In this document: positions 1 to 64,000 of the stretch, piece after piece
Position numbering within the stretch: position 1 is the first letter of the stretch
Layout of the letters: the number at the start of each line of letters is the position of its first letter
Source of the DNA: Streptococcus sp. M334
Lineage (GTDB): Bacteria; Bacillota; Bacilli; Lactobacillales; Streptococcaceae
Reading direction: 5' to 3'
DNA: 64,000 nt
Assembly: GCF_000187745.1 (NCBI RefSeq)
Contig: NZ_GL732486.1
Location: forward strand, 611,429 to 675,428
Position numbers and translations under genes: made by a program
Notes under the pieces: generated by a model
The model's input: only the letters and a program-made list of their open reading frames with translations
The model's database searches: none
Told to the model about the DNA's origin: nothing

Positions 1-2016
1 CGCATTTGGTGTTGTTTCTTTGGCTGGTAAGTTTGCTCTTGACGCTGTACTTGCATCACTGTTTCCATGTTTAGCAGTTGCGCTGACTTGTGTTCCTGCA
101 CTTGCTGTATTGTGTGCTACAGTGATTACTCCGCTTGTTGGATCTACACTTACTCCTTCTTTAGCTGGTGTTAGACTCCATGTTGAGCCAGTTTTCGTTG
201 CGACCACTGTTGAGTTTCCTACTGTAACTTCTACTCGGTCTGCATCTGCACTTGGCGTTACGGTTACTCGTGCATTTGCTTCGTCACTTGCTACTGTTGG
301 TGCTCCTGGTGTTGCTGTTTTAGGTGCTTTAGGAATTACCACAGCATCACTCATATCCGATGTGGCTTCTCTTGTTGTAAAAGTATTTCCATATGCATCT
401 CTAGGAGGTATACCACCCTGTGCAATATTTTTAACGGTAATTCGATCATTTTCTCTCAGTGCATTAGTTGGTGTCCACGTTGCCTGTCCATTTGCTGCAT
501 TTACTACAGTTTGCTTTTGTCCATTAAGATAAAATTCTACTTTACTTATAGATGTATTCGCAACTGTTGCTGTAACAACTGGCCTTTTCCCTTCTGCATT
601 CACTAAATCAGCAACACTTACAGTTGGTTTTTTAGGTTTTACAGTTATTGGCACATTTAATGTTGCCATTTGAGCATTATTCCTTTTATTATTTAGTACG
701 TGAATATGCAAATCGTAAGTTCCAATCATATCATTCGGAATTTGTCCTACCAATTTTATATTAGTCCCACCATCATACGGTCCAATACCATCTTGCTGTC
801 TTCTTGTATATTCAGTTCTTGGTCCAGTATTTGGGGTTGTAGTAATATATACATCTTTAGTACTAATGACTTTCGTATCGTATTTTACTTTGATAATAAC
901 CTTCTTACCATATCCTAATTCTTCGCCAGCAACTAAACTCGATAAATCAGCACCTACTGTTTCATAAGTGAAATTTGTATTATTTGGTGCAGCTCGTAGT
1001 CCACTACCTTCAGGTAAAGTAGTCCCATTCAAGATATGATTATGTCCTGCGATATTCCTATCATTTGGCTCAGTATTTTCGGCTTTCTTCCCTACTGTTT
1101 CTTTACCATTTGTTGTATCTAGTTTAGGAGTGTTTTCCTCTAGTGGTTTATGAGTCATTTTCACACGTCTTAAACTACTGTTTTTGTAATTAACTAACTC
1201 TTTATATACCGAATTAACTTCCTCTTGATTTTTAGCAATTGTTAATACTTCTTTAGCTTTTGCAACTTTTTCTTTTAATCCCTTTACTGAATCCTCAGTG
1301 TATTTTTCTGGATCTAATTTGTCAATTTCTTTTAAAAGCGTTTCCAATTTGGTTTTATTAGTGAACACTTCCTCGACTTTGTCATCTTTTACAGATTTTT
1401 TGATTTCTGCAGTCTGATTAACAAGTGTCACAGCATTCTCTGATACTTCAAACTCTTTTTTATCTTGAACTTTAGAACCAGATCCATCTTCCTTGTTAGA
1501 AGCTTTATCTTCAGTCTTAGACTTAAGTAGACGCACTTGCTCTGTAAGAAATTGAACTCGACTTACTTGACTTGCAATCGCTTCCTCAGAAATATTTTCT
1601 CCATTAAGTAAACGGTTATTTTCATCGGTTAATTGAATAAGTTGATTAGATAAACTTACTAAACTTTCCTCGTCTACTTTTGCAATCGCAGCTTGAAGTT
1701 CACTAATAGCCTGAACGAGAGGAGACTTATCCACTAGCTTCTGAGCAACTGGTGTTTTATCACCCACTACTTCCTCTTTTGATTTCTCTATAGGATTCTC
1801 TTTAGGTGGAACTCCTTCTGTCAGTTCCGTAACACCAACATTTACCTTTTCAGTATTCGCCGTAACAGGTGATACAGGTAAAGCATCTGCCTTAACCGCA
1901 CCATTTGCAAAAAACATTAATGCTGCTACGGCAACACTTGCAGCACCAAAATGGTACTTACGAATAGAATAACGGAATACCTTTTCTCCGTTCACTTCTC
2001 GATTTGATTTTGTCAT
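1..2016 (-). CDS. YSIRK-type cell-surface protein, C-terminus outside window
   Basis: An open frame of 672 codons starts with ATG at 2016 and is still open at base 1, so the C-terminal part and any LPXTG anchor are not visible. The N-terminus carries a YSIRK-G/S export signal (YSIRKYHFGAASVAVAA, about residues 16-32) with cleavage expected near AxA about residue 44. Residues ~60-290 are Lys/Glu-rich, helical and probably coiled coil. They are followed by beta-rich modules, including an Ig-like module ending in PTVASDEANARVTVTPSAD and DPTSGVITVAHN, typical of stalk repeats of large streptococcal adhesins. The RBS AGAGGCG lies upstream of the ATG. YSIRK proteins are normally exported at the septum and sortase-anchored. 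The ligand is unknown; adhesin is inference. Family call is confident, specific identity is not. Confidence 0.85.
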   Translation of the reverse strand, partial: MTKSNREVNGEKVFRYSIRKYHFGAASVAVAALMFFANGAVKADALPVSPVTANTEKVNVGVTELTEGVPPKENPIEKSKEEVVGDKTPVAQKLVDKSPLVQAISELQAAIAKVDEESLVSLSNQLIQLTDENNRLLNGENISEEAIASQVSRVQFLTEQVRLLKSKTEDKASNKEDGSGSKVQDKKEFEVSENAVTLVNQTAEIKKSVKDDKVEEVFTNKTKLETLLKEIDKLDPEKYTEDSVKGLKEKVAKAKEVLTIAKNQEEVNSVYKELVNYKNSSLRRVKMTHKPLEENTPKLDTTNGKETVGKKAENTEPNDRNIAGHNHILNGTTLPEGSGLRAAPNNTNFTYETVGADLSSLVAGEELGYGKKVIIKVKYDTKVISTKDVYITTTPNTGPRTEYTRRQQDGIGPYDGGTNIKLVGQIPNDMIGTYDLHIHVLNNKRNNAQMATLNVPITVKPKKPTVSVADLVNAEGKRPVVTATVANTSISKVEFYLNGQKQTVVNAANGQATWTPTNALRENDRITVKNIAQGGIPPRDAYGNTFTTREATSDMSDAVVIPKAPKTATPGAPTVASDEANARVTVTPSADADRVEVTVGNSTVVATKTGSTWSLTPAKEGVSVDPTSGVITVAHNTASAGTQVSATAKHGNSDASTASRANLPAKETTPNA

Positions 2017-2332
2017 CTAATCGCCTCTCTCTTATTTTTATTTTTGAGGTACTAAAAAATACCCCCCCTTAAATATTTTAGTAATTTAAGGAAAGGATAT
2101 GCTTTTTTAATTTTGGGTACCACACTGTTTTAAAAACATAGTACACTTTCTATTTTACATCTTTCTTAGAAAAATTAACAGTATAACCCATATATTTTTT
2201 CTAATTTAGCATTTAATTTTAGCAAGTATATATACTTTTTTCCTAATCTTCTATTACTATTAGACAGGAGACACAACAAGACCTCCACTATATCGAGGAG
2301 GCCTTGGATAAACTTGGTTATTTAGTAAAAGA
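2017..2332. other. Intergenic stretch upstream of the surface-protein gene
   Basis: This 316-base AT-rich stretch must hold the promoter of the surface-protein gene, which is read leftward, but no convincing -35/-10 pair stands out. A run of seven C (G on the coding strand) lies at 2062-2068, about 46-52 bases before the start codon. At the right end, bases 2262-2335 on the plus strand read as 24 codons ending in a stop (QETQQDLHYIEEALDKLGYL...), which looks like the tail of a lost gene but has no start or RBS. No RNA gene or repeat is recognised. Confidence 0.4.
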
Positions 2333-2800
2333 CTAGAAGATTTTCTTTTCCCAATCGTCTTCTGTACGGCGAGGGTAGAAAAATTCAGACTTGTCAGGAG
2401 CTTCCATCATCTCCATCAAGGGTAACATATCATAGGCCAGTTCCAAGCTTGGAATCTGGTCTTTTTGCACCCAAGAAACTTCTCCTTCTTCTGAAGAGCG
2501 AAGGGTACCAGAGAACTCAGTTGCCTTATAACAAACGACAATATAGCGGCCACCTGTATCTAGTGGCCAATTTTTAATGCCGACAAGTTGAGGATTTTGG
2601 ATAGTCAACCCTGTTTCTTCATAGATTTCACGAATGACAGACTCTGCGAAAGACTCGCCATTTTCTACATGGCCTCCTGGAAAGGCATAACCAGACCAGC
2701 GATTAGTTTCAGGAGAGCGATACTGCATTACCACGCGCTGGGTTTCGAGGTCTTCTATTAGACAAATATTTGTTAAAATCGTTAATTGTGCTCGAGACAT
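2333..2800 (-). CDS. mutX: Nudix hydrolase, MutX-like 8-oxo-dGTP pyrophosphatase
   Basis: This 155-residue protein belongs to the Nudix family. The Nudix box is intact (GGHVENGESFAESVIREIYEE then TGL, matching G-x5-E-x7-REUxEExGU). Near-identity to the pneumococcal MutX sequence as I recall it points to hydrolysis of 8-oxo-dGTP, which prevents A:T to C:G transversions. I prefer the ATG at 2800: an upstream in-frame GTG at 2812 sits only about 3 bases after the purine-rich GAAA, whereas the ATG has a weak RBS-like GAAAGTGAG at normal distance. It lies 71 bases after the GNAT gene on the same strand and may be the last gene of the uvrB-led group. Confidence 0.88.
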   Translation of the reverse strand: MSRAQLTILTNICLIEDLETQRVVMQYRSPETNRWSGYAFPGGHVENGESFAESVIREIYEETGLTIQNPQLVGIKNWPLDTGGRYIVVCYKATEFSGTLRSSEEGEVSWVQKDQIPSLELAYDMLPLMEMMEAPDKSEFFYPRRTEDDWEKKIF

Positions 2801-2871
2801 AAATTTACTCACTTTCTAATTTATTACATTTTCAGACTTGTACCAGTACCATTAGTTTCTACTTTTTAAAA

Positions 2872-3360
2872 TTATTTAGAATAGAATACCATTCGTTTTT
2901 CCTTTATCGGCTTTCCAAGTTCAAGTATTTTTTCTTGGTCATCAAAAGTAAAACCCATTTTTTGATAGAAAGCAATGGCGCGCTTATTATCATTCAATAC
3001 CCATAAAAAAATTTCAGAAAAATGATCAAGAGCAATCAAAGCTGCTTTCATTAACTTTTGTGCGATTCCTTTTCCACAATAGTCTTTTAAAACATATAAG
3101 GCAATAATTTCACCAGCTTGAATAATCTCATCACGAAAGCTGCCATAACTGATGAAACCAACTACCTTCATACCATCCATCGCAATCAATGTATTTTCTG
3201 GATACTTTTGACTAAAGAGTCGACATCTCTCTAATGTCATTGTCTCCTGAAATTCTGCAGGCAAAAGGTCGTCATAAGCCTCTCTCCACGTTTGCCAGTG
3301 AGCAAGGGATTTGCCTTCTATCTCTTCAGGAGTTTCCATTGATTTGATAATAACCGTCAT
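2872..3360 (-). CDS. GNAT-family N-acetyltransferase
   Basis: This 162-residue protein has the acetyl-CoA binding motif of the GNAT fold (motif A around GKGIAQKLMKAAL, residues ~96-108) and the C-terminal motif B (NDNKRAIAFYQKMGF, ~123-137) typical of small-molecule or N-terminal acetyltransferases. The substrate cannot be told from sequence. It lies 14 bases after the quinone reductase gene and probably shares its transcript. Family confident, function unassigned. Confidence 0.85.
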   Translation of the reverse strand: MTVIIKSMETPEEIEGKSLAHWQTWREAYDDLLPAEFQETMTLERCRLFSQKYPENTLIAMDGMKVVGFISYGSFRDEIIQAGEIIALYVLKDYCGKGIAQKLMKAALIALDHFSEIFLWVLNDNKRAIAFYQKMGFTFDDQEKILELGKPIKEKRMVFYSK

Positions 3361-3374
3361 TTATTTTCTTCTCC

Positions 3375-4001
3375 TTAATCCAACATCCTGACTTCCTTTG
3401 CTACTTTGTGTAGAAATTTTTGTCTTGTTGAACTTGTATTTACTTCACGGCCTAACTCTCCCAAGATTGAAACCCTCTTTGTTTTTATGCCACAGTGATT
3501 CAATACAGCATTCTTTAATACTGATATTCCATAACTGTCTGGAATGTTAATCGGACCTGAAAATACTTTGTACCACCAAGTTGGTGCCATAGAAGTTGCA
3601 TAGATACTAGCTGTTTTTCCTTTTAGTAACTTTTTGAACTGTTTACCTCTCAAGTAGTTTAAAATAAAGCTTCCTCGATTATTTGCAGAGTATGCAATGC
3701 CTGGCGTAAACACACGATCAATCCACCCCTTCAATAGACTAGGCATACTACTCCACCAAATAGGATAAACAAAAATGAAATGATCTGCCCACTGAATTAA
3801 TTCTTGAGAGCGTAGAATAAACGGATCGTCCTCCATCCTTTGTCGATAACCATAACGTAAAACAGGATCAAACTCTTCCTCATTAAGATTAATCACTTCA
3901 AGTTCATGTCTCTTTGAGTCTATACTTTCTACAATCGTTTGAAAAATTGCTTGACAGTAGCTTTCTTTATCAGGATGTCCATTGATAACTAAAATATTCA
4001 T
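3375..4001 (-). CDS. NAD(P)H dehydrogenase (quinone), flavodoxin-like fold
   Basis: This 208-residue protein begins with the phosphate-binding loop of flavodoxin-like quinone reductases (MNILVINGHPDKESYCQA). It has the family signature around residues 72-95 (WADHFIFVYPIWWSSMPSLL then KGWIDRVF). These enzymes use FMN or FAD and NAD(P)H for two-electron reduction of quinones. It follows uvrB by 9 bases, suggesting co-transcription, but no functional link with repair is evident. Substrate unknown. Confidence 0.85.
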   Translation of the reverse strand: MNILVINGHPDKESYCQAIFQTIVESIDSKRHELEVINLNEEEFDPVLRYGYRQRMEDDPFILRSQELIQWADHFIFVYPIWWSSMPSLLKGWIDRVFTPGIAYSANNRGSFILNYLRGKQFKKLLKGKTASIYATSMAPTWWYKVFSGPINIPDSYGISVLKNAVLNHCGIKTKRVSILGELGREVNTSSTRQKFLHKVAKEVRMLD

Positions 4002-4010
4002 AAAATTTCC

Positions 4011-5999
4011 TTAATCCAACGCCTTGACTTCCAACATCATATCCCGAATCTGAGCTGCTAGTTCAAAGTCAAGCACTTCGACTGCTTCTTGCATTTGTTT
4101 TTCGAGTTTCTTAACAAGTTCTTTGCGCTCTTGTTTATTGAGACTGTTGATGTCAACTTCCTTGTCCTCTTCCTTAGCAACTGCCTTGGTCACAGCAATC
4201 AGGTCACGGATTTCTTTCTTAATAGTTTGTGGAACGATACCATGCTCTTCATTATAGGCCATCTGGATTTTCCGACGGCGGGCAGTTTCATCGATGGCAC
4301 GTTGCATAGACTGGGTAACGGTGTCCGCATACATGATGACATGCCCTTCACTGTTACGGGCGGCACGTCCAATGGTCTGGATGAGTCCACGTTCGTTACG
4401 AAGAAAGCCTTCCTTGTCAGCATCAAGAATGGCTACGAGACTCACTTCGGGAACGTCAATCCCTTCACGGAGCAGGTTGATTCCGACCAAGACATCAAAG
4501 ACACCCAAGCGCAGGTCACGAATTATCTCCGTCCGCTCCAAGGTCTTGATATCCGAGTGCATGTACTTGACCTTGATGCCCATTTCCTTGAAGTAGTCGG
4601 TTAAGTCCTCTGCCATTTTCTTGGTCAAAGTGGTGATAAAGGTTCGTTCATTCTTTTCAACACGGGCATTGATTTCACCTAAGAGGTCATCAATCTGTCC
4701 CATAGTCGGACGGACTTCCACTTCAGGATCCAAGAGTCCTGTTGGACGAATGATTTGCTCAATCACTGTCTCGGTCTGTTCATTTTCATAGTCACCTGGT
4801 GTTGCTGAAACGTAAACAATCTGATGCACATGACTTTCAAACTCTTCACGACGGAGAGGACGATTGTCCAAAGCAGACGGCAAACGGAAACCGTAATTTA
4901 CTAACATTTCCTTACGCGAACGGTCTCCATTGTACATACCCTTGATCTGTCCCATGGTCATGTGACTTTCATCAATCATAATCAAGAAATCATCTGGGAA
5001 GAAGTCGAGAAGCGTATAAGGAGGCTCTCCTTCGCTACGTCCATCCATGTGGCGTGAATAGTTCTCAACCCCGTTGGTATAGCCCATCTCGCGCAGCATT
5101 TCGATATCATACTCTGTCCGCTGTTTCAAGCGCTGGGCTTCAAGTAGTTTTCCTTCCTTTTCAAAGATAGCTAACTGCTCCTCTAACTCTGCTTGAATTT
5201 TAGCAATGGCAACTTCCATATGGTCGTCATTGGTCACAAAGTGAGTGGCTGGGAAAATCGCCAAATGATCCACTTCTCCCAATACCTGACCTGTCAAAGC
5301 CTCAACTTCACGGATACGGTCAATCTCGTCTCCAAAAAATTCTACTCGAAAGGCGTGTTCATCACGGGAGGCTGGGAAAATCTCCACCACATCCCCACGT
5401 ACACGAAATCTTCCCCGTTGGAAATCAATATCATTGCGCTCAAACTGGATATCCACCAATTCATTCAAGAGTTTATCACGAGAAATTTCAAGACCTGGAC
5501 GGAGACTAACGACACTATCAGCGTATTCCTTGGGCGAACCCAGACCATAGATACAAGAAACGGAAGCTACGACGATAACATCATTACGCTCCAAAAGGGC
5601 CGAAGTCGCTGAGTGGCGGAGTTTGTCAATCTCGTCATTGACAGAACTATCCTTCTCAATGTAGGTATCACTAGAAGGGACATAAGCTTCTGGCTGGTAA
5701 TAATCATAGTAAGACACAAAGTACTCAACGGCATTTTCAGGGAAAAATTCCTTAAATTCTCCATAAAGCTGACCAGCAAGCGTCTTATTATGGGCAATGA
5801 CCAGAGTGGGTTTATTAACTTTGGAAATGACCTGACTCATGGTATAGGTCTTCCCTGTTCCAGTCGCCCCCATCAGAATCTGAGCTTTTTCTCCACCCTC
5901 GATATTATCAACCAACTGCTCGATAGCTTGGGGTTGATCTCCTGAGGGTTGGTATTTTGATACTAGTTTAAATTGATTATCTGTAATACGGTTAATCAT
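4011..5999 (-). CDS. uvrB: Excinuclease ABC subunit B
   Basis: UvrB, 662 residues, full length. It is the DNA-damage verification helicase of nucleotide excision repair, loaded by UvrA and recruiting UvrC. Visible elements are Walker A GATGTGKT (~43-50), the DNA-clamping beta-hairpin [17 protein letters not shown] (~96-112), Walker B DESH (~342), the helicase motifs SATPGDYE and GRAARN, and the C-terminal UVR domain ([16 protein letters not shown]) that contacts UvrC. It heads a minus-strand group with the quinone reductase, GNAT and Nudix genes. Confidence 0.98.
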
Positions 6000-6075
6000 A
6001 AGAATCCTCTCTCCATGTGCTATTCCTATTTTAGCATACTTGTATCATTTTCACGAAGAAAAGGACGGACCTAAG

Positions 6076-7029
6076 TCACATCCTTTCATTTTCTTTCTTC
6101 AATTGATAAGCGAGATAGACAATCAGCAGCAGCAAAATAATACTGGACACGATGGAACCCTCAATACCAAAAGATCCTCCTGATAACCAGCCTTGATCGC
6201 CTTGTGGTAAAAAGGTCATCAAAGACGTTCCTGATGGTTGACCACTAACTAAAATCCCAAAGAGATTTCCCTGAGCAAAATTCCAGGCTCCATGAATACC
6301 TGCAACACCCCAAACTGTATCAGTTTTGAGAAGGTAAAGAGACATGGCAACTCCGAATAGGAAGAGATTCACTAGAGATAGAGGTGTTAGACCAGAATTT
6401 CCCACATGAAGCAGGGTAAAGAACAGGCTAGATATAAGAATAGCCAGTTTTAGATTGGTTCTTGAGGCCAATTGAGGAAGGAGCCAAGCACGGGCTACCA
6501 CTTCTTCTGTTGTCCCCTGTAAAATCCAAAAAGGGATAGTAAAGACTACAAAGACAAGCGAGTAAAGATTCAAGTGAATGGATTCCAAACGATATTGCCC
6601 CAAGGCCACTAAACCTAACAAAGTAAGAAGAAAAAGTGCCAGACCTAGCCCAAATCCTTTAACAAGATTTCTGAGGAAATTTTCTCTATAAAATCCTAAA
6701 GTTCGAATAGGTCTTTTCTCAACTTTTTTAGTCCATCTGAACACAGTGTTGAGTATAAAACCAAACGCCAGTAAATCTAAAATTAAATGAAAGTCACTTG
6801 TTTTATCCATCAAGCTCTGCTGCAAAGTCTGCAAGTATGTAGCAAAAGCTTGACCAGCCTCTCCAAAATTTCTAGCAAGTCCGATAAGAGCTAACAAACT
6901 AATACCATATAAAGTAAAAGCCACAAACTCTCCTATAAAGACAAAAACAAAGGCTAACAAGGGGCTTGTGTAAATATTTAAACTCATTTTTGAAGCTTGG
7001 AAGTCTTCAAATATTCTTTTGTTCTTCAT
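6076..7029 (-). CDS. CPBP-family intramembrane metalloprotease (CAAX/Abi)
   Basis: A 317-residue membrane protein with about eight hydrophobic segments. The CPBP/Abi motifs are present in order: EEVVARAW (EExxxR, ~179-186), FFTLLH (FxxxH, ~209) and HGAWN (HxxxN, ~252), which carry the proposed metal-binding catalytic residues. Members process prenylated proteins, bacteriocin-related peptides or serve in immunity. No bacteriocin genes lie nearby, so the role is open. It stands alone between uvrB and the divergent glutamine transporter. Confidence 0.88.
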   Translation of the reverse strand: MKNKRIFEDFQASKMSLNIYTSPLLAFVFVFIGEFVAFTLYGISLLALIGLARNFGEAGQAFATYLQTLQQSLMDKTSDFHLILDLLAFGFILNTVFRWTKKVEKRPIRTLGFYRENFLRNLVKGFGLGLALFLLTLLGLVALGQYRLESIHLNLYSLVFVVFTIPFWILQGTTEEVVARAWLLPQLASRTNLKLAILISSLFFTLLHVGNSGLTPLSLVNLFLFGVAMSLYLLKTDTVWGVAGIHGAWNFAQGNLFGILVSGQPSGTSLMTFLPQGDQGWLSGGSFGIEGSIVSSIILLLLIVYLAYQLKKENERM

Positions 7030-7143
7030 ATCCCTGTCCTCTTTTCTTCTACTATATACTATTATTATAGCACTTTATGGTAGCAATTCAAGAAAGAAAA
7101 GAAAAAACGATGTTATATTTTCTGACACAAAAAATATAAAAAT

Positions 7144-7172
7144 TTGCCTTTTTTTACTTTTTCTGATATAAT
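7144..7172 (+). promoter_or_regulatory. Promoter of glnP-glnQ
   Basis: TTGCCT (7144-7149), a 17-base spacer and TATAAT (7167-7172) fit a sigma-70 type promoter 30 bases before the start codon. An RBS (AAGGAG) lies at 7189-7194. Confidence 0.7.
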
Positions 7173-7201
7173 GGGAAAATATTCGGAAAAGGAGACTAAA
7201 A

Positions 7202-9367
7202 ATGAAGAAAAAATTTCTAGCATTTTTGCTAATTTTATTCCCAATTTTCTCATTAGGTATTGCGAAAGCTGAAACAATTAAGATTGTATCTGATACCGCC
7301 TATGCACCTTTTGAGTTTAAAGATTCAGATCAAACTTATAAAGGAATTGATGTTGACATTATTAACAAAGTCGCTGAGATTAAAGGATGGAACATTCAGA
7401 TGTCCTATCCTGGATTTGATGCAGCGGTAAATGCGGTTCAAGCTGGTCAAGCTGACGCTATCATGGCAGGGATGACAAAGACGAAAGAACGTGAAAAAGT
7501 CTTCACCATGTCTGATACTTACTATGATACAAAAGTTGTCATTGCAACTACAAAGGCACACAAGATTAGTAAATATGACCAATTAACTGGCAAAACCGTT
7601 GGTGTTAAAAACGGAACTGCTGCTCAACGTTTTCTTGAAACAATCAAAGATAAATACGGCTTTACTATTAAAACATTTGACACTAGTGATTTGATGAACA
7701 ACAGCTTGAGTGCTGGTGCCATCGATGCCATGATGGATGACAAACCTGTTATCGAATATGCCATCAACCAAGGTCAAGACCTCCATATTGAAATGGATGG
7801 TGAAGCTGTAGGTAGTTTTGCTTTCGGTGTGAAAAAAGGAAGCAAATACGAGCACCTGGTTACTGAATTTAACCAAGCCTTGGCTAAAATGAAACAAGAT
7901 GGTAGTCTTGATAAAATCATCAAGAAATGGACTGCGTCATCATCTTCAGCAGTGCCAACTACAACTACTCTTGCAGGCTTAAAAGCCATTCCTGTTAAAG
8001 CTAAATACATCATTGCCAGCGATTCTTCTTTTGCACCTTTTGTTTTCCAAAATTCAAACAACCAATACACTGGTATTGATATGGAATTGATTAAGGCAAT
8101 CGCTAAGGACCAAGGTTTCGAAATTGAAATCACCAACCCTGGTTTTGATGCCGCTATCAGTGCTGTTCAAGCTGGACAAGCTGATGGTATCATTGCTGGT
8201 ATGTCTGTTACAGATGCTCGTAAGGCAACTTTTGACTTCTCAGAATCATACTACACTGCCAATACTATCCTTGGTGTCAAGGAATCAAGCACCATTGCTT
8301 CTTATGAAGATTTAAAAGGGAAGACGGTCGGTGTTAAAAACGGAACCGCTTCTCAAACCTTCCTAACAGAAAATCAAAGCAAATACGGCTACAAAATCAA
8401 AACCTTCGCTGATGGTTCTTCAATGTATGACAGTTTAAATACTGGAGCCATCGATGCGGTTATGGATGATGAACCTGTCCTCAAATATTCTATCAGCCAA
8501 GGTCAAAAATTGAAAACTCCAATCGCTGGAACTCCAATCGGTGAAACAGCCTTTGCCGTAAAAAAAGGAGCAAATCCAGAATTGATTGAAATGTTCAACA
8601 ACGGACTTGCAAACCTTAAAGCAAACGGGGAATTCCAAAAGATTCTTGATAAATACCTAGCTAGCGAATCTTCATCTGCTTCAACAAGCACTGTTGATGA
8701 GACAACTATCTGGGGCTTGCTCCAAAACAACTACAAACAACTCCTTAGCGGTCTTGGTATCACTCTTGCTCTAGCTCTTATCTCATTTGCTATTGCCATT
8801 GTCATTGGGATTATCTTCGGTATGTTTAGCGTTAGCCCATACAAATCTCTTCGTGTGATCTCTGAGATTTTCGTTGACGTTATCCGTGGTATTCCATTGA
8901 TGATTCTTGCAGCCTTTATCTTCTGGGGGATTCCAAACTTTATCGAATCCATCACAGGTCAACAAAGTCCAATTAACGACTTTGTAGCTGGTACTATTGC
9001 CCTCTCACTCAATGCAGCCGCTTATATCGCTGAAATCGTTCGTGGTGGTATTCAGGCCGTTCCAGTTGGCCAAATGGAAGCCAGCCGAAGCTTGGGTATC
9101 TCTTATGGAAAAACCATGCGTAAGATTATCTTGCCACAAGCAACTAAATTAATGTTGCCAAACTTTGTTAACCAATTCGTTATCGCTCTTAAAGATACAA
9201 CCATCGTATCTGCTATCGGTTTGGTTGAACTCTTCCAAACTGGTAAGATTATCATCGCCCGTAACTACCAAAGTTTCAAGATGTATGCAATCCTTGCTAT
9301 CTTCTATCTTGTAATTATCACACTTTTGACTAAACTAGCGAAACGCTTAGAAAAGAGGATTCGTTAA
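7202..9367 (+). CDS. glnP: Amino-acid ABC transporter, two substrate-binding domains fused to permease
   Basis: 721 residues. A signal peptide (residues 1-24, ending AKAE) precedes two tandem homologous type-3 solute-binding domains (about 25-255 and 262-490, each with a [11 protein letters not shown] or [11 protein letters not shown] opening and a [13 protein letters not shown] core). These join a membrane permease domain (~505-720) with five hydrophobic segments and the EAA loop ([11 protein letters not shown]). This is the architecture of lactococcal GlnPQ, which imports glutamine, glutamate and asparagine. The two binding domains differ, so they may bind different amino acids. Stop and glnQ start overlap by one base. 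Confidence 0.95.
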
Positions 9368-10107
9368 TGGCAAAACTAAAAATTGATGTAAATGATTTAC
9401 ACAAAAGCTACGGAAAAAATGAAGTTTTAAAAGGAATTACGACTAAGTTCTATGAAGGAGATGTTGTTTGTATCATTGGTCCTTCAGGTTCTGGTAAGTC
9501 AACCTTCCTCCGTAGCCTTAATCTTCTAGAAGAAGTCACTAGCGGTCACATCACTGTGAACGGTTATGACTTAACTGAAAAAACTACCAACGTTGACCAC
9601 GTCCGTGAAAATATCGGAATGGTGTTCCAACACTTCAACCTCTTCCCACACATGTCTGTATTGGACAACATTACTTTTGCTCCTATTGAGCACAAGTTGA
9701 TGACTAAAGAAGAAGCTGAGAAATTGGGAATGGAGTTGCTTGACAAGGTTGGGCTTGCAGATAAAGCTAATGCTAACCCAGATAGCCTATCAGGTGGTCA
9801 AAAACAACGTGTGGCTATCGCTCGTGGACTAGCAATGAATCCAGACATCATGCTCTTTGATGAACCAACTTCTGCCCTTGACCCTGAGATGGTCGGAGAC
9901 GTACTGAACGTTATGAAAGAATTGGCTGAGCAAGGCATGACCATGATTATCGTAACCCATGAGATGGGATTTGCCCGTCAGGTTGCCAACCGCGTTATCT
10001 TTACTGCAGACGGTGAGTTCCTAGAAGACGGAACACCTGACCAAATCTTTGATAACCCACAACACCCACGTCTGAAAGATTTCTTGGACAAGGTCTTAAA
10101 CGTCTAA
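9367..10107 (+). CDS. glnQ: Amino-acid ABC transporter ATP-binding protein
   Basis: This 246-residue ATPase powers the fused transporter just upstream. Walker [10 protein letters not shown] (~38-46), Q-loop (FQHFNLF), signature LSGGQKQR (~138-145), Walker B IMLFDEP followed by TSALDPE, and the switch His (VTHEMG) are all present, so it should be active. Translation is coupled to glnP by the one-base overlap. A terminator follows directly. Confidence 0.96.
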
Positions 10108-10111
10108 ACTC

Positions 10112-10143
10112 AAACTGTAAGGATTTCCTTGCAGTTTTTTTCT
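10112..10143 (+). terminator. Terminator of glnPQ
   Basis: Arms AAACTGTAAGGA and TCCTTGCAGTTT form a 12-bp stem with a 2-base loop and one G-U pair, followed by a T run. It ends the glnPQ transcript before the zwf promoter. Confidence 0.85.
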
Positions 10144-10160
10144 ATCTCGTATTGGATTTT

Positions 10161-10188
10161 TTGATTTTTCGGAAAATTATGTTAGAAT
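10161..10188 (+). promoter_or_regulatory. Promoter of zwf
   Basis: TTGATT (10161-10166), a 16-base spacer and TAGAAT (10183-10188) preceded by TG (extended -10). It leaves a leader of about 65 bases before zwf. Confidence 0.6.
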
Positions 10189-10257
10189 TAAGTTTATGAA
10201 ATGAGATTTCCTCATACCTAGTAAGACTAGGAATAAAAATAGAAATTAGGTAGCTAG

Positions 10258-11745
10258 ATGTCATCTAAGGTTATTGTTACAATTTTTGGTGCGAGTGGAG
10301 ACCTGGCTAAACGCAAGCTCTACCCTTCCCTTTTTAGACTATATAAGTCCGGCAATCTTTCCGAGCACTTTGCCGTTATTGGAACTGCCCGTCGTCCTTG
10401 GAGCAAGGAATATTTTGAATCTGTAGTAGTTGAATCTATCCTTGATTTGGCAGATAGTACCGAACAGGCTCAGGAGTTTGCTAGCCACTTCTACTATCAA
10501 AGCCATGATGTCAATGATACAGAACACTACATTGCTCTACGTCAATTGCAGGCTGAACTTAATGACAAGTACCAAGCTGAACACAACAAGCTCTTCTTCT
10601 TGTCTATGGCACCTCAGTTCTTTGGAACTATCGCAAAACACCTCAAGTCTGAAAACATTGTTGATGGTAAAGGTTTTGAGCGTTTAATCGTTGAAAAACC
10701 ATTTGGTACAGATTACGCAAGCGCAAGCAAGTTGAATGACGAGCTCCTAGCAACATTTGACGAAGAACAAATTTTCCGTATTGACCATTATCTTGGTAAG
10801 GAAATGATCCAAAGCATCTTTGCAGTTCGCTTTGCAAACTTGATTTTTGAAAACGTTTGGAACAAGGACTTTATCGACAATGTTCAAATTACCTTTGCGG
10901 AGCGCTTGGGTGTAGAAGAACGTGGTGGCTACTATGATGAGTCTGGTGCCCTCCGTGACATGGTACAGAACCACACTCTACAACTGCTTTCCCTCCTTGC
11001 CATGGACAAGCCAGCAAGCTTCACAAAAGACGAGATTCGTGCTGAAAAGATTAAGGTCTTTAAAAACCTCTATCATCCAACTGATGAAGAACTTAAAGAA
11101 CACTTTATCCGTGGTCAATACCGTTCAGGTAAGATTGATGGCATGAAATATATCTCTTATCGTAGCGAGCCAAATGTTAATCCAGAATCTACAACTGAAA
11201 CCTTTGCATCTGGTGCCTTCTTTGTAGACAGCGAGCGCTTCCGTGGTGTTCCTTTCTTCTTCCGTACTGGTAAACGTCTGACTGAAAAAGGCACTCATGT
11301 CAATATCGTCTTTAAACAAATGGACTCTATCTTTGGAGATTCACTTGCTCCAAACATTTTGACCATCTATATCCAACCAACAGAAGGATTCTCTCTTAGC
11401 CTAAATGGGAAGCAGGTAGGAGAAGAATTTAACTTGGCTCCTAACTCACTTGATTACCGTACAGATGCGACCGCAACTGGTGCTTCTCCAGAGCCATACG
11501 AGAAATTGATTTATGATGTCTTAAATAACAACTCAACTAACTTTAGCCACTGGGATGAAGTTGGTGCGTCATGGAAATTGATTGACCGTATCGAAGAACT
11601 CTGGGCTGAAAATGGTGCCCCACTTCATGACTATAAAGCTGGAAGCATGGGACCTCAAGCTAGCTTTGACTTACTTGAAAAATTCGGTGCCAAATGGACT
11701 TGGCAACCAGACATCGCCTATCGTCAAGATGGTCGTTTAGAATAA
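10258..11745 (+). CDS. zwf: Glucose-6-phosphate 1-dehydrogenase
   Basis: Zwf, 495 residues, full length. It oxidises glucose-6-phosphate to 6-phosphogluconolactone with NADP+, the entry step of the oxidative pentose phosphate pathway. The N-terminal Rossmann loop GASGDLAKRKLYPSLF and the active-site signature RIDHYLGKE (with the catalytic His and Lys, ~176-184) are intact. The RBS is a weak TTAGGTAG. The gene is monocistronic, with its own promoter and a strong terminator. Confidence 0.97.
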   Translation: MSSKVIVTIFGASGDLAKRKLYPSLFRLYKSGNLSEHFAVIGTARRPWSKEYFESVVVESILDLADSTEQAQEFASHFYYQSHDVNDTEHYIALRQLQAELNDKYQAEHNKLFFLSMAPQFFGTIAKHLKSENIVDGKGFERLIVEKPFGTDYASASKLNDELLATFDEEQIFRIDHYLGKEMIQSIFAVRFANLIFENVWNKDFIDNVQITFAERLGVEERGGYYDESGALRDMVQNHTLQLLSLLAMDKPASFTKDEIRAEKIKVFKNLYHPTDEELKEHFIRGQYRSGKIDGMKYISYRSEPNVNPESTTETFASGAFFVDSERFRGVPFFFRTGKRLTEKGTHVNIVFKQMDSIFGDSLAPNILTIYIQPTEGFSLSLNGKQVGEEFNLAPNSLDYRTDATATGASPEPYEKLIYDVLNNNSTNFSHWDEVGASWKLIDRIEELWAENGAPLHDYKAGSMGPQASFDLLEKFGAKWTWQPDIAYRQDGRLE

Positions 11746-11748
11746 AAA

Positions 11749-11783
11749 AAAATCCTGCAAGTTTGTACCTTGCAGGATTTTTG
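11749..11783. terminator. Bidirectional terminator between zwf and ftsY
   Basis: AAAATCCTGCAA and TTGCAGGATTTT form a perfect 12-bp stem with a T run on both strands, serving convergent zwf and ftsY. Confidence 0.9.
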
Positions 11784-11790
11784 CTTCTGA

Positions 11791-13053
11791 TTAGATTAAG
11801 CCTTCCAAGAGACCCTTCATAAAGTTTTCTGAGTTAAACTCTCCAATATCATCGATTTTTTCACCAAATCCAATCAATTTTACAGGAATATTGAGTTCCT
11901 CTCGGATAGCTAGAACAACACCACCTCGAGCCGTTCCATCAATCTTAGTCAAGACAATTCCTGTCAAAGGGGTAATTTTTGAAAATTCTTTGGCCTGTAC
12001 TAGGGCATTTTGACCTGTTGATGCATCAAGTGCCAAGAAGGTTTCATGCGGCGCTTCTGACACAACACGTTTGATGATACGACCAATCTTTTCCAGCTCA
12101 GCCATGAGGTTGTCCTTGTTTTGCAAACGACCAGCAGTATCAATCATTAGAATATCGATACTTTCAGCTACAGCACGTTCCATGCCATCAAAGACTACAC
12201 TGGCTGGGTCAGCTTTTTCAGCTCCAGTTACAACTGGAACGTCAACACGACGGCCCCATTCAGCAAGCTGGGCTACTGCTCCTGCACGGAAAGTATCTGC
12301 CGCAACTAGCATAACCTTCTTACCTGCTTGTTTGTAGCGGTGAGCTAGTTTCCCGATAGAAGTTGTTTTCCCAACACCATTAACACCAACAAAGAGCATC
12401 ACTGTCAAGCCATCTTGGAAGTGGATACTTTCATCGTAGTTACCGTCTTTCTCATAGAGCTCGACCAATTTTTCAATGATGACACGGCGAAGTGCGTCGG
12501 GTTTCTTGGCATTTTCAAGCTTGGCTTCGTAGCGTAACTCCTCAGTTAAGTTTGAAGCGACTTGAACACCAACGTCACTCATAATCAGCAGTTCTTCCAG
12601 TTCCTCGAAAAATTCTTCGTCAACAGAGCGGAAATTTGCAAAGAAGGCGTTCAAGCGAGCACCAAATCCTGTACGAGTTTTCTTAAGACTACGGTCATAT
12701 TTTTCCTGAACGGTTTCTTCTGCTTGAGGAGTTCCTGGTTCAAGCACTTCAGAATTATTTTCTTCTACAGCTTCTTCAAGCTCAGGGTTCTCTTCCTCTG
12801 CGACTTCTTCTTGTTGAACTTCTACAACTGGCTCTGAATCCTTACTTTCTTCAACTGTATTTTGGATTTCCTCTTCTTCAAATACAGCTTCTTCAACAAT
12901 TTCAACCTCTGCTTCTTCATGAGGAAGTTCCTCAGCTTCTGTAAGAGAAGGCTCAGCAGCTTCAGACAAATCAAGATTTTCCAGAGCTTCTTTTACAACT
13001 TCTTCGATCTTAGGTTCTTCTTTTTTTCCGAATAGACGGTCAAACAATCCCAT
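11791..13053 (-). CDS. ftsY: Signal recognition particle receptor FtsY
   Basis: FtsY, 420 residues, the membrane-associated SRP receptor that receives Ffh-ribosome complexes (ffh is at 53.8-55.4 kb). A long acidic N-terminal A domain (residues ~10-120, Glu-rich) precedes the NG GTPase domain. Visible GTPase elements are GVNGVGKTTS (G1, ~223), DTAGR (G3), TKIDG (G4) and the DTFRAGA motif shared with Ffh. It is the last gene of the rnc-smc-HAD-HAD-ftsY cluster, separated by 3 bases from the HAD gene. Confidence 0.97.
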   Translation of the reverse strand: MGLFDRLFGKKEEPKIEEVVKEALENLDLSEAAEPSLTEAEELPHEEAEVEIVEEAVFEEEEIQNTVEESKDSEPVVEVQQEEVAEEENPELEEAVEENNSEVLEPGTPQAEETVQEKYDRSLKKTRTGFGARLNAFFANFRSVDEEFFEELEELLIMSDVGVQVASNLTEELRYEAKLENAKKPDALRRVIIEKLVELYEKDGNYDESIHFQDGLTVMLFVGVNGVGKTTSIGKLAHRYKQAGKKVMLVAADTFRAGAVAQLAEWGRRVDVPVVTGAEKADPASVVFDGMERAVAESIDILMIDTAGRLQNKDNLMAELEKIGRIIKRVVSEAPHETFLALDASTGQNALVQAKEFSKITPLTGIVLTKIDGTARGGVVLAIREELNIPVKLIGFGEKIDDIGEFNSENFMKGLLEGLI

Positions 13054-13056
13054 ATC

Positions 13057-13875
13057 TTAGTTCTCCTTTAGCACATATTCTTCGATAGCCCAGGCGACAG
13101 CCTCTTCATCGTTGGTCATTCGCGTCACTACATTTGCGACTGCCTTGACTTCAGGAACAGCGTTTTGCATGGCAACACCGAGCCCTGCCCATTCAATCAT
13201 AGAGAGGTCATTGGCCTCGTCACCACAAGCCATGACTTGGCTTTGGTCGATTCCAAGATGGCTGATTAGTTTTGCCAAACCTGTTGCTTTATGAACATTT
13301 TTTGGTGACCACTCTAGCAACATTTCACGTGATTTAAAGATTTCATATTGGTCAAACAATTCTGGAGAAATCTTCTGAATAGCTGCATCCAAGGGTTCTT
13401 GAGCAAAGGCAGTCACGCACTTATTGTAGGTCATCTGACTAGATAAGTCTTCAAAATCCACTGGAACAAAGGTCAATGCTGGATTGAATTTGGCATAAAG
13501 ACTTTCTTGGTCCGATTGGATTTGATAAACAGTTCCTTCTGAAATAGCGTCAAGAGGAAGTGATAATTTCTCTGTTTCTTCATACAAGCGTGCCACATCG
13601 TCGTATGAAAAGACTGTTTTATCAAGGATTTCACCTGTATTTTTCTGAACCAAACCACCATTAAAAGTAATGGTATACTCATCTTCATGGCCGTCAGTCC
13701 CTAGCTCATGGAGAAAGAAATCCATAGCTTTTAAGGGACGACCAGTTGTCAATACGACCTTGATACCACGATCACGCGCAGCTTTCAAGGTTGCCTTAGT
13801 GCGATCCGTCAGCTTTTTATCAGTAGTCAGCAAGGTCCCATCCAAGTCCAATGCAATCAATTTTATATCTGCCAT
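13057..13875 (-). CDS. Cof-type HAD-superfamily phosphatase (first copy, next to ftsY)
   Basis: 272 residues. HAD motif I is DLDGTL (residues ~10-15, catalytic Asp pair), motif II is LTTGRP, and motifs III/IV are the conserved Lys plus ACGDEANDLSM (~214-224). The type-IIB cap in the middle marks the Cof/YidA group of sugar-phosphate or nucleotide phosphatases. It overlaps the neighbouring HAD gene by one base, and the two proteins are only distant paralogs. Substrate not predictable. Confidence 0.9.
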   Translation of the reverse strand: MADIKLIALDLDGTLLTTDKKLTDRTKATLKAARDRGIKVVLTTGRPLKAMDFFLHELGTDGHEDEYTITFNGGLVQKNTGEILDKTVFSYDDVARLYEETEKLSLPLDAISEGTVYQIQSDQESLYAKFNPALTFVPVDFEDLSSQMTYNKCVTAFAQEPLDAAIQKISPELFDQYEIFKSREMLLEWSPKNVHKATGLAKLISHLGIDQSQVMACGDEANDLSMIEWAGLGVAMQNAVPEVKAVANVVTRMTNDEEAVAWAIEEYVLKEN

Positions 13876-14669
13876 TATAAACCCTCCATATAAGCTATAA
13901 CCGACTGGTCCTTATGGTGACCAATCACAGTTTCTGCTAATTCTAAAATCTCTGGTCGTGCATTTTCAGGAGCCACAGGATGTCCCACAACCTGCATCAT
14001 ATGCAAGTCATTTAGATTGTCTCCAAAAGCCATAACCTGATCCATCGTGATACCAAGTTTTTTAGCTAATTCAACAATGGCCACACCCTTATCGACATAG
14101 TCCAGAACAATATCAATGGATTCAAAGCCAGTTGTCATGGCCTTAACACCAGGAACATGTTCATTGACCCAAGCTTCTCCAGCTTCGAGAGTTTCTTCTG
14201 TGAAGTTGGTTGTAAATTTGAAAATGTCATCTGTGATATCTTCCAGACTGGCTACTTTTTGGATATTTTCATTATAATGCTGGCTCTCTTTCAAATAGGT
14301 TGCATCAACCGTATCTAGCACATAAGAACCCTTCTTACCCGTCAAGAGCAGTTTATTGACATCTACATAAGGTGAAGTTTTTAGCTTTTCAAAAGTTGCC
14401 AGATAAAAGTCACGAGACATGGTCGCTTCATACAAGTCTTGACCTTGATATTCGACCAAACTGCCATTTTCCGCGATAAAAATAATATCATCACGAACAT
14501 CAGCAAATAATTTTTCTAAGGATAGAAATCCGCGCCCCGAAGCCACCGCAAAGTAAATCCCTTTTTCCTTATAGGAAGCCAAGAGAGACTTGAGGCGGTC
14601 CATATCAAAGCGCCCATTCCCATCTAGAAAGGTTCCGTCCATATCCGTTGCTACTAGTTTAATTGTCAT
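13875..14669 (-). CDS. Cof-type HAD-superfamily phosphatase (second copy, next to smc)
   Basis: 264 residues with motif I DMDGTFLD (~9-16), motif II ASGRG, and the C-terminal FGDNLNDLHM motif (~217-226) supplying the Mg-binding Asp residues. Its start codon overlaps the smc stop by 4 bases, suggesting translational coupling. Cof phosphatases beside smc and ftsY are usual in streptococci; no direct tie to chromosome segregation is known. Substrate unknown. Confidence 0.9.
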   Translation of the reverse strand: MTIKLVATDMDGTFLDGNGRFDMDRLKSLLASYKEKGIYFAVASGRGFLSLEKLFADVRDDIIFIAENGSLVEYQGQDLYEATMSRDFYLATFEKLKTSPYVDVNKLLLTGKKGSYVLDTVDATYLKESQHYNENIQKVASLEDITDDIFKFTTNFTEETLEAGEAWVNEHVPGVKAMTTGFESIDIVLDYVDKGVAIVELAKKLGITMDQVMAFGDNLNDLHMMQVVGHPVAPENARPEILELAETVIGHHKDQSVIAYMEGL

Positions 14670-17600
14670 CCTTCAATACTTTCTAAATCTTTTAACTTAA
14701 CTGAAACAATTTTTGAAACACCTGATTCTTGCATAGTCACTCCATAGATGGAATCAGCCGCTGCCATGGTTCCCTTACGGTGGGTCACGACGATAAACTG
14801 GCTATCCTTGTCAAATCGATTGAGGTAATCCCCGAAACGCTTAACATTGGCTTCATCCAGCGCAGCCTCTACCTCATCCAAAATAACAAACGGAATGGTC
14901 TTGACACGAATAATGGAGAAAAGCAAAGCAAGAGCTGATAAGGCTTTTTCACCACCACTCATAAGGTTAAGCGACTGGATTTTCTTACCTGGAGGTTGAA
15001 CAGAAATCTCAACCCCAGCTGTCAGCAGGTCTCCCTCAGTCAAAATGAGGTCCGCCTGACCTCCGCCAAACATCTGCTTAAAGGTCACTTTGAAAGACTC
15101 ACGAATAGCTTCAAAGGTGGATTTAAAGCGTTCCTTGACCTCATCATTCATCTCTGTAATGGTTTCTAGGAGCAGATTTTTCGCTGACAAAATGTCATCT
15201 CGCTGGCCATTTAGGAAATCCAGACGATTGTGCACTTCTTCGTACTGTTCAATAGCATCAAAGTTGACAGGACCCAGCGAGCGAATAGCCTTCTCTAAAT
15301 CTTTAACCTCTTGCTCTGCCAGATTAAGATTTTCCAACTCATGAGACTTTTCTAAAGCTTCTGTATAGCTAATCTGATACTGGTCTGTTAATTGACTTTG
15401 TAGATGGCGCAAGCGCTCGCTGACCTTTTCTTTCTTGGCTTCAGCACGTGTTTGCTTGCGAATCCACTCCTCATTCTGCTGGCGAGCCTGATCCAAATGA
15501 CTAGCAATATCATCCAGCTGACCTTCAATATCATCCAACTCAAACTGCTTGCGAATCAAACCTTGTTGGAGATTTGTTTTCTGGTTTTTGGCTTCTTCAG
15601 CCTGTTGACTGAGCAGTTCTGTATCAACCTTCTCAATATTATCAACCTTTTCTTGAAGAAGGCGTTGGATTTCTTCTTGCTCAATATCCAGATTATCCAA
15701 TTCCTTGCCTAAACGTTCAATATCCGCAACTTCGTAACGTTTTTGCCCTTGCAGTTCTGTCTTAAGCAGGCGAGCTTGCGCTACCTCTTCCTGCAAATTT
15801 TGATAGCGTTCTTGGATGGCATTTTTGTTAGACTTAATCTCTTCAATCTCAGCTTCCAGATTTTGCTTATCACTGGCAATAGTAGCAAGACGCTCTTGGC
15901 ATTTTTCCTTATCTGCTTGCCAATCTCCATCAGAAAGACGATTTAATTCCTCTTCTTGAAGTTTCCAAAGAGTTTCTAGCTCTTCAACTTGCTGACTGGT
16001 CTGCTGATAAGCGAGGGACAAGCCTTGCTCCTGAATACGTGCCTGCTCCCCCTGAGATTTGATGGCTTCTAATCTTTCTGTCAATCTAGCCATCTCATCT
16101 TGCAAGGTCTTCAAACTCGACTCTTCTGAACGCAAGCTTGCTTCTTCTTCAGCAATTTCTTTTTGCAATTGCTCCAGCTCTGGCTTGATGAAAATGCTGT
16201 TATTTTGGCGATTGGCACCACCCGCATAGGAACCACCTGTGCGCAACTCTGTGCCGTCCAAAGTCACCATACGAACCTGATAACGAACCTGACGAGCTGC
16301 TGCACGCGCATGTTCTACGGTATCAAAGATAGCCGTCGTAGCTAGCAAATTCTTGAAAATAGCTTCCAACCTATTATCGAAAGTAACCAGCTCATCTGCC
16401 ATGCCAAGGAAACCTGGACTTGTAGCGATAGTATCTTGGTTCTGACTAGAAATCGTACGGGCCTTGATCGTTGTCAAAGGAAGGAAGGTCGCACGACCAT
16501 ATCTGTTTCGTTTAAGGAAATCAATAGCTTTAGTTGCCGACTCTTCATCTTCTACGATGATATGCTGGCTACTTGCTCCAAGCGCAATCTCTAGGGCAGT
16601 TTGATAATGCACATCAAAAGTCAAATGCTCACTGACTGCCCCAATAATTCCACCAAGGCGGTCTTTTTCTTGGAGGACACTCTTGACACCTGCATAAAAG
16701 TTACTATGATTTTTCAGGATATTTTCCAAACTTTGGGCTCTAGCCTGCTTGTTTTTGAGATTATCCAGACGGTCAAAGAGTTGACTTTGTTGGGTTTGAT
16801 AGGAAGTTTTCTGTTCCTCTTGCTCCTTGGCACAGACCTGGTAATCTGCCAATAATTTCTGAACTTGCTCCTTGGCTGTTTCAAGCTCAGCATTTTCCTG
16901 CCTAGCCTTCTCTCTAGCTGTAGCCAGTTGTTCTTTCAGCTTTTCTAGTTGATCTGCTTGCTTTTGAGAAAGCTGACGGCTATTTTCCAACTCATTCTCG
17001 ATGCGGGTCAGTTGATTTGAGACATCCGCTTCTTCTTGTAGAAGGGCCACAAAGCGTTCACGTAAGAGCTCAATCATCTGATCAGGATCATCTGAAAAAG
17101 CTAGCAATTCAGCCTCTAAACGATTGAGTTTTTGATTATTTTGGACTAGATTTTCTTCTAAAAGTGCTAAAGAGCTTTCTTTTTCAGCCTTTTCCTGACT
17201 TAGAGCCTTTCTCTTATCCTCCAAAGCAGCCAAACGGGCTTGTGCTTCCTGCTGATTCAGGGCTACTTGCTCAGATTCTAATTTCGATAAGGCTAATTTT
17301 CTCTCTAAATCACTAATCAGACTGGTCAAATCCATCAAACTGCCTTGGTCTTTGGCCATTTCAGCCTGTAAATCTTGGCGTTGCTTTTTAAGAGTTTGAT
17401 TTTCTTCTTCTAATTTTTCACGCTTTTGGTAGTAGCTCGTCAAGAGTTCCTGAACTTGTGCCAACTCTTCTTCTGTCGACTCTAGTTCAGCCTTATTTTC
17501 CTTGATTTGAGCAACCAGCACGTCTAAATAAATAGCCTTGCGTTGACCTTCCAAGTCTAAAAACTTACGGGCATTCTCAGCTTGCTTCTCAAGAGGTTTA

Positions 17601-18205
17601 ATTTGATTATCCAATTCGTAGATAATGTCTTCAAGTCGGTCTAAATTATCCTGAGTTTGTTGTAGTTTACTCTCAGTCTCTTTTCTGCGAGTCTTGTATT
17701 TCAAAACTCCAGCAGCCTCTTCGAAAATAGCTCGGCGTTCCTCAGGCTTAGAATTAAAAATCTCCTCAACCTTCCCTTGGGAAATAATAGAGAAGGAATC
17801 TCGTCCCAATCCAGTATCCAAGAAAAGATCATGAATATCACGCAGACGGACTTTCTTGCCGTCAATCTTGTATTCGCTATCTCCACTACGATAGATATGG
17901 CGTTCTACCCTGATTTCTTGACCTGCGTCCTTGATAAATCCGTCATTATTATCCAAAGTCACAACTACAGAAGCATAATTGAGCGGTTTGCGACTTTCAG
18001 TTCCGGCAAAGATGACATCCGGCATCTTGCCCCCACGGAGACTCTTAACACTTGACTCCCCCAAGGCCCAACGCAGACTTTCTGTAATATTCGACTTTCC
18101 AGATCCATTGGGTCCAACGACTGCCGTCACACCTTGGTCAAAGACAACCTTGGTCTTATCAGCAAAAGACTTGAATCCTTGAATTTCGATTTCCTTTAAA
18201 TACAT
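14666..18205 (-). CDS. smc: Chromosome segregation ATPase SMC
   Basis: SMC, 1179 residues, full length. With ScpA/ScpB it forms the bacterial condensin. The N-terminal ATPase half has Walker [10 protein letters not shown] (~32-40). Two long coiled coils (about 165-500 and 665-1010) flank a hinge (~510-650, [11 protein letters not shown] to [10 protein letters not shown]). The C-terminal half carries the signature [16 protein letters not shown] and Walker [17 protein letters not shown]. It overlaps rnc by 10 bases upstream and the HAD gene by 4 bases downstream. Confidence 0.98.
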
Positions 18206-18894
18206 GAATCGAGCCCTTTCTCAACAGCATTTTTGGCAGCTTCCTGCTCTGCTAATTTCTTAGAACGACCTTGACCTTGACCAATGCTCTTACCTTCAAC
18301 AAGAACTTCTACATCAAAAACCTTATCGTGGGCAGGCCCTGTTTCAGAAATCACCTGATAACGAATAGCCACATCCCCATTGACCTGAAGTAACTCTTGG
18401 AGATGGGTTTTGTAGTCTGTAATCATCTCAAACTCGCCTGCTTCAACCTTAGGAATCATGACTTGATAGATAAATTTCTTGACCTTGGCCACATCCTTAT
18501 CCAAAAGGAGGGCACCAAGAAAAGCTTCAAAAGCATCGCCAAGAATGGTGTCACGATTGCGACCACCAGATTTTTCTTCCCCCTTACCCAGCTTAATAAA
18601 CTGGTCAAACTGGCAATCACGCGCAAAGCCAGCCAAACTCTCCTCGCGGACAATCATGGCACGGAGTTTAGACAAGTCACCCTCAGGTTTTTTAGGATAT
18701 TTTTTATACAGATATTCTGAAATCAATAACTGTAGAACAGCGTCTCCTAAAAATTCCAAGCGTTCATTGTGTGAAATTTTTAAGAGGCGGTGCTCATTGG
18801 CATAACTCGTATGAGTAAAGGCAGTCTCCAGCAAGTTTTTGTCTGCAAATTCGATTGCAAAATGGTTCTTTAGTACAGTTTGTAATTCTTTCAT
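18196..18894 (-). CDS. rnc: Ribonuclease III
   Basis: RNase III, 232 residues. It cleaves double-stranded RNA in rRNA processing and mRNA turnover. The catalytic signature [15 protein letters not shown] (~44-58) with its acidic residues and the second acidic site ([11 protein letters not shown], ~117-127) are intact. A C-terminal dsRNA-binding domain ends in [17 protein letters not shown]. It is the first gene of the smc cluster, and a TATAAT-like -10 lies at 18931-18936 on the minus strand. Confidence 0.97.
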
Positions 18895-19011
18895 ACCAAC
18901 CTCTTTCTAACTGACAACAGTCCTTTTTATTATATCAAAAAAAGCCCCCTGAGTCACTTTAAAACGGGACAGGAGGGGATTTGGGAATTCTATAGAATAT
19001 GATTTTCAATT

Positions 19012-19154
19012 TTATACTTCTTCAAACCACATCAGCTTCGCCTTGGATTATATATGTGACTGACTTTGTCAGTCTTATCTACAACCTCAAAGCAGTGCTT
19101 TGAGCAGCCTACGGCTAGCTTCCTAGTTTGCTCTTTGATTTTCATTGAGTATTA
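19012..19154 (+). repeat. BOX element (A-B-C)
   Basis: A boxA remnant (CTTCTTCAAACCACATCAGC, missing the usual TCGAAAATC segment), one boxB (CTGACTTTGTCAGTCTTATC and the AAGCAGTGCTTTGAG palindrome) and a complete boxC (ending TTTGATTTTCATTGAGTATT). BOX elements are short mobile-derived repeats of pneumococcus and relatives and can fold into stable RNA stems. It lies between rnc and tRNA-Arg in the 320-base gene-free stretch. Confidence 0.9.
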
Positions 19155-19215
19155 GGGGCAAATTTGAGGCAGGATAAATAAAAAGCCCTATTAAAGGCTT
19201 TTTAGGATGTTTACA

Positions 19216-19287
19216 TCCACCCTGAGGGAATCGAACCCCCATCTCAAGAACCGGAATCTTACGTGATATCCATTACACTAAGGGTGG
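19216..19287 (-). tRNA. tRNA-Arg (anticodon CCG)
   Basis: Read on the minus strand, the acceptor arms are CCACCCT and AGGGTGG with discriminator A. The anticodon stem TAAGA/TCTTG encloses loop TTCCGGT, giving anticodon CCG. The T arm contains GGTTCGATTCC. CCA is not encoded. 72 bases. Confidence 0.95.
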
Positions 19288-19353
19288 AAACTTGTTTTAT
19301 TATAACAAAAATTTGCTCTAATAACAAGTTTTTTTCTGGCCAAATAGCCCGTC

Positions 19354-20340
19354 TTAGTGGGAAGCATCCCCATTCCAAATAGAGTTTTTCACGATAACAT
19401 AATCAACGTGTTTAAGGTCAGCAACCTGACGTCCACCTGCGTATGAAATAGCACTTTGAAGGTCCTGTTCCATCTCAGTCAAAGTGTCTTGCAAATGACC
19501 TTTTGCAGGAAGCAAGATACGTTTGCCTTCGACGTTTTTATAAGCACCTTTTTGATATTGTGAAGCTGAACCATAGTATTCTTTGAACTGTTCACCATCG
19601 ACTTCAATCGTTTTCCCTGGACTTTCGATGTGTCCTGCAAAGAGGGAACCAATCATGACCATGCTAGCACCGAAGCGGATAGACTTGGCAATATCTCCGT
19701 GAGTACGAATTCCTCCATCAGCGATAATCGGTTTACGTGCAGCCTTGGCACACCAGCGTAGAGCAGCCAACTGCCAACCACCTGTACCAAAACCAGTCTT
19801 GACCTTGGTGATACAAACCTTACCAGGACCGATTCCAACCTTAGTAGCATCCGCACCAGCATTTTCCAATTCACGCACAGCTTCTGGTGTTCCCACATTT
19901 CCAGCAATTACAAAGGTATCTGGCAATTCTTTCTTGATGTGTTGAATCATAGAAATCACGCTATCCGCATGACCATGGGCAATGTCAATCGTAATGTACT
20001 CAGGAGCATCAGCTTTGAGCTGGCTAACAAAATCATACTCATAGTCCTTAACACCAACAGAGATAGAAGCAATGAGCCCTTGCTCATGCATACGCTTAAT
20101 AAAAGGAATGCGTCCTGCCTCATCAAAACGATGCATAATGTAGAAGTAACCTCCTTTAGCCAGTTGCTCTGCTACATTTTCATCCAAAATCGTCTGCATA
20201 TTAGCTGGCACAACAGGTAGTTTAAAGATGTGATTTCCTAGAGTGACACTTGTATCCGCTTCTGCACGACTTTTAATCACACATTTATTTGGAATCAATT
20301 GAATATCTTCATAATCAAAAATTGGAAATTCATTTAACAT
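19354..20340 (-). CDS. guaC: GMP reductase
   Basis: GuaC, 328 residues. It converts GMP to IMP with NADPH in purine interconversion. The (beta/alpha)8 barrel of the IMPDH/GMPR family is recognisable by [19 protein letters not shown] (~205-223) and the catalytic cysteine loop [11 protein letters not shown] (~169-179). There is no CBS domain, and the length fits the bacterial GuaC2 type. Start ATG at 20340, with its own promoter upstream. Confidence 0.96.
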
Positions 20341-20417
20341 ATCAATGTCTCGTTTCTTTTGTAATGACCTACCTATGCTCTCGCATCACTACGCCTTTTC
20401 CGACGTTTCCTTAATTC

Positions 20418-20446
20418 ATTATAAACTAAAGTACAGTTTTTGTCAA
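20418..20446 (-). promoter_or_regulatory. Promoter of guaC
   Basis: On the minus strand TTGACA (20446-20441), a 17-base spacer and TATAAT (20423-20418) give a consensus promoter. The leader of about 70 bases holds a small ATGC-GAGA-GCAT hairpin; I see no known riboswitch. Confidence 0.85.
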
Positions 20447-20514
20447 ATAATTTTACAAATTAAAATATATTGTTCGGATTTCACTTGTATCAAAAACAAA
20501 AGAAAGAGGAGAGA

Positions 20515-21835
20515 TTATTTTCTCCCCACTTCTTTAGTAATATTCCTTTTAAAAATTTCTTCGGAGTTTTCCATCATTTCACAAAATTCACGATAGGATG
20601 AAAAGTTCTGAGGAATTTGGATAGACCATTTCTTCAACAAAGCTCCATAACCTGCTAGCTTTCCTATCTCATTATCAATAACCTTGTCCTCGCTCGGAAA
20701 AACAAGACCAGCCTTCTCAGCTTTCAAAATATAAGAATAGGAAATCAGCTGGAATAAGTCCTCACGGTTGATTCCTTTTTCAGTCAATTCCAGTTTTTTA
20801 TACTTAGCATCTAATACTATTTTAAGCTCTTCTTGATAAAAATCTGGATATACTTTCCGTTTCCCAACAGAAAATACCGAAATACCACCTAGTTTTTCTT
20901 TATTTCGTGGATGGATGAAATCTTTTGGCAATAAAGTATGAACATACTCTTCCCAAAGCCAGGCAACATCAAAAAGAATACCATGGATTTTTTGATCTTG
21001 ATACCCTAAACCGTGCTTTTCTTGGTTTAGAATCATCAGACAAAGTTCTTGTAACTTTCTGTACTCGTGAAAGTATGCATGACGCAAAAGTTTAGATTGA
21101 TTTCCCCGAATAATCTTAGCACGATCAGCTAGTTTATAAGAGGGCGTTACACGCACGATTTCAGCTACGTTTTCACGACTAGTTGAGAGATTATCTAGTA
21201 CCCCTTGACCAATGCTTTTCTGGTTCTTAATGTATTCAATAGTGTGACGGGCCAACTGCATGAGGGGATTATCATAGGTGAACTCTCTCGTTGTGTAGGC
21301 AATATTTCCCGTGAAAGGAAGATTTTTCTTGAGATGGTTTCTTACATCAATCACTCCCTTAACATGACTGTCATTATAAGAAAATCGATGGTATTCCTTA
21401 TAAAGACCTTTTCTAATAGCAGCTTGTAGATACTTAGGAAAGAGATACATCAAAAGTTGATAGAGCTTATCTTCACTCGACAAAGCTACATCTAAACTAG
21501 TGAGATTGATATGAAAAACCTTTTGTAAAAGATAATGCAAAAAATAGTCATTACTCTCATCAGAAAAGCGAGAGGAAATTGTTAATCTTTCCTGACCACA
21601 CCCCAGAAAACCAATCACATTTCCAGTCTTGATTTTCTGATTAACTGTTTCAAAGATTTTTTTGGTCCTTCTCTAAGTCAGGAGAATTCTTCAAATCATT
21701 TGGAAAAATGAAAACACGTTCATCTTGGGATAAACTTTCCAAGGTTCTGTCTAAAAGAAGATTGCTTAGTTTAGGATATCCTTCAACAAATTCTTCTTTA
21801 ACAATCTTGTGTTGATTATCGGTTATACGCATCAT
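20515..21835 (-). pseudogene. mcrC: McrC-family restriction subunit, frameshifted in an A7 tract
   Basis: Two minus-strand frames together encode one McrC-like protein. The first begins at ATG 21835 (MMRITDNQ) inside the end of mcrB and stops at 21650 (DLEKDQKNL). Removing one A from the run of seven at 21655-21661 restores continuous reading (DQKIFETVNQKIKTGNV) into the second frame, which runs to 20515. The C-terminal part has a PD-(D/E)xK-like nuclease core (PDFYQEELKIVLDAKYKK). McrC normally pairs with the McrB GTPase to cut modified DNA. As read here it would be truncated at about 60 residues. A read error or reversible slippage would make it functional. Confidence 0.8.
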
Positions 21836-23726
21836 CGTTTTCATCGCTTTCATTGTCATCAGCTACTGCCTGATTTTTTTGCTTATTCTTTGTCAGATAA
21901 AATGCTTTTTTCAATGTTTCTAGAGTTTCAGCTTCATCATAAGAACCACGTACATAATCTTCCAAAAGCGGTTTGAGATAATCAAACCAGAGTAATTCAT
22001 AGTCAAAATCTACATCCTTCAAGTTAAGGAAATAACTTGGCCCGATATGGTAATGACTGTTTAATTCCTGAACATTTTCAATAGCAGCATTCAAGTTCCT
22101 TAATCGAATTTTAGCTTCTTTTGCATCCTCACCTAGTTCTTCATCTAGAATGTGAAGTCGACTTTCAGCCGTAACTTCAACAAAGCGGAAACGACGACGC
22201 ATAGCAAAATCAAAGGTATCAACAGATCTGTCTATATCATTCATGGTTCCGATGATGTAGACATTCTCAGGGATATACAATTTCTCATCAGTCTCATGTA
22301 AATTAGCATACTGAGTAGAAACACTCCCCTTTTCACCACGATAACCAGGGTCGATAGAGAAAAAGAGTTCCCCAAAAATCTTAGAAATCTCCCCACGGTT
22401 GATTTCATCAATGATGAAGACGAATTTCTTGTCTGTGTCAATTGTTGGAGATACATAATCACACAATCCATAACTTTCTTTCATGTGATCCAAAACAATT
22501 TTGTGGTAAGTTTGGTACTTTAGATGAGTCTCCTCGCCCTTGTATAAAAGATATACTTTTTCTTTAGTGGCAACAGGAGAATCAAACTTCACATTCCCTT
22601 GGCTATTTAAACTAGCTGGGACTGAACTACGAGGAAACAAATATTGTCCCTGTTTCTCATTGATAGCATCCGTTAGTTTAGTCCAAGCTTCATCAAAATT
22701 ATCTTGGCCTCCAGTTTTCTTAGCGTCTCTAGCTTTCTGACAAAACTTCTTAAAGATGCCATCTACTAGTTTAAACTCAATGGTACCATCTCCATTAGAT
22801 ACTGGTCTCAATCCCTCTACAAAATCCGTATAGTCATAAGATGGATGAAACTGTACAAAGCCGATTTGATCTTTATTACTATTTGTTAACTCTTTGGCTA
22901 TATCTTTGGCTAAGCGTGTTTTTCCCGTACCTGGTGCCCCACGGAGGATAAGGTTTGGAGACTTTAATAGAGATTGAGTTAATTGATGACGAAAATTGTT
23001 TGATGAATCCATTGTACTATTGTCTTCCTTATCTTCCATAAAAAGCTTAGAATACTCAAAAAGCATAGTTCCTAATTTCGATGGCTCCAACTCAGGATAA
23101 GTTTTGGACACCAGTTCAATTATTTTATGATTTTGCAGATAAGGTCCACCTTGATTTGTCTGAGAAACAAAGTGGTTCCAAAATTCTTTCTGACTATTAA
23201 TATTTACACCAAAGAAAGGATCTCCCTCAGAATAGATACAAAGTAGTTTTGTCACCATAGCAGAACGACCAATAAATTCATTTGTTGATCTTTTCATATC
23301 AAAAATAGGATTTTCAAAGTTAAAACGAATACCTTCTTTGATAATTTCATACAAATCTGATTTTAATTTTGAAAATCGCTGATCCAACTCTGAAATCTCA
23401 TTATTAGCTTGATCTTTATATTTGTTTGTTTTTTTATTCCAATAAATACCAAATTTTGAAGCTGAGCCACCAGAAATTCCAAGAAATAGATTTTTGTATT
23501 TTCCTTTCTCAAGAGCGTAGCACAAAGACTTATTTTGCTGTCCCTTTCCTATTACATATTCATCGATTGACATTGTTAAAATCCTATCCAAAGGCCATTC
23601 CTGGAGAAACTCTTCTTTTAATTTATCATTAAACTTTTCACCAGCAGTTGCCTTATTTAATAACTCTTCTTTATTTTGACTACACCATTTATAAAAATCT
23701 TCTAAACTAACTTTTCTTTTCAGCAT
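21816..23726 (-). CDS. mcrB: McrB-family AAA+ GTPase of a modification-dependent restriction system
   Basis: 636 residues from ATG 23726, chosen because AAAGGAG lies 8 bases upstream; longer in-frame extensions lack an RBS. The N-terminal ~270 residues are a target-recognition or specificity part with no motif I recognise. The AAA+ domain has Walker A GAPGTGKTRLAKDIA (~260-275), the McrB-typical HPSYDYTDFVEGLRP, the Walker B/NxxD-like region IIDEINRGEISK and the sensor IIGTMNDIDRSVD with RRRFRF. It overlaps mcrC by 20 bases. With mcrC frameshifted the system may be inactive. Confidence 0.88.
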   Translation of the reverse strand: MLKRKVSLEDFYKWCSQNKEELLNKATAGEKFNDKLKEEFLQEWPLDRILTMSIDEYVIGKGQQNKSLCYALEKGKYKNLFLGISGGSASKFGIYWNKKTNKYKDQANNEISELDQRFSKLKSDLYEIIKEGIRFNFENPIFDMKRSTNEFIGRSAMVTKLLCIYSEGDPFFGVNINSQKEFWNHFVSQTNQGGPYLQNHKIIELVSKTYPELEPSKLGTMLFEYSKLFMEDKEDNSTMDSSNNFRHQLTQSLLKSPNLILRGAPGTGKTRLAKDIAKELTNSNKDQIGFVQFHPSYDYTDFVEGLRPVSNGDGTIEFKLVDGIFKKFCQKARDAKKTGGQDNFDEAWTKLTDAINEKQGQYLFPRSSVPASLNSQGNVKFDSPVATKEKVYLLYKGEETHLKYQTYHKIVLDHMKESYGLCDYVSPTIDTDKKFVFIIDEINRGEISKIFGELFFSIDPGYRGEKGSVSTQYANLHETDEKLYIPENVYIIGTMNDIDRSVDTFDFAMRRRFRFVEVTAESRLHILDEELGEDAKEAKIRLRNLNAAIENVQELNSHYHIGPSYFLNLKDVDFDYELLWFDYLKPLLEDYVRGSYDEAETLETLKKAFYLTKNKQKNQAVADDNESDENDDAYNR

Positions 23727-23877
23727 AAATCGTACTCCTTTTATAATAATGTTCGAATAAAAAACTATATATTTCATATATAGAATATCATATCCTATAG
23801 AAAAAGAAAAGAATTTCTAAAGAAAAAGCCTAGTGTAGAGAGCTTTATTACTTCATAACACTAGACTTCTTTTTATC

Positions 23878-24657
23878 TTAATAATACTCACCCTGACGGT
23901 AGTCCCATGAGTTAAAGGTATCTGACAGGTGCATCATGATTTTATCAATGTCAAGCCCTTTGCGGATAACTACTGGAGCTGGTGAAGTTGAGCGTGCTCC
24001 TCCTTGTTCCGGGATGAGTTTGCCGTCTTTATCAACCATAGACACCATCACGCCTTGCTCGTAGCGAGTTTCAATCGTTTTGTCGGGCTGGATAGATGCC
24101 ACATAGTCGTCTGCTTCAATGACAAGGTCAACTGCTCCTTCGATGCGTTCTCCGATACCTTCTACCTTACCACGGTTTCCTTTTCCAGATGGGTTTGCAG
24201 ATGAGGCATAGACCATCTTGCCTTCTTCCCAAAGTTTGGCAGCTAATTGTTCACCAGCCTTACCAAACTTGATGACAAAACAGCTAGTACCACGAACGTC
24301 AGTCATCAGTTCTTCACGGCCATCACCGTATGCTTTTAGTTTTTCAAAAGCTTCTGGTTTCCATGGAAGGATACAACCAAGAAGAATATCTTCGTCCCAA
24401 TGTTTTTGGTAAAAGGCTTCAATTTCTGGGTTGAGTTGTGCTAAAGCACGGAGCTCATCCATGCTACCACAGAGAACGACACCTGGTTTGTTACGATTGC
24501 GTTCTTTAGCTGCGAACTTGCGCTCAAGTCCTGCCTTGTCGCTAGTCATGATAATGTAACCAACTTTAGTAGGGCAAACGATACAACCGCCCTCACCTTT
24601 TAAAATGTCATAGCCTTCTTGTGAAAGTGTTCCGTTCCATTGAATGTGTTTTGTCAT
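23878..24657 (-). CDS. Sua5/YciO/YrdC/YwlC-family protein
   Basis: 259 residues from ATG 24657, preceded by AAGGAAATAGAACT. An upstream in-frame ATG at 24726 lies inside leuD and lacks an RBS. The YrdC fold is visible in GGCIVCPTKVGYIIM, the Lys/Arg-rich KAAKERNRNKPG-like segment and SSANPSGKGNRG. Canonical Sua5/TsaC makes threonylcarbamoyl-adenylate for t6A tRNA modification. This divergent member may not, and a canonical copy should exist elsewhere. It follows leuD by 25 bases and may be co-transcribed with the leu genes. Confidence 0.8.
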   Translation of the reverse strand: MTKHIQWNGTLSQEGYDILKGEGGCIVCPTKVGYIIMTSDKAGLERKFAAKERNRNKPGVVLCGSMDELRALAQLNPEIEAFYQKHWDEDILLGCILPWKPEAFEKLKAYGDGREELMTDVRGTSCFVIKFGKAGEQLAAKLWEEGKMVYASSANPSGKGNRGKVEGIGERIEGAVDLVIEADDYVASIQPDKTIETRYEQGVMVSMVDKDGKLIPEQGGARSTSPAPVVIRKGLDIDKIMMHLSDTFNSWDYRQGEYY

Positions 24658-24682
24658 AGTTCTATTTCCTTTTCTATTTTTT

Positions 24683-25276
24683 CTAATCCTGCCAGTAGGC
24701 TGGTCGTTGTTTTTCATAGGCAGCAATCAAGTCTTCATACTGCAAGGTAATTCCGATATCATCCAAACCATTTAAGAGTTTGTGTTTCCATTCGCTATCT
24801 ATTTCGAAAGTGAATTCTCCAACTGGTGAGATGATTTTTTGTTGTTCCAAGTCCACAGTTACCTGGTCACTTGGTTTAAGCTGGGCTAGTTTCTCTCTAA
24901 CCTCTCTGGGCTGAACAATAGGTAACATGCTATTATTGAGTTCATTATTGTAATGAATGTCACCGAAAGACCCTGCAATCACAACCTTAAAACCATAGTC
25001 TGCTAGAGCCCAAGCTGCGTGTTCTCTCGAAGAACCTGCCCCAAAGTTATTCCCTGAGATGAGGATAGTTGCTTTACGGTATTCAGGTCTGTTAAAGACA
25101 AAGTCTGGATCCTCAGTATACTTGTCATCCAAATAACGCCAAGCATACATGAGGTACTTACCAAAGCCTTTTTTATCAATTAACTTGAGAAACTGCTTGG
25201 GTAGAATTTGATCGGTATCGATGTTATCATTCATGAGAGGAACAGTCGTTCCCGTATAAACTGTAAATTTCTCCAT
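24683..25276 (-). CDS. leuD: 3-isopropylmalate dehydratase small subunit
   Basis: LeuD, 197 residues, partner of LeuC in isomerising 2-isopropylmalate to 3-isopropylmalate in leucine synthesis. The swivelling-domain motifs [15 protein letters not shown] (~17-31) and [17 protein letters not shown] (~75-91) are intact. It follows leuC by 9 bases. Confidence 0.97.
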
Positions 25277-25285
25277 ATCCTCTCC

Positions 25286-26668
25286 TTACTGAGCTTCTGG
25301 CATTTGTCGAACATCTACAAAGCGCCCTGCAATAGCTGCTGCTGCTGCCATGGCTGGACTGCAGAGGTGGGTCTTAGCACCAAAGCCCTGTCTGTCTTCA
25401 AAGTTGCGGTTGCTGGTTGAAGCGCAATGGACACCATCAGGAACCTTGTCCGGATTCATTCCTAGGCACATAGAACAACCTGGGTCTCTCCACTCAAAGC
25501 CAGCATCTATGAAAACCTTATCCAAACCCAACTTCTCCGCAGCTCGTTTGACAGGACGAGAGCCCGGAACCACGATAGCCGTTAGATTGGGGGCTATTTT
25601 CTTTCCTTTGACAAATCGCGCAGCCAGTTGCAAGTCGCTGAGACGAGCATTTGTACAAGAGCCGATAAAGATATAACCTAGTTCAATATCAGCTGGCTTT
25701 TGACCTGGTTCCAAATCCATATAATTGTAGGCTCGTTCATCATTCATATCCTTAATTTCTGGGAAACTACTGTCAAAGTCAACCCCCATAGCAGGGTTGG
25801 TTCCCCAGGTCACCATAGGAGCCAAGTCTGAGACATCCATCTGGATAACCTTATCGTAAACAGCATTATCATCACTGACAATTGTTTTCCAATCCGCCAC
25901 AGCCTCTTCAAAGTCCTCTGGAACACATTCTCGTCCCTTGAGATAGTCATAAGTCGTCTGATCTGGGTTCATGATTCCCATCTTGGATCCAAACTCGATG
26001 GACATATTGCAAATGGTCATTCGCTCTTCCATGCTCAGTGCATCAATTGCCTGTCCACGATATTCCACCACGTAGCCAACACCACAAGCAACGCCGTACT
26101 TGGCAATCAAGGCTAAAATGAAATCCTTAGAATAAACTCCTTTTTGGGGAACACCAGTGAATTCCACCAGCATTTTCTTGGGTTTAACCTGCCAGAGGGT
26201 CTGGGTCGCAAAGACATGTTCGACCTCACTGGTCCCAATTCCAAAAGCGATCGCTCCGAAAGCCCCGTGGGTTGCTGTATGGCTATCCCCACAGACGATA
26301 AATTTCCCTGGTTGGGTTCGTCCTGTCTCTGGACCCACCATGTGAACGATCCCCTGTTTTTCAGAACCGTGGGCCGCATGTTCAATCCCAAACTCCTCAA
26401 CATTTTCAGCCAGCTTATCAATTTGAGCCTTAGAAATCACATCTCGAATATCGTAGATATTGACTGTCGGGACATTGTGGTCAAAGGTTCCAAATGTCAA
26501 GTCTGGTCGTCTCAATCTGCGTCCTGCATCTCGTAATCCTTGAAAAGCCTGAGGACTGGTCACTTCATGAATATAGTGCTGATCCACATACATGAGTTGG
26601 GGCTGCCCCTCTTCTCCTGTGATGACATGACGGTCCCATAATTTATCAAAAATCGATTTTCCTGCCAT
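25286..26668 (-). CDS. leuC: 3-isopropylmalate dehydratase large subunit
   Basis: LeuC, 460 residues, aconitase family with a [4Fe-4S] cluster. The cluster cysteines are seen in [10 protein letters not shown] (~337-346) and [11 protein letters not shown] (~397-407). The [19 protein letters not shown] region is intact. It acts with LeuD. Gene order leuA-leuB-DUF1294-leuC-leuD places it in the leader-controlled operon. Confidence 0.97.
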
Positions 26669-26671
26669 CCA

Positions 26672-26941
26672 TTATCTCCAAATAAAATATAAGGCTACTA
26701 GTGTGGACACCATTCCGAGAAACCAAACTGTTTTAAAATACCATTTTCGAGTCTTGTGGTGAAAGATGATTCCTGCTAACCAGGCCCCAAAACCACCACA
26801 AGTAAAAGCTAAAATAAGTAAGATTTTCTCAGGGATGCGCCAAGCTCTTCTCCTCGCCTTGGATTTGTCAATACTATAAATCAAGAAAACCATGACATTC
26901 CAAATCAAAAGGACTAGAGTAATTTTTTCGTCTAACTTCAT
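26672..26941 (-). CDS. DUF1294-family small membrane protein inside the leu operon
   Basis: 89 residues with three hydrophobic segments and the conserved DUF1294 features: DKSKARRRAWRIPEKILL (~25-42) followed by GGFGAWLAGIIFHHKTRK (~50-67). Its start overlaps the leuB stop by 4 bases and its stop lies 3 bases from leuC, so it is translated as part of the leucine operon. The function of DUF1294 is not known; a role in leucine metabolism would be speculation from position alone. Confidence 0.85.
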   Translation of the reverse strand: MKLDEKITLVLLIWNVMVFLIYSIDKSKARRRAWRIPEKILLILAFTCGGFGAWLAGIIFHHKTRKWYFKTVWFLGMVSTLVALYFIWR

Positions 26942-27975
26942 AACCTTGCAATAATAGCTTCCGTCATTTCCTTGGTCGAAGCCTGTCCACCTATATCTCT
27001 TGTTAAAATGCCAGCCGCTAAACTTGCCTCAACAGCACGCTCGATACGTTCCGCATCCTCATAACGTCCAAAACTGTCTCTCAACATCATGGCAACTGAT
27101 AAAATCATGGAAATAGGATTGGCAATTCCTTGACCTGCAATATCAGGAGCTGAACCGTGAATGGGCTCATAGAGACTTGGTCCATTTTCAGAATGACTGG
27201 CTGATGGCATAACTCCAAGTGTGCCTGATAGAACGCTTGATTCATCAGATAGAATATCTCCAAAAAGATTTTCCGTCACGATGACATCGAATTTAGCAGG
27301 ATTGGTAATCATGAGCATGGCAGCTGAATCTACCAGCTGGTGCTCCAAGGTTACATCTGGGAAATCCTGTGCGACTTCCTCAGCTACTCTGCGCCAGAGT
27401 TTTGATGTTGCCAATACGTTTTGCTTATCGATACTGGTAAGCATTTTTCTCCGACTTCTTGCGATTTCAAAGGCTTTACGAATAATCCGCTCCATTTCCT
27501 CATAGCTATAGTCGTTGATATCACGCGCTTTTCGCTCTTCAAGGATATGGTCCCCAAAGTAGATACCTCCTGTCAACTCACGCACCACAACAAAGTCTAC
27601 ACCAGCAATTCGTTCAGGTTTGAGTGGTGACAAATGCTTGAGACTGTCAAAGATTTTTACAGGGCGAATATTAGCGTAAAGATTGAGTTCCTTGCGGAGA
27701 GCCAGCAAGCCTTGTTCAGGCCGAACCGCTGCTCCATCATACTGAGGACTACCGATAGCCGCTAGAAGAATGGCATCTGCTTCACGACATACCTTGAGGG
27801 TTTCATCAGGTAAGGGATGCCCTGCAGCATCAATACCTGCACCTCCAAAAGGTCGTCTGTCTATTTCATAGACAAAGCCTGTTTTTTCAGCTAGAGCTTC
27901 CAGAATCTCTAAACCAGCCTCCATGATTTCTGGGCCAATTCCGTCCCCTGCTAGAGCAACTATTTTCTTTGTCAT
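26938..27975 (-). CDS. leuB: 3-isopropylmalate dehydrogenase
   Basis: LeuB, 345 residues. NAD-dependent oxidative decarboxylation of 3-isopropylmalate. The start GDGIGPEIM (~10-18), the substrate-binding RELTGGIYFG (~133-142) and the metal/NAD site region NLFGDILSDESSVLSGTLGVMPSAS (in two parts, ~236-260) are all present. It lies 11 bases after leuA. Confidence 0.97.
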   Translation of the reverse strand: MTKKIVALAGDGIGPEIMEAGLEILEALAEKTGFVYEIDRRPFGGAGIDAAGHPLPDETLKVCREADAILLAAIGSPQYDGAAVRPEQGLLALRKELNLYANIRPVKIFDSLKHLSPLKPERIAGVDFVVVRELTGGIYFGDHILEERKARDINDYSYEEMERIIRKAFEIARSRRKMLTSIDKQNVLATSKLWRRVAEEVAQDFPDVTLEHQLVDSAAMLMITNPAKFDVIVTENLFGDILSDESSVLSGTLGVMPSASHSENGPSLYEPIHGSAPDIAGQGIANPISMILSVAMMLRDSFGRYEDAERIERAVEASLAAGILTRDIGGQASTKEMTEAIIARL

Positions 27976-27986
27976 AGCGTCCTCCT

Positions 27987-29549
27987 TTACACACTTGGCA
28001 TGTCACGATAGGAAACACTGCGTCCCATCTCACCAGCATTCTCTTTTTGAACAAAGGTATTGGCATTGATATAGGCAATAGCAGAAGCCTTCAACACATC
28101 GAAATCCAGACCTGCTGCATTAAAGATGGTTTCTGTATCTCTATTTTCAACAGTGACCAAAACCCGAGCTTGGGCATCAATTCCATCCGTCACAGCGTCA
28201 ATAGTGTAAGACACCAAGCGAACGGACTGATTGAAGAATTTGTCGATAGCATTAAAAATAGCTTCAACAGAACCTTGCCCTGTCGCATTAAATTCGACTT
28301 TTTCACCATCCATATTGGCTAGACTTACGATTGCTTCAATGTCATTATCTGCATGAGTTTGCAGTTGTAAATCATCAAAATGGAAGCCTTCTGGATTTTC
28401 AACCATGGTTCCAGCTACCAGCGCACGAATATCTGCATCTGTGATTTCTTGTTTCTTATCTGCCAGAGCCTTGAACTTAGCGAAGAGTGGTTTGATGTCC
28501 TCTTCTGTAAAATCTAGGGCCAATTCTCTTAGTTTTTCAACAAAGGCATGGCGACCAGACAATTTTCCAAGCGGAAGACTGTTACTCTTGACACCAACTA
28601 ATTCAGGGGTGATAATCTCATAAGTAAGAGGATTTTTAAGGACTCCGTCTTGGTGAATACCAGATTCGTGAGAGAAGGCATTGCCACCAACCACTGCCTT
28701 GTTTTTAGGAACTGGAATTCCTGAAAAGCGAGAAACCATTTCTGATGTATTGATGGTTTCATTTAAAACAATACTAGTTTCTGCTTGATAATAATCTTGG
28801 CGAATATTGAGCCCCACTGCAATTTCTTCCAAAGCAGCATTTCCAGCTCTCTCACCAATACCGTTGATAGTCCCTTCAACACGTCCTGCACCATTCTTGA
28901 CAGCAGCAAGGCTATTAGCTACTGCCATTCCGAGGTCATCATGACAGTGAGGCGAATAGATAATCTGACGATCCGTCTTGACATTTTCAATCAAGTATTT
29001 GAAGATAGCGCCGTACTCTTCTGGAGTGGTAAATCCTACCGTGTCAGGGATATTGATATAAGACGCACCTGCATCAACCGCTGTTTGAACAACTTGCAAG
29101 AGGAAATCCAACTCTGTTCTGGTTGCATCCTCAGGAGAGAATTCGACAATCTCAAACTTAGAACGGGCATAGGAAACATGCTCCTTAATAGCTTCTAAAA
29201 TCTCTTTCTTACTCTTATTGAGCTTATACTTTCGGTGTATCGGACTGGTAGCGATAAAGACGTGAACCTGTGGATATTTGGCATCCTTGAGGGCTTCGTA
29301 ACAAGCATCAATATCAGACTTGACAGAGCGTGCCAAACCAGTCACCGCTGTTTTTTTCAAGACCTTGGCGATCTCCTGAACTGCTGTGAATGAATCAGGA
29401 CTCGCAGCTGGAAAACCAGCTTCAATGGCTGAAATACCCCATTTCTCAAGCTGTCTTGCAATGGCAATTTTTTCCTTGATTGAAAAATTAACACCAGGTG
29501 TCTGTTCTCCATCCCGAAGGCTGGTATCTAGAAATTCAACTGTTCTCAT
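27987..29549 (-). CDS. leuA: 2-isopropylmalate synthase
   Basis: LeuA, 520 residues, first committed enzyme of leucine synthesis (acetyl-CoA plus 2-oxoisovalerate). The N-terminal HMGL-like barrel has FLDTSLRDGEQTPGVNF (~5-21) and the metal His pair in SPHCHDDLGMAVANS (~199-213). The C-terminal regulatory LeuA dimer domain (about 390-505) should give leucine feedback inhibition. It is the first structural gene after the leader attenuator. Confidence 0.97.
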   Translation of the reverse strand: MRTVEFLDTSLRDGEQTPGVNFSIKEKIAIARQLEKWGISAIEAGFPAASPDSFTAVQEIAKVLKKTAVTGLARSVKSDIDACYEALKDAKYPQVHVFIATSPIHRKYKLNKSKKEILEAIKEHVSYARSKFEIVEFSPEDATRTELDFLLQVVQTAVDAGASYINIPDTVGFTTPEEYGAIFKYLIENVKTDRQIIYSPHCHDDLGMAVANSLAAVKNGAGRVEGTINGIGERAGNAALEEIAVGLNIRQDYYQAETSIVLNETINTSEMVSRFSGIPVPKNKAVVGGNAFSHESGIHQDGVLKNPLTYEIITPELVGVKSNSLPLGKLSGRHAFVEKLRELALDFTEEDIKPLFAKFKALADKKQEITDADIRALVAGTMVENPEGFHFDDLQLQTHADNDIEAIVSLANMDGEKVEFNATGQGSVEAIFNAIDKFFNQSVRLVSYTIDAVTDGIDAQARVLVTVENRDTETIFNAAGLDFDVLKASAIAYINANTFVQKENAGEMGRSVSYRDMPSV

Positions 29550-29577
29550 AAGATTTCCCCTTTTCCAAATATGGTTT

Positions 29578-29632
29578 TAAAAAAACATCTCGCTTAGAAG
29601 TCCAAGCGAGATGTTGATTTACTCCCGCTTGG
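29578..29632 (-). terminator. leu operon attenuator (terminator and competing antiterminator)
   Basis: On the RNA strand, AACATCTCGCTT (29595-29584 complement pair) with AAGCGAGATGTT gives a 12-bp terminator (29584-29615) followed by a T run. Just upstream, CCAAGCGGGAG (29632-29622) can pair instead with ATCTCGCTTGG (29612-29602), the 5' arm of the terminator. The two folds exclude each other, as in classical leader-peptide attenuation. Confidence 0.8.
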
Positions 29633-29661
29633 TAAGCCAAACAGGACTAATGCTTTTTGCA

Positions 29662-29715
29662 CTAGCCCGAGTACCTCAACAACAAAGCAAATTGATTAAA
29701 CTTAGCTGTTTTCAT
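29662..29715 (-). CDS. leuL: leu operon leader peptide (17 aa, three Leu codons in a row)
   Basis: ATG at 29715, stop TAG at 29662, sequence MKTAKFNQFALLLRYSG. An RBS (GGAG) lies 10 bases upstream. Three consecutive TTG leucine codons precede the attenuator. Ribosome stalling at these codons when charged tRNA-Leu is low would favour the antiterminator. A CTAGTGC-GCATTAG hairpin lies between the peptide and the attenuator. Confidence 0.8.
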   Translation of the reverse strand: MKTAKFNQFALLLRYSG

Positions 29716-29751
29716 GTTTGACTTTCTCCTTCGTTTGATATCTTGTTTAGT

Positions 29752-29780
29752 ATTTTAGCATAGGCAAAAGCACTTGTCAA
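29752..29780 (-). promoter_or_regulatory. Promoter of the leu operon
   Basis: Minus strand TTGACA (29780-29775), 17-base spacer, TAAAAT (29757-29752) with an upstream TG (extended -10). It lies about 37 bases before the leader peptide start. Confidence 0.85.
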
Positions 29781-29852
29781 GAAAAAATCAAATATTTTCT
29801 GAAAATTTCTTCAGTATAGAATATTTAGCTAATTGAAAATCCTTGAAATATT

Positions 29853-30509
29853 TCATTTTTTAGAGGTTAAGTTCCAACTTTTTTCTATCAATTCCAGTAC
29901 CATTTCATCTGACAAAGTATCATCAAGGGGCACACTAATCCAGTAGCGTTTGTTCATATGAAAGGCTGGATAAATTCCCTTTTTTGAAAGCAGGTCCGCA
30001 ACTTGGTCATGCTTGAGGTTGACTGCTTCCACCTGTCCTTCTCTGCCCTTTTCCAACTTATCCCAAAAGATTTTCATCAAAACGGCATACCACTTTTGAT
30101 TGCCTTCATGTCTTAACACTGCCGTATCAGGTGATTTTTCCCACAGATACTCCAACTGATTACCATACTTTTCCTGAATCTGAGCCATGATACGCTTAGT
30201 CTGAGGACAGATAAAATCCTGTACCTCAAAACAAGCCTTCCGAATTTGGTAAAGAATCTCCAGACAAGCCTCACGGACATTTCCGACAAAACTTCCTCTG
30301 ATGCTTTCCATATGAACGTGAGGATAGAGGTCACCTGTTTCCTTATCAAAGACTTGAAAGCTCAAGTTTCCATCAACTACGGACACAGCCATGACAAAGT
30401 CACTCTGCAAAATCTGGCAACTATAGATCCAGACTCCACTATTTTCTACAAAACCATAAGCACGAGCCTTTTCTTGATTAAATTGATAGGATTTAAAAAT
30501 TTCAAACAT
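29853..30509 (-). CDS. MmcQ/YjbR-family DNA-binding-like protein
   Basis: 218 residues. The C-terminal ~100 residues have the YjbR/MmcQ (CyaY-like fold) pattern: KWYAVLMKI, VEAVNLKHDQVADLLSKKGIYPAFHMNKRYWISVPLDD, here given in parts (~139-200). The N-terminal ~95 residues are an extension seen in streptococcal members. Function is not established. It stands alone between the leu leader and cutC. Confidence 0.75.
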   Translation of the reverse strand: MFEIFKSYQFNQEKARAYGFVENSGVWIYSCQILQSDFVMAVSVVDGNLSFQVFDKETGDLYPHVHMESIRGSFVGNVREACLEILYQIRKACFEVQDFICPQTKRIMAQIQEKYGNQLEYLWEKSPDTAVLRHEGNQKWYAVLMKIFWDKLEKGREGQVEAVNLKHDQVADLLSKKGIYPAFHMNKRYWISVPLDDTLSDEMVLELIEKSWNLTSKK

Positions 30510-30552
30510 AAGTGAAAACTGCTACCCAAAGCTAGCAGTTCCTTTCTATTTT

Positions 30553-31185
30553 TTAAAAGACAACCTTGGTTCCGTGCAATTGTGTTACACCTAGCTGGTC
30601 AATAAAGGTTTGACGGTTGTCCAAGTCAATCCCTCCACCTGGTAGAATTTCAATCTTACCTTTGGCGTGCTCCAAAATTCTGTGATAGTGGGCAAAACGT
30701 TTTTCTAAGGAGTCACCAGATACACCAGCACGAGTTAGGATACGAGTGACTCCAGCTTGACTAAGCCAGTCAATAGCTTCTAACTGGTCTTCTTCGCTCA
30801 ATTCATCAAAGGCCATATGAAAGACAATTTCCATTCCTTTTGACGCAGCTATCAACTTCTCAAGATTAGGCTTATCCAACTTCTTATCAGCAGTTAAAGC
30901 ACCAAATACAACCCCTTGACTTCCAGCCTGAGCAGTCAAACGAATGTCTTCTAGCATAATGGCAATTTCGAGGTCATTATAGACAAAGTCGCCACCACGT
31001 GGACGAATCATGGTCATGATGGTCGTATCGTGGTTAGTTGCCAATTCAACTGCTGCCTTGGTCACTCCATAGCTGGGGGTTGTTCCTCCAACTGCAAGAT
31101 TGTCACAGAGTTCGATTCGACGAGCTCCAGCCTGCATCGCTTTTTCAAGCAAGGTCACATTTTCAGCACAAAATTCGTAAATCAT
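30553..31185 (-). CDS. cutC: Copper homeostasis protein CutC family
   Basis: CutC, 210 residues, TIM-barrel protein. Family features are ARRIELCDNLAVGGTTPS (~22-39), MIRPRGGDF (~59-67) and the C-terminal GIEILPGGGI-like loop (KIEILPGGGID). CutC has been linked to copper tolerance, but its biochemical role is debated. It is probably monocistronic. Confidence 0.92.
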   Translation of the reverse strand: MIYEFCAENVTLLEKAMQAGARRIELCDNLAVGGTTPSYGVTKAAVELATNHDTTIMTMIRPRGGDFVYNDLEIAIMLEDIRLTAQAGSQGVVFGALTADKKLDKPNLEKLIAASKGMEIVFHMAFDELSEEDQLEAIDWLSQAGVTRILTRAGVSGDSLEKRFAHYHRILEHAKGKIEILPGGGIDLDNRQTFIDQLGVTQLHGTKVVF

Positions 31186-31275
31186 TTGATTCTCCTTGAA
31201 GATTACTTTAAATTTATTATATCATATTATTGTGAATATGCTTTCAATTTTATCAAGGGAAACAGATACTATTTT

Positions 31276-31635
31276 TTATTCTTTGTCTGGAATGACCTTA
31301 AAGAGATAATAGGTGATAAAGATGGTCAAGGCTCCTAGACCGATTTTGACTAGTAAAAGAGGGGCAAAATAAATAGAAATTCCCATCAAAATGTAGATAG
31401 ATACGATAATTTTTTTCTTACGTTCACGCGCAATAGACTTAGTCTCACGAAAATCAGCTACATATGCTTGATAGAGCTTGGTATGATAAAGCCAGTCTTC
31501 GAAACGCTTGGAACTTCTGGAAAAACAAGCAATAGACAGCAAAAGAAAGGGAGTTGTAGGCAACAAGGGCAAGACAACCCCAACAATAGCCAAGGCCAGC
31601 GATAAAAAACCAATAATTAGATAAACAATACGCAT
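31276..31635 (-). CDS. DUF454/YbaN-family inner membrane protein
   Basis: 119 residues with three hydrophobic segments. The YbaN family signature is seen in [29 protein letters not shown] (~21-48). No function is known. A BOX element follows upstream of its start, on the side toward topA. Confidence 0.85.
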   Translation of the reverse strand: [119 protein letters not shown]

Positions 31636-31648
31636 AACTTCTCCTAGT

Positions 31649-31802
31649 TAATACTCTTCGAAAATCTCTTCAAACCGCGTCAACGTCGCCTTGACGTAGG
31701 TATGGTTCCTGACTTCGTCGGTCTTATCTGCAACCTCAAAGCAGTGCTTTGAGCAACCTGCGGTTAGTTTCCTAGTTTGCTCTTTGATTTTCATTGAGTA
31801 TA
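31649..31802 (+). repeat. BOX element (A-B-C)
   Basis: boxA (TACTCTTCGAAAATCTCTTC), one boxB (CTGACTTCGTCGGTCTTATC with AAGCAGTGCTTTGAG) and boxC (TAGTTTGCTCTTTGATTTTC) are all present in order. It lies between topA and the YbaN-like gene. Confidence 0.93.
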
Positions 31803-31893
31803 AAATAATCTTCTTCTAGTTTCGCATACAATGGTGAATTTTGTCAAGCACTTACTCAAAAAGAGCCTGAAATTCACTTTCAGGACTCTCTTC

Positions 31894-33981
31894 TTATTTA
31901 ATCTTTTCTTCTTCGTAATCACCCTTGCTACAAACAACCTGCTTGCCACCACCACGGACTTTTTTCTCCACGAGGAAGTTGCCACATTTTGGACAGTCAC
32001 GACCAACAGGCTTGTCCCAAGAGGTAAATTCACATTCTGGATAGCGATTACAACCATAGAAGAGGCGGTTACGTTTTGTTTTACGTTCAATGATTTGTCC
32101 TTGATGACAACTTGGACACTCAACACCAATCTCTTTCACAATTGCTTGGGTATGGCGACAATCTGGGAAATTGCTACAAGCGTAGAACTTACCAAAACGA
32201 CCAAGTTTAATGACCATTGGACTGCCACACACTTCACAGTCAAATCCAGCTGGTTCATCCTTGATTTGGATTTTTTCCATTTCTTCTTCAGCCTTGGCAA
32301 CCTCTTTAGAGAAAGGTTTGTAAAAGGCATCAATGACACGTTGCCACTGCTCTTTTCCGACTTCGACATCATCCAGCTTGCCTTCCATTTCAGCTGTGAA
32401 GGTCACGTTTACGATATCTGGGAAATATTCAACGATAAGCTTGTTAACAATTTCTCCCAACTCTGTCGGTTCAAAGCGTTTGGCTGTAAGGCGAACATAA
32501 TAACGTTTCTGAATAGTTTCAATGGTTGGAGCATAGGTTGATGGACGTCCAACCCCATTTTCCTCCAAGGTCTTGATCAGGGTCGCTTCAGAATAGCGAG
32601 CAGGCGGTTGAGTGAAATGTTGCTCTGGTTTGCTATTCACCTGCTTAACCACATCTCCAACAGCCATATCTGGTAACATCTTATTTTTATCAGAATCATT
32701 ATAAATGGCAAGATAACCATCAAACTTAACCTGACTACCATTGGCAGCAAATTGAACCCCATTTTGAGACAATTTAACAGCCATGGTATCAAAGACAGCA
32801 GCTGTCATCTGGCTCGCTACAAAACGATTCCATATAAGGGTATAAAGCTTGAGCTGATCCTTGTTCAGATACTTAGCAATACTTTCAGGTGTATTAAAGA
32901 CACTTGACGGACGAATAGCCTCATGGGCATCCTGAGCACCTGAAGCGTTTTTAACCTTGCTACCATGCTTAGAATACTTGCTACCAAAACGGTCCGTAAT
33001 GAAACTTGCTGCTTCATTTTGCGCTACAGGACTGATACGAGTAGAGTCTGTACGCATATAGGTAATCAAACCTTGAACACCAGAACCGATATTAATCCCT
33101 TCATACAACTGTTGGGCAACCATCATGGTCTTTCGAGTACGGAAATTGATTTTATTGGCAGCATCCATCTGCATAGATGAAGTGGTATAGGGTAAAGGAG
33201 CATTGCGTTTGCGCTCTTTCTTATCCACCTGATCCACTGAAAAGTCTTTACCAGTCAGACGAGACAAGACTTCCTTTACCTCATCATTACTAGTCAGTTT
33301 CAGCTTTTTGCCATCCACTCCATAGAAGGATGCCTGAAATTGTTTGGTTCCCTTTTTAAAGATAGAATCAATGGTCCAGTATTCTTCAGGCTGAAAGGCA
33401 TTGATTTCATTCTCACGATCAATGATTAACTTAAGCGCAATAGACTGAACGCGACCTGCTGACAAGCCCTTCTTGACCTTCTTCCACAAAATAGGCGAAA
33501 TCGAGTACCCCACCAAGCGGTCTAGGACACGACGAGCCTGTTGGGCATCGACCAAGTCCATATCAATCTTACGAGGTTCTTTAAAAGCATTTTTGACCGC
33601 ATCCTTGGTGATTTCATTGAAGACCACACGGTTGGCATCATTCTCATCTAAGTTGAGAATATGAGCCAAATGCCAAGAAATCGCTTCTCCTTCACGGTCC
33701 GGGTCACTCGCCAGAAAGACTTTATTAGCTTTTTTAGCTTCTTTTTTCAAGTCATTGATGAGAGGACCTTTCCCTCGGATATTGATGTATTGCGGTTCAT
33801 AATTATTTTCAATATCGACGGACATACTGGATTTCTTCAAATCACGGATATGCCCGACACTGGCTAAAACCTTGTAGTTTCTGCCTAGATATTTTTCAAT
33901 CGTTTTCGCCTTAGCAGGCGACTCCACGATGACTAGATTTTTTTTAACTGTTGATTTTTTCTTTTTTGTTGCCGTAGCCAC
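31894..33981 (-). CDS. topA: DNA topoisomerase I
   Basis: TopA, 695 residues from GTG 33981. The RBS AAAAGG lies upstream of this codon, and a TTG six codons earlier overlaps that RBS. It relaxes negative supercoils. The TOPRIM domain ([18 protein letters not shown], and [15 protein letters not shown]) and the active-site tyrosine region ([14 protein letters not shown]) are intact. Three C-terminal zinc ribbons follow ([33 protein letters not shown]). The third is shorter and lacks the last cysteine spacing. Confidence 0.97.
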
Positions 33982-34098
33982 AGTATCACACCTTTTCAAA
34001 GTAATAAACTTTATAAAGTGTAAACCATTTTGGCATAACTGTCAAGACTTAGCTCCTATATATGGAAGAAAAGTTTGTCTATTAAGCAAAATTTCGTC

Positions 34099-34947
34099 TT
34101 AAAATTCAAATTCTGCAAGCACATCTTGCCCACTTGTGACCAATTTTGCTCCTTCTTGGATCAAATGATGGCAACCATCTGATAATCCATCTAAAATGCT
34201 ACCAGGAATAGCAAAGACATCGCGCCCTTCTTCCATTGCCCTCTCACAGGTAATGAGACTACCTGAACGCATCTTAGCCTCTGCGACAATCACACCACGG
34301 CAAAGTCCAGCAATGATGCGATTACGGGCAGGAAAATGAAATTTCAGAGGTTGTTCGCCAGGTCCGTATTCACTTAGAACCAGATGATCATTGCCGATGT
34401 AGTCTTGCAAACGTTTATTGGCTTTAGGATAAAACACATCCAGCCCTGTTCCAATCACTGCAATGGTTTTTCCGCCATTCTGAAGAGCAGCCATATGAGC
34501 TGCTGTGTCAATGCCCTTGGCTAATCCACTGACGATAACCAGTTCATTTTCCAAGCCCTGAATGACTTTTTCAACTGACTTAGCTCCCTGTTTGCTACAA
34601 GCACGACTGCCCACGACCGCTACCTTAGGAAATTTCAAGAGATCAAGATTTCCCTTGTAAAATAAAAGCACAGGTGCATCATATATTTCACTCAAATCCC
34701 AAGGGTAGCAGTCGTCTAAAATAAAGAAAGATGGAAACTTTTTAAACTCCTTCTCCAAATGCGTATCGTCTATCTGAAAATAACGTTCCATAAAAACGGC
34801 TGGATTTCGGCAACCTGATATATCTGCAATATCACCCAACAAAAGCTCCTGATCAACATTTTCACCGTATTCTAGGACTTTCAAAATCTGTTGATTGGTC
34901 AAACCTGATTTTTTCAACTTATAGATTTCATAGTTTGTGATTTTCAT
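34099..34947 (-). CDS. dprA: DNA processing protein DprA
   Basis: DprA (Smf), 282 residues from ATG 34947, with GGAG 6 bases upstream. It binds incoming single-stranded DNA in transformation, loads RecA and in pneumococcus shuts off competence. The N-terminal SAM-like region (~1-95) is followed by the Rossmann-type domain with VVGSRACSKQG (~111-121), SGLAKGIDTAAH and FPARNRIIAGLC. The cin-box upstream places it in the late competence regulon. Confidence 0.96.
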   Translation of the reverse strand: MKITNYEIYKLKKSGLTNQQILKVLEYGENVDQELLLGDIADISGCRNPAVFMERYFQIDDTHLEKEFKKFPSFFILDDCYPWDLSEIYDAPVLLFYKGNLDLLKFPKVAVVGSRACSKQGAKSVEKVIQGLENELVIVSGLAKGIDTAAHMAALQNGGKTIAVIGTGLDVFYPKANKRLQDYIGNDHLVLSEYGPGEQPLKFHFPARNRIIAGLCRGVIVAEAKMRSGSLITCERAMEEGRDVFAIPGSILDGLSDGCHHLIQEGAKLVTSGQDVLAEFEF

Positions 34948-34980
34948 CAATAACTCCATTTCTTTTTCTACTCATCTATC

Positions 34981-34988
34981 TATTCGTA
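34981..34988 (-). promoter_or_regulatory. ComX (SigX) cin-box of dprA
   Basis: The minus strand reads TTTTTTACGAATA, containing the cin-box TACGAATA with the usual upstream T-rich stretch, 33 bases before the dprA start. Late competence genes of this group use this -10 element with the alternative sigma factor ComX. Confidence 0.9.
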
Positions 34989-35034
34989 AAAAATCAAAAA
35001 AACATCCGACTATTTCAGCCAGATGTTGGAATCT

Positions 35035-35530
35035 TTAATTTTCGTTTTTAAGAATTTCTTCCAATTTATGGTAGTCTTGGACACTATCGATCTCATAGAT
35101 GCTATTGCCTTCTAATTCTTCGACATAGACATCTAGCTCTTTGATATTGTCCTTAACCATATTGTCCCAGTAGAGATCAACAAATTCACCACTTGCATAA
35201 GCCTTGTCAATAAAGCTAACAATTTTTTCCGCAGTTGGAGCATCCCAGAAAGATACACCACTAAGGATGCGACCAGCCTTGCTATCAACAGTTATGTCTT
35301 GAACCTTGTAGTCATCTCCATAGACCAAGAACCATTCGTTGGTACAATCTTCACGATAGACACTAAAATAAGTCGAACGTGTCAAATCATTGCGGAACAT
35401 ATTTTTAAAGAGATAATTATCGGCATCAATAACATAGCTGTTAGCCAATTCTTCTTTTACGAGATAGAGAGAGTAAAAGTTATTATAGTCAGCGTATTTA
35501 TCATTGAAAACGAGACGAAGGTGGTGCACC
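35035..35530 (-). pseudogene. licC: licC remnant: CTP:phosphocholine cytidylyltransferase lacking its N-terminal third
   Basis: From about 35521 to the stop at 35035 the frame reads as the C-terminal ~160 residues of LicC (LVFNDKYADYNNFYSLYLV to YHKLEEILKNEN). By recall full LicC is about 229 residues. The missing ~70 residues hold the nucleotidyltransferase signature (GxGxRxxP...PKAL) that binds CTP, so this fragment cannot be active. The 5' end runs directly into licB sequence. An artificial TTG start at 35547 would give a fused 170-residue frame with no RBS. Confidence 0.9.
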
Positions 35531-36331
35531 CAAGAAAACAACTGCAAACAAGACAGTCCAAACTACATAACTCACGTTCAAGCCTGTAGCCTTGGCTGGT
35601 TGCAAGCGATTGATAGCGATATAATAAGCCAAGTAGGAAATCATATCAAAGGCTGCAAAGACAATCATAAGACCTAGCAATTGTCCATTGGCCACTTCTG
35701 CAAATGACTGATGAGAGAAGAGCACAATCACAAGATAGGACAAGAATGAAGTCACTTGACGGATTAAGAGGGCTTCGATTTCACTCAATTCACTTTCCAT
35801 GGCAAAGGAGCTAAGGACACTCTCACTTCCCCATGCAATAGCACAAACCAAAGCACAAAGAATCCCAATGTAGAAAGAGTTAACCTGTTCAACCTTATAA
35901 GTTTGAGCAATAATCCCTCCAATAATCAAGACAATCCCAAACACAGTATTTTTTGAAATCTTGTGCTTCAAAAAGAAGAAAGCCAATAAAACTGAAATCG
36001 CAGGATAGATAGCGGATACCGATGAAGCTAAGGAACTTCCGATATACTTAACCGCATAAAGATTGGCCTGCATTCCGATAGGACCAGCTAGCAAGGCTCC
36101 GATGATCACACTAACATTGCGAATATTTAAGAAAATTGAGAGACGAACTTTTCCTTCTTTTACTAAGAGAAAAGCTAGTAAGATAAAGATACTCAAGAAA
36201 TCGTGAGCAGCGGCCACCACAAAGGGCGACAAATCTGTAAAAATCGAAAAGATATAAGCACTAATCGTTAGACCTAAACCCCAGAAAATACCTGAGAGTA
36301 GACCAAAAGAAACTCCATTTTTATTTTTCAT
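35501..36331 (-). pseudogene. licB: licB, choline transporter truncated by fusion to licC
   Basis: 276 residues from ATG 36331 (GGAGG 5 bases upstream). DMT/EamA-type choline permease, about nine hydrophobic helices. The reading matches LicB up to VVFLGAP, then changes to PSSRFQ and stops; those bases belong to licC in another frame. About the last 20-25 residues (the final membrane helix and tail) are lost. Some function might survive, but LicB without LicC has no evident use. The start overlaps the licA end by 11 bases. Confidence 0.85.
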
Positions 36332-37189
36332 CAGAACCTCCATAATATGACAAACCTTTAACAGCTCTTTGGTAACGACTCACACCATAGTCACCAAAAT
36401 CTGCACCTTGCTCTTCTTTGTAGACTGTCCATAGACTCCAAATAGCATCTTGTAAAATTTTATAAATGGCAATCTTTTCACGAGAGACAGGTGTTTGCTC
36501 ACTCTCATAGTGAGACAAGAAGTCTTCTTCCTCTTGACGAGTAAATTCGGACTCTAAAAAGAGGGCTGCCAAATCCCACATTGGATCATTCATTGATGAA
36601 TATTCCCAATCAATCAAATAAAGTCGTCCTTGAGGTGATTCGATAAAGTTTTCAGGCACCAAATCGATATGACAAGATTTTCTGTCAACACCTAAATCAG
36701 CCAGTCTTTTCTCTAAGGAGAAGACTGCTTCTCGAACGGCTTCATAGTTGGAATAAGGAATTTTTTCTTCAATCAAAGATTCATATTTTTTGATTTCTTC
36801 AAAAGGAGCAAATTCTCCTCTTAATTCCTTGCCAGAAGCATGAATAGTTTGTAATATTGGAGCAATTTTATCAAATTTGGTCTTGATTGACGTTGAATCA
36901 AGCGTAATCGCAGATTCGATATACTCATTTACTTTGATACCAGCTTCAATATCAAAAAGATAATTTTTTACATCTAAGTCTAAATCCTTTAGTAGTTCAA
37001 GATTGTACTTTTCATCTTGACGATTGATCAGCTTTTCTGTCCCTTTACCAAAGAATTTAACAATGTATTGCTTATTTGTTGTTTTGGCCAAATAGTTTTG
37101 ATTGGTCATTCCCCCAGTTGTTCAACACTGAGGACTTCCTCTTCTTCACTAAGTAGAGAAGAAATTTTTTCTTTAATGATTTTCTCCAC
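36321..37189 (-). pseudogene. licA: licA, choline kinase with one-base frameshift in a G tract
   Basis: The gene begins with GTG at 37189 (GGAGG 6 bases upstream) and reads MEKIIKEKISSLLS...VEQLG before a stop at 37106. A run of five G (37111-37115) replaces the six needed for VEQLGGMTNQNYL, so the remaining ~262 residues are in the +1 frame. Later motifs are intact: HIDLVPENFIE (Brenner-type catalytic loop) and LIDWEYSSMNDPMWDLA. The stop and the internal ATG overlap as ATGA, so re-initiation could make a kinase lacking the first 27 residues, including part of the ATP-binding loop. Confidence 0.85.
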
Positions 37190-37205
37190 AATTAACCTCC
37201 AGCAC

Positions 37206-38228
37206 TTATACTTCCCACTTAAACACGGTTTTAAAGGCTGTGTTTAAATCGGTTGCAAAGACACGGTGAATATCTTTAATTTCTCTTACAGGTTCTTCTA
37301 GATAAAGGATATTTTTAAGACGATTGGCAAATTTCTTGACTTCCATCATTTGGATGGCATTTTCAAAATCAATGCGACCAGAACGAGAGGACCCAATTAA
37401 GAGCAAGCCTTTTTCTAAGGCATCGCGTGTATTGAGATTGACTTTATACTCACTAACTCCCATCATAAGAATCGTTCCCTGAGGACGAATATAGCGAATC
37501 AAATCATTAATGGCTGGTCCAGTACCATCACCACCACAACACTCAAAAGCATGGTCAAAGGCCAAATCTTCAGGAATATTATCAGTGATGTAGCATTCTT
37601 TGGCAAAAGAGAAAAGTTCCAACTTTTCCCAATGACGACCAATAACCACAATCTCTGCTTCTGGCAAAGTATAGTTGATAATATTGGCAACCACAAAAGC
37701 TAAACTTCCATCTCCGATAACGGCGATTCGGTCCCGCTTACTATGAGCAAGAGTCAATAAACGATTCATAGCGTGCATGCCAACACTGACAAACTCTGTA
37801 ATGGCTGCAACCGTATCTTCGATAGCATCATAAGCCACCACACGATCTTTAGGGAGAGAAACAAACTCTCTCATAAAGCCATCAAAACCACTAGACAAGA
37901 AATGGGTTCCTGTCATGTAGTTCTCATAGAATTCTTCATCACTCTGCATAGGAGGCTGATTGGGAATCATGACAACTTTTTGACCAACTTCGTAGGTTCC
38001 TGTAGGGTCAGAAATAACGGTTCCACATGACTCGTGAATCATTGCCATTGGAAGCTTTTTATTCAAAATCTTGGGATCACGTTTTCCCTGGTAGTAACGC
38101 TGATCCGCATGACAGACCGCCATATAATTAGGACGGATGAGGATATGATTCTCTTGGTCAATAGCCTCTTCCTGGTATTTGACATTGATAAACTTAGGCT
38201 TAGTTAGTTGATAAATTTGATTAATCAT
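37206..38228 (-). CDS. tarJ: Ribulose-5-phosphate reductase TarJ
   Basis: TarJ, 340 residues from ATG 38228; an in-frame upstream start at 38246 lies inside tarI. Zinc-dependent alcohol-dehydrogenase family enzyme that reduces ribulose-5-phosphate to ribitol-5-phosphate for CDP-ribitol. Zn-ligand region CHADQRYYQGK (~44-54), EFVSVGMHAMNRL and the nucleotide-binding VIGDGSLAFVVANI (~173-186) are intact. It lies 4 bases after tarI and 16 before licA. It is intact, unlike the downstream lic genes. Confidence 0.93.
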   Translation of the reverse strand: MINQIYQLTKPKFINVKYQEEAIDQENHILIRPNYMAVCHADQRYYQGKRDPKILNKKLPMAMIHESCGTVISDPTGTYEVGQKVVMIPNQPPMQSDEEFYENYMTGTHFLSSGFDGFMREFVSLPKDRVVAYDAIEDTVAAITEFVSVGMHAMNRLLTLAHSKRDRIAVIGDGSLAFVVANIINYTLPEAEIVVIGRHWEKLELFSFAKECYITDNIPEDLAFDHAFECCGGDGTGPAINDLIRYIRPQGTILMMGVSEYKVNLNTRDALEKGLLLIGSSRSGRIDFENAIQMMEVKKFANRLKNILYLEEPVREIKDIHRVFATDLNTAFKTVFKWEV

Positions 38229-38232
38229 TTTA

Positions 38233-38940
38233 CTAGTCTTTCTCAATCATACTTTTTGCAATCTTCAAATCTGTTACGGTTGTAATTTTTAGATTTGAAT
38301 ATTCACCTTTGGCCAAGGCCACATCTTTTCCTTTGATTACAAAGATTTTACATGCATCTGTCAAAATTTCCTTCTCTTCATCAGAAAGAGATCCATAAAG
38401 GTCCATGAAGTCCTTGCAACGGAATGTTTGAGGTGTTTGTCCTTGATAAAGGTGAGCACGATTTGGAATATCTGTAATAAATTGACCGTTGGTGCTTTCA
38501 ACGATAGTATCAACCGCTTCAACTACTGTGTCCACTGCGTCGTGATTTTGGGCAAGTTGGATATTGTCCTGAATCATGCGAAGCGTAATAAATGGACGAA
38601 CAGAGTCGTGGGTAACAACGATATCCTCTGGCGTAAGCGGACGATAAGCATCGATTGCTTCAATGATTTTCTCAATACTCGTATTACGGTCAGCACCACC
38701 TTTTGTAATGATGATACGATCCTTATGAAGAGGTAGATATTTATCTACAAGATCCTCTGCATGGGAAACCCAGTCTCCATGAACCCCAACCACAATTTTT
38801 TCAATACTTGGTTCCAAGACAAATTTTTCAATTGTATGAATCAAAATAGGTCGATCGCCTAGCTCTAAAAATTGTTTTGGCAAATTACTAATTCCCATGC
38901 GAGTACCAGTTCCACCAGCAAGAATTCCTGCATAAATCAT
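38233..38940 (-). CDS. tarI: Ribitol-5-phosphate cytidylyltransferase TarI
   Basis: TarI, 235 residues, IspD-like nucleotidyltransferase that makes CDP-ribitol for teichoic acid. The signature AGGTGTRMGISNLPKQFLEL (~8-27), the catalytic DSVRPFI (~109-115) and the C-terminal ITTVTDLKIAKSMIE match the TarI/IspD family. Adjacency to TarJ supports TarI over IspD. RBS AAAGGAG lies 7 bases upstream. Confidence 0.94.
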   Translation of the reverse strand: MIYAGILAGGTGTRMGISNLPKQFLELGDRPILIHTIEKFVLEPSIEKIVVGVHGDWVSHAEDLVDKYLPLHKDRIIITKGGADRNTSIEKIIEAIDAYRPLTPEDIVVTHDSVRPFITLRMIQDNIQLAQNHDAVDTVVEAVDTIVESTNGQFITDIPNRAHLYQGQTPQTFRCKDFMDLYGSLSDEEKEILTDACKIFVIKGKDVALAKGEYSNLKITTVTDLKIAKSMIEKD

Positions 38941-38981
38941 CTATTTTCTCCTTTGTCTTACTAAAAAAACTTATTCTCTCT

Positions 38982-38987
38982 ATTATA
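38982..38987 (-). promoter_or_regulatory. -10 element of the tarI-led lic1 operon
   Basis: Minus strand TGGTATAAT (extended -10, TATAAT at 38987-38982), 42 bases before tarI. The -35 is poor (TTTCAT region), as tolerated with an extended -10. Confidence 0.6.
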
Positions 38988-39162
38988 CCACAATCTAGTC
39001 CTATCATGAAAGAAATACCGGCCCTCCCGTTCTAGAATAGGAGGATTAAGTAGTTCTATTATTCAAAGAAACAGGACCATTTCTAGTAATTACTAGGAAT
39101 TCTGTAGTCATTACTAATAAATGCTGTGAAATTTTAGAGTTCTTCAGAATAATATAGTTTCC

Positions 39163-39936
39163 TTAAAGAAAACTTAAAATTAAGATCGGATTGATACTTG
39201 AGGGAACTTTCTTAGCATTTTCCTTTACTAAACGGGATTCATGAAGTATAGCTTGTGGTATCAATTGCTTATAAGCTAGGAGTTTATATTGTTCTAGTTC
39301 ATTTTCGGTCAGAGTTGGATTTTTTATATAAAAAGACTCAGGAAAGTAGCGTAATAAACCAATCTTGCTGCTCCAATATGCCACAGTGAACAAGGTCTGA
39401 TTCTCCTTTAAATCTTCATAACTTGATGGCAGTACCCAATCAAGTCCTATCAAAGCTTTTACTTCATCAAGATACTTCTTCTGCCAAGCCAGACTCTCTA
39501 GACTAGCCGTGGAATGAGATGAAATAATAAAAGGACCTTTGACATTTGCTTGTGAAAGAGCTTGACGCGTCTCAGATAAAACCTCCATCACATCTCTTGA
39601 ATGATTGCTATCATTACTATAACCATATCCTGCTCGCTCCACGATGACTACCTTATACCGTTTCGATAAGGATTCCGATACTTCTTTAAAGTCCAATATA
39701 GGAGAAGCAATACCAGCACCTGAGAGAACTACTATAGTCTCAGGACCACTCCCTTCAACGTAAACATTCATTTGATGTCCATCGACGAGAACTTGTTGCC
39801 CCATAGGTGTCAGTGAGGCTTGTTCCTTTTCTAAACTGATACGATGAAAGATAAATGTAGCAAGTAAGAACAAAAGAATGAAACTAAGAAAGCCAAGACT
39901 ACATTGTTTTAGTTTTTTCATAGCATTATTGTACAA
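39163..39936 (-). pseudogene. Membrane-anchored alpha/beta hydrolase, C-terminally truncated
   Basis: 257 residues with one N-terminal membrane helix (~12-30), then an alpha/beta-hydrolase fold: the oxyanion strand TIVVLSGAG, the nucleophile elbow ISSHSTAS (GxSxG-like, Ser at ~149) and LIGLDWVLPSS. The frame stops after PSSINPILILSFL, where the last strand and catalytic His should follow, and no His motif is recoverable in other frames. It is therefore probably a 3'-truncated relic. It occupies the position between tarI and carB where tacF, licD1 and licD2 are expected. Start uncertain (TTG 39936 or ATG 39921). Confidence 0.6.
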
Positions 39937-40089
39937 AAAATAGATCCTTTTAGCAGCTTAAGATTGATTCTTCTACAGTAAATGAAGTAAATATTCTCAC
40001 AACAAAACGCATAATATCAAGGATTTCAACACCTGATATTATACGTTTTTCTTATCTTACAAGATTTTTTGTTCGACTTATTTTTCTAT

Positions 40090-43000
40090 TTAAATCGCTT
40101 CTGTGACAAAACTACGGCTTTCCAATACTTTGAGCATGGCGTTAGCTGTATCTAGGGCTGTGAAGAGGGGCACCCCGTGTTCAATAGCTGAACGGCGAAT
40201 CTGCTCACCATCTTCATCAGCAGTTCGTTTGGTTCCAACTGTGTTAATGATAGCTTGAATTCTTCCTTTGCGAACAAAACTTGGAATATCCTTATCGTCA
40301 TCACCAATCTTACCAACAGGTTGGGCTTGCAATCCATGACTGGCAAAGAAGGCTACTGTCCCTTCTGTAGCGAGGATTCCATAGCCAATATTTTGGAAAC
40401 GACGAGCCAAGTCCAAGGCTTCTTCTTTAGTATCATCAGCAATGGTAAATACAACGTTACCAAAGGTTGGTAAGTGTAAGTAAGAAGCTTCAAAGGCTTT
40501 ATAGAGAGCTTTTTCCAAAGTAGTATCAGAACCCATAACTTCACCTGTTGACTTCATTTCAGGACCAAGCAAACTGTCTACCTTAGCTAGTTTGGTAAAG
40601 GAGAAGACAGGTGCCTTGATATGAACGCGAGTGCTTTCAGGGTAAAGTCCATCTTGGTAGCCAAGTTCTGATAAACTTTGCCCAAGAATGAGCTTAGTCG
40701 CCACCTGAGCCATAGGAATATTGGTCACCTTAGAAAGGAATGGAACCGTACGGCTAGCACGTGGATTGACCTCAATAACATAGACTTTTTCATTCTTGAT
40801 AACAAACTGGATATTCATCATTCCAAGGCAGTTAAGACCAATTGCTAGGCGTTTAGTATAGTCGGCGATTGTTTCTTGCACCTTTTGCGACAAGGTTTGT
40901 GGTGGGTAAACAGCCATTGAATCACCTGAGTGGACACCAGCACGTTCGATATGCTCCATAATACCAGGGATAAGGACATTTTCACCGTCTGAAATGGCAT
41001 CAACTTCACACTCTTGTCCAACAATATAAGAGTCAACAAGAACTGGGTGGTCTGGACTAGCCTTAACCGCTGTACGCATGTAAGAACGAAGGTCCTCCTC
41101 ATTTTCCACGATCTCCATAGCACGTCCACCAAGTACATAAGATGGGCGGACAAGAACTGGGAAACCAATCTTGCGAGCTGCAAGCACTGCTTCTTCTTCA
41201 TTGGTAGCCGTTTGTCCTGGTGGTTGTGGAATATCCAAGTCTTTAAGAGCTTGCTCAAAGAGGTCGCGGTCTTCGGCACGGTCTAGGTCAACAACCTGCG
41301 TACCAAGAATAGTCACACCTGCTTTTGCCAATGGTTCAGCAAGGTTGATGGCTGTCTGACCACCGAACTGAACGATAACGCCTTTTGGTTGCTCCAAGTC
41401 AATGACGTTCATAACATCTTCGAATGTCAATGGTTCAAAATAGAGCTTGTCAGATACCGAGAAGTCTGTAGAAACGGTCTCTGGATTTGAATTCATGATG
41501 ATGGCTTCATAACCAGCAGCTTGAATCGCCTTAACAGAGTGAACAGTTGCGTAGTCAAACTCGACCCCTTGCCCGATACGGATTGGACCAGAACCTAGGA
41601 CCAGTACAGATTCCTTGTCAGACTTGACAGACTCATTTTCCCAACCATAGGTTGAATAGAAATATGGTGTTTCAGAGTCAAATTCTGCCGCACAAGTATC
41701 TACCATCTTATAAACTGGGACAATCTTGTTTTCCAAACGAAGTTGGCGAACTTGATCAGCTGTCGTTTCCCAGAGTTCAGCAATCTTACGGTCTGAGAAA
41801 CCATTGAGTTTAGCCGTTTTCAAAACGTCTAGATCTTGTGGATGAGCGCCCAATTCTTGCTCAATTTCAAAGATATGCAAGAGTTTATCCAGATAGAAGA
41901 TATCAATCTTAGTCAATTCAGCAATTTCTTCTGGTGTGTAACCACGGCGAATAGCTTCTGACACATAGAAGAGACGATCATCTTGAGCCTTGACAACTTT
42001 TTCGATCAAGGCATCATCAGAAACTGATGCAAGTTCAGGTATTTCATTGTGATAAACCCCAATTTCAAGGGAACGACAGGCCTTAAGAAGTGATTCTTCG
42101 ATGTTTCGACCAATCGCCATGACTTCTCCTGTCGCCTTCATCTGTGTTCCAAGACGACGTTCACCCTTTTCAAACTTATCAAATGGGAAACGAGGAATCT
42201 TAGCAACCACGTAGTCAAGGGCAGGCTCAAACATGGCATAAGTTGAACCTGTAACTGGGTTGATGACCTCATCCAAGGTCAAACCTACTGCAATCTTAGC
42301 AGCCAATTTGGCAATCGGATATCCTGTAGCCTTAGAGGCAAGGGCTGACGAACGTGATACACGAGGGTTTACTTCGATGACATAATACTTGAAACTGTGT
42401 GGGTCAAGGGCCAGCTGAACATTACATCCACCTTCAATCTTAAGGGCACGAATAATGCTCAAGCTTGCATCACGAAGCATTTGGTTTTCATAGTCTGACA
42501 TGGTTTGCGCAGGGGCAAGTACAATGGAATCCCCTGTGTGAATCCCAACTGGGTCAAAGTTTTCCATGTTACAAACAACCAAAGCATTGTCAGCTGAGTC
42601 ACGCATCACTTCGTATTCGATTTCTTTGAAACCTGCAATTGAACGCTCAATCAAACATTGGGTAACAGGTGACAATTTCAATCCATTTTCAGCGATTTCA
42701 CGCAATTCTTCCTCATTAGCACACATACCACCACCAGTACCACCAAGTGTAAAGGCTGGACGAACGATGACTGGGTAGCCAATTGTTGCTGCAAAGGCAA
42801 CTGCTTCTTCTACTGTGTTGACAATTTCAGATTCTGGAATTGGTTGCTCCAATTCTTCCATCAATTGTTTAAAGAGGTCACGGTCCTCCGCTTGATCAAT
42901 GGCAGACAATTTAGTCCCCAGAAGTTCCACTCCAAGCTCATCCAAAATACCATTCTTAGACAATTCCATGGCCATATTAAGACCAGTTTGCCCACCAAGG

Positions 43001-43266
43001 GTTGGTAGCAAGGCATCTGGACGTTCCTTACGAAGAATACGCGTCACAAACTCAAGTGTAATCGGTTCAATATAAACCTTATCAGCAATCTCCTTGTCCG
43101 TCATGATGGTTGCAGGGTTTGAGTTAACCAAAATAACCTCATAACCTTCCTCTTTCAACGACAAGCAAGCCTGGGTCCCAGCGTAGTCAAACTCAGCAGC
43201 CTGACCAATAATAATCGGACCAGAACCAATCACCATAATTTTTTGAATATCAGTACGTTTAGGCAT
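40090..43266 (-). CDS. carB: Carbamoyl-phosphate synthase large subunit
   Basis: CarB, 1058 residues, full length. It makes carbamoyl phosphate from bicarbonate, ATP and ammonia delivered by CarA. Two homologous ATP-grasp halves are visible, each starting with a GSGPIxIGQxxEFDYA motif (residues ~12 and ~558), plus the oligomerisation domain between and a C-terminal MGS-like allosteric domain (~935-1058, [16 protein letters not shown]). It is separated from carA by an unusual 448-base gap. Confidence 0.98.
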
Positions 43267-43714
43267 ATATAAGATATTAAGGGCGTCAAGCGGACAAAGC
43301 TAAAATAGGAGTTATGACGAAGAACGGTCAGTCCTAGGAATAACTATCTTTTTAGCACAGTCCGTAGCCCGTATTCAGTTTAGCAAATACGGACCACCCT
43401 TCTCCTTTCTATTCGGCAACTCTCAGGTTGCCATTAAATAAATTCTCCGACGATTTTTTAGCGAAACGATACTTTTCGGTAAAAAATCTAGTGCAGGGAG
43501 TTTTTAGTTCGCCTGATAGCGACTAAAAGAAACGACCTGCCTTTCTATTCGTCGCCTCACAGAGCGACATTAAATAAGATACAAAGGACGAATAAAAAGC
43601 GATTGAATTTTAGGAAACCAAGGAAGGATTGACAATCCAAATTGGTTTCTCTAAATTCCGAGCTTTCCGTCCGTGTTCAGTTACATAAATTCTTCGACAA
43701 GCTTTTACTCGTTA
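43267..43714 (-). other. Hairpin-rich carA-carB intergenic region
   Basis: No gene. On both strands six inverted repeats follow each other: 43369-43392 (CCGTATT/AATACGG), 43415-43432 (GGCAAC/GTTGCC), 43452-43488 (GATTTTTTA with inner CGAAA/TTTCG), 43502-43528 (TTTTAGT..ACTAAAA), 43551-43568 (GTCGC/GCGAC) and 43614-43649 (GAAACCAA/TTGGTTTC). Hairpins two and five sit in a repeated frame, CCTTTCTATTCG-stem-ATTAAATAA, but with different stem bases that still pair. Between two genes of one pathway this may be a structured RNA or a small palindromic repeat array. Confidence 0.7.
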
Positions 43715-44794
43715 TTAATTTGATTGTTTAAATGCTTCCATCATCTCGATAAACTCGTCAAATAGGTAGCTTGCATCGTGTGGACCAGGGGCTGCGTCTG
43801 GGTGGTATTGGACAGAGAAAGCAGGTTGGTATCTGTGACGCACACCTTCAACTGACTTGTCATTGATTTCTTCGTGGGTAATGATCAAGTGCTCTGGCAA
43901 ATCCTCACGGCTAACTGCATAACCATGGTTCTGGCTGGTGAAGTCTACTCGTCCTGTTGCAATTTCACGTACCGCGTGGTTAAAGCCACGGTGACCAAAT
44001 TTCATCTTGTAAGTCTTAGCCCCGTTTGCCATGGCGAAGAGTTGGTGCCCCATACAAATACCAAAGATTGGAATTTTTCCTTGCACACCACGAATCATGT
44101 CCAGTGCTTGTGGAACGTCTTCTGGGTTACCTGGCCCATTTGACAACATAACTCCGTCAGGATTAAGATGAAGAATTTCTTCTGCAGTTGTCGTGTATGG
44201 AACCACGGTCACATTACAGTTGCGCTTAGAAAGTTCACGTAAGATTGAGTGCTTGAGGCCAAAGTCCACTAACACCACGCTCAAACCAACTCCTGGAGCT
44301 GGATAGGATGTTTTAGTAGAAACCTGCTTAATATTGTCTGTCGGCAATACTGTTGCTTGGAGCTGGTCCGTCACATGGTCCATGCTGTCCCCAACATGGG
44401 TCAAGGTTGCACGCATGGTACCATGCTTACGGATAATCTTGGTAAGTGCACGCGTATCAATCCCTGAAATACCAGGAATTTTCTTGGCTTTCAAAAATTC
44501 ATCCAAGGTCATTTGATTACGCCAGTTACTTGCTCTACGCGCTTCTTCGAAAACAACAACTCCCTTACAAGTTGGAATAATGGATTCGTAATCATCACGG
44601 TTAATTCCATAATTTCCGACCAAAGGATAAGTAAAGGTCAAGATTTGTCCATTATAAGACTGGTCTGTAATGGATTCTTGGTAGCCGGTCATGCCTGTAT
44701 TAAAGACAATTTCACCAGTTACATCAATATCTGCTCCGAAGGCCTTGCCTTCGAAAATTGTTCCATCTTCTAATACTAGAAGTCTTTTTGTCAT
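43715..44794 (-). CDS. carA: Carbamoyl-phosphate synthase small subunit
   Basis: CarA, 359 residues, glutamine amidotransferase subunit. N-terminal small-subunit domain, then a class-I GATase domain with the catalytic Cys in [11 protein letters not shown] (~243-253) and the His/Glu pair in [14 protein letters not shown] (~328-341). It lies 49 bases after pyrB. Confidence 0.98.
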
Positions 44795-44843
44795 ATTTTC
44801 ACCTCTCGTGGACGCTCACTGGCGTCTTTTAACGTCTTGTGTT

Positions 44844-45767
44844 TTAGTTGGCGTTTCTACTCGCCAATACGGATTCTAAGATTGCCATTCGAACAAAGAC
44901 ACCATTGGTCATTTGTTGGACAATCCGTGATTTTGGTGCTTCAACCAAGTGATCTGCGATTTCTACATCACGATTGACTGGAGCTGGGTGCATAAGGATT
45001 GCTGTTTCTTTCAAACGATCGTAACGTTCTTGAGTCAAGCCATGTTGGGCATGGTAGTCTTCTTTTGAAAAGATAGCTCCACTATCATGACGTTCATGTT
45101 GCACACGGAGAAACATCATGACATCCACCTGATCAATGATTTCATCAATGGTTACAAACTGTCCATAGTCTGCAAACTCTTGACTTCTCCATTCCTCAGG
45201 TCCAGCAAAGTAAAGTTCAGCTCCCAAGCGTTTCAAAATCTGCATATTAGATTTGGCAACGCGTGAGTGGTCCAAGTCACCTGCAATCGCAACCTTGAGC
45301 CCCTCAAAGTGACCAAATTCCTCATAAATGGTCATCAAATCCAGCAAGCTCTGGCTAGGGTGTTGTCCCGAACCATCTCCACCATTGATGATGGAAGTCG
45401 TAATCGTCGGACTAGCAATCAACTCTCTGTAGTAGTCGACCTCTGGATGACGAATCACACAGACATCCACTCCTAAGGCAGACAGAGTCAAGATAGTATC
45501 ATAAAGTGTTTCACCCTTATTAACCGAACTAGTCTTCACATCAAAGTCAAGTCGTTCCAGCCCCAGTTTAATCTCTGCCACTTCAAAGGACTTATGCGTC
45601 CGTGTAGAATCCTCAAAGAAAAGATTGGAAACAATCGGATGGTCTTCATAAGGAAGCTGAGCTCCGTTTTTAAACTCAATTCCTCGCTTGATCAATTTCA
45701 TCACTTGATCGACAGTGAGATCTTCCATGGACACCACATGGTTCAATGCTTGTTGATTTTCTGACAT
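44844..45767 (-). CDS. pyrB: Aspartate carbamoyltransferase catalytic subunit
   Basis: PyrB, 307 residues. It condenses carbamoyl phosphate with aspartate, the first committed step of UMP synthesis. Carbamoyl-phosphate site [13 protein letters not shown] (~49-61), [15 protein letters not shown] (~129-143) and [11 protein letters not shown] (~257-267) are intact. No regulatory PyrI, as usual in Gram-positives. It follows pyrR by 18 bases. Confidence 0.97.
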
Positions 45768-45785
45768 GGCTACTCCTTTAGCTTT

Positions 45786-46465
<680 letters not shown>

Positions 46466-46494
46466 ACTATAGCACAAAACAGACCTAAAATCAA
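46466..46494 (-). promoter_or_regulatory. Promoter of pyrR operon
   Basis: Minus strand TTGATT (46494-46489), 17-base spacer, TATAGT (46471-46466) with TG upstream. Confidence 0.75.
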
Positions 46495-46517
46495 GCAAAA
46501 ACTTTTGAGCTCCCATC

Positions 46518-47147
46518 TTATAAATTGCTAAAATCATATAACTGTGGGTACTGGTCACACTCTGGATTTTTAGGATGACAAATAGCTCTTCCAAAATAAA
46601 TCATAGCCTGATGAGCAGCTAGCCACTGCTCCGGTGGCAAGATACCCATGACCCGCTTTTCCACCTCAAGCGGTGTCGCTGATTTTTTGACAATATCGTG
46701 ATGTTTGCAAATACGCTCCACATGAGTATCGACTGCAAAGGCTGGAATCCCGAATCCTACACTCATGACAACATTGGCTGTCTTGCGACCAACACCTGCC
46801 AGACTTTCCAATTCCTCTCGAGTCTGAGGGACTTGACCATCAAAATCGTCTAGTAACTGTTGGGCACATTTTTTAAGGAATTTAGCCTTATTCCGATACA
46901 GTCCTAGGCGGGAAATGTGTGAAGCAATCTCACTCTCTGTTGCAGCAGACATGGCTTGTGGCGTTGGAAAGGCAGCAAAGAGACCTGGTGTGGCCTTATT
47001 TACCGCTGCATCCGTTGTCTGAGCTGACAACATGACCGCAACCAAGAGTTCAAAATGATTGGTGAAATCAAGACTGGGCTTGGCATCTGGAAACAGAGCA
47101 ATGATTTCTTCTAGCACTTTTCGTGCTCGTTTTTTTGACAAGACCAT
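46518..47147 (-). CDS. nth: Endonuclease III (base-excision DNA glycosylase/AP lyase)
   Basis: Nth, 209 residues. It removes oxidised pyrimidines. The HhH motif LAGVGRKTANVVMS (~114-127) with catalytic Lys and the GPD-like catalytic Asp (AVDTHVERI) are intact. Of the four [4Fe-4S] cysteines (C-x6-C-x2-C-x5-C) only the first two remain (CHPKNPEC); the segment then reads DQYPQLYDF. The protein therefore probably lacks the cluster. The start overlaps the stop of the DUF177 gene by one base. Confidence 0.93.
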   Translation of the reverse strand: MVLSKKRARKVLEEIIALFPDAKPSLDFTNHFELLVAVMLSAQTTDAAVNKATPGLFAAFPTPQAMSAATESEIASHISRLGLYRNKAKFLKKCAQQLLDDFDGQVPQTREELESLAGVGRKTANVVMSVGFGIPAFAVDTHVERICKHHDIVKKSATPLEVEKRVMGILPPEQWLAAHQAMIYFGRAICHPKNPECDQYPQLYDFSNL

Positions 47148-47689
47148 TATTCGTCTCCGTCAAATAGTCCTTGTAAGCCAGCAAAAGGACTGTTTTCTTC
47201 TTTCTTAACTGCCTGTTGAGCTTGGTATTCTTCCTCAGTCATGATTTGCCAGTCATTTCCTGAAACAAATCCTTGACCAGCCTCTTCTTCAGCCGTCAAA
47301 ACCTTGATAGGAATGTTTAGTAGGATATTATCTGACACGCTCTCAGCAAGGTCAAGTTCTCCATTTTCGATAGGCAAGACCAAATCATCGTCTAAAACTT
47401 CCTGATCTAGTTGGTTAGTTGCGCCTTCCATGAAAACTTCTGTGACTGGATAAGATTCAACTAACTCAACTGGCTCCATACTGCGACTTGAAGCAAGAAC
47501 AATGGTGTAAGATAGTTGATAATCTAAGAAATACATACGGTCTTCGTACTGTACTTTCCCAACCGCAAGGATATCTTTTACATCTAAAATTTCTTGATTA
47601 CGTGCACGCAGGTCTGCGGCTAGGTCTAACGTTTGTTCAAAATGCAAGCCTTCAGACTGCTTACGAATTTCTTGAATATTTAATTTCAT
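47147..47689 (-). CDS. YceD/DUF177-family protein
   Basis: 180 residues, acidic. The DUF177 pattern is visible in the central VSYTIVLASSRSMEP-like segment, LVLPIENGELDLAESVSDNILLNIPI (in parts, ~104-128) and the LFDGDE tail. In many bacteria it precedes rpmF and is linked to ribosome/rRNA biology; here it precedes nth instead. Function not established. Confidence 0.85.
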   Translation of the reverse strand: MKLNIQEIRKQSEGLHFEQTLDLAADLRARNQEILDVKDILAVGKVQYEDRMYFLDYQLSYTIVLASSRSMEPVELVESYPVTEVFMEGATNQLDQEVLDDDLVLPIENGELDLAESVSDNILLNIPIKVLTAEEEAGQGFVSGNDWQIMTEEEYQAQQAVKKEENSPFAGLQGLFDGDE

Positions 47690-47857
47690 ACTTCCTCCAT
47701 AAAGATTTACTCTCTTGATTATACCATGAAAAGCCTACAAATCAGCCCACCAAACTTTGTAATTAAAATTCGATTTTTTAACATATTTACTATGACATTT
47801 TTGTTTTTTAGTGCTATACTATAGGTAAGAATACATCAGAGCAAGGAGGATGCTCAC

Positions 47858-47911
47858 ATGGAAGACAAAGAACTCATTACTAATGCTTACCACTCGGATT
47901 TTAGAGCTTAG
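47858..47911 (+). CDS. Leader peptide candidate upstream of ABC-F gene (17 aa)
   Basis: ATG 47858 to TAG 47911, sequence MEDKELITNAYHSDFRA, with AAGGAGG about 9 bases upstream and a good promoter 38 bases before it. Too short for domain assignment. Role as a regulatory leader peptide is inferred from position. Confidence 0.55.
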   Translation: MEDKELITNAYHSDFRA

Positions 47912-48087
47912 AATTTCCAGTTTTCTGTTGACAAAATATCCTTAAAGGTATAGGATAGAGGTACTAATACTCGGAGGTAAGGGAGACATGAACAACTAAG
48001 TCTATCAAATAAAGAACCTTTATTTAGTAGATCTTGTTTTTGTCTCTTTTTGTGTGCTCGTTTCATACTAGATTTTCTAGTATCTTA

Positions 48088-48205
48088 TCCTCATTGAAAA
48101 TCAAAAAACTAGAAAGCTAACCATCTGCTCCTCTTGAGTTGTATTAGGCAATCCTAAGCTAGTTTGACGAGCTTTTCAACGGGGATAATAGAGTTTTCGA
48201 TAGTG
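48088..48205 (-). repeat. Degenerate BOX-like element within the ABC-F leader
   Basis: Minus-orientation resemblance only: CTCATTGAAAATCAAA and ACTAGAAAGCTAACC match reversed boxC, CTTGAGTTGTATTAG resembles boxB, and GAGTTTTCGATAGTG resembles reversed boxA. Many mismatches, so this is a decayed copy or chance similarity in the second half. Confidence 0.4.
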
Positions 48206-48275
48206 ACTTTGGGCTCTACTAGGTAAAGTAGAGCTTTTTGTTATGCATAATCGACATTCTAGAAAGGGCAATCAT

Positions 48276-49802
48276 ATGATAAACATCAATCATCTAACCA
48301 TCACACAAAACAAAGATTTACGGGACCTTGTATCAGACTTAAACATGACTATCCAAGACGGGGAAAAGGTAGCTATTATTGGCGAAGAAGGAAATGGCAA
48401 ATCAACCTTACTTAAAACTTTAATGGGGGAAGCTTTGTCTGATTTCACTATCAAGGGCGACATCCAGTCTGACTATCAGTCACTGGCTTACATTCCTCAA
48501 AAACTTCCCGAGGACCTGAAAAAGAAAACTCTACATGACTACTTCTTTTTGGATTCTGCTGATTTAGACTACAGTATCCTCTATCGTTTGGCAGAGGAGT
48601 TGCATTTTGATAGTGATCGTTTCGCTAGCGATCAAGAGATTGGGAGCCTTTCGGGCGGCGAATCTTTGAAAATTCAGCTCATCCATGAGTTATCCAAACC
48701 CTTTGAGATTCTATTTTTAGATGAACCTTCAAATGACCTAGACTTTGAGACGGTTGATTGGCTAAAAGGTCAGATTCGAAAGATTCGGCAAACTGTTATT
48801 TTCATTTCCCATGATGAAGACTTTCTTTCTCAAACGGCAGACACTATTGTCCACTTGCGACTGGTCAAGCACCGAAAAGAAGCCGAAACGCTAGTAGAGC
48901 ATTTAGACTATGATCGATACAGTGAGCAGAGAAAGGCTAATTTTGTCAGACAAAGCAAGCAAGCTGCTAACGACCAAAGAACCTATGACAAAACCATGGA
49001 AAAGCATCGGCGAGTCAAGCAAAATGTAGAAACTGCACTTCGAGCTACCAAAGACAGTACTGCCGGTCGCCTATTGGCTAAAAAGATGAAAACTGTCCTC
49101 TCACAAGAAAAACGCTACGAAAAGGCGGCTCAGTCCATGACCCAAAAGCCACTTGAAGAGGAACAAATCCAACTTTTCTTTTCAGAGATCCAACCACTAC
49201 CGGCTTCTAAAGTCTTAATCCAGCTGGAAAAAGAAAATTTGTCCATTGGCAACCGAGTTTTGGTTCAAGAACTACAACTAACTGTCCGTGGTCAAGAAAA
49301 AATCGGTATTATCGGCCCAAATGGTGTTGGAAAATCAACTCTGTTAGCCAAGTTACATCAACTACTAAGCGCCAAAAGAGAGATTTCTCTTGGTTTTATG
49401 CCACAAGATTACCAGAAAAAACTGCAATTGGATTTATCACCAATCGCCTATCTAAGTAAAACTGGGGAAAAAGAGGAACTGCAGAAAATCCAATCTCACT
49501 TAGCTAGTCTCAATTTCAGTTATCCAGAAATGCAGTATCAAATTCGCTCCTTATCTGGCGGACAACAGGGAAAACTTCTGCTTTTGGATTTAGTCTTGTG
49601 CAAACCAAACTTTCTCCTGTTGGATGAACCTACACGAAACTTTTCTCCAACTTCTCAACCCCAAATCAGAAAACTCTTTGCAACCTATCCAGGCGGTCTC
49701 ATCACTGTTTCGCATGACCGTCGTTTCTTAAAAGAGGTCTGTTCAAGCATCTATCGCTTGACAGAACATGGTTTGAAGGTAGTTAATTTAGAAGATTTAT
49801 AA
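48276..49802 (+). CDS. ABC-F family ATPase (ribosome-associated; possible antibiotic-resistance type)
   Basis: 508 residues from ATG 48276 (AAAGGG about 7 bases upstream). An earlier in-frame ATG at 48243 overlaps the terminator tail. Two ABC ATPase domains without membrane segments: Walker A GEEGNGKST (~36) and GPNGVGKST (~355), signatures LSGGESLK and LSGGQQGK, Walker B LFLDEP(SND) and LLLDEP(TRN). A linker of ~80 charged residues (~225-310) separates them. ABC-F proteins act on the ribosomal E site, and some displace antibiotics. The second domain's D-loop (TRNFSP) is divergent. Drug specificity cannot be read from sequence; the leader supports an inducible resistance-type role. Confidence 0.88.
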   Translation: MININHLTITQNKDLRDLVSDLNMTIQDGEKVAIIGEEGNGKSTLLKTLMGEALSDFTIKGDIQSDYQSLAYIPQKLPEDLKKKTLHDYFFLDSADLDYSILYRLAEELHFDSDRFASDQEIGSLSGGESLKIQLIHELSKPFEILFLDEPSNDLDFETVDWLKGQIRKIRQTVIFISHDEDFLSQTADTIVHLRLVKHRKEAETLVEHLDYDRYSEQRKANFVRQSKQAANDQRTYDKTMEKHRRVKQNVETALRATKDSTAGRLLAKKMKTVLSQEKRYEKAAQSMTQKPLEEEQIQLFFSEIQPLPASKVLIQLEKENLSIGNRVLVQELQLTVRGQEKIGIIGPNGVGKSTLLAKLHQLLSAKREISLGFMPQDYQKKLQLDLSPIAYLSKTGEKEELQKIQSHLASLNFSYPEMQYQIRSLSGGQQGKLLLLDLVLCKPNFLLLDEPTRNFSPTSQPQIRKLFATYPGGLITVSHDRRFLKEVCSSIYRLTEHGLKVVNLEDL

Positions 49803-49846
49803 ATTTGCAACATAGTAAAAATCCAGAGACTATCTCTGGATTCTTT

Positions 49847-50755
49847 TTACATCTGTTTCAAACGTTCAATCCGCTCTGCGATAGGTGGGTGGGTGTAAAA
49901 GAGTTTTTGGAACCCTCCACCTTTCTTGGGATCATTGATATAAAGTGCACTGCTGGCATCATCTACAGGACGACTCATCGGTTTACTATTATCCAACTTA
50001 CCTAGAGCATTTATCATTCCTTGAGGATTGCGCGTCAACTCAACACTAGAAGCATCAGCTAGGAATTCCCTCTGACGAGAAATAGCGAGTTGCACCAAGG
50101 TTGCAGCGAGAGGTGCCAGCACAATTGCAAGTAGGGAAACCACTAGCATAATGATTTCAAGACCATTTCCATCTCTATCATCGTCATTTCGTCTGCGATC
50201 TGCGCCACCCCACCACATCATACGACCTGCCATACTAGAAAGCATGGTGATAGCACTAGCAAGGGCAACGGCAATAGTCGAAATTCGAATATCATAGTTA
50301 CGGATATGACTGACTTCATGCCCCATAACAGCTTCTAGTTCTTCACGATTCATGATAGCTAGGAGACCTGACGTCGCAGCAACCGCCGCATTTTGAGGGT
50401 TAGAACCTGTCGCAAAGGCATTTAAGGCTGGATCATCAATGATGAAAACACGGGGCATAGGAATCTGAGCGACCATAGCCATATCTTCCACTACATGGTA
50501 GAGGTCTGGTGCCGTTTGCTCATCCACCTCACGCGCTCCATTCATGGACATGACAATCTCTGTCGATTGAAAAATCATGGACAAGGCATAGATAAAGCCG
50601 ATAATCAGTGCGATAAGCAAACCACCAATCCCAGACCGCATAAAGAGGTAACCAACCGCATAACCAACAAGAGCTAAGAGTAGGAAAAATACCAGCAACA
50701 AAATCCACGTTTTTCGTTTATTGCTTGCAATTTGATCAAACAACATTTTAGTCAC
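49847..50755 (-). CDS. htpX: HtpX-type membrane zinc metalloprotease
   Basis: HtpX, 302 residues. M48 protease for quality control of membrane proteins. The zinc site HEVSH (~145-149) with its downstream Glu region ([15 protein letters not shown], ~227-241) is intact. Four hydrophobic segments are visible. The start overlaps the lemA stop by 8 bases, the common lemA-htpX pair of streptococci. Confidence 0.95.
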
Positions 50756-51308
50756 CTAAACCGCTAAAATCAACCTTAGGAACTGCCTTTTCCTCTTCTG
50801 GTGTTTGAAGGAAATCTGCTGCTTTAAATCCAAACATTCCAGCGATAATATTGCTTGGGAAAGTTTCTAATTTTACATTGTAGTTGCTGACAACACTGTT
50901 GTAGAGTTGCCGAGAGTAAGAAATTTTATTTTCTGTATTGGTCAACTCCTCTTGCAATTTTACAAAGTTTGCACTAGCTTTCAAATCTGGATAGCTTTCT
51001 GCAACTGCAAAAATACCTGAAACCTGACGAGTAAGGGCATCACTAGCTTTCATAGCTTCTGCTGGTGAAGTCGCTGCCGCCACTTGGTTACGCAGTTCTG
51101 CCACCTTTTCAAGGGTAGAACCTTCATATTTGGCATAACCTTTTACAGTTTCAATCAAGTTTGGCAAAAGGTCATTTCGACGTTTCAACTGAACATCAAT
51201 CTGACTCCAAGTCTCCTTTGTTTGCATACGATTCTTAACCAAACCGTTATAGCTAACAATTACAAAAATAACAATAAGAGCTAAAACTCCAAGAATAATC
51301 CAAGTCAT
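50748..51308 (-). CDS. lemA: LemA-family membrane protein
   Basis: LemA, 186 residues. One N-terminal membrane helix (~2-22) followed by long helices: [19 protein letters not shown] (~30-48) and [13 protein letters not shown] are family hallmarks. Function is unclear; the pairing with htpX is conserved. Divergently oriented from rsmG. Confidence 0.93.
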
Positions 51309-51401
51309 GATATAAGTCCTTTCTACTTTTAGATTAGTACCAGTATATCAAATTTTTAATGATTGTGGTAAAATAAGATGATACTAAAGAAGGAAATAAC
51401 T

Positions 51402-52115
51402 ATGAAACCAGAAACATTTTACAACCTGCTTGCCGAGCAAAATCTTCCACTTTCGGACCAGCAAAAAAAACAATTTGAACGTTATTTTGAGCTCTTGGTT
51501 GAGTGGAATGAAAAGATTAATTTGACGGCTATTACGGACAAGGAAGAAGTTTATCTCAAACATTTTTACGATTCGATTGCACCCATTCTGCAAGGCTTGA
51601 TTCCCAACGAAACTATCAAACTTCTTGATATTGGAGCTGGAGCAGGATTTCCTAGTCTACCAATGAAAATCCTCTATCCTCAGTTAGATGTAACTATCAT
51701 TGATTCTCTCAACAAGCGCATCAACTTCCTCCAACTTTTGGCTCAAGAACTGGATTTGGACGGTGTTCATTTCTACCATGGACGTGCAGAAGACTTAGCT
51801 CAAGACAAGAACTTCCGTGCTCACTATGATTTTGTAACAGCTCGTGCTGTAGCCCGTATGCAGGTCTTGTCTGAATTGACAATTCCCTACCTTAAAGTTG
51901 GCGGAAAACTATTGGCACTCAAGGCTAGCAATGCGCCTGAGGAATTATTAGAAGCTAAGAATGCCCTCAACCTCCTCTTCAGTAAGGTCAAAGATAATCT
52001 CAGCTACGCCCTACCAAATGGAGATCCGCGTTATATCACAGTGGTGGAAAAGAAAAAAGAAACGCCAAATAAATATCCAAGAAAGGCTGGCATGCCCAAT
52101 AAACGCCCGCTTTAA
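51402..52115 (+). CDS. rsmG: 16S rRNA (guanine527-N7)-methyltransferase RsmG
   Basis: RsmG (GidB), 237 residues from ATG 51402, with AAGGAAATAACT before it; an ATA/ATG extension to 51378 lacks an RBS. SAM-binding motif [17 protein letters not shown] (~68-84) and the following [13 protein letters not shown] are intact. Loss of this enzyme gives low-level streptomycin resistance in other bacteria. The terminator at 52225-52247 overlaps the next promoter. Confidence 0.96.
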
Positions 52116-52130
52116 ATTTTTTAGTAAAAA

Positions 52131-52247
52131 ATATTTACAAAGTAAACCTCGCTCTTTTATTTCTAGGCTCGGAAAAAAATGATTTACAAAATCAACCTCG
52201 CTCCTTTATTTCCAGGATCGGGAAAAAATGATTTACAAAATCATTTT
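52131..52247 (+). repeat. 48-49 bp tandem repeat, 2.3 copies, carrying rsmG terminator and uraA promoter
   Basis: TTTACA recurs at 52135, 52184 and 52232 with the intervening CCTCGCTCnTTTATTTCnAGG segment repeated at high identity. In the last copy, AAAATGATTT-ACA-AAATCATTTT (52225-52247) forms a 10-bp terminator with a T run. The TTTACA inside it also serves as the -35 of the uracil permease promoter. Confidence 0.75.
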
Positions 52248-52260
52248 TTTCTGCTATACT
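52232..52260 (+). promoter_or_regulatory. Promoter of uracil permease gene
   Basis: TTTACA (52232-52237), 17-base spacer, TATACT (52255-52260) preceded by TGC (extended -10). The -35 lies within the loop of the rsmG terminator hairpin. Confidence 0.8.
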
Positions 52261-52274
52261 ATCACAAGCAAAGG

Positions 52275-52395
52275 TTTTTAATGTCATCCCGTGAGGTGAC
52301 GAAGACGCAGAAATACTTGAAACTCTTTAAAGTCTAGATTTTAGAGAAGTCTTACTCTGAGGGCCTATTGCTGTAAAATAATGGGCTCTTTTTTG
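52275..52395 (+). promoter_or_regulatory. PyrR-type attenuator leader of uracil permease
   Basis: The leader contains GTCATCCCGTGAGGTGAC (52284-52301), matching the PyrR recognition hairpin seen before pyrR. A terminator follows: GAG-GG-CCTATT with AATGGGCTC (a 9-bp stem with a 2-base bulge, 52358-52389) and T6. The start codon is 22 bases downstream. Uracil uptake is thus under the same UMP-PyrR control as pyrR-pyrB-carAB. Confidence 0.85.
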
Positions 52396-52416
52396 ATGCC
52401 CAAAAGTGAGGTTTAT

Positions 52417-53700
52417 ATGAAACAAGAATCAACTGTTGATTTGTTACTAGACGTTGACCAACGTCCTTCGGCTGGAAAAGGAATTCTCCTTAGTTTCCAA
52501 CACGTTTTCGCCATGTTTGGTGCGACCATCTTGGTACCATTGATTTTGGGAATGCCTGTATCTGTTGCCCTTTTTGCTTCGGGTGTTGGAACACTCATCT
52601 ACATGATCGCAACTGGTTTTAGAGTTCCAGTTTATCTAGGATCATCATTCGCCTTTATCACAGCTATGTCGCTAGCTATGAAGGAACTAGGAGGAGATGT
52701 ATCAGCTGCACAAACAGGGGTTATCCTTACAGGTTTTATCTATGTCCTTGTGGCTGCTGGTGTTCGTTTTGCAGGTACAAAATGGATTGATAAACTCTTG
52801 CCACCAATCATCATCGGACCTATGATCATCGTTATCGGTCTTGGACTTGCAGGTTCAGCTGTTACCAATGCTGGTCTTGTAGCAGACGGGAATTGGAAAA
52901 ATGCTCTTGTAGCCGTTGTTACTTTCTTGATTGCTGCCTTTATCAATACAAAAGGAAAAGGCTTCCTACGAATCATTCCATTCCTCTTTGCCATTATCGG
53001 CGGTTACCTCTTCGCACTAACTCTTGGCTTGGTTGACTTTACACCAGTTCTTAAAGCTAACTGGTTTGAAATTCCTGGTTTCTACTTACCATTTAGCACA
53101 GGTGGTGCCTTTAAAGAATACAATCTTTACTTCGGTCCAGAAACTATCGCTATCTTGCCAATCGCTATCGTAACAATTTCTGAGCATATTGGAGACCATA
53201 CTGTTTTGGGTCAAATCTGTGGCCGTCAATTCTTGAAAGAACCAGGTCTTCACCGTACTCTTCTTGGTGACGGTATCGCAACTTCTGTTTCTGCCTTCCT
53301 TGGTGGACCAGCCAATACAACTTACGGAGAAAATACAGGGGTTATCGGTATGACTCGTATCGCTTCTGTCTCAGTTATCCGTAACGCTGCCTTTATCGCG
53401 ATTGCCCTTAGCTTCCTTGGTAAATTCACAGCCTTGATTTCAACTATTCCAAATGCTGTACTTGGTGGTATGTCTATCCTTCTCTATGGAGTTATCGCCA
53501 GCAACGGTTTGAAAGTCTTGATTAAAGAACGTGTTGATTTCGCTCAAATGCGTAATCTCATCATTGCTAGTGCCATGTTGGTACTTGGACTTGGAGGAGC
53601 TATCCTTAAACTCGGTCCAGTTACCCTTTCAGGTACTGCCCTATCAGCCATGACAGGAATCATCTTGAACTTGATCTTGCCATACGAAAATAAAGACTAA
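52417..53700 (+). CDS. pyrP: Uracil permease (NCS2 family)
   Basis: 427 residues from ATG 52417 (GTGAGG upstream); the longer frame from 52381 starts inside the attenuator. NCS2/UraA nucleobase:proton symporter with about 12-14 hydrophobic helices. The family signature is visible in SEHIGDHTVLGQI (~260-272) and the conserved GGPANTTYGENTGVI (~299-313). PyrR control supports uracil as substrate. Also called uraA. Confidence 0.93.
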   Translation: MKQESTVDLLLDVDQRPSAGKGILLSFQHVFAMFGATILVPLILGMPVSVALFASGVGTLIYMIATGFRVPVYLGSSFAFITAMSLAMKELGGDVSAAQTGVILTGFIYVLVAAGVRFAGTKWIDKLLPPIIIGPMIIVIGLGLAGSAVTNAGLVADGNWKNALVAVVTFLIAAFINTKGKGFLRIIPFLFAIIGGYLFALTLGLVDFTPVLKANWFEIPGFYLPFSTGGAFKEYNLYFGPETIAILPIAIVTISEHIGDHTVLGQICGRQFLKEPGLHRTLLGDGIATSVSAFLGGPANTTYGENTGVIGMTRIASVSVIRNAAFIAIALSFLGKFTALISTIPNAVLGGMSILLYGVIASNGLKVLIKERVDFAQMRNLIIASAMLVLGLGGAILKLGPVTLSGTALSAMTGIILNLILPYENKD

Positions 53701-53722
53701 TACTCTTCGAAAATCAAAAAAC

Positions 53723-53755
53723 GAGCATTTCCAACTACGGAAGTGCTCATTTTTC
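53723..53755 (+). terminator. Terminator of pyrP
   Basis: GAGCATTTCC-AACTAC-GGAAGTGCTC forms a 10-bp stem with one G-U pair and an ATTTTTC tail. The 15 bases before it (TACTCTTCGAAAATC) equal the start of boxA, perhaps the remnant of a BOX. Confidence 0.85.
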
Positions 53756-53763
53756 TTCTTTCC

Positions 53764-53793
53764 AAAAAAGGAAAGCCCTGCAGCCTTCCTTTG
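53764..53793 (-). terminator. Terminator of ffh
   Basis: Minus strand AAGGAAGGC-TGCAGG-GCTTTCCTT followed by a T run, directly after the ffh stop codon. Confidence 0.7.
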
Positions 53794-53795
53794 TC

Positions 53796-55367
53796 TTACT
53801 TGCGTTTCTTCTTCGCTTTTTTCATTTTGTTAGCCATGCGTTTCATGGACTGTTTCATGGCAAATTCACCGATTTTACCTTTGAGTCCGCCACCAAACAT
53901 CTGACTCATATCTGGCATTCCTGCTCCTCCGAGAGCTGACAAGTCAGGCATACCACCTTGTCCCATCATTCCTTCAAGGGCAGACATATCCATTCCTCCC
54001 ATATTTGGCATATTTTTTGGAAGGTTGTTTGGATTGATTCCCATCTGCTTCATCATCTTGTTCATATCCCCAGACATAACACCTTGCATGAGCTGTTTAG
54101 CCTGGTTAAAGTCCTTGATGAATTTATTGACTTCGACAAATGTATTTCCAGAACCTGCAGCAATACGACGGCGACGGCTCGGATTTAACAAATCTGGATT
54201 TTCACGCTCTTCAGGTGTCATGGAGGACACAATAGCACGTTTGCGCGCAATCTGGCGCTCATCCACCTTCATATTTTGAAGGGCTGGATTGTTGGCCATA
54301 CCTGGAATCATCTTGAGCAAGTCTTCCATTGGACCCATGTTTTGCACCTGATCCAACTGATCGATGAAATCATTGAAATCAAAGGTGTTTTCACGCATCT
54401 TCTCAGCCATTTCAAGGGCTTTTTGCTCATCGTATTCTTGAGAAGCTTTCTCAATCAAAGTGAGCATATCCCCCATACCAAGAATACGGCTAGACATGCG
54501 ATCTGGGTGGAAGGTTTCAATATCCGTGATCTTTTCACCTGTACCAGTGAACTTGATTGGTTTTCCAGTAATGTGACGAACAGATAGAGCAGCACCACCA
54601 CGAGTATCGCCATCAATCTTGGTAAGGATGACCCCAGTCACTTCCAACTGAGTATTAAACTCACGCGCAACATTGGCTGCTTCCTGACCAATCATAGCAT
54701 CAACGACAAGCAAGATTTCATTTGGTTGAGCCAAGGCTTTCACGTCACGAAGCTCATTCATGAGGAGCTCATCAATCTGCAAACGACCTGCCGTATCGAT
54801 CAAAACATAGTCGTTATGGTTAGCTTTCGCTTGCTCCAAACCTTGACGAACAATCTCAACAGCTGGTACTTCTGTTCCAAGTGCAAAGACAGGAACATCA
54901 ATCTGTTGTCCGAGTGTCTTGAGCTGGTCAATGGCAGCAGGACGATAGATGTCAGCCGCAATCATCAAAGGACGGGCATTTTCTTCTTTTTTGAGTTTAT
55001 TGGCCAATTTACCAGCAAAAGTTGTTTTACCAGCCCCCTGCAAACCGACCATCATGATGATGGTTGGAATCTTAGGTGACTTGATAATCTCAGCCGTATC
55101 AGAACCTAAAACGGTTGTCAGTTCCTCATCAACGATTTTAATAATTTGTTGTGCAGGATTAAGGGTATCAATGACCTCATGCCCAACTGCACGCTCACGA
55201 ACTTTCTTGATAAAGTCCTTTACAACAGATAAAGCAACGTCGGCTTCAAGCAAGGCCAAGCGAATCTCTTTGGTTGCCTCTTGGACATCAGATTCAGAGA
55301 TTTTTCCTTTTTTACGTAGATTTTTAAAGACGTTCTGCAAACGTTCTGTTAAACTTTCAAATGCCAT
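53796..55367 (-). CDS. ffh: Signal recognition particle protein Ffh
   Basis: Ffh, 523 residues. GTPase that with 4.5S RNA targets nascent membrane proteins to FtsY. NG domain with GLQGAGKTTFAGKLA (~109-123), DTAGR, TKIDGD, then the Met-rich M domain (~310-440) with the RNA-binding SSMTPEERENPDLLNPSRRRRIAAGSG region (in parts). A Gly/Met-rich tail repeats GGMDMSALEGMMG, GGMPDLSALGG. Downstream of ylxM by 11 bases, the usual pair. Confidence 0.97.
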   Translation of the reverse strand: MAFESLTERLQNVFKNLRKKGKISESDVQEATKEIRLALLEADVALSVVKDFIKKVRERAVGHEVIDTLNPAQQIIKIVDEELTTVLGSDTAEIIKSPKIPTIIMMVGLQGAGKTTFAGKLANKLKKEENARPLMIAADIYRPAAIDQLKTLGQQIDVPVFALGTEVPAVEIVRQGLEQAKANHNDYVLIDTAGRLQIDELLMNELRDVKALAQPNEILLVVDAMIGQEAANVAREFNTQLEVTGVILTKIDGDTRGGAALSVRHITGKPIKFTGTGEKITDIETFHPDRMSSRILGMGDMLTLIEKASQEYDEQKALEMAEKMRENTFDFNDFIDQLDQVQNMGPMEDLLKMIPGMANNPALQNMKVDERQIARKRAIVSSMTPEERENPDLLNPSRRRRIAAGSGNTFVEVNKFIKDFNQAKQLMQGVMSGDMNKMMKQMGINPNNLPKNMPNMGGMDMSALEGMMGQGGMPDLSALGGAGMPDMSQMFGGGLKGKIGEFAMKQSMKRMANKMKKAKKKRK

Positions 55368-55378
55368 GTTTCTTCCTC

Positions 55379-55711
55379 TTATTCTCTATTATCAATGCTT
55401 GTTAAAATTTCTATCTGCTCCTGCAGAAAGTCATCCTTGGGATAGCGCTCCAAAATCTGATCAAAAATCTGACTGCGAACAATGTAGTCCGAGTACATGT
55501 GCAATTTCATCTCATAATCTTCCAGAATCTTTTCTGTCCGCTTGATATTATCATAGACAGCCTGACGACTGACACCAAATTCCTCGGCAATCTCAGCAAG
55601 GCTATAGTCATCAGCGTAGTAGAGCTCTATATAATTCATTTGCTTGTCTGTCAAAAGCGCCGCATAAAATTCAAAGAGCGCATTCATACGATTGGTTTTT
55701 TCAATTTCCAT
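55379..55711 (-). CDS. ylxM: YlxM-family SRP-associated HTH protein
   Basis: 110 residues. Sigma-70 region-4-like [42 protein letters not shown] (in parts, ~20-58). YlxM precedes ffh in most Firmicutes and has been reported to modulate SRP GTPase activity in Streptococcus mutans. RBS in front of ATG 55711. Confidence 0.92.
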
Positions 55712-55801
55712 AACTTTTATTATACCAAAAATTAGCCTAATCTACCACATTAGCAGGCTAATCCGAGAAGATAGCCAGGTAAATTTGAAAAAGACATGAG
55801 C

Positions 55802-56179
55802 CTAGCCCCAAGTAATTTCCAATTGATAGCTAGCAAAGGGATGTCCTTCTTGATTTTGTAGTTGATAATCTAGTTCAATCTTTTGCCCATCAACTTGATA
55901 ATGGCTCGTTTGGATGATAAACTCCTGCATGCCCATAGGTGTCGGAATATAGGCTAAACTATCACTATCCTTTAGAAAACGCATATTGGTCTTGGGATTG
56001 GAAAAACGGCTCATCACCAGTTCTTGATCATGAAATTTAATAACTACTTTTTCCTCTTCCTCATTATAGAAAAGCAGGTATCTATAATCTCCTTTTTCAT
56101 GCACTTCCACGTCATAAAGCTGGTCAATCACTTCCAACTGCTCATCAAACTGAATCGTATTTCGTATTCGAATCTTCAC
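55802..56179 (-). CDS. DUF1934-family protein (YwiB-like beta-barrel)
   Basis: 125 residues, nearly all beta. Calycin-like DUF1934 features include the N-terminal IRIRNTIQFDEQLE, YLLFYNEEEEKVVIKF and the C-terminal LDYQLQNQEGHPFASYQLEITW (in parts). No known function. Divergent from the HD-domain gene. Confidence 0.75.
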   Translation of the reverse strand: MKIRIRNTIQFDEQLEVIDQLYDVEVHEKGDYRYLLFYNEEEEKVVIKFHDQELVMSRFSNPKTNMRFLKDSDSLAYIPTPMGMQEFIIQTSHYQVDGQKIELDYQLQNQEGHPFASYQLEITWG

Positions 56180-56250
56180 ATCAGGTCCTCTTTCTTCTCT
56201 CTTGTCCTACTATTTTACCAAAAACTCTGGCTTTTTGCTATAATGGTCAT

Positions 56251-57555
56251 ATGAACGAAAAAGTATTCCGTGACCCAGTTCACAACTACATCCATGTAAA
56301 TAACCAGGTCATCTATGACTTGATCAATACAAAAGAATTTCAGCGTTTACGTCGTATCAAGCAACTGGGAACTTCCAGTTATACCTTCCACGGTGGGGAG
56401 CACAGCCGCTTCTCCCACTGTCTAGGAGTCTATGAAATTGCACGACGCATCACAGAGATTTTTGAAGAAAAATATCCAGACGAATGGGAACCTGCCGAGT
56501 CTCTCTTGACCATGACCGCTGCTCTCCTACATGACCTTGGGCATGGTGCCTACTCCCATACTTTTGAACATCTCTTTGATACAAATCATGAGGTCATTAC
56601 TCAGGATATTATCCAAAGTCCTGAGACAGAGATTCACCAAGTCTTGCTACAAGTATCGCCAGACTTTCCAGAAAAGGCGGCTAGTATCATTAACCATACC
56701 TATCCTAACAAGCAGGTCGTGCAACTCATTTCTAGTCAGATTGATGCAGACCGCATGGACTATCTCTTGCGCGATTCCTATTTTACTGGAGCATCCTATG
56801 GAGAATTTGACCTGACTCGCATCCTCCGAGTCATTCGCCCTGTCGAAAATGGTATCGCCTTTCAGCGTAATGGCATGCACGCCATCGAAGACTACGTCCT
56901 CAGTCGCTACCAGATGTATATGCAGGTCTATTTCCACCCAGCAACACGTGCCATGGAAGTTCTCCTACAGAATCTCCTCAAACGCGCCAAGGAACTCTAC
57001 CCTGAGGATAAGGACTTCTTTGCACGAACATCTCCACATCTCCTGCCTTTCTTTGAAAAAAATGTGACCTTGTCTGATTATCTGGCTCTGGATGATGGTG
57101 TGATGAATACCTACTTCCAACTCTGGATGACCAGTCCTGACAAGATTCTTGCAGACCTGTCGCAACGGTTTGTCAACCGCAAGGTCTTTAAATCCATTAC
57201 CTTTTCACAAGAAGATCAAGACCAACTAGCTAACATGAGAAAATTGGTTGAGGACATCGGCTTTGATCCCGACTACTATACTGCCATTCATAAGAACTTT
57301 GACCTTCCTTATGATATCTATCGTCCCGAATCTGAAAATCCACGGACACAGATTGAGATTTTACAAAAAAATGGAGAACTGGCCGAACTCTCTAGCCTGT
57401 CTCCTATCGTCCAATCCCTTGCTGGCAGTCGCCACGGAGATAATCGCTTTTATTTTCCAAAAGAAATGTTGGACCAAAATAGCATCTTCGCAAGTATTAC
57501 CCAGCAATTTTTACACTTGATTGAGAACGATCATTTTACCCCAAATAAAAACTAG
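56251..57555 (+). CDS. HD-domain phosphohydrolase (YwfO/dGTPase-like)
   Basis: 434 residues. HD superfamily metal site: HSRFSHCLGVYEIARRI (~50-66), the LLHDLGHGAYSHTFEHLF segment (~92-109, given in parts) and DADRMDYLLRDSYFTG (~168-183). The whole resembles YwfO-type proteins related to dNTP triphosphohydrolases. TATAAT lies at 56237-56242 and the start is ATG 56251. It is followed by a Cof phosphatase 12 bases later. Confidence 0.88.
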   Translation: MNEKVFRDPVHNYIHVNNQVIYDLINTKEFQRLRRIKQLGTSSYTFHGGEHSRFSHCLGVYEIARRITEIFEEKYPDEWEPAESLLTMTAALLHDLGHGAYSHTFEHLFDTNHEVITQDIIQSPETEIHQVLLQVSPDFPEKAASIINHTYPNKQVVQLISSQIDADRMDYLLRDSYFTGASYGEFDLTRILRVIRPVENGIAFQRNGMHAIEDYVLSRYQMYMQVYFHPATRAMEVLLQNLLKRAKELYPEDKDFFARTSPHLLPFFEKNVTLSDYLALDDGVMNTYFQLWMTSPDKILADLSQRFVNRKVFKSITFSQEDQDQLANMRKLVEDIGFDPDYYTAIHKNFDLPYDIYRPESENPRTQIEILQKNGELAELSSLSPIVQSLAGSRHGDNRFYFPKEMLDQNSIFASITQQFLHLIENDHFTPNKN

Positions 57556-57567
57556 AAGAGGAAATTT

Positions 57568-58374
57568 ATGAGTATTAAACTAATTGCCGTTGATATTGAC
57601 GGAACCCTAGTCAATAGCCAAAAGGAGATTACTCCTGAGGTCTTTTCTGCCATCCAAGATGCCAAAGAAGCTGGTGTCAAAGTCGTGATTGCAACTGGCC
57701 GCCCTATCGCTGGTGTTGCCAAACTTCTGGATGATTTGCAGTTGAGAGACGAGGGTGACTATGTGGTGACCTTCAACGGTGCCCTTGTCCAAGAAACTGC
57801 TACAGGTCATGAGATTATCAGTGAATCCTTGACCTATGAGGATTATCTGGATATGGAATTTCTCAGTCGCAAGCTCGGTGTCCACATGCACGCCATTACC
57901 AAGGATGGAATCTACACTGCCAATCGTAATATCGGAAAATATACAGTGCACGAATCAACCCTCGTCAGCATGCCAATTTTCTACCGTACACCTGAAGAAA
58001 TGTCTGGCAAGGAAATCGTCAAATGTATGTTTATTGATGAGCCAGAAATTCTGGATGCTGCGATTGAAAAAATACCTGCAGAATTTTACGAACGCTACTC
58101 CATCAACAAATCCGCTCCTTTCTACCTCGAACTCCTTAAAAAGAATGTGGACAAGGGTTCAGCTATTACTCACCTAGCTGAAAAACTCGGATTGACCAAA
58201 GACGAAACCATGGCTATCGGCGACGAAGAAAATGACCGCGCCATGCTGGAAGTCGTTGGTAACCCAGTTGTCATGGAAAATGGAAATCCAGAAATCAAAA
58301 AAATCGCCAAATACATCACTAAATCTAATGATGAATCTGGCGTTGCCCATGCCATCCGTACATGGGTACTGTAA
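57568..58374 (+). CDS. Cof-type HAD sugar phosphatase (YidA-like)
   Basis: 268 residues, IIB-subfamily HAD phosphatase. Motif I DIDGTLVNS (~9-17), motif II ATGRPIAGV (~42-50), motif III Lys, motif IV IGDEENDRAML (~216-226). Length and FSAIQDAKEAGVKVVIATG resemble YidA sugar-phosphatases. It follows the HD gene by 12 bases with RBS AGAGGAAA. Confidence 0.93.
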   Translation: MSIKLIAVDIDGTLVNSQKEITPEVFSAIQDAKEAGVKVVIATGRPIAGVAKLLDDLQLRDEGDYVVTFNGALVQETATGHEIISESLTYEDYLDMEFLSRKLGVHMHAITKDGIYTANRNIGKYTVHESTLVSMPIFYRTPEEMSGKEIVKCMFIDEPEILDAAIEKIPAEFYERYSINKSAPFYLELLKKNVDKGSAITHLAEKLGLTKDETMAIGDEENDRAMLEVVGNPVVMENGNPEIKKIAKYITKSNDESGVAHAIRTWVL

Positions 58375-58421
58375 AATAATTTGAATATAGAAAAAGCACT
58401 CCAGAAGTTAGAGATACTGTA

Positions 58422-58467
58422 CTGACCCCAAAAGTTAGACAGAAAAAATCTTACTTTTGGGGTGCAG
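58422..58467. mobile_element. Back-to-back IS terminal repeats (IS3-type ends), no transposase
   Basis: CTGACCCCAAAAGTTAGA (58422-58439) and TCTTACTTTTGGGGTGCAG (58449-58467) are near-perfect inverted repeats separated by 9 bases. CCCCAAAAGTTAGAC is typical of IS3-family (IS150-group) ends. No transposase lies between or beside them, so this is a collapsed IS or a miniature element. It could also fold as an RNA hairpin. Confidence 0.55.
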
Positions 58468-58610
58468 TTTAAAATTCAGTATTTTTGGTTTCTAGTTCTA
58501 TCCCCTCAATAATTATTAAATCTGAATTAGATAGTACATTATGTAAAACCTTTTTCAATTTTTTATTTTACTACGAATTAATATTATTTTTTCTAATGAT
58601 AATTAACCCA

Positions 58611-59078
58611 CTAATCTTCCTTTATAAATATTGCAGTTCTTTTCTTAGTTAGCTTTTTTTCATAACTCTTTATAAGAATAACCAATAAACTACTTAGTAA
58701 TCCCAAAATAACTAGACTTAATCTCGGGTTTAAAAGCCAATTAAAATAAGCAGCCAGTATCCCTCCAAAAGGAGCAAAAATGGTAGCTATTACAAAAGAA
58801 CTAGAAAGTATCTTTCCAATATTATACTCAGTACTTTCTTGTTGCTGTATTGTTGTAATCGAGACAGAAGCTATTGTAATTAGTCCACTCAAAATTGAGT
58901 AACAAATTCCAAAAAATATCCAATTTTCTACTATTCCGCTTGCCATAATGACAAGTGGGATAGTTGCCATTGATATATTCATTAAGATAAAGGTATCCTT
59001 CTTATTCAGAAAAGTAGAATGCTATCAAACTACCAAATCCAGTAATTGAGTATACAATTCCAACAAGACTATTTGATA
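58611..59078 (-). pseudogene. MFS transporter fragment (5' truncated, frameshifted)
   Basis: An ORF at 58611-58982 encodes 123 residues with three membrane helices and the basic tail KSYEKKLTKKRTAIF, like the C-terminal end of a 12-helix MFS exporter. Immediately upstream another frame reads LSNSLVGIVYSITGFGSLIAFY before a stop, clearly the preceding helix of the same family. Everything further upstream is missing; the CYTH gene ends 3 bases from it. Probably a drug or peptide exporter originally. Confidence 0.7.
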
Positions 59079-59081
59079 ATT

Positions 59082-59639
59082 TTAATTACGTCCATTTTTT
59101 TCTCTCATTAATTGGACATAGCCCTTTGTTTCTATTTTTGAATTTAAAAACGAGAACTCTCCGCACATTTTATCATAAAAATTACTATAATCTTCTTTTG
59201 AAAAATCTCCTAAAATCTCTATCTCAAGATAAAACCCAAGACCATCAATCTTATCTAGATTAATCGTTTTATTTTCTAATGCATCATGATAAGTCTTTCT
59301 ATATTTACTTATTGTAAAAATATTTGAAAAACCATCTTGCAAGATATTCCTTACAAATTCTAATTTTTCAGATTCTAACTCTATTTCACTTTCACTCCAC
59401 ATTCCTTGTTTTATCGTATCTTTTCTTGTGAAAATACTTGCTCTATTATCATCTTCTTGGCGAATTCTGTAGATAAAGCTACCTACCTCATCATTTTCAA
59501 ATTCTCTTCCTTTTGTTTTAAAATATTCATCAACTTGCTTATTTTCACACTTAAATTTATAAGATTTTTCTAAATATGAAATAGCATTATTATAATCCCT
59601 CTCATCGTTAAGTTCAAATCTAACTTCTAATTCATTCAT
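59082..59639 (-). CDS. CYTH-domain protein
   Basis: 185 residues. CYTH (CyaB/thiamine-triphosphatase) tunnel motifs: NELEVRFEL (ExExR variant of ExExK, ~2-10), YRIRQED (~57-63), FTRKD, EIELES, SKYRKTY, DKIDGLGFYLEIEIL (~144-158). The family hydrolyses or cyclises triphosphates; the substrate here is unknown. RBS GAGAGG, start ATG 59639. Low GC with many ATA/TTA codons suggests acquisition. It lies between a TprA-like regulator and an MFS remnant. Confidence 0.75.
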   Translation of the reverse strand: MNELEVRFELNDERDYNNAISYLEKSYKFKCENKQVDEYFKTKGREFENDEVGSFIYRIRQEDDNRASIFTRKDTIKQGMWSESEIELESEKLEFVRNILQDGFSNIFTISKYRKTYHDALENKTINLDKIDGLGFYLEIEILGDFSKEDYSNFYDKMCGEFSFLNSKIETKGYVQLMREKNGRN

Positions 59640-59750
59640 TAATTTTACCTCTCAATTCTTCAAAGCCTGAAGTCTCTATACATTCACTCAGTCTATAGTA
59701 AGTTTCTGGAGATGTTTTATGGACACAAAGCCTGATATTTTCTTGCACTC

Positions 59751-59779
59751 ATTTTAGCACTTCAATATAATACTGTCAA
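59751..59779 (-). promoter_or_regulatory. Promoter of the CYTH gene
   Basis: Minus strand TTGACA (59779-59774), 17-base spacer, TAAAAT (59756-59751) with TG upstream: near consensus. It gives a leader of about 105 bases. It is a plausible target of the neighbouring regulator. Confidence 0.8.
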
Positions 59780-59844
59780 CATTTTTGATAATATTTTTTT
59801 ATTTATTTTTATTAGATACTTATTTGTATTTTTGGGTTCAAAAA

Positions 59845-59870
59845 AACGATGCTTAATTGAACATCGTCTT
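59845..59870 (-). terminator. Terminator of the TprA-like regulator gene
   Basis: ACGATG-TTCAATTAAG-CATCGT with T7 on the minus strand, starting a few bases after the regulator's stop. Confidence 0.8.
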
Positions 59871-59872
59871 TA

Positions 59873-60739
59873 CTATTCTGTTATATCTGCAATGTAATGC
59901 TCAATTTTAAGAGCCATTGACATATTTCCCTCAAGCTTATATAGAAAATAAGCCGTTTCAAAGTACTCTTTTACTGCAACTTTAGAAGAAAAATTCTTAC
60001 TGACATTTCCCATCAATAAATACAAATCAGCCAAAAGATATGTTGTTCTATACGTCTTACATTGCTTTATCGTATCTGTGATTTTTGTAATAGCTTCTTC
60101 AGTATTATTCTGCAACCATAGGTAGCGACAAACATTATAATTAAATTTAATAGAAAGGTTTAATTCTTCAATTGTGTTTAACTTGAGTTGATTTACTTGA
60201 TACTCTAACTTTTCTCGAATTTCATTAAAACTTTCTAAATCTTCAATATCATAATAAAAATTAAATAGAGTATTTGCAACTTGAAGGTAGGTCAAGTCAA
60301 TTACACTTAACTGAGACAGTACCTTCTCCAATCTTACTACAGCCTCCTCTTTTTGCCCATAGAAATAAAAATCTATAAGGGATTTTATCCACTCCATATA
60401 AAATTTATTTACTAGAGACAAGTGATGTACCTTTACACTCTCTAATTCATATATATATTTCAAAGACTCATAATTTCGATTTGTGATAAATGTCTGGGCT
60501 AACTTTTTAAACTCTGATAACTCATCAATCTCTTCTACAATCTGCTCATTAAAAAAATAATCTATACTAACTTTTAACTTCTTCGACAGAGCATATAAAA
60601 AGTCTGCTCCTGGAGTAAATTCTCCATTCTCTAATCGACTAATCTGTCCCTGTTTACATATCCCCTCAGCCAATTCTCGCTGAGACATTTTTAATTCTTT
60701 TCGTCTATTTTTTAATCTTGTTGCTAAAAGTGTGCCCAC
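59873..60739 (-). CDS. TprA/PlcR-like RRNPP transcriptional regulator
   Basis: 288 residues from GTG 60739 (AAAGGA about 9 bases upstream). N-terminal XRE HTH: LKNRRKELKMSQRELAEGI (~8-26) and GQISRLENGEFTPG (~31-44), then a TPR-like all-helical C-terminus (~75-288). The layout and HTH closely resemble pneumococcal TprA, which is inhibited until bound by its Phr peptide. I find no Phr-type signal-peptide ORF within 1 kb either side, so it may be orphaned or answer a peptide encoded elsewhere. Likely targets are its own and the CYTH promoter. Confidence 0.85.
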   Translation of the reverse strand: MGTLLATRLKNRRKELKMSQRELAEGICKQGQISRLENGEFTPGADFLYALSKKLKVSIDYFFNEQIVEEIDELSEFKKLAQTFITNRNYESLKYIYELESVKVHHLSLVNKFYMEWIKSLIDFYFYGQKEEAVVRLEKVLSQLSVIDLTYLQVANTLFNFYYDIEDLESFNEIREKLEYQVNQLKLNTIEELNLSIKFNYNVCRYLWLQNNTEEAITKITDTIKQCKTYRTTYLLADLYLLMGNVSKNFSSKVAVKEYFETAYFLYKLEGNMSMALKIEHYIADITE

Positions 60740-61284
60740 GTTTGCATTTTCCTTTTCTATTTGACTTCAATTTCAATTGTAACACGATTAAATTTTAAAT
60801 ACAAATTATATATAAACAATGACTAGATAAGTTATTTTTGAAAACCATCCCTTCTTCTTTTGAAATTTTCTTACTCAAACGATTGATAAACGTATTCACT
60901 TGAAATGGATTAGATATTAGACTATCATGTTTAAATTTTGTTATTAATATATTTAACAGACCACAAATAGTCTTTTACAACATATCAAATTCAGGGAAAC
61001 AATATCGATTTTCCCCATTTTTTAGGCTCTCTATTTCATAACAATCAATTCATTTTGTCACATACCTTAGCCCGAAAAATCCACACCAAATCTTTTTGAA
61101 AGCTGTTTAAAGCTTTGTACTTACTTTCTGAGTTCATAGATCTGAACCTTAACCTCATTTGTCCAATTCCATAATAAAAATAAGGACATTCTAACAAAGG
61201 AAGTCCTTATTTTTCCTATTTAATTGGTCAAAATTATTTTATCCTTTTACTAACATTCATTCTCTTACTAAATCATACTCTTTA
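60740..61284. other. Degenerate AT-rich stretch upstream of the TprA-like gene
   Basis: No convincing gene. Minus strand bases 61158-61045 hold a 37-codon frame (MRLRFRSMNSESKYKALNSF...) that continues upstream as YYGIGQ without a good start; it looks like a coding relic of unknown family. A perfect 12-bp hairpin lies at 61176-61214. TACAAT near 60777 may be the -10 of the regulator. Confidence 0.45.
61176..61214. terminator. Bidirectional hairpin terminator
   Basis: AAAAATAAGGAC (61176-61187) and GTCCTTATTTTT (61203-61214) pair perfectly over 12 bp, giving A-rich and T-rich flanks on both strands. Confidence 0.75.
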
Positions 61285-61655
61285 TCAATAACCCTCTTTT
61301 AGAGTATGTCCGTAAGTTTGAATAATTTGTCGTATATCTTTATGACTTAGTAATCTTGAAACAGCCCATATATCAACACCTTTTGATAATAAATATGAAG
61401 CGTAAATATGCCTTCCTGCTGTTGCTATCATGGTTTGACTACCTATCCCAAGTTCGGATAAAATACTTTCAAATATTTATTCAATCCATAATTTGTAGAA
61501 AGTTTATACCTTCTATCACAAAAGACCAAATCATATTTCTTTAATTCTTCCCGATTATAAAGAACCTTATCTTGTTCCTCTTTCAATTCATCCAATACAG
61601 ATATTAAATCTTCATCAATAAGAATTTCTCTTATGGAAGTATTCGTTTTTTAAGG
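61285..61655 (-). pseudogene. Tyrosine recombinase (phage/ICE integrase) C-terminal fragment
   Basis: Two frames joined by a -1 shift near 61465 read as the end of an integrase catalytic domain: TSIREILIDEDLISVLDEL, FCDRRYKLSTNYGLN, then ATAGRHIYASYLLSKGVDI, AVSRLLSHKDIRQIIQTYG and stop at 61285. The second RH box (GRH), the SHKDI His and the TYGH Tyr are recognisable; the N-terminal domains and first catalytic Arg are gone. A relic of an integrated element, 1.7 kb from tRNA-Arg(CCT). Confidence 0.85.
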
Positions 61656-61720
61656 AACAAAATTTGTCGATTTCTAGCAAATCTTCCATACGTTTTTATA
61701 GTTTATCTTTCTTTTCTATT

Positions 61721-62095
61721 TTATAATTCACCTTCTAATTCTCTTATAATCGAATATAAAGATTCTTTCGTTTTGGGAACAAATTCCTTCAATATACCCT
61801 CTATAATTTTAAAATTTAAGTTGGAATAATTATGATAAATAAAATTTCTAAAACCTTTTATCTGAATCCAGTTTATCCTATCTGAATACTTCCGTTTTAC
61901 TTCCTCTGATAATTTGCCTAACGATAACTGTTCTCCTACTTATCCTAAATTCATAGCGATAGAATCAACTACCATATCATCATCTAAAGGTAAATTATAT
62001 CTTCTTGCTTTATCCAAAACAGCAACAGCCTTATCAAGATATAAAACCATATCCTTCAAATATGCTATATCAGTTTCAAGAGATTGACTTCTCAT
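61721..62095 (-). pseudogene. hepT: HEPN-domain toxin (HepT-like) with premature stop
   Basis: ATG 62095 to TAA 61721, 125 codons, with an in-frame TAA at 61940-61942 (codon 52, in NLG-stop-VGEQL, where CAA Gln is expected). Beyond it the frame stays open and carries the HEPN RNase motif RNFIYHNY (RX4HXY), the site whose Tyr is AMPylated by MntA in characterised systems. A single C-to-T change explains the stop. It overlaps mntA by 20 bases. As read, the toxin is cut to 51 residues and lacks its active site. Confidence 0.85.
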
Positions 62096-62390
62096 AAATA
62101 ACCTCTCTATCATTCAAAAAATTTTTCTTGACTAACTTCCCAATATTCGTTTTGGGAGAAAGTAAATCACTAACCAATAGAATATCTATATTACCATCAA
62201 AAATAGTTAAAAGCCTACCATATACATCAAAATATATCGAATCATCCTCTAACTCCAAAGCAATATCAACATCACTCTTTTCATCAGCTTCACCTCTAGC
62301 ATAAGATCCGAATAGATATATTTTAGACAAATCATACTGTTTAGCAATAGGAACAATTTTTTCCTTTATCTGATCTATTGTATAAACCAT
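62076..62390 (-). CDS. mntA: MNT-domain antitoxin (MntA-like nucleotidyltransferase)
   Basis: 104 residues. Minimal nucleotidyltransferase with FGSYARGEADEKSDVDIAL (~27-45), an exact GSX10DXD motif of MntA antitoxins, and a third acidic residue in NIDILLV. MntA neutralises its partner HepT by AMPylation. RBS AAAGGA 8 bases upstream. It should still be expressed, although its toxin is broken. Confidence 0.88.
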   Translation of the reverse strand: MVYTIDQIKEKIVPIAKQYDLSKIYLFGSYARGEADEKSDVDIALELEDDSIYFDVYGRLLTIFDGNIDILLVSDLLSPKTNIGKLVKKNFLNDREVIYEKSIS

Positions 62391-62457
62391 AGCTTCTATC
62401 CTTTTTTATGTTGTCAATACATTACAATCATATCCCTATTAAATAAAGGCTTTAAAT

Positions 62458-62835
62458 TTAAACTTGTAACTTCTTCTCTAATGCTTGTGCCAAAACTTCT
62501 GAATAGTTAATCTTTTCTCGATCAGCAAGACGAACTAGCCATTCAGGAACGGTCACATTCTTTCTAATCGCCTTGTTACTTCTCACAAAAGGCGCAGGAT
62601 CAACTTGAATCATTGATACAAAACCATCTGAAACTTCAATCTTTAAAATATCACTTGGAGTAGGCAACGCCATCCCTTCATCGATATAAGAAGCTAAAAC
62701 ATTTTCAAGCATTTCTCGAGCATTTTTCATCGCTTCTTCGATATTTTTTCCTTCTGTACCACCACCAAATTCTGGAAATTCTACCCAATATCCTGTTCCT
62801 TCTTTATGAAAAATAGCTGGATACGTTTTTAACAT
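62458..62835 (-). CDS. hicB: HicB-family antitoxin
   Basis: 125 residues. N-terminal HicB fold (MLKTYPAIFHKEGTGYWV, FPEFGGGTEGKNIEEAM, ~1-45) with a degraded RNase-H-like core, and a C-terminal ribbon-helix-helix or HTH part (NVTVPEWLVRLADREKINY, ~94-112) that binds DNA. Second gene after hicA. The SD and start lie in a 17-base direct repeat (62835-62868). Confidence 0.92.
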   Translation of the reverse strand: MLKTYPAIFHKEGTGYWVEFPEFGGGTEGKNIEEAMKNAREMLENVLASYIDEGMALPTPSDILKIEVSDGFVSMIQVDPAPFVRSNKAIRKNVTVPEWLVRLADREKINYSEVLAQALEKKLQV

Positions 62836-62892
62836 TCTACTACCTCCAACATTCTACTACCTCTGATATAAAAAGACTTAGGACAGTAAAAA

Positions 62893-63081
62893 TTACAATC
62901 CTAAATCTTTGAGAATCTTTCTCTCCAATCCCTTTCCCAAATCTTCATTTCCATGAACTGGAATCGTGACAAGATAAGAAAAACCCTCTTTCTTAAAATG
63001 ATGATGACTTCCTCTTTGACGAACTTCAACCCATCCATTCTCAAGAGCTAGTTTCACCATTTCTTTACCTGTAAGTGGCAT
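62893..63081 (-). CDS. hicA: HicA-family mRNA interferase toxin
   Basis: 62 residues, intact. dsRBD-like fold with the catalytic His in VRQRGSHHHFKKEG (~19-32) and TIPVHGNEDLGKGLERKIL (~39-57), the family's typical ending. It cleaves mRNA when free of HicB. GGAGG lies 10 bases before ATG 63081. It is the first gene of the hicA-hicB operon. Confidence 0.92.
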   Translation of the reverse strand: MPLTGKEMVKLALENGWVEVRQRGSHHHFKKEGFSYLVTIPVHGNEDLGKGLERKILKDLGL

Positions 63082-63110
63082 ATATTATTGTTACCTCCTT
63101 ACACTTACTA

Positions 63111-63139
63111 TTATACGCATTATGTGTATTAATGTCAAA
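63111..63139 (-). promoter_or_regulatory. hicAB promoter with palindromic operator
   Basis: Minus strand TTGACA (63139-63134), 17-base spacer, TATAAT (63116-63111), fully consensus. The spacer holds TACACAT-A-ATGCGTA (63129-63115), an imperfect palindrome reaching the -10, a probable HicB operator for autorepression. Confidence 0.8.
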
Positions 63140-63180
63140 TTAAAACAAACCACTTTTTTTCTCAATAACTACAAAATAAA

Positions 63181-63212
63181 ATAGACCAGCTTCCTGATCT
63201 ACTTTATTCTAT
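63181..63212. terminator. Hairpin, probable terminator near the lost element's end
   Basis: AGACCAG-CTTC-CTGATCT (one G-U/A-C position) with A- and T-rich flanks lies between hicA and tRNA-Arg. It is followed by three TTTTGGTCA-like repeats at 63224-63254. Confidence 0.5.
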
Positions 63213-63355
63213 ATTCATTGACTTTTGGTCAAATTTTGGTCACACTTTGGTCAAAGATTCCAAAAATACTAACCTATTTTAAAAAACTAAATTGTGATGA
63301 TTGCCCATAAACAAACACTTTGAATATTCTTTATGCTTCTTTACGCTTCCAAAAA

Positions 63356-63427
63356 TGCCCCCTGCCGGAATCGAACCAGCAACTACTCCTTAGGAGGGAG
63401 TTGTTATATCCATTGAACTAAGGGAGC
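63356..63427 (-). tRNA. tRNA-Arg (anticodon CCT)
   Basis: Minus strand acceptor GCTCCCT/AGGGGGC with discriminator A. Anticodon stem ACTCC/GGAGT with loop CTCCTAA gives CCT, reading AGG. T arm GGTTCGATTCC. CCA not encoded. Such tRNA 3' ends are common integrase targets, and the integrase relic lies on its 3' side. Confidence 0.95.
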
Positions 63428-63432
63428 TAGAT

Positions 63433-63461
63433 AAAAACTCTGCTGAAAAGCAGAGTTTTTT
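63433..63461 (-). terminator. Terminator of rplS
   Basis: AAAAACTCTGCT-GAAA-AGCAGAGTTTTT, 12-bp stem (usable on both strands), 8 bases after the rplS stop. Confidence 0.9.
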
Positions 63462-63468
63462 AGTCGAA

Positions 63469-63816
63469 TTAACGACGGATTTCTTTGATACGAGCTGCTT
63501 TACCTTGAAGAGCACGCAAGTAATACAATTTCGCACGACGTACTTTACCGTAACGAACAACTTCGATTTTTTCAACACGTGGAGTGTGGATTGGGAAGAT
63601 ACGCTCAACACCTACACCGTTAGAGATTTTACGAACTGTGTAGTTTTCTGAGATACCAGCACCTTTACGTGCGATAACAACACCTTCAAAAATCTGGATA
63701 CGTTCACGGTTACCTTCGACAACTTTCGCGTGTACACGAACAGTGTCACCAGGACGGAATGATGGGATATCTGTACGAAGTTGACCTTCAGTCAAGCTTT
63801 GGATTAATGGATTCAT
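63469..63816 (-). CDS. rplS: 50S ribosomal protein L19
   Basis: L19, 115 residues, full length: [20 protein letters not shown] opening, [20 protein letters not shown] and the signature [17 protein letters not shown] (~70-86). RBS AGGAG 6 bases upstream. Its 5' leader is structured. Confidence 0.98.
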
Positions 63817-63821
63817 TTTAT

Positions 63822-63915
63822 TCTCCTATCTTTGTCAATCTTGAGGAACCTTCCTCAGCGGATAAACTGTATTTTTGTGCGTCCATTACACACAAGATAC
63901 AGTTTACCAAATTTC
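63822..63915 (-). ncRNA. L19 leader (autoregulatory mRNA structure)
   Basis: Minus strand GTAAACTGTAT..ATACAGTTTATC forms a long stem with an inner TTGTG/CACAA stem, followed by GAGGAA-GG-TTCCTC before the RBS. This fits the ribosomal protein L19 leader known from Firmicutes, where L19 is thought to repress its own synthesis. Confidence 0.75.
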
Positions 63916-63934
63916 CACAAAAAAGTAAAGAAAT

Positions 63935-64000
63935 TTATAGCAGAATTCCTAAAAAAATCGCAACTAAACCACCTAGGTAGGTCAAAGTAATGTACGAATA
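63935..64000 (-). CDS. crcB: Fluoride channel CrcB/Fluc, C-terminal end only
   Basis: The last 21 residues of a membrane protein (YSYITLTYLGGLVAIFLGIL, then L and stop at 63935) run off the window. They match by recall the end of the pneumococcal CrcB copy that lies upstream of rplS. CrcB dimers export fluoride. Only the final helix is visible. Confidence 0.75.
   Translation of the reverse strand, partial: YSYITLTYLGGLVAIFLGILL

Follow-up and report, generated by a model that had tools for sequence, protein, structure and literature searches.

The closest precedent for the leader described here is that of the vmlR gene of Bacillus subtilis (PMC9226507). There, a short upstream ORF, uORF(MIN), lies within a first hairpin that acts as an anti-antiterminator, and the leader further comprises a NusG-dependent pause and a hairpin that sequesters the main Shine-Dalgarno (SD) sequence (SL-2, SL-4). 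Tiny uORFs were also reported before cplR (MR[I/M]), vmlR2 (MK[L/Q]) and lsaA (MAGN) (PMC10201436). In Clostridioides difficile, the three-codon uORF(MRI) of cplR is hidden in a 5' hairpin and followed by a terminator located before the ABC-F gene; induction depends on stalling, the main SD is likewise held in the terminator stem, and attenuation acts on transcription and translation together (PMC10201436). In streptococci, msrD is an ABC-F gene controlled via ribosome stalling on its leader; it responds to macrolides and is a named resistance gene (PMC10314930).

The leader analyzed here occurs in a 64,000-nucleotide stretch of the genome of Streptococcus sp. M334, hereafter the window. It shares with that of vmlR a three-codon uORF with an SD, here within a predicted first hairpin, an intrinsic terminator (T2) further downstream and an ABC-F gene, together with an antiterminator that would be favoured by a ribosome holding the uORF, here by prediction. 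The three-codon ORF had been considered extremely short in the original prediction, which is not exceptional given the published MIN of vmlR, MR[I/M] of cplR and MK[L/Q] of vmlR2. The peptides MIN, MDN and MDK all occur in the streptococcal set described below, MDN and MDK being forms that worked in vmlR (PMC9226507). Differences from vmlR reside in the ABC-F protein, which is another one, in the partner of the antiterminator, which here includes the T2 loop, and in the presence of BOX-like repeats between the two arms in many mitis-group leaders. The likeness to cplR is one of anatomy. In contrast to the cplR terminator, T2 is separated from the start codon ATG 48276 by 39 nt, whereas it had been proposed to end directly before it. 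Control via ribosome stalling on the leader would also bring this locus close to that of msrD, whose product, unlike the present ABC-F, is a named resistance factor.

The features of the locus are given in Table 1. The leader is preceded by a divergent ORF on the minus strand (47147-47689), and an alternative in-frame ATG for the ABC-F gene exists at 48243. Both the MNN ORF and its SD are present in the sequence as originally described, with the 5' arm of hairpin 1 opening at 48000, right after the MNN stop. The transcription start associated with promoter P2 is supported by the start of the match to Rfam family RF02436 (111.6 bits for a gathering threshold of 70, all 99 positions being matched) and by its fit to the lengths of two published RNAs, F43 and srf-19. 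The upstream promoter-like site P1 is not needed for the switch. Two other RNA elements were observed in the window: SpF44_sRNA (Rfam RF02437), at 52281-52375 on the plus strand, which stops just before an ORF (52381-53700) that by eye we take to be uracil-permease-like, and a PyrR binding-site leader at 46319-46451 on the minus strand. Like SpF43, SpF44_sRNA looks like a 5' leader and not like a free small RNA.

Table 1. Features of the ABC-F locus and of its leader; positions are those of the window
Feature	Position	Strand	Basis or remark
Promoter-like site P1, ATGACA-17-TATACT, TG before -10	47792..47820	+	In few loci
17-aa ORF MEDKELITNAYHSDFRA	47858..47911	+	Rare
Sigma-70-type promoter P2, TTGACA-17-TAGGAT	47928..47956	+	Transcription start ~47963
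Rfam RF02436 SpF43_sRNA match	47963..48061	+	Leader 5' part (SL-1)
Shine-Dalgarno GGAGGT of uORF	47973..47978	+	Sequence
SL-1, proposed anti-antiterminator	47979..48050	+	Predicted fold
SL-1 outer stem	47979-47988 with 48041-48050		Takes in the uORF spacer and the first start-codon base
uORF Met-Asn-Asn-stop (ATG AAC AAC TAA)	47988..47999	+	Sequence; conserved
SL-1 inner stem	48000-48014 (region 1) with 48018-48032		
Region 2, SL-1 3' arm (CUUUAUUUAGUAGA)	48018..48031	+	Alternative partner of region 3
BOX-like repeat, in loop between the two antiterminator arms	48074..48177	+	Genome matches
T2, intrinsic terminator hairpin, then TTTT	48211..48236	+	Terminator scan; conserved
Region 3, T2 5' arm and loop	48215..48228	+	14 bp with region 2 (antiterminator)
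ABC-F ATPase gene, 508 aa	48276..49802	+	Start ATG 48276 behind AAAGGG

Together, these features suggest that the ABC-F gene is quite probably controlled by a uORF-dependent transcription attenuator of the vmlR kind, in which an antiterminator competes with T2. The RNA would begin at ca. 47963 and, when no ribosome is stalled, SL-1 (47979-48050) would form and tie up region 2; with region 2 sequestered, T2 would form and transcription would stop at ca. 48240 to yield a short leader RNA; in the mitis group, transcription might also end earlier, just past SL-1. A ribosome held on the three-codon uORF, by drug stalling either at initiation or within Met-Asn-Asn, would cover the base of SL-1 together with region 1. 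Region 2 would then be free to pair over 14 bp with region 3, T2 could not form, and RNA polymerase would read through into the ABC-F gene, the product of which is expected to relieve stalled ribosomes. Stalling as the trigger and the sensing of drugs as inducers are both proposed here by analogy with the leaders described above, and the ABC-F protein itself would protect ribosomes. The uORF, SL-1, the antiterminator and T2 are conserved by computation, with compensatory changes in the antiterminator and in T2. On the structural features tested, the leader is thus vmlR-like by anatomy and genus-wide in Streptococcus.

The central idea first proposed, that read-through into the ABC-F gene is permitted by a ribosome stalled on a tiny ORF, is well supported by both anatomy and comparison. 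The logic of two independent checkpoints, however, would give way to that of a single 1:2 / 2:3 / 3:4 switch whose conserved terminator is T2. A ribosome on MNN would indeed sit over the 5' arm of hairpin 1; its main effect, though, would be to free the 3' arm for pairing with T2.

The occurrence of the uORF was assessed in 169 oriented upstream regions, 168 from Streptococcus and one (L017) from another family, after exclusion of low-identity matches to other ABC proteins (L023-L030, L090-L092). Because several genomes are present twice in this set, the numbers below are locus counts and not species counts. A short ATG frame preceded by an SD was found in 150 of the 169 regions and corresponds mostly to MNN, MKN or MDNNK, all 150 including a form from the tally of 139 distinct leaders. 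In this tally, MNN accounts for 85 leaders, MKN for 23, MDNNK for 9, MIN for 4 and MDSNK and MIH for 3 each, with nine further forms shared by the remaining 12; the uORF has three codons in 123 cases and five in 16, and the stop is TAA in all 139. It is kept even beside orthologues having only 40-46% identity with the window protein (MIN in L016, MNN in L020 and MKN in L022). The 19 regions with no ATG match include incomplete ones (L021, L050, L061 and L134) as well as L154. A uORF with a similar SD was otherwise found to start with TTG (LKN/LNN; L155, L162, L172, L176 and L179) or GTG (VDN; L165). In L120, MDSNK is preceded by a weaker SD; in one clade (L107, L108, L109, L113 and L114) a seven-codon frame, MYKKSIA, replaces M-x-N at the same position, and L019 has a 14-codon frame. 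In L017, which belongs to another family of the order, a leader resembling this one, with ATG AAG TTA TAA (MKL), is located 313 bases upstream of the ABC-F gene; its arms are, by eye, seemingly complementary and MKL resembles the vmlR2 consensus.

The motif itself is of little weight when taken alone. The pattern GGAGG-N3..12-ATGNNNAAYTAA has one match in the 2.2-Mb genome, as does its reversed control, and 16 matches in 25 genomes versus 11 for the control, so that its occurrence alone proves nothing. Ten of these 16 matches, however, are located just upstream of this ABC-F gene, which, together with the presence of the uORF in 150 of 169 regions, places the uORF beyond chance.

The last residue of the uORF is Asn in 116 of the 139 distinct leaders, a situation that would suit an attenuator responding to asparagine limitation, with ribosomes stalling at Asn codons when charged tRNA-Asn is scarce. 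Such a function is exceedingly improbable: in the other 23 leaders the final residue is Lys (18), His (3), Glu (1) or Ile (1), MIH, MKI and MDK have no Asn at all, the gene downstream is not an Asn gene, and uORF bases 47990-47995 are part of the SL-1 stem, so that pairing constrains them. Asparagine sensing was rejected as a general rule on account of these 23 leaders.

The 17-aa ORF of the original prediction might be a second sensor. This ORF exists and has an AAGGAGG, P1 having for its part a TG before its -10 box, and a leader transcribed from P1 could in principle carry it. It is, however, located upstream of promoter P2 (47928-47956) and of the published RNA start, the published RNAs fitting a start at P2. 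Its exact SD and start context was found in only three of the 169 regions, in one of which (L078) the frame is shortened to five codons, with a variant in L040. Transcription from P1 with the 17-aa ORF as second sensor has therefore a negligible probability, and this ORF was rejected as a sensor, being rare, upstream of P2 and reduced to five codons in L078.

The leader RNA has been seen before in pneumococcus. In strain TIGR4, F43 is an RNA of 99 nt located between SP1281 and SP1282, observed by northern blot and belonging to a set for which both expression and size are stated to have been confirmed (PMC3395615). In D39V, srf-19 (SPV_2317; 1170746-1170923, 178 nt) is listed as an "ncRNA of unknown function" with a footnote, "alternative terminator present", and with the F43 paper as its literature source (PMC6212727). 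Elsewhere, it is given as a 5'-UTR RNA of SPV_1137 (PMC9812572), or as "potentially an RNA switch"; in the latter source, an RpoD site is predicted in front of it and its expression resembles that of ComX-regulated genes under competence (PMC6560143). F43, SpF43 and srf-19 are the same RNA as the window leader, before SP1282/SPV_1137, of which the window ABC-F gene is by position the counterpart. The accessible parts of these four papers (PMC3395615, PMC6212727, PMC6560143 and PMC9812572) give no uORF, antiterminator or mechanism, and no published mechanism for this leader was found in the open-licence literature; to the catalogue entries RF02436, F43 and srf-19, which are sRNA or ncRNA entries, the present analysis adds a uORF and a proposed antiterminator.

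L040 is a pneumococcal locus free of BOX in which 178 nt separate the predicted start from a point 4 nt beyond the T2 stem. The short RNA measured in a close relative therefore probably ends at T2, the mapping being made by length and on L040, not on D39. Length was used to place srf-19 because an attempt via the published SNP H431Q in SPD_1137 did not fit exactly in residue numbering and was abandoned: residue 431 is a Q in a 519-aa reading and the nearby His of L040 is at 432 in the same count. The distance between the F43 and F44 starts is 4218 in TIGR4 versus 4318 in the window, which is consistent with TIGR4 having no insert in its leader. A transcription start past 48045 had been named in the original prediction as an argument against it; the RF02436 match begins at 47963 instead and the srf-19 length agrees with this.

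Since this RNA has been catalogued as an sRNA or an ncRNA of unknown function and is expressed like ComX-regulated genes under competence (PMC6560143), it might be a small RNA acting in trans on targets of its own and located next to the ABC-F gene by coincidence. This is highly improbable given the cis features that are kept across Streptococcus, namely its location upstream of the ABC-F gene, a uORF with an SD, and an antiterminator and a terminator that covary; the phrase "potentially an RNA switch" already appears in PMC6560143.

The 99-nt size of F43 bears on the role of hairpin 1, since it points to a second 3' end just after this hairpin. The original prediction viewed the leader as a two-stage system, in which hairpin 1 is a drug-controlled terminator opened by ribosome cover and T2 an independent second checkpoint. 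Several observations go in this direction: hairpin 1 starts at the base following the uORF stop, it ends in five T in the window, F43 ends just past it with a size said to be northern-confirmed (PMC3395615) and srf-19 bears the mention of an alternative terminator (PMC6212727). However, only one of the two strong terminators initially described, T2, corresponds to that definition. Hairpin 1 is predicted to fold into a longer stem involving the uORF spacer and start, and it was absent from the output of the terminator scan of the window. In the full fold (47979-48050), the uORF spacer and start are paired with the T-rich 3' side, and the window T-run at 48046-48050 is inside the predicted stem; it could be a U-tract if the SL-1 stem stopped short of it. 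Among 71 distinct leaders, the nine bases before the uORF start are paired (at least 4 of them) to the 3' side of SL-1 in 69 and the bases after the uORF stop (at least 6 of 14) in 70, while a tail of at least five T in eight after SL-1 occurs in only 15, a count in which the folded stretch ended within the tail for five leaders, the window included. T2 and the antiterminator pairing are conserved, unlike the hairpin 1 tail, and T2 would not be relieved by stalling on the uORF unless an antiterminator exists. The two-stage arrangement is therefore unlikely, and hairpin 1 was rejected as the conserved terminator because of its infrequent T-rich tail (15 of 71). In the predicted fold, it is better read as an anti-antiterminator, SL-1, that would hide the uORF start. 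SL-1 may nevertheless also terminate in the mitis group, as the 99-nt F43 leads us to keep it as a possible additional terminator in that group.

The pairing between region 2 and region 3 and the competing T2 hairpin are central to the single-switch model. By a strict rule, T2 was detected in 136 of the 139 distinct leaders, one of which (L121) turned out to be the wrong hairpin; this leader and the three with no T2 by that rule (L020, L137 and L158) were left out of the duplex and fold-switch tests. In the window, region 2 (48018-48031) can form 14 bp with region 3 (48215-48228). When the 95 nt following the uORF stop were confronted with the 5' half of T2 in 135 leaders, representing 64 unique pairs, the best duplex had a mean of -17.1 kcal/mol versus -13.0 kcal/mol when T2 halves were swapped between leaders, and in 54 of the 64 pairs no more than 2 of 200 dinucleotide shuffles matched the native duplex. 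In the swap test, the native partner came out on top for 5 of the 64 pairs and within the first ten for 37; T2 halves hardly differ among mitis-group leaders, which makes the test weak in that group. The best duplex begins more than 30 nt past the uORF stop in 12 of the 135 leaders, mostly owing to an extra hairpin, and in L022 it lies outside the aligned region 2.

Covariation was examined in an alignment (A1) of 38 rows that was built without structure from 67 leaders with no long insert, near-duplicates being removed. The antiterminator helix has 86.0% of its cells paired in A1 (0/500 shuffles reaching this value) with 46 cells showing changes on both sides compared to 14.5 in shuffles (0/500); such changes concern 7 of the 12 pairs versus 3.7 in shuffles (2/500). 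Slid versions of the same helix have only 30-46% of cells paired and 7-14 both-side cells, a control that is safer than shuffles because the latter take no account of relatedness. Pair types at the antiterminator in A1 are no more numerous than in shuffles (15 versus 14.7; 259/500). The antiterminator count is lowered by six loci (L011, L123-L126 and L142) that are mis-aligned in region 2 of A1 and were yet kept. For T2, 96.1% of the cells are paired in A1, with 17 both-side changes versus 3.0 in shuffles (0/500). Examples of antiterminator arms that have changed together are provided by UUUAUUUAGUAG with CUACUAGGUAAA in the window, ACUUUAUCAAG with CUUGAUAAAGU in L016, ACCAUAUCAGGU with ACCUGAUAUGGU in L166 and CCUUAUUAAGC with GCUUAAUAAGG in L171.

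Two other elements were observed around T2. One is a GTCTTTTT-like stretch located between SL-1 and T2 (ca. columns 180-189 of A1) in loci with no insert, in which the T columns are nearly invariant and which lies behind a possible hairpin in several loci; the window has a shorter T-run at this position, next to its insert. This stretch could be a pause site or an extra terminator. The other is a basic ORF of 48-49 aa (e.g. MKHLDQLKKQVKQ...) found between T2 and the ABC-F gene in more distant Streptococcus (L016, L018, L157, L163 and L154), which would share the control exerted by the leader because of this location.

In the window, the two antiterminator arms are separated by an insert. With 40 of 102 candidates scored, the segment 48070-48210 was found to match 39 other places of this genome in part, or 40 with its own copy; these matches together span 48074-48177 and most of them cover only part of the insert. 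BOX elements are multicopy modular repeats of pneumococcus and its relatives, in which boxB is 45 bp long, and we tentatively take the insert to be a degenerate BOX element; two 45-bp units occur in L077. Based on the distance from the uORF stop to T2 in 60 distinct mitis-group leaders, 23 have no insert, 32 are longer by ca. 95 bases and 5 by a larger number. The antiterminator duplex is preserved in each of the 37 leaders with an insert, with values of -16.5 to -20.1 kcal/mol. The presence of a mobile-type repeat inside the switch represents a natural experiment.

The effect of a ribosome on the leader was predicted by minimum free energy folding of 105 leaders, in which the upstream part and the ribosome footprint were made unavailable. 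T2 was present in all 105 free leaders. When the last sense codon occupied the P site, T2 was replaced by the antiterminator in 75 of the 105, and with the AUG in the P site in 50, while T2 stayed in all 105 when only the part upstream of the uORF was blocked. In 30 leaders, no switch was obtained even at the later of the two ribosome positions. For the window, both ribosome positions gave the antiterminator when upstream bases were blocked; when these were left free, the AUG position gave the antiterminator while the later position left T2 in place, region 2 being paired with the 5' end. Covariation and the predicted switch, the latter not in all leaders, both indicate that the antiterminator is mutually exclusive with hairpin 1 and with T2. 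Since very short uORFs sense early stalls, pleuromutilins, lincosamides and streptogramin A would by analogy be the likeliest inducers; the stall expected of early-acting drugs, with the AUG in the P site, is the weaker case of the switch (50/105). Why 30 leaders do not switch, and why the later position has the stronger effect, must still be explained by the attenuator model.

The protein encoded downstream is widespread in the genus, a match to the ABC-F at E <= 1e-60 being found in 189 of the 217 Streptococcus genomes searched. Orthologues with 92-93% identity occur in S. mitis, S. pneumoniae, S. pseudopneumoniae and others, which places the window genome in the mitis group; no relative was found in the viral contigs searched. 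The protein has two ABC domains and is related to ABC-F proteins. Its closest relatives in the PDB by sequence are two YheS chains followed by one entitled "ABC-F type ribosomal protection protein" and then by chains named ExpZ and ABCF1. With the NCBIfam ribosomal-protection ABC-F model NF000355, its score of 302.5 bits is below the cut-off of 380, and scores with the Sal, Msr, Vga, Lsa and OptrA models are all far below cut-off. Judged from its sequence, the protein reaches the cut-off of no named resistance family and is not filed as a resistance factor. An AlphaFold model made from 11 close sequences had a mean pLDDT of 40 and was set aside.

Initiation-stage ABC-F factors act at the first peptide bonds. 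A more speculative proposal, which we hold only tentatively and regard as rather doubtful, is that the switch is a feedback gauge of ABC-F activity and not a drug detector, the gene encoding a core streptococcal ABC-F, possibly SAF1, that would serve as an inducible ribosome-rescue factor. The uORF would in that case report the completion of the first peptide bonds, and the gene would be read only when this step is slow, as under drug, cold, competence or other translation stress. SAF1 is a Firmicutes ABC-F group that is not among the resistance factors predicted by Murina et al. (PMC6723617).

The 139 distinct leaders, with MNN, MKN, MIN, MIH, MDNNK and other forms, constitute a natural data set on tiny stall-sensing peptides and positions. 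The leader model would also give a mechanism to a pneumococcal RNA (F43/SpF43, srf-19) that has long been of unknown function. If the attenuator model is right, streptococci, including pneumococcus, have a built-in inducible response to ribosome stalling and, should the feedback gauge prove true, an intrinsic rescue factor would be present in most of the genus, pneumococcus included.
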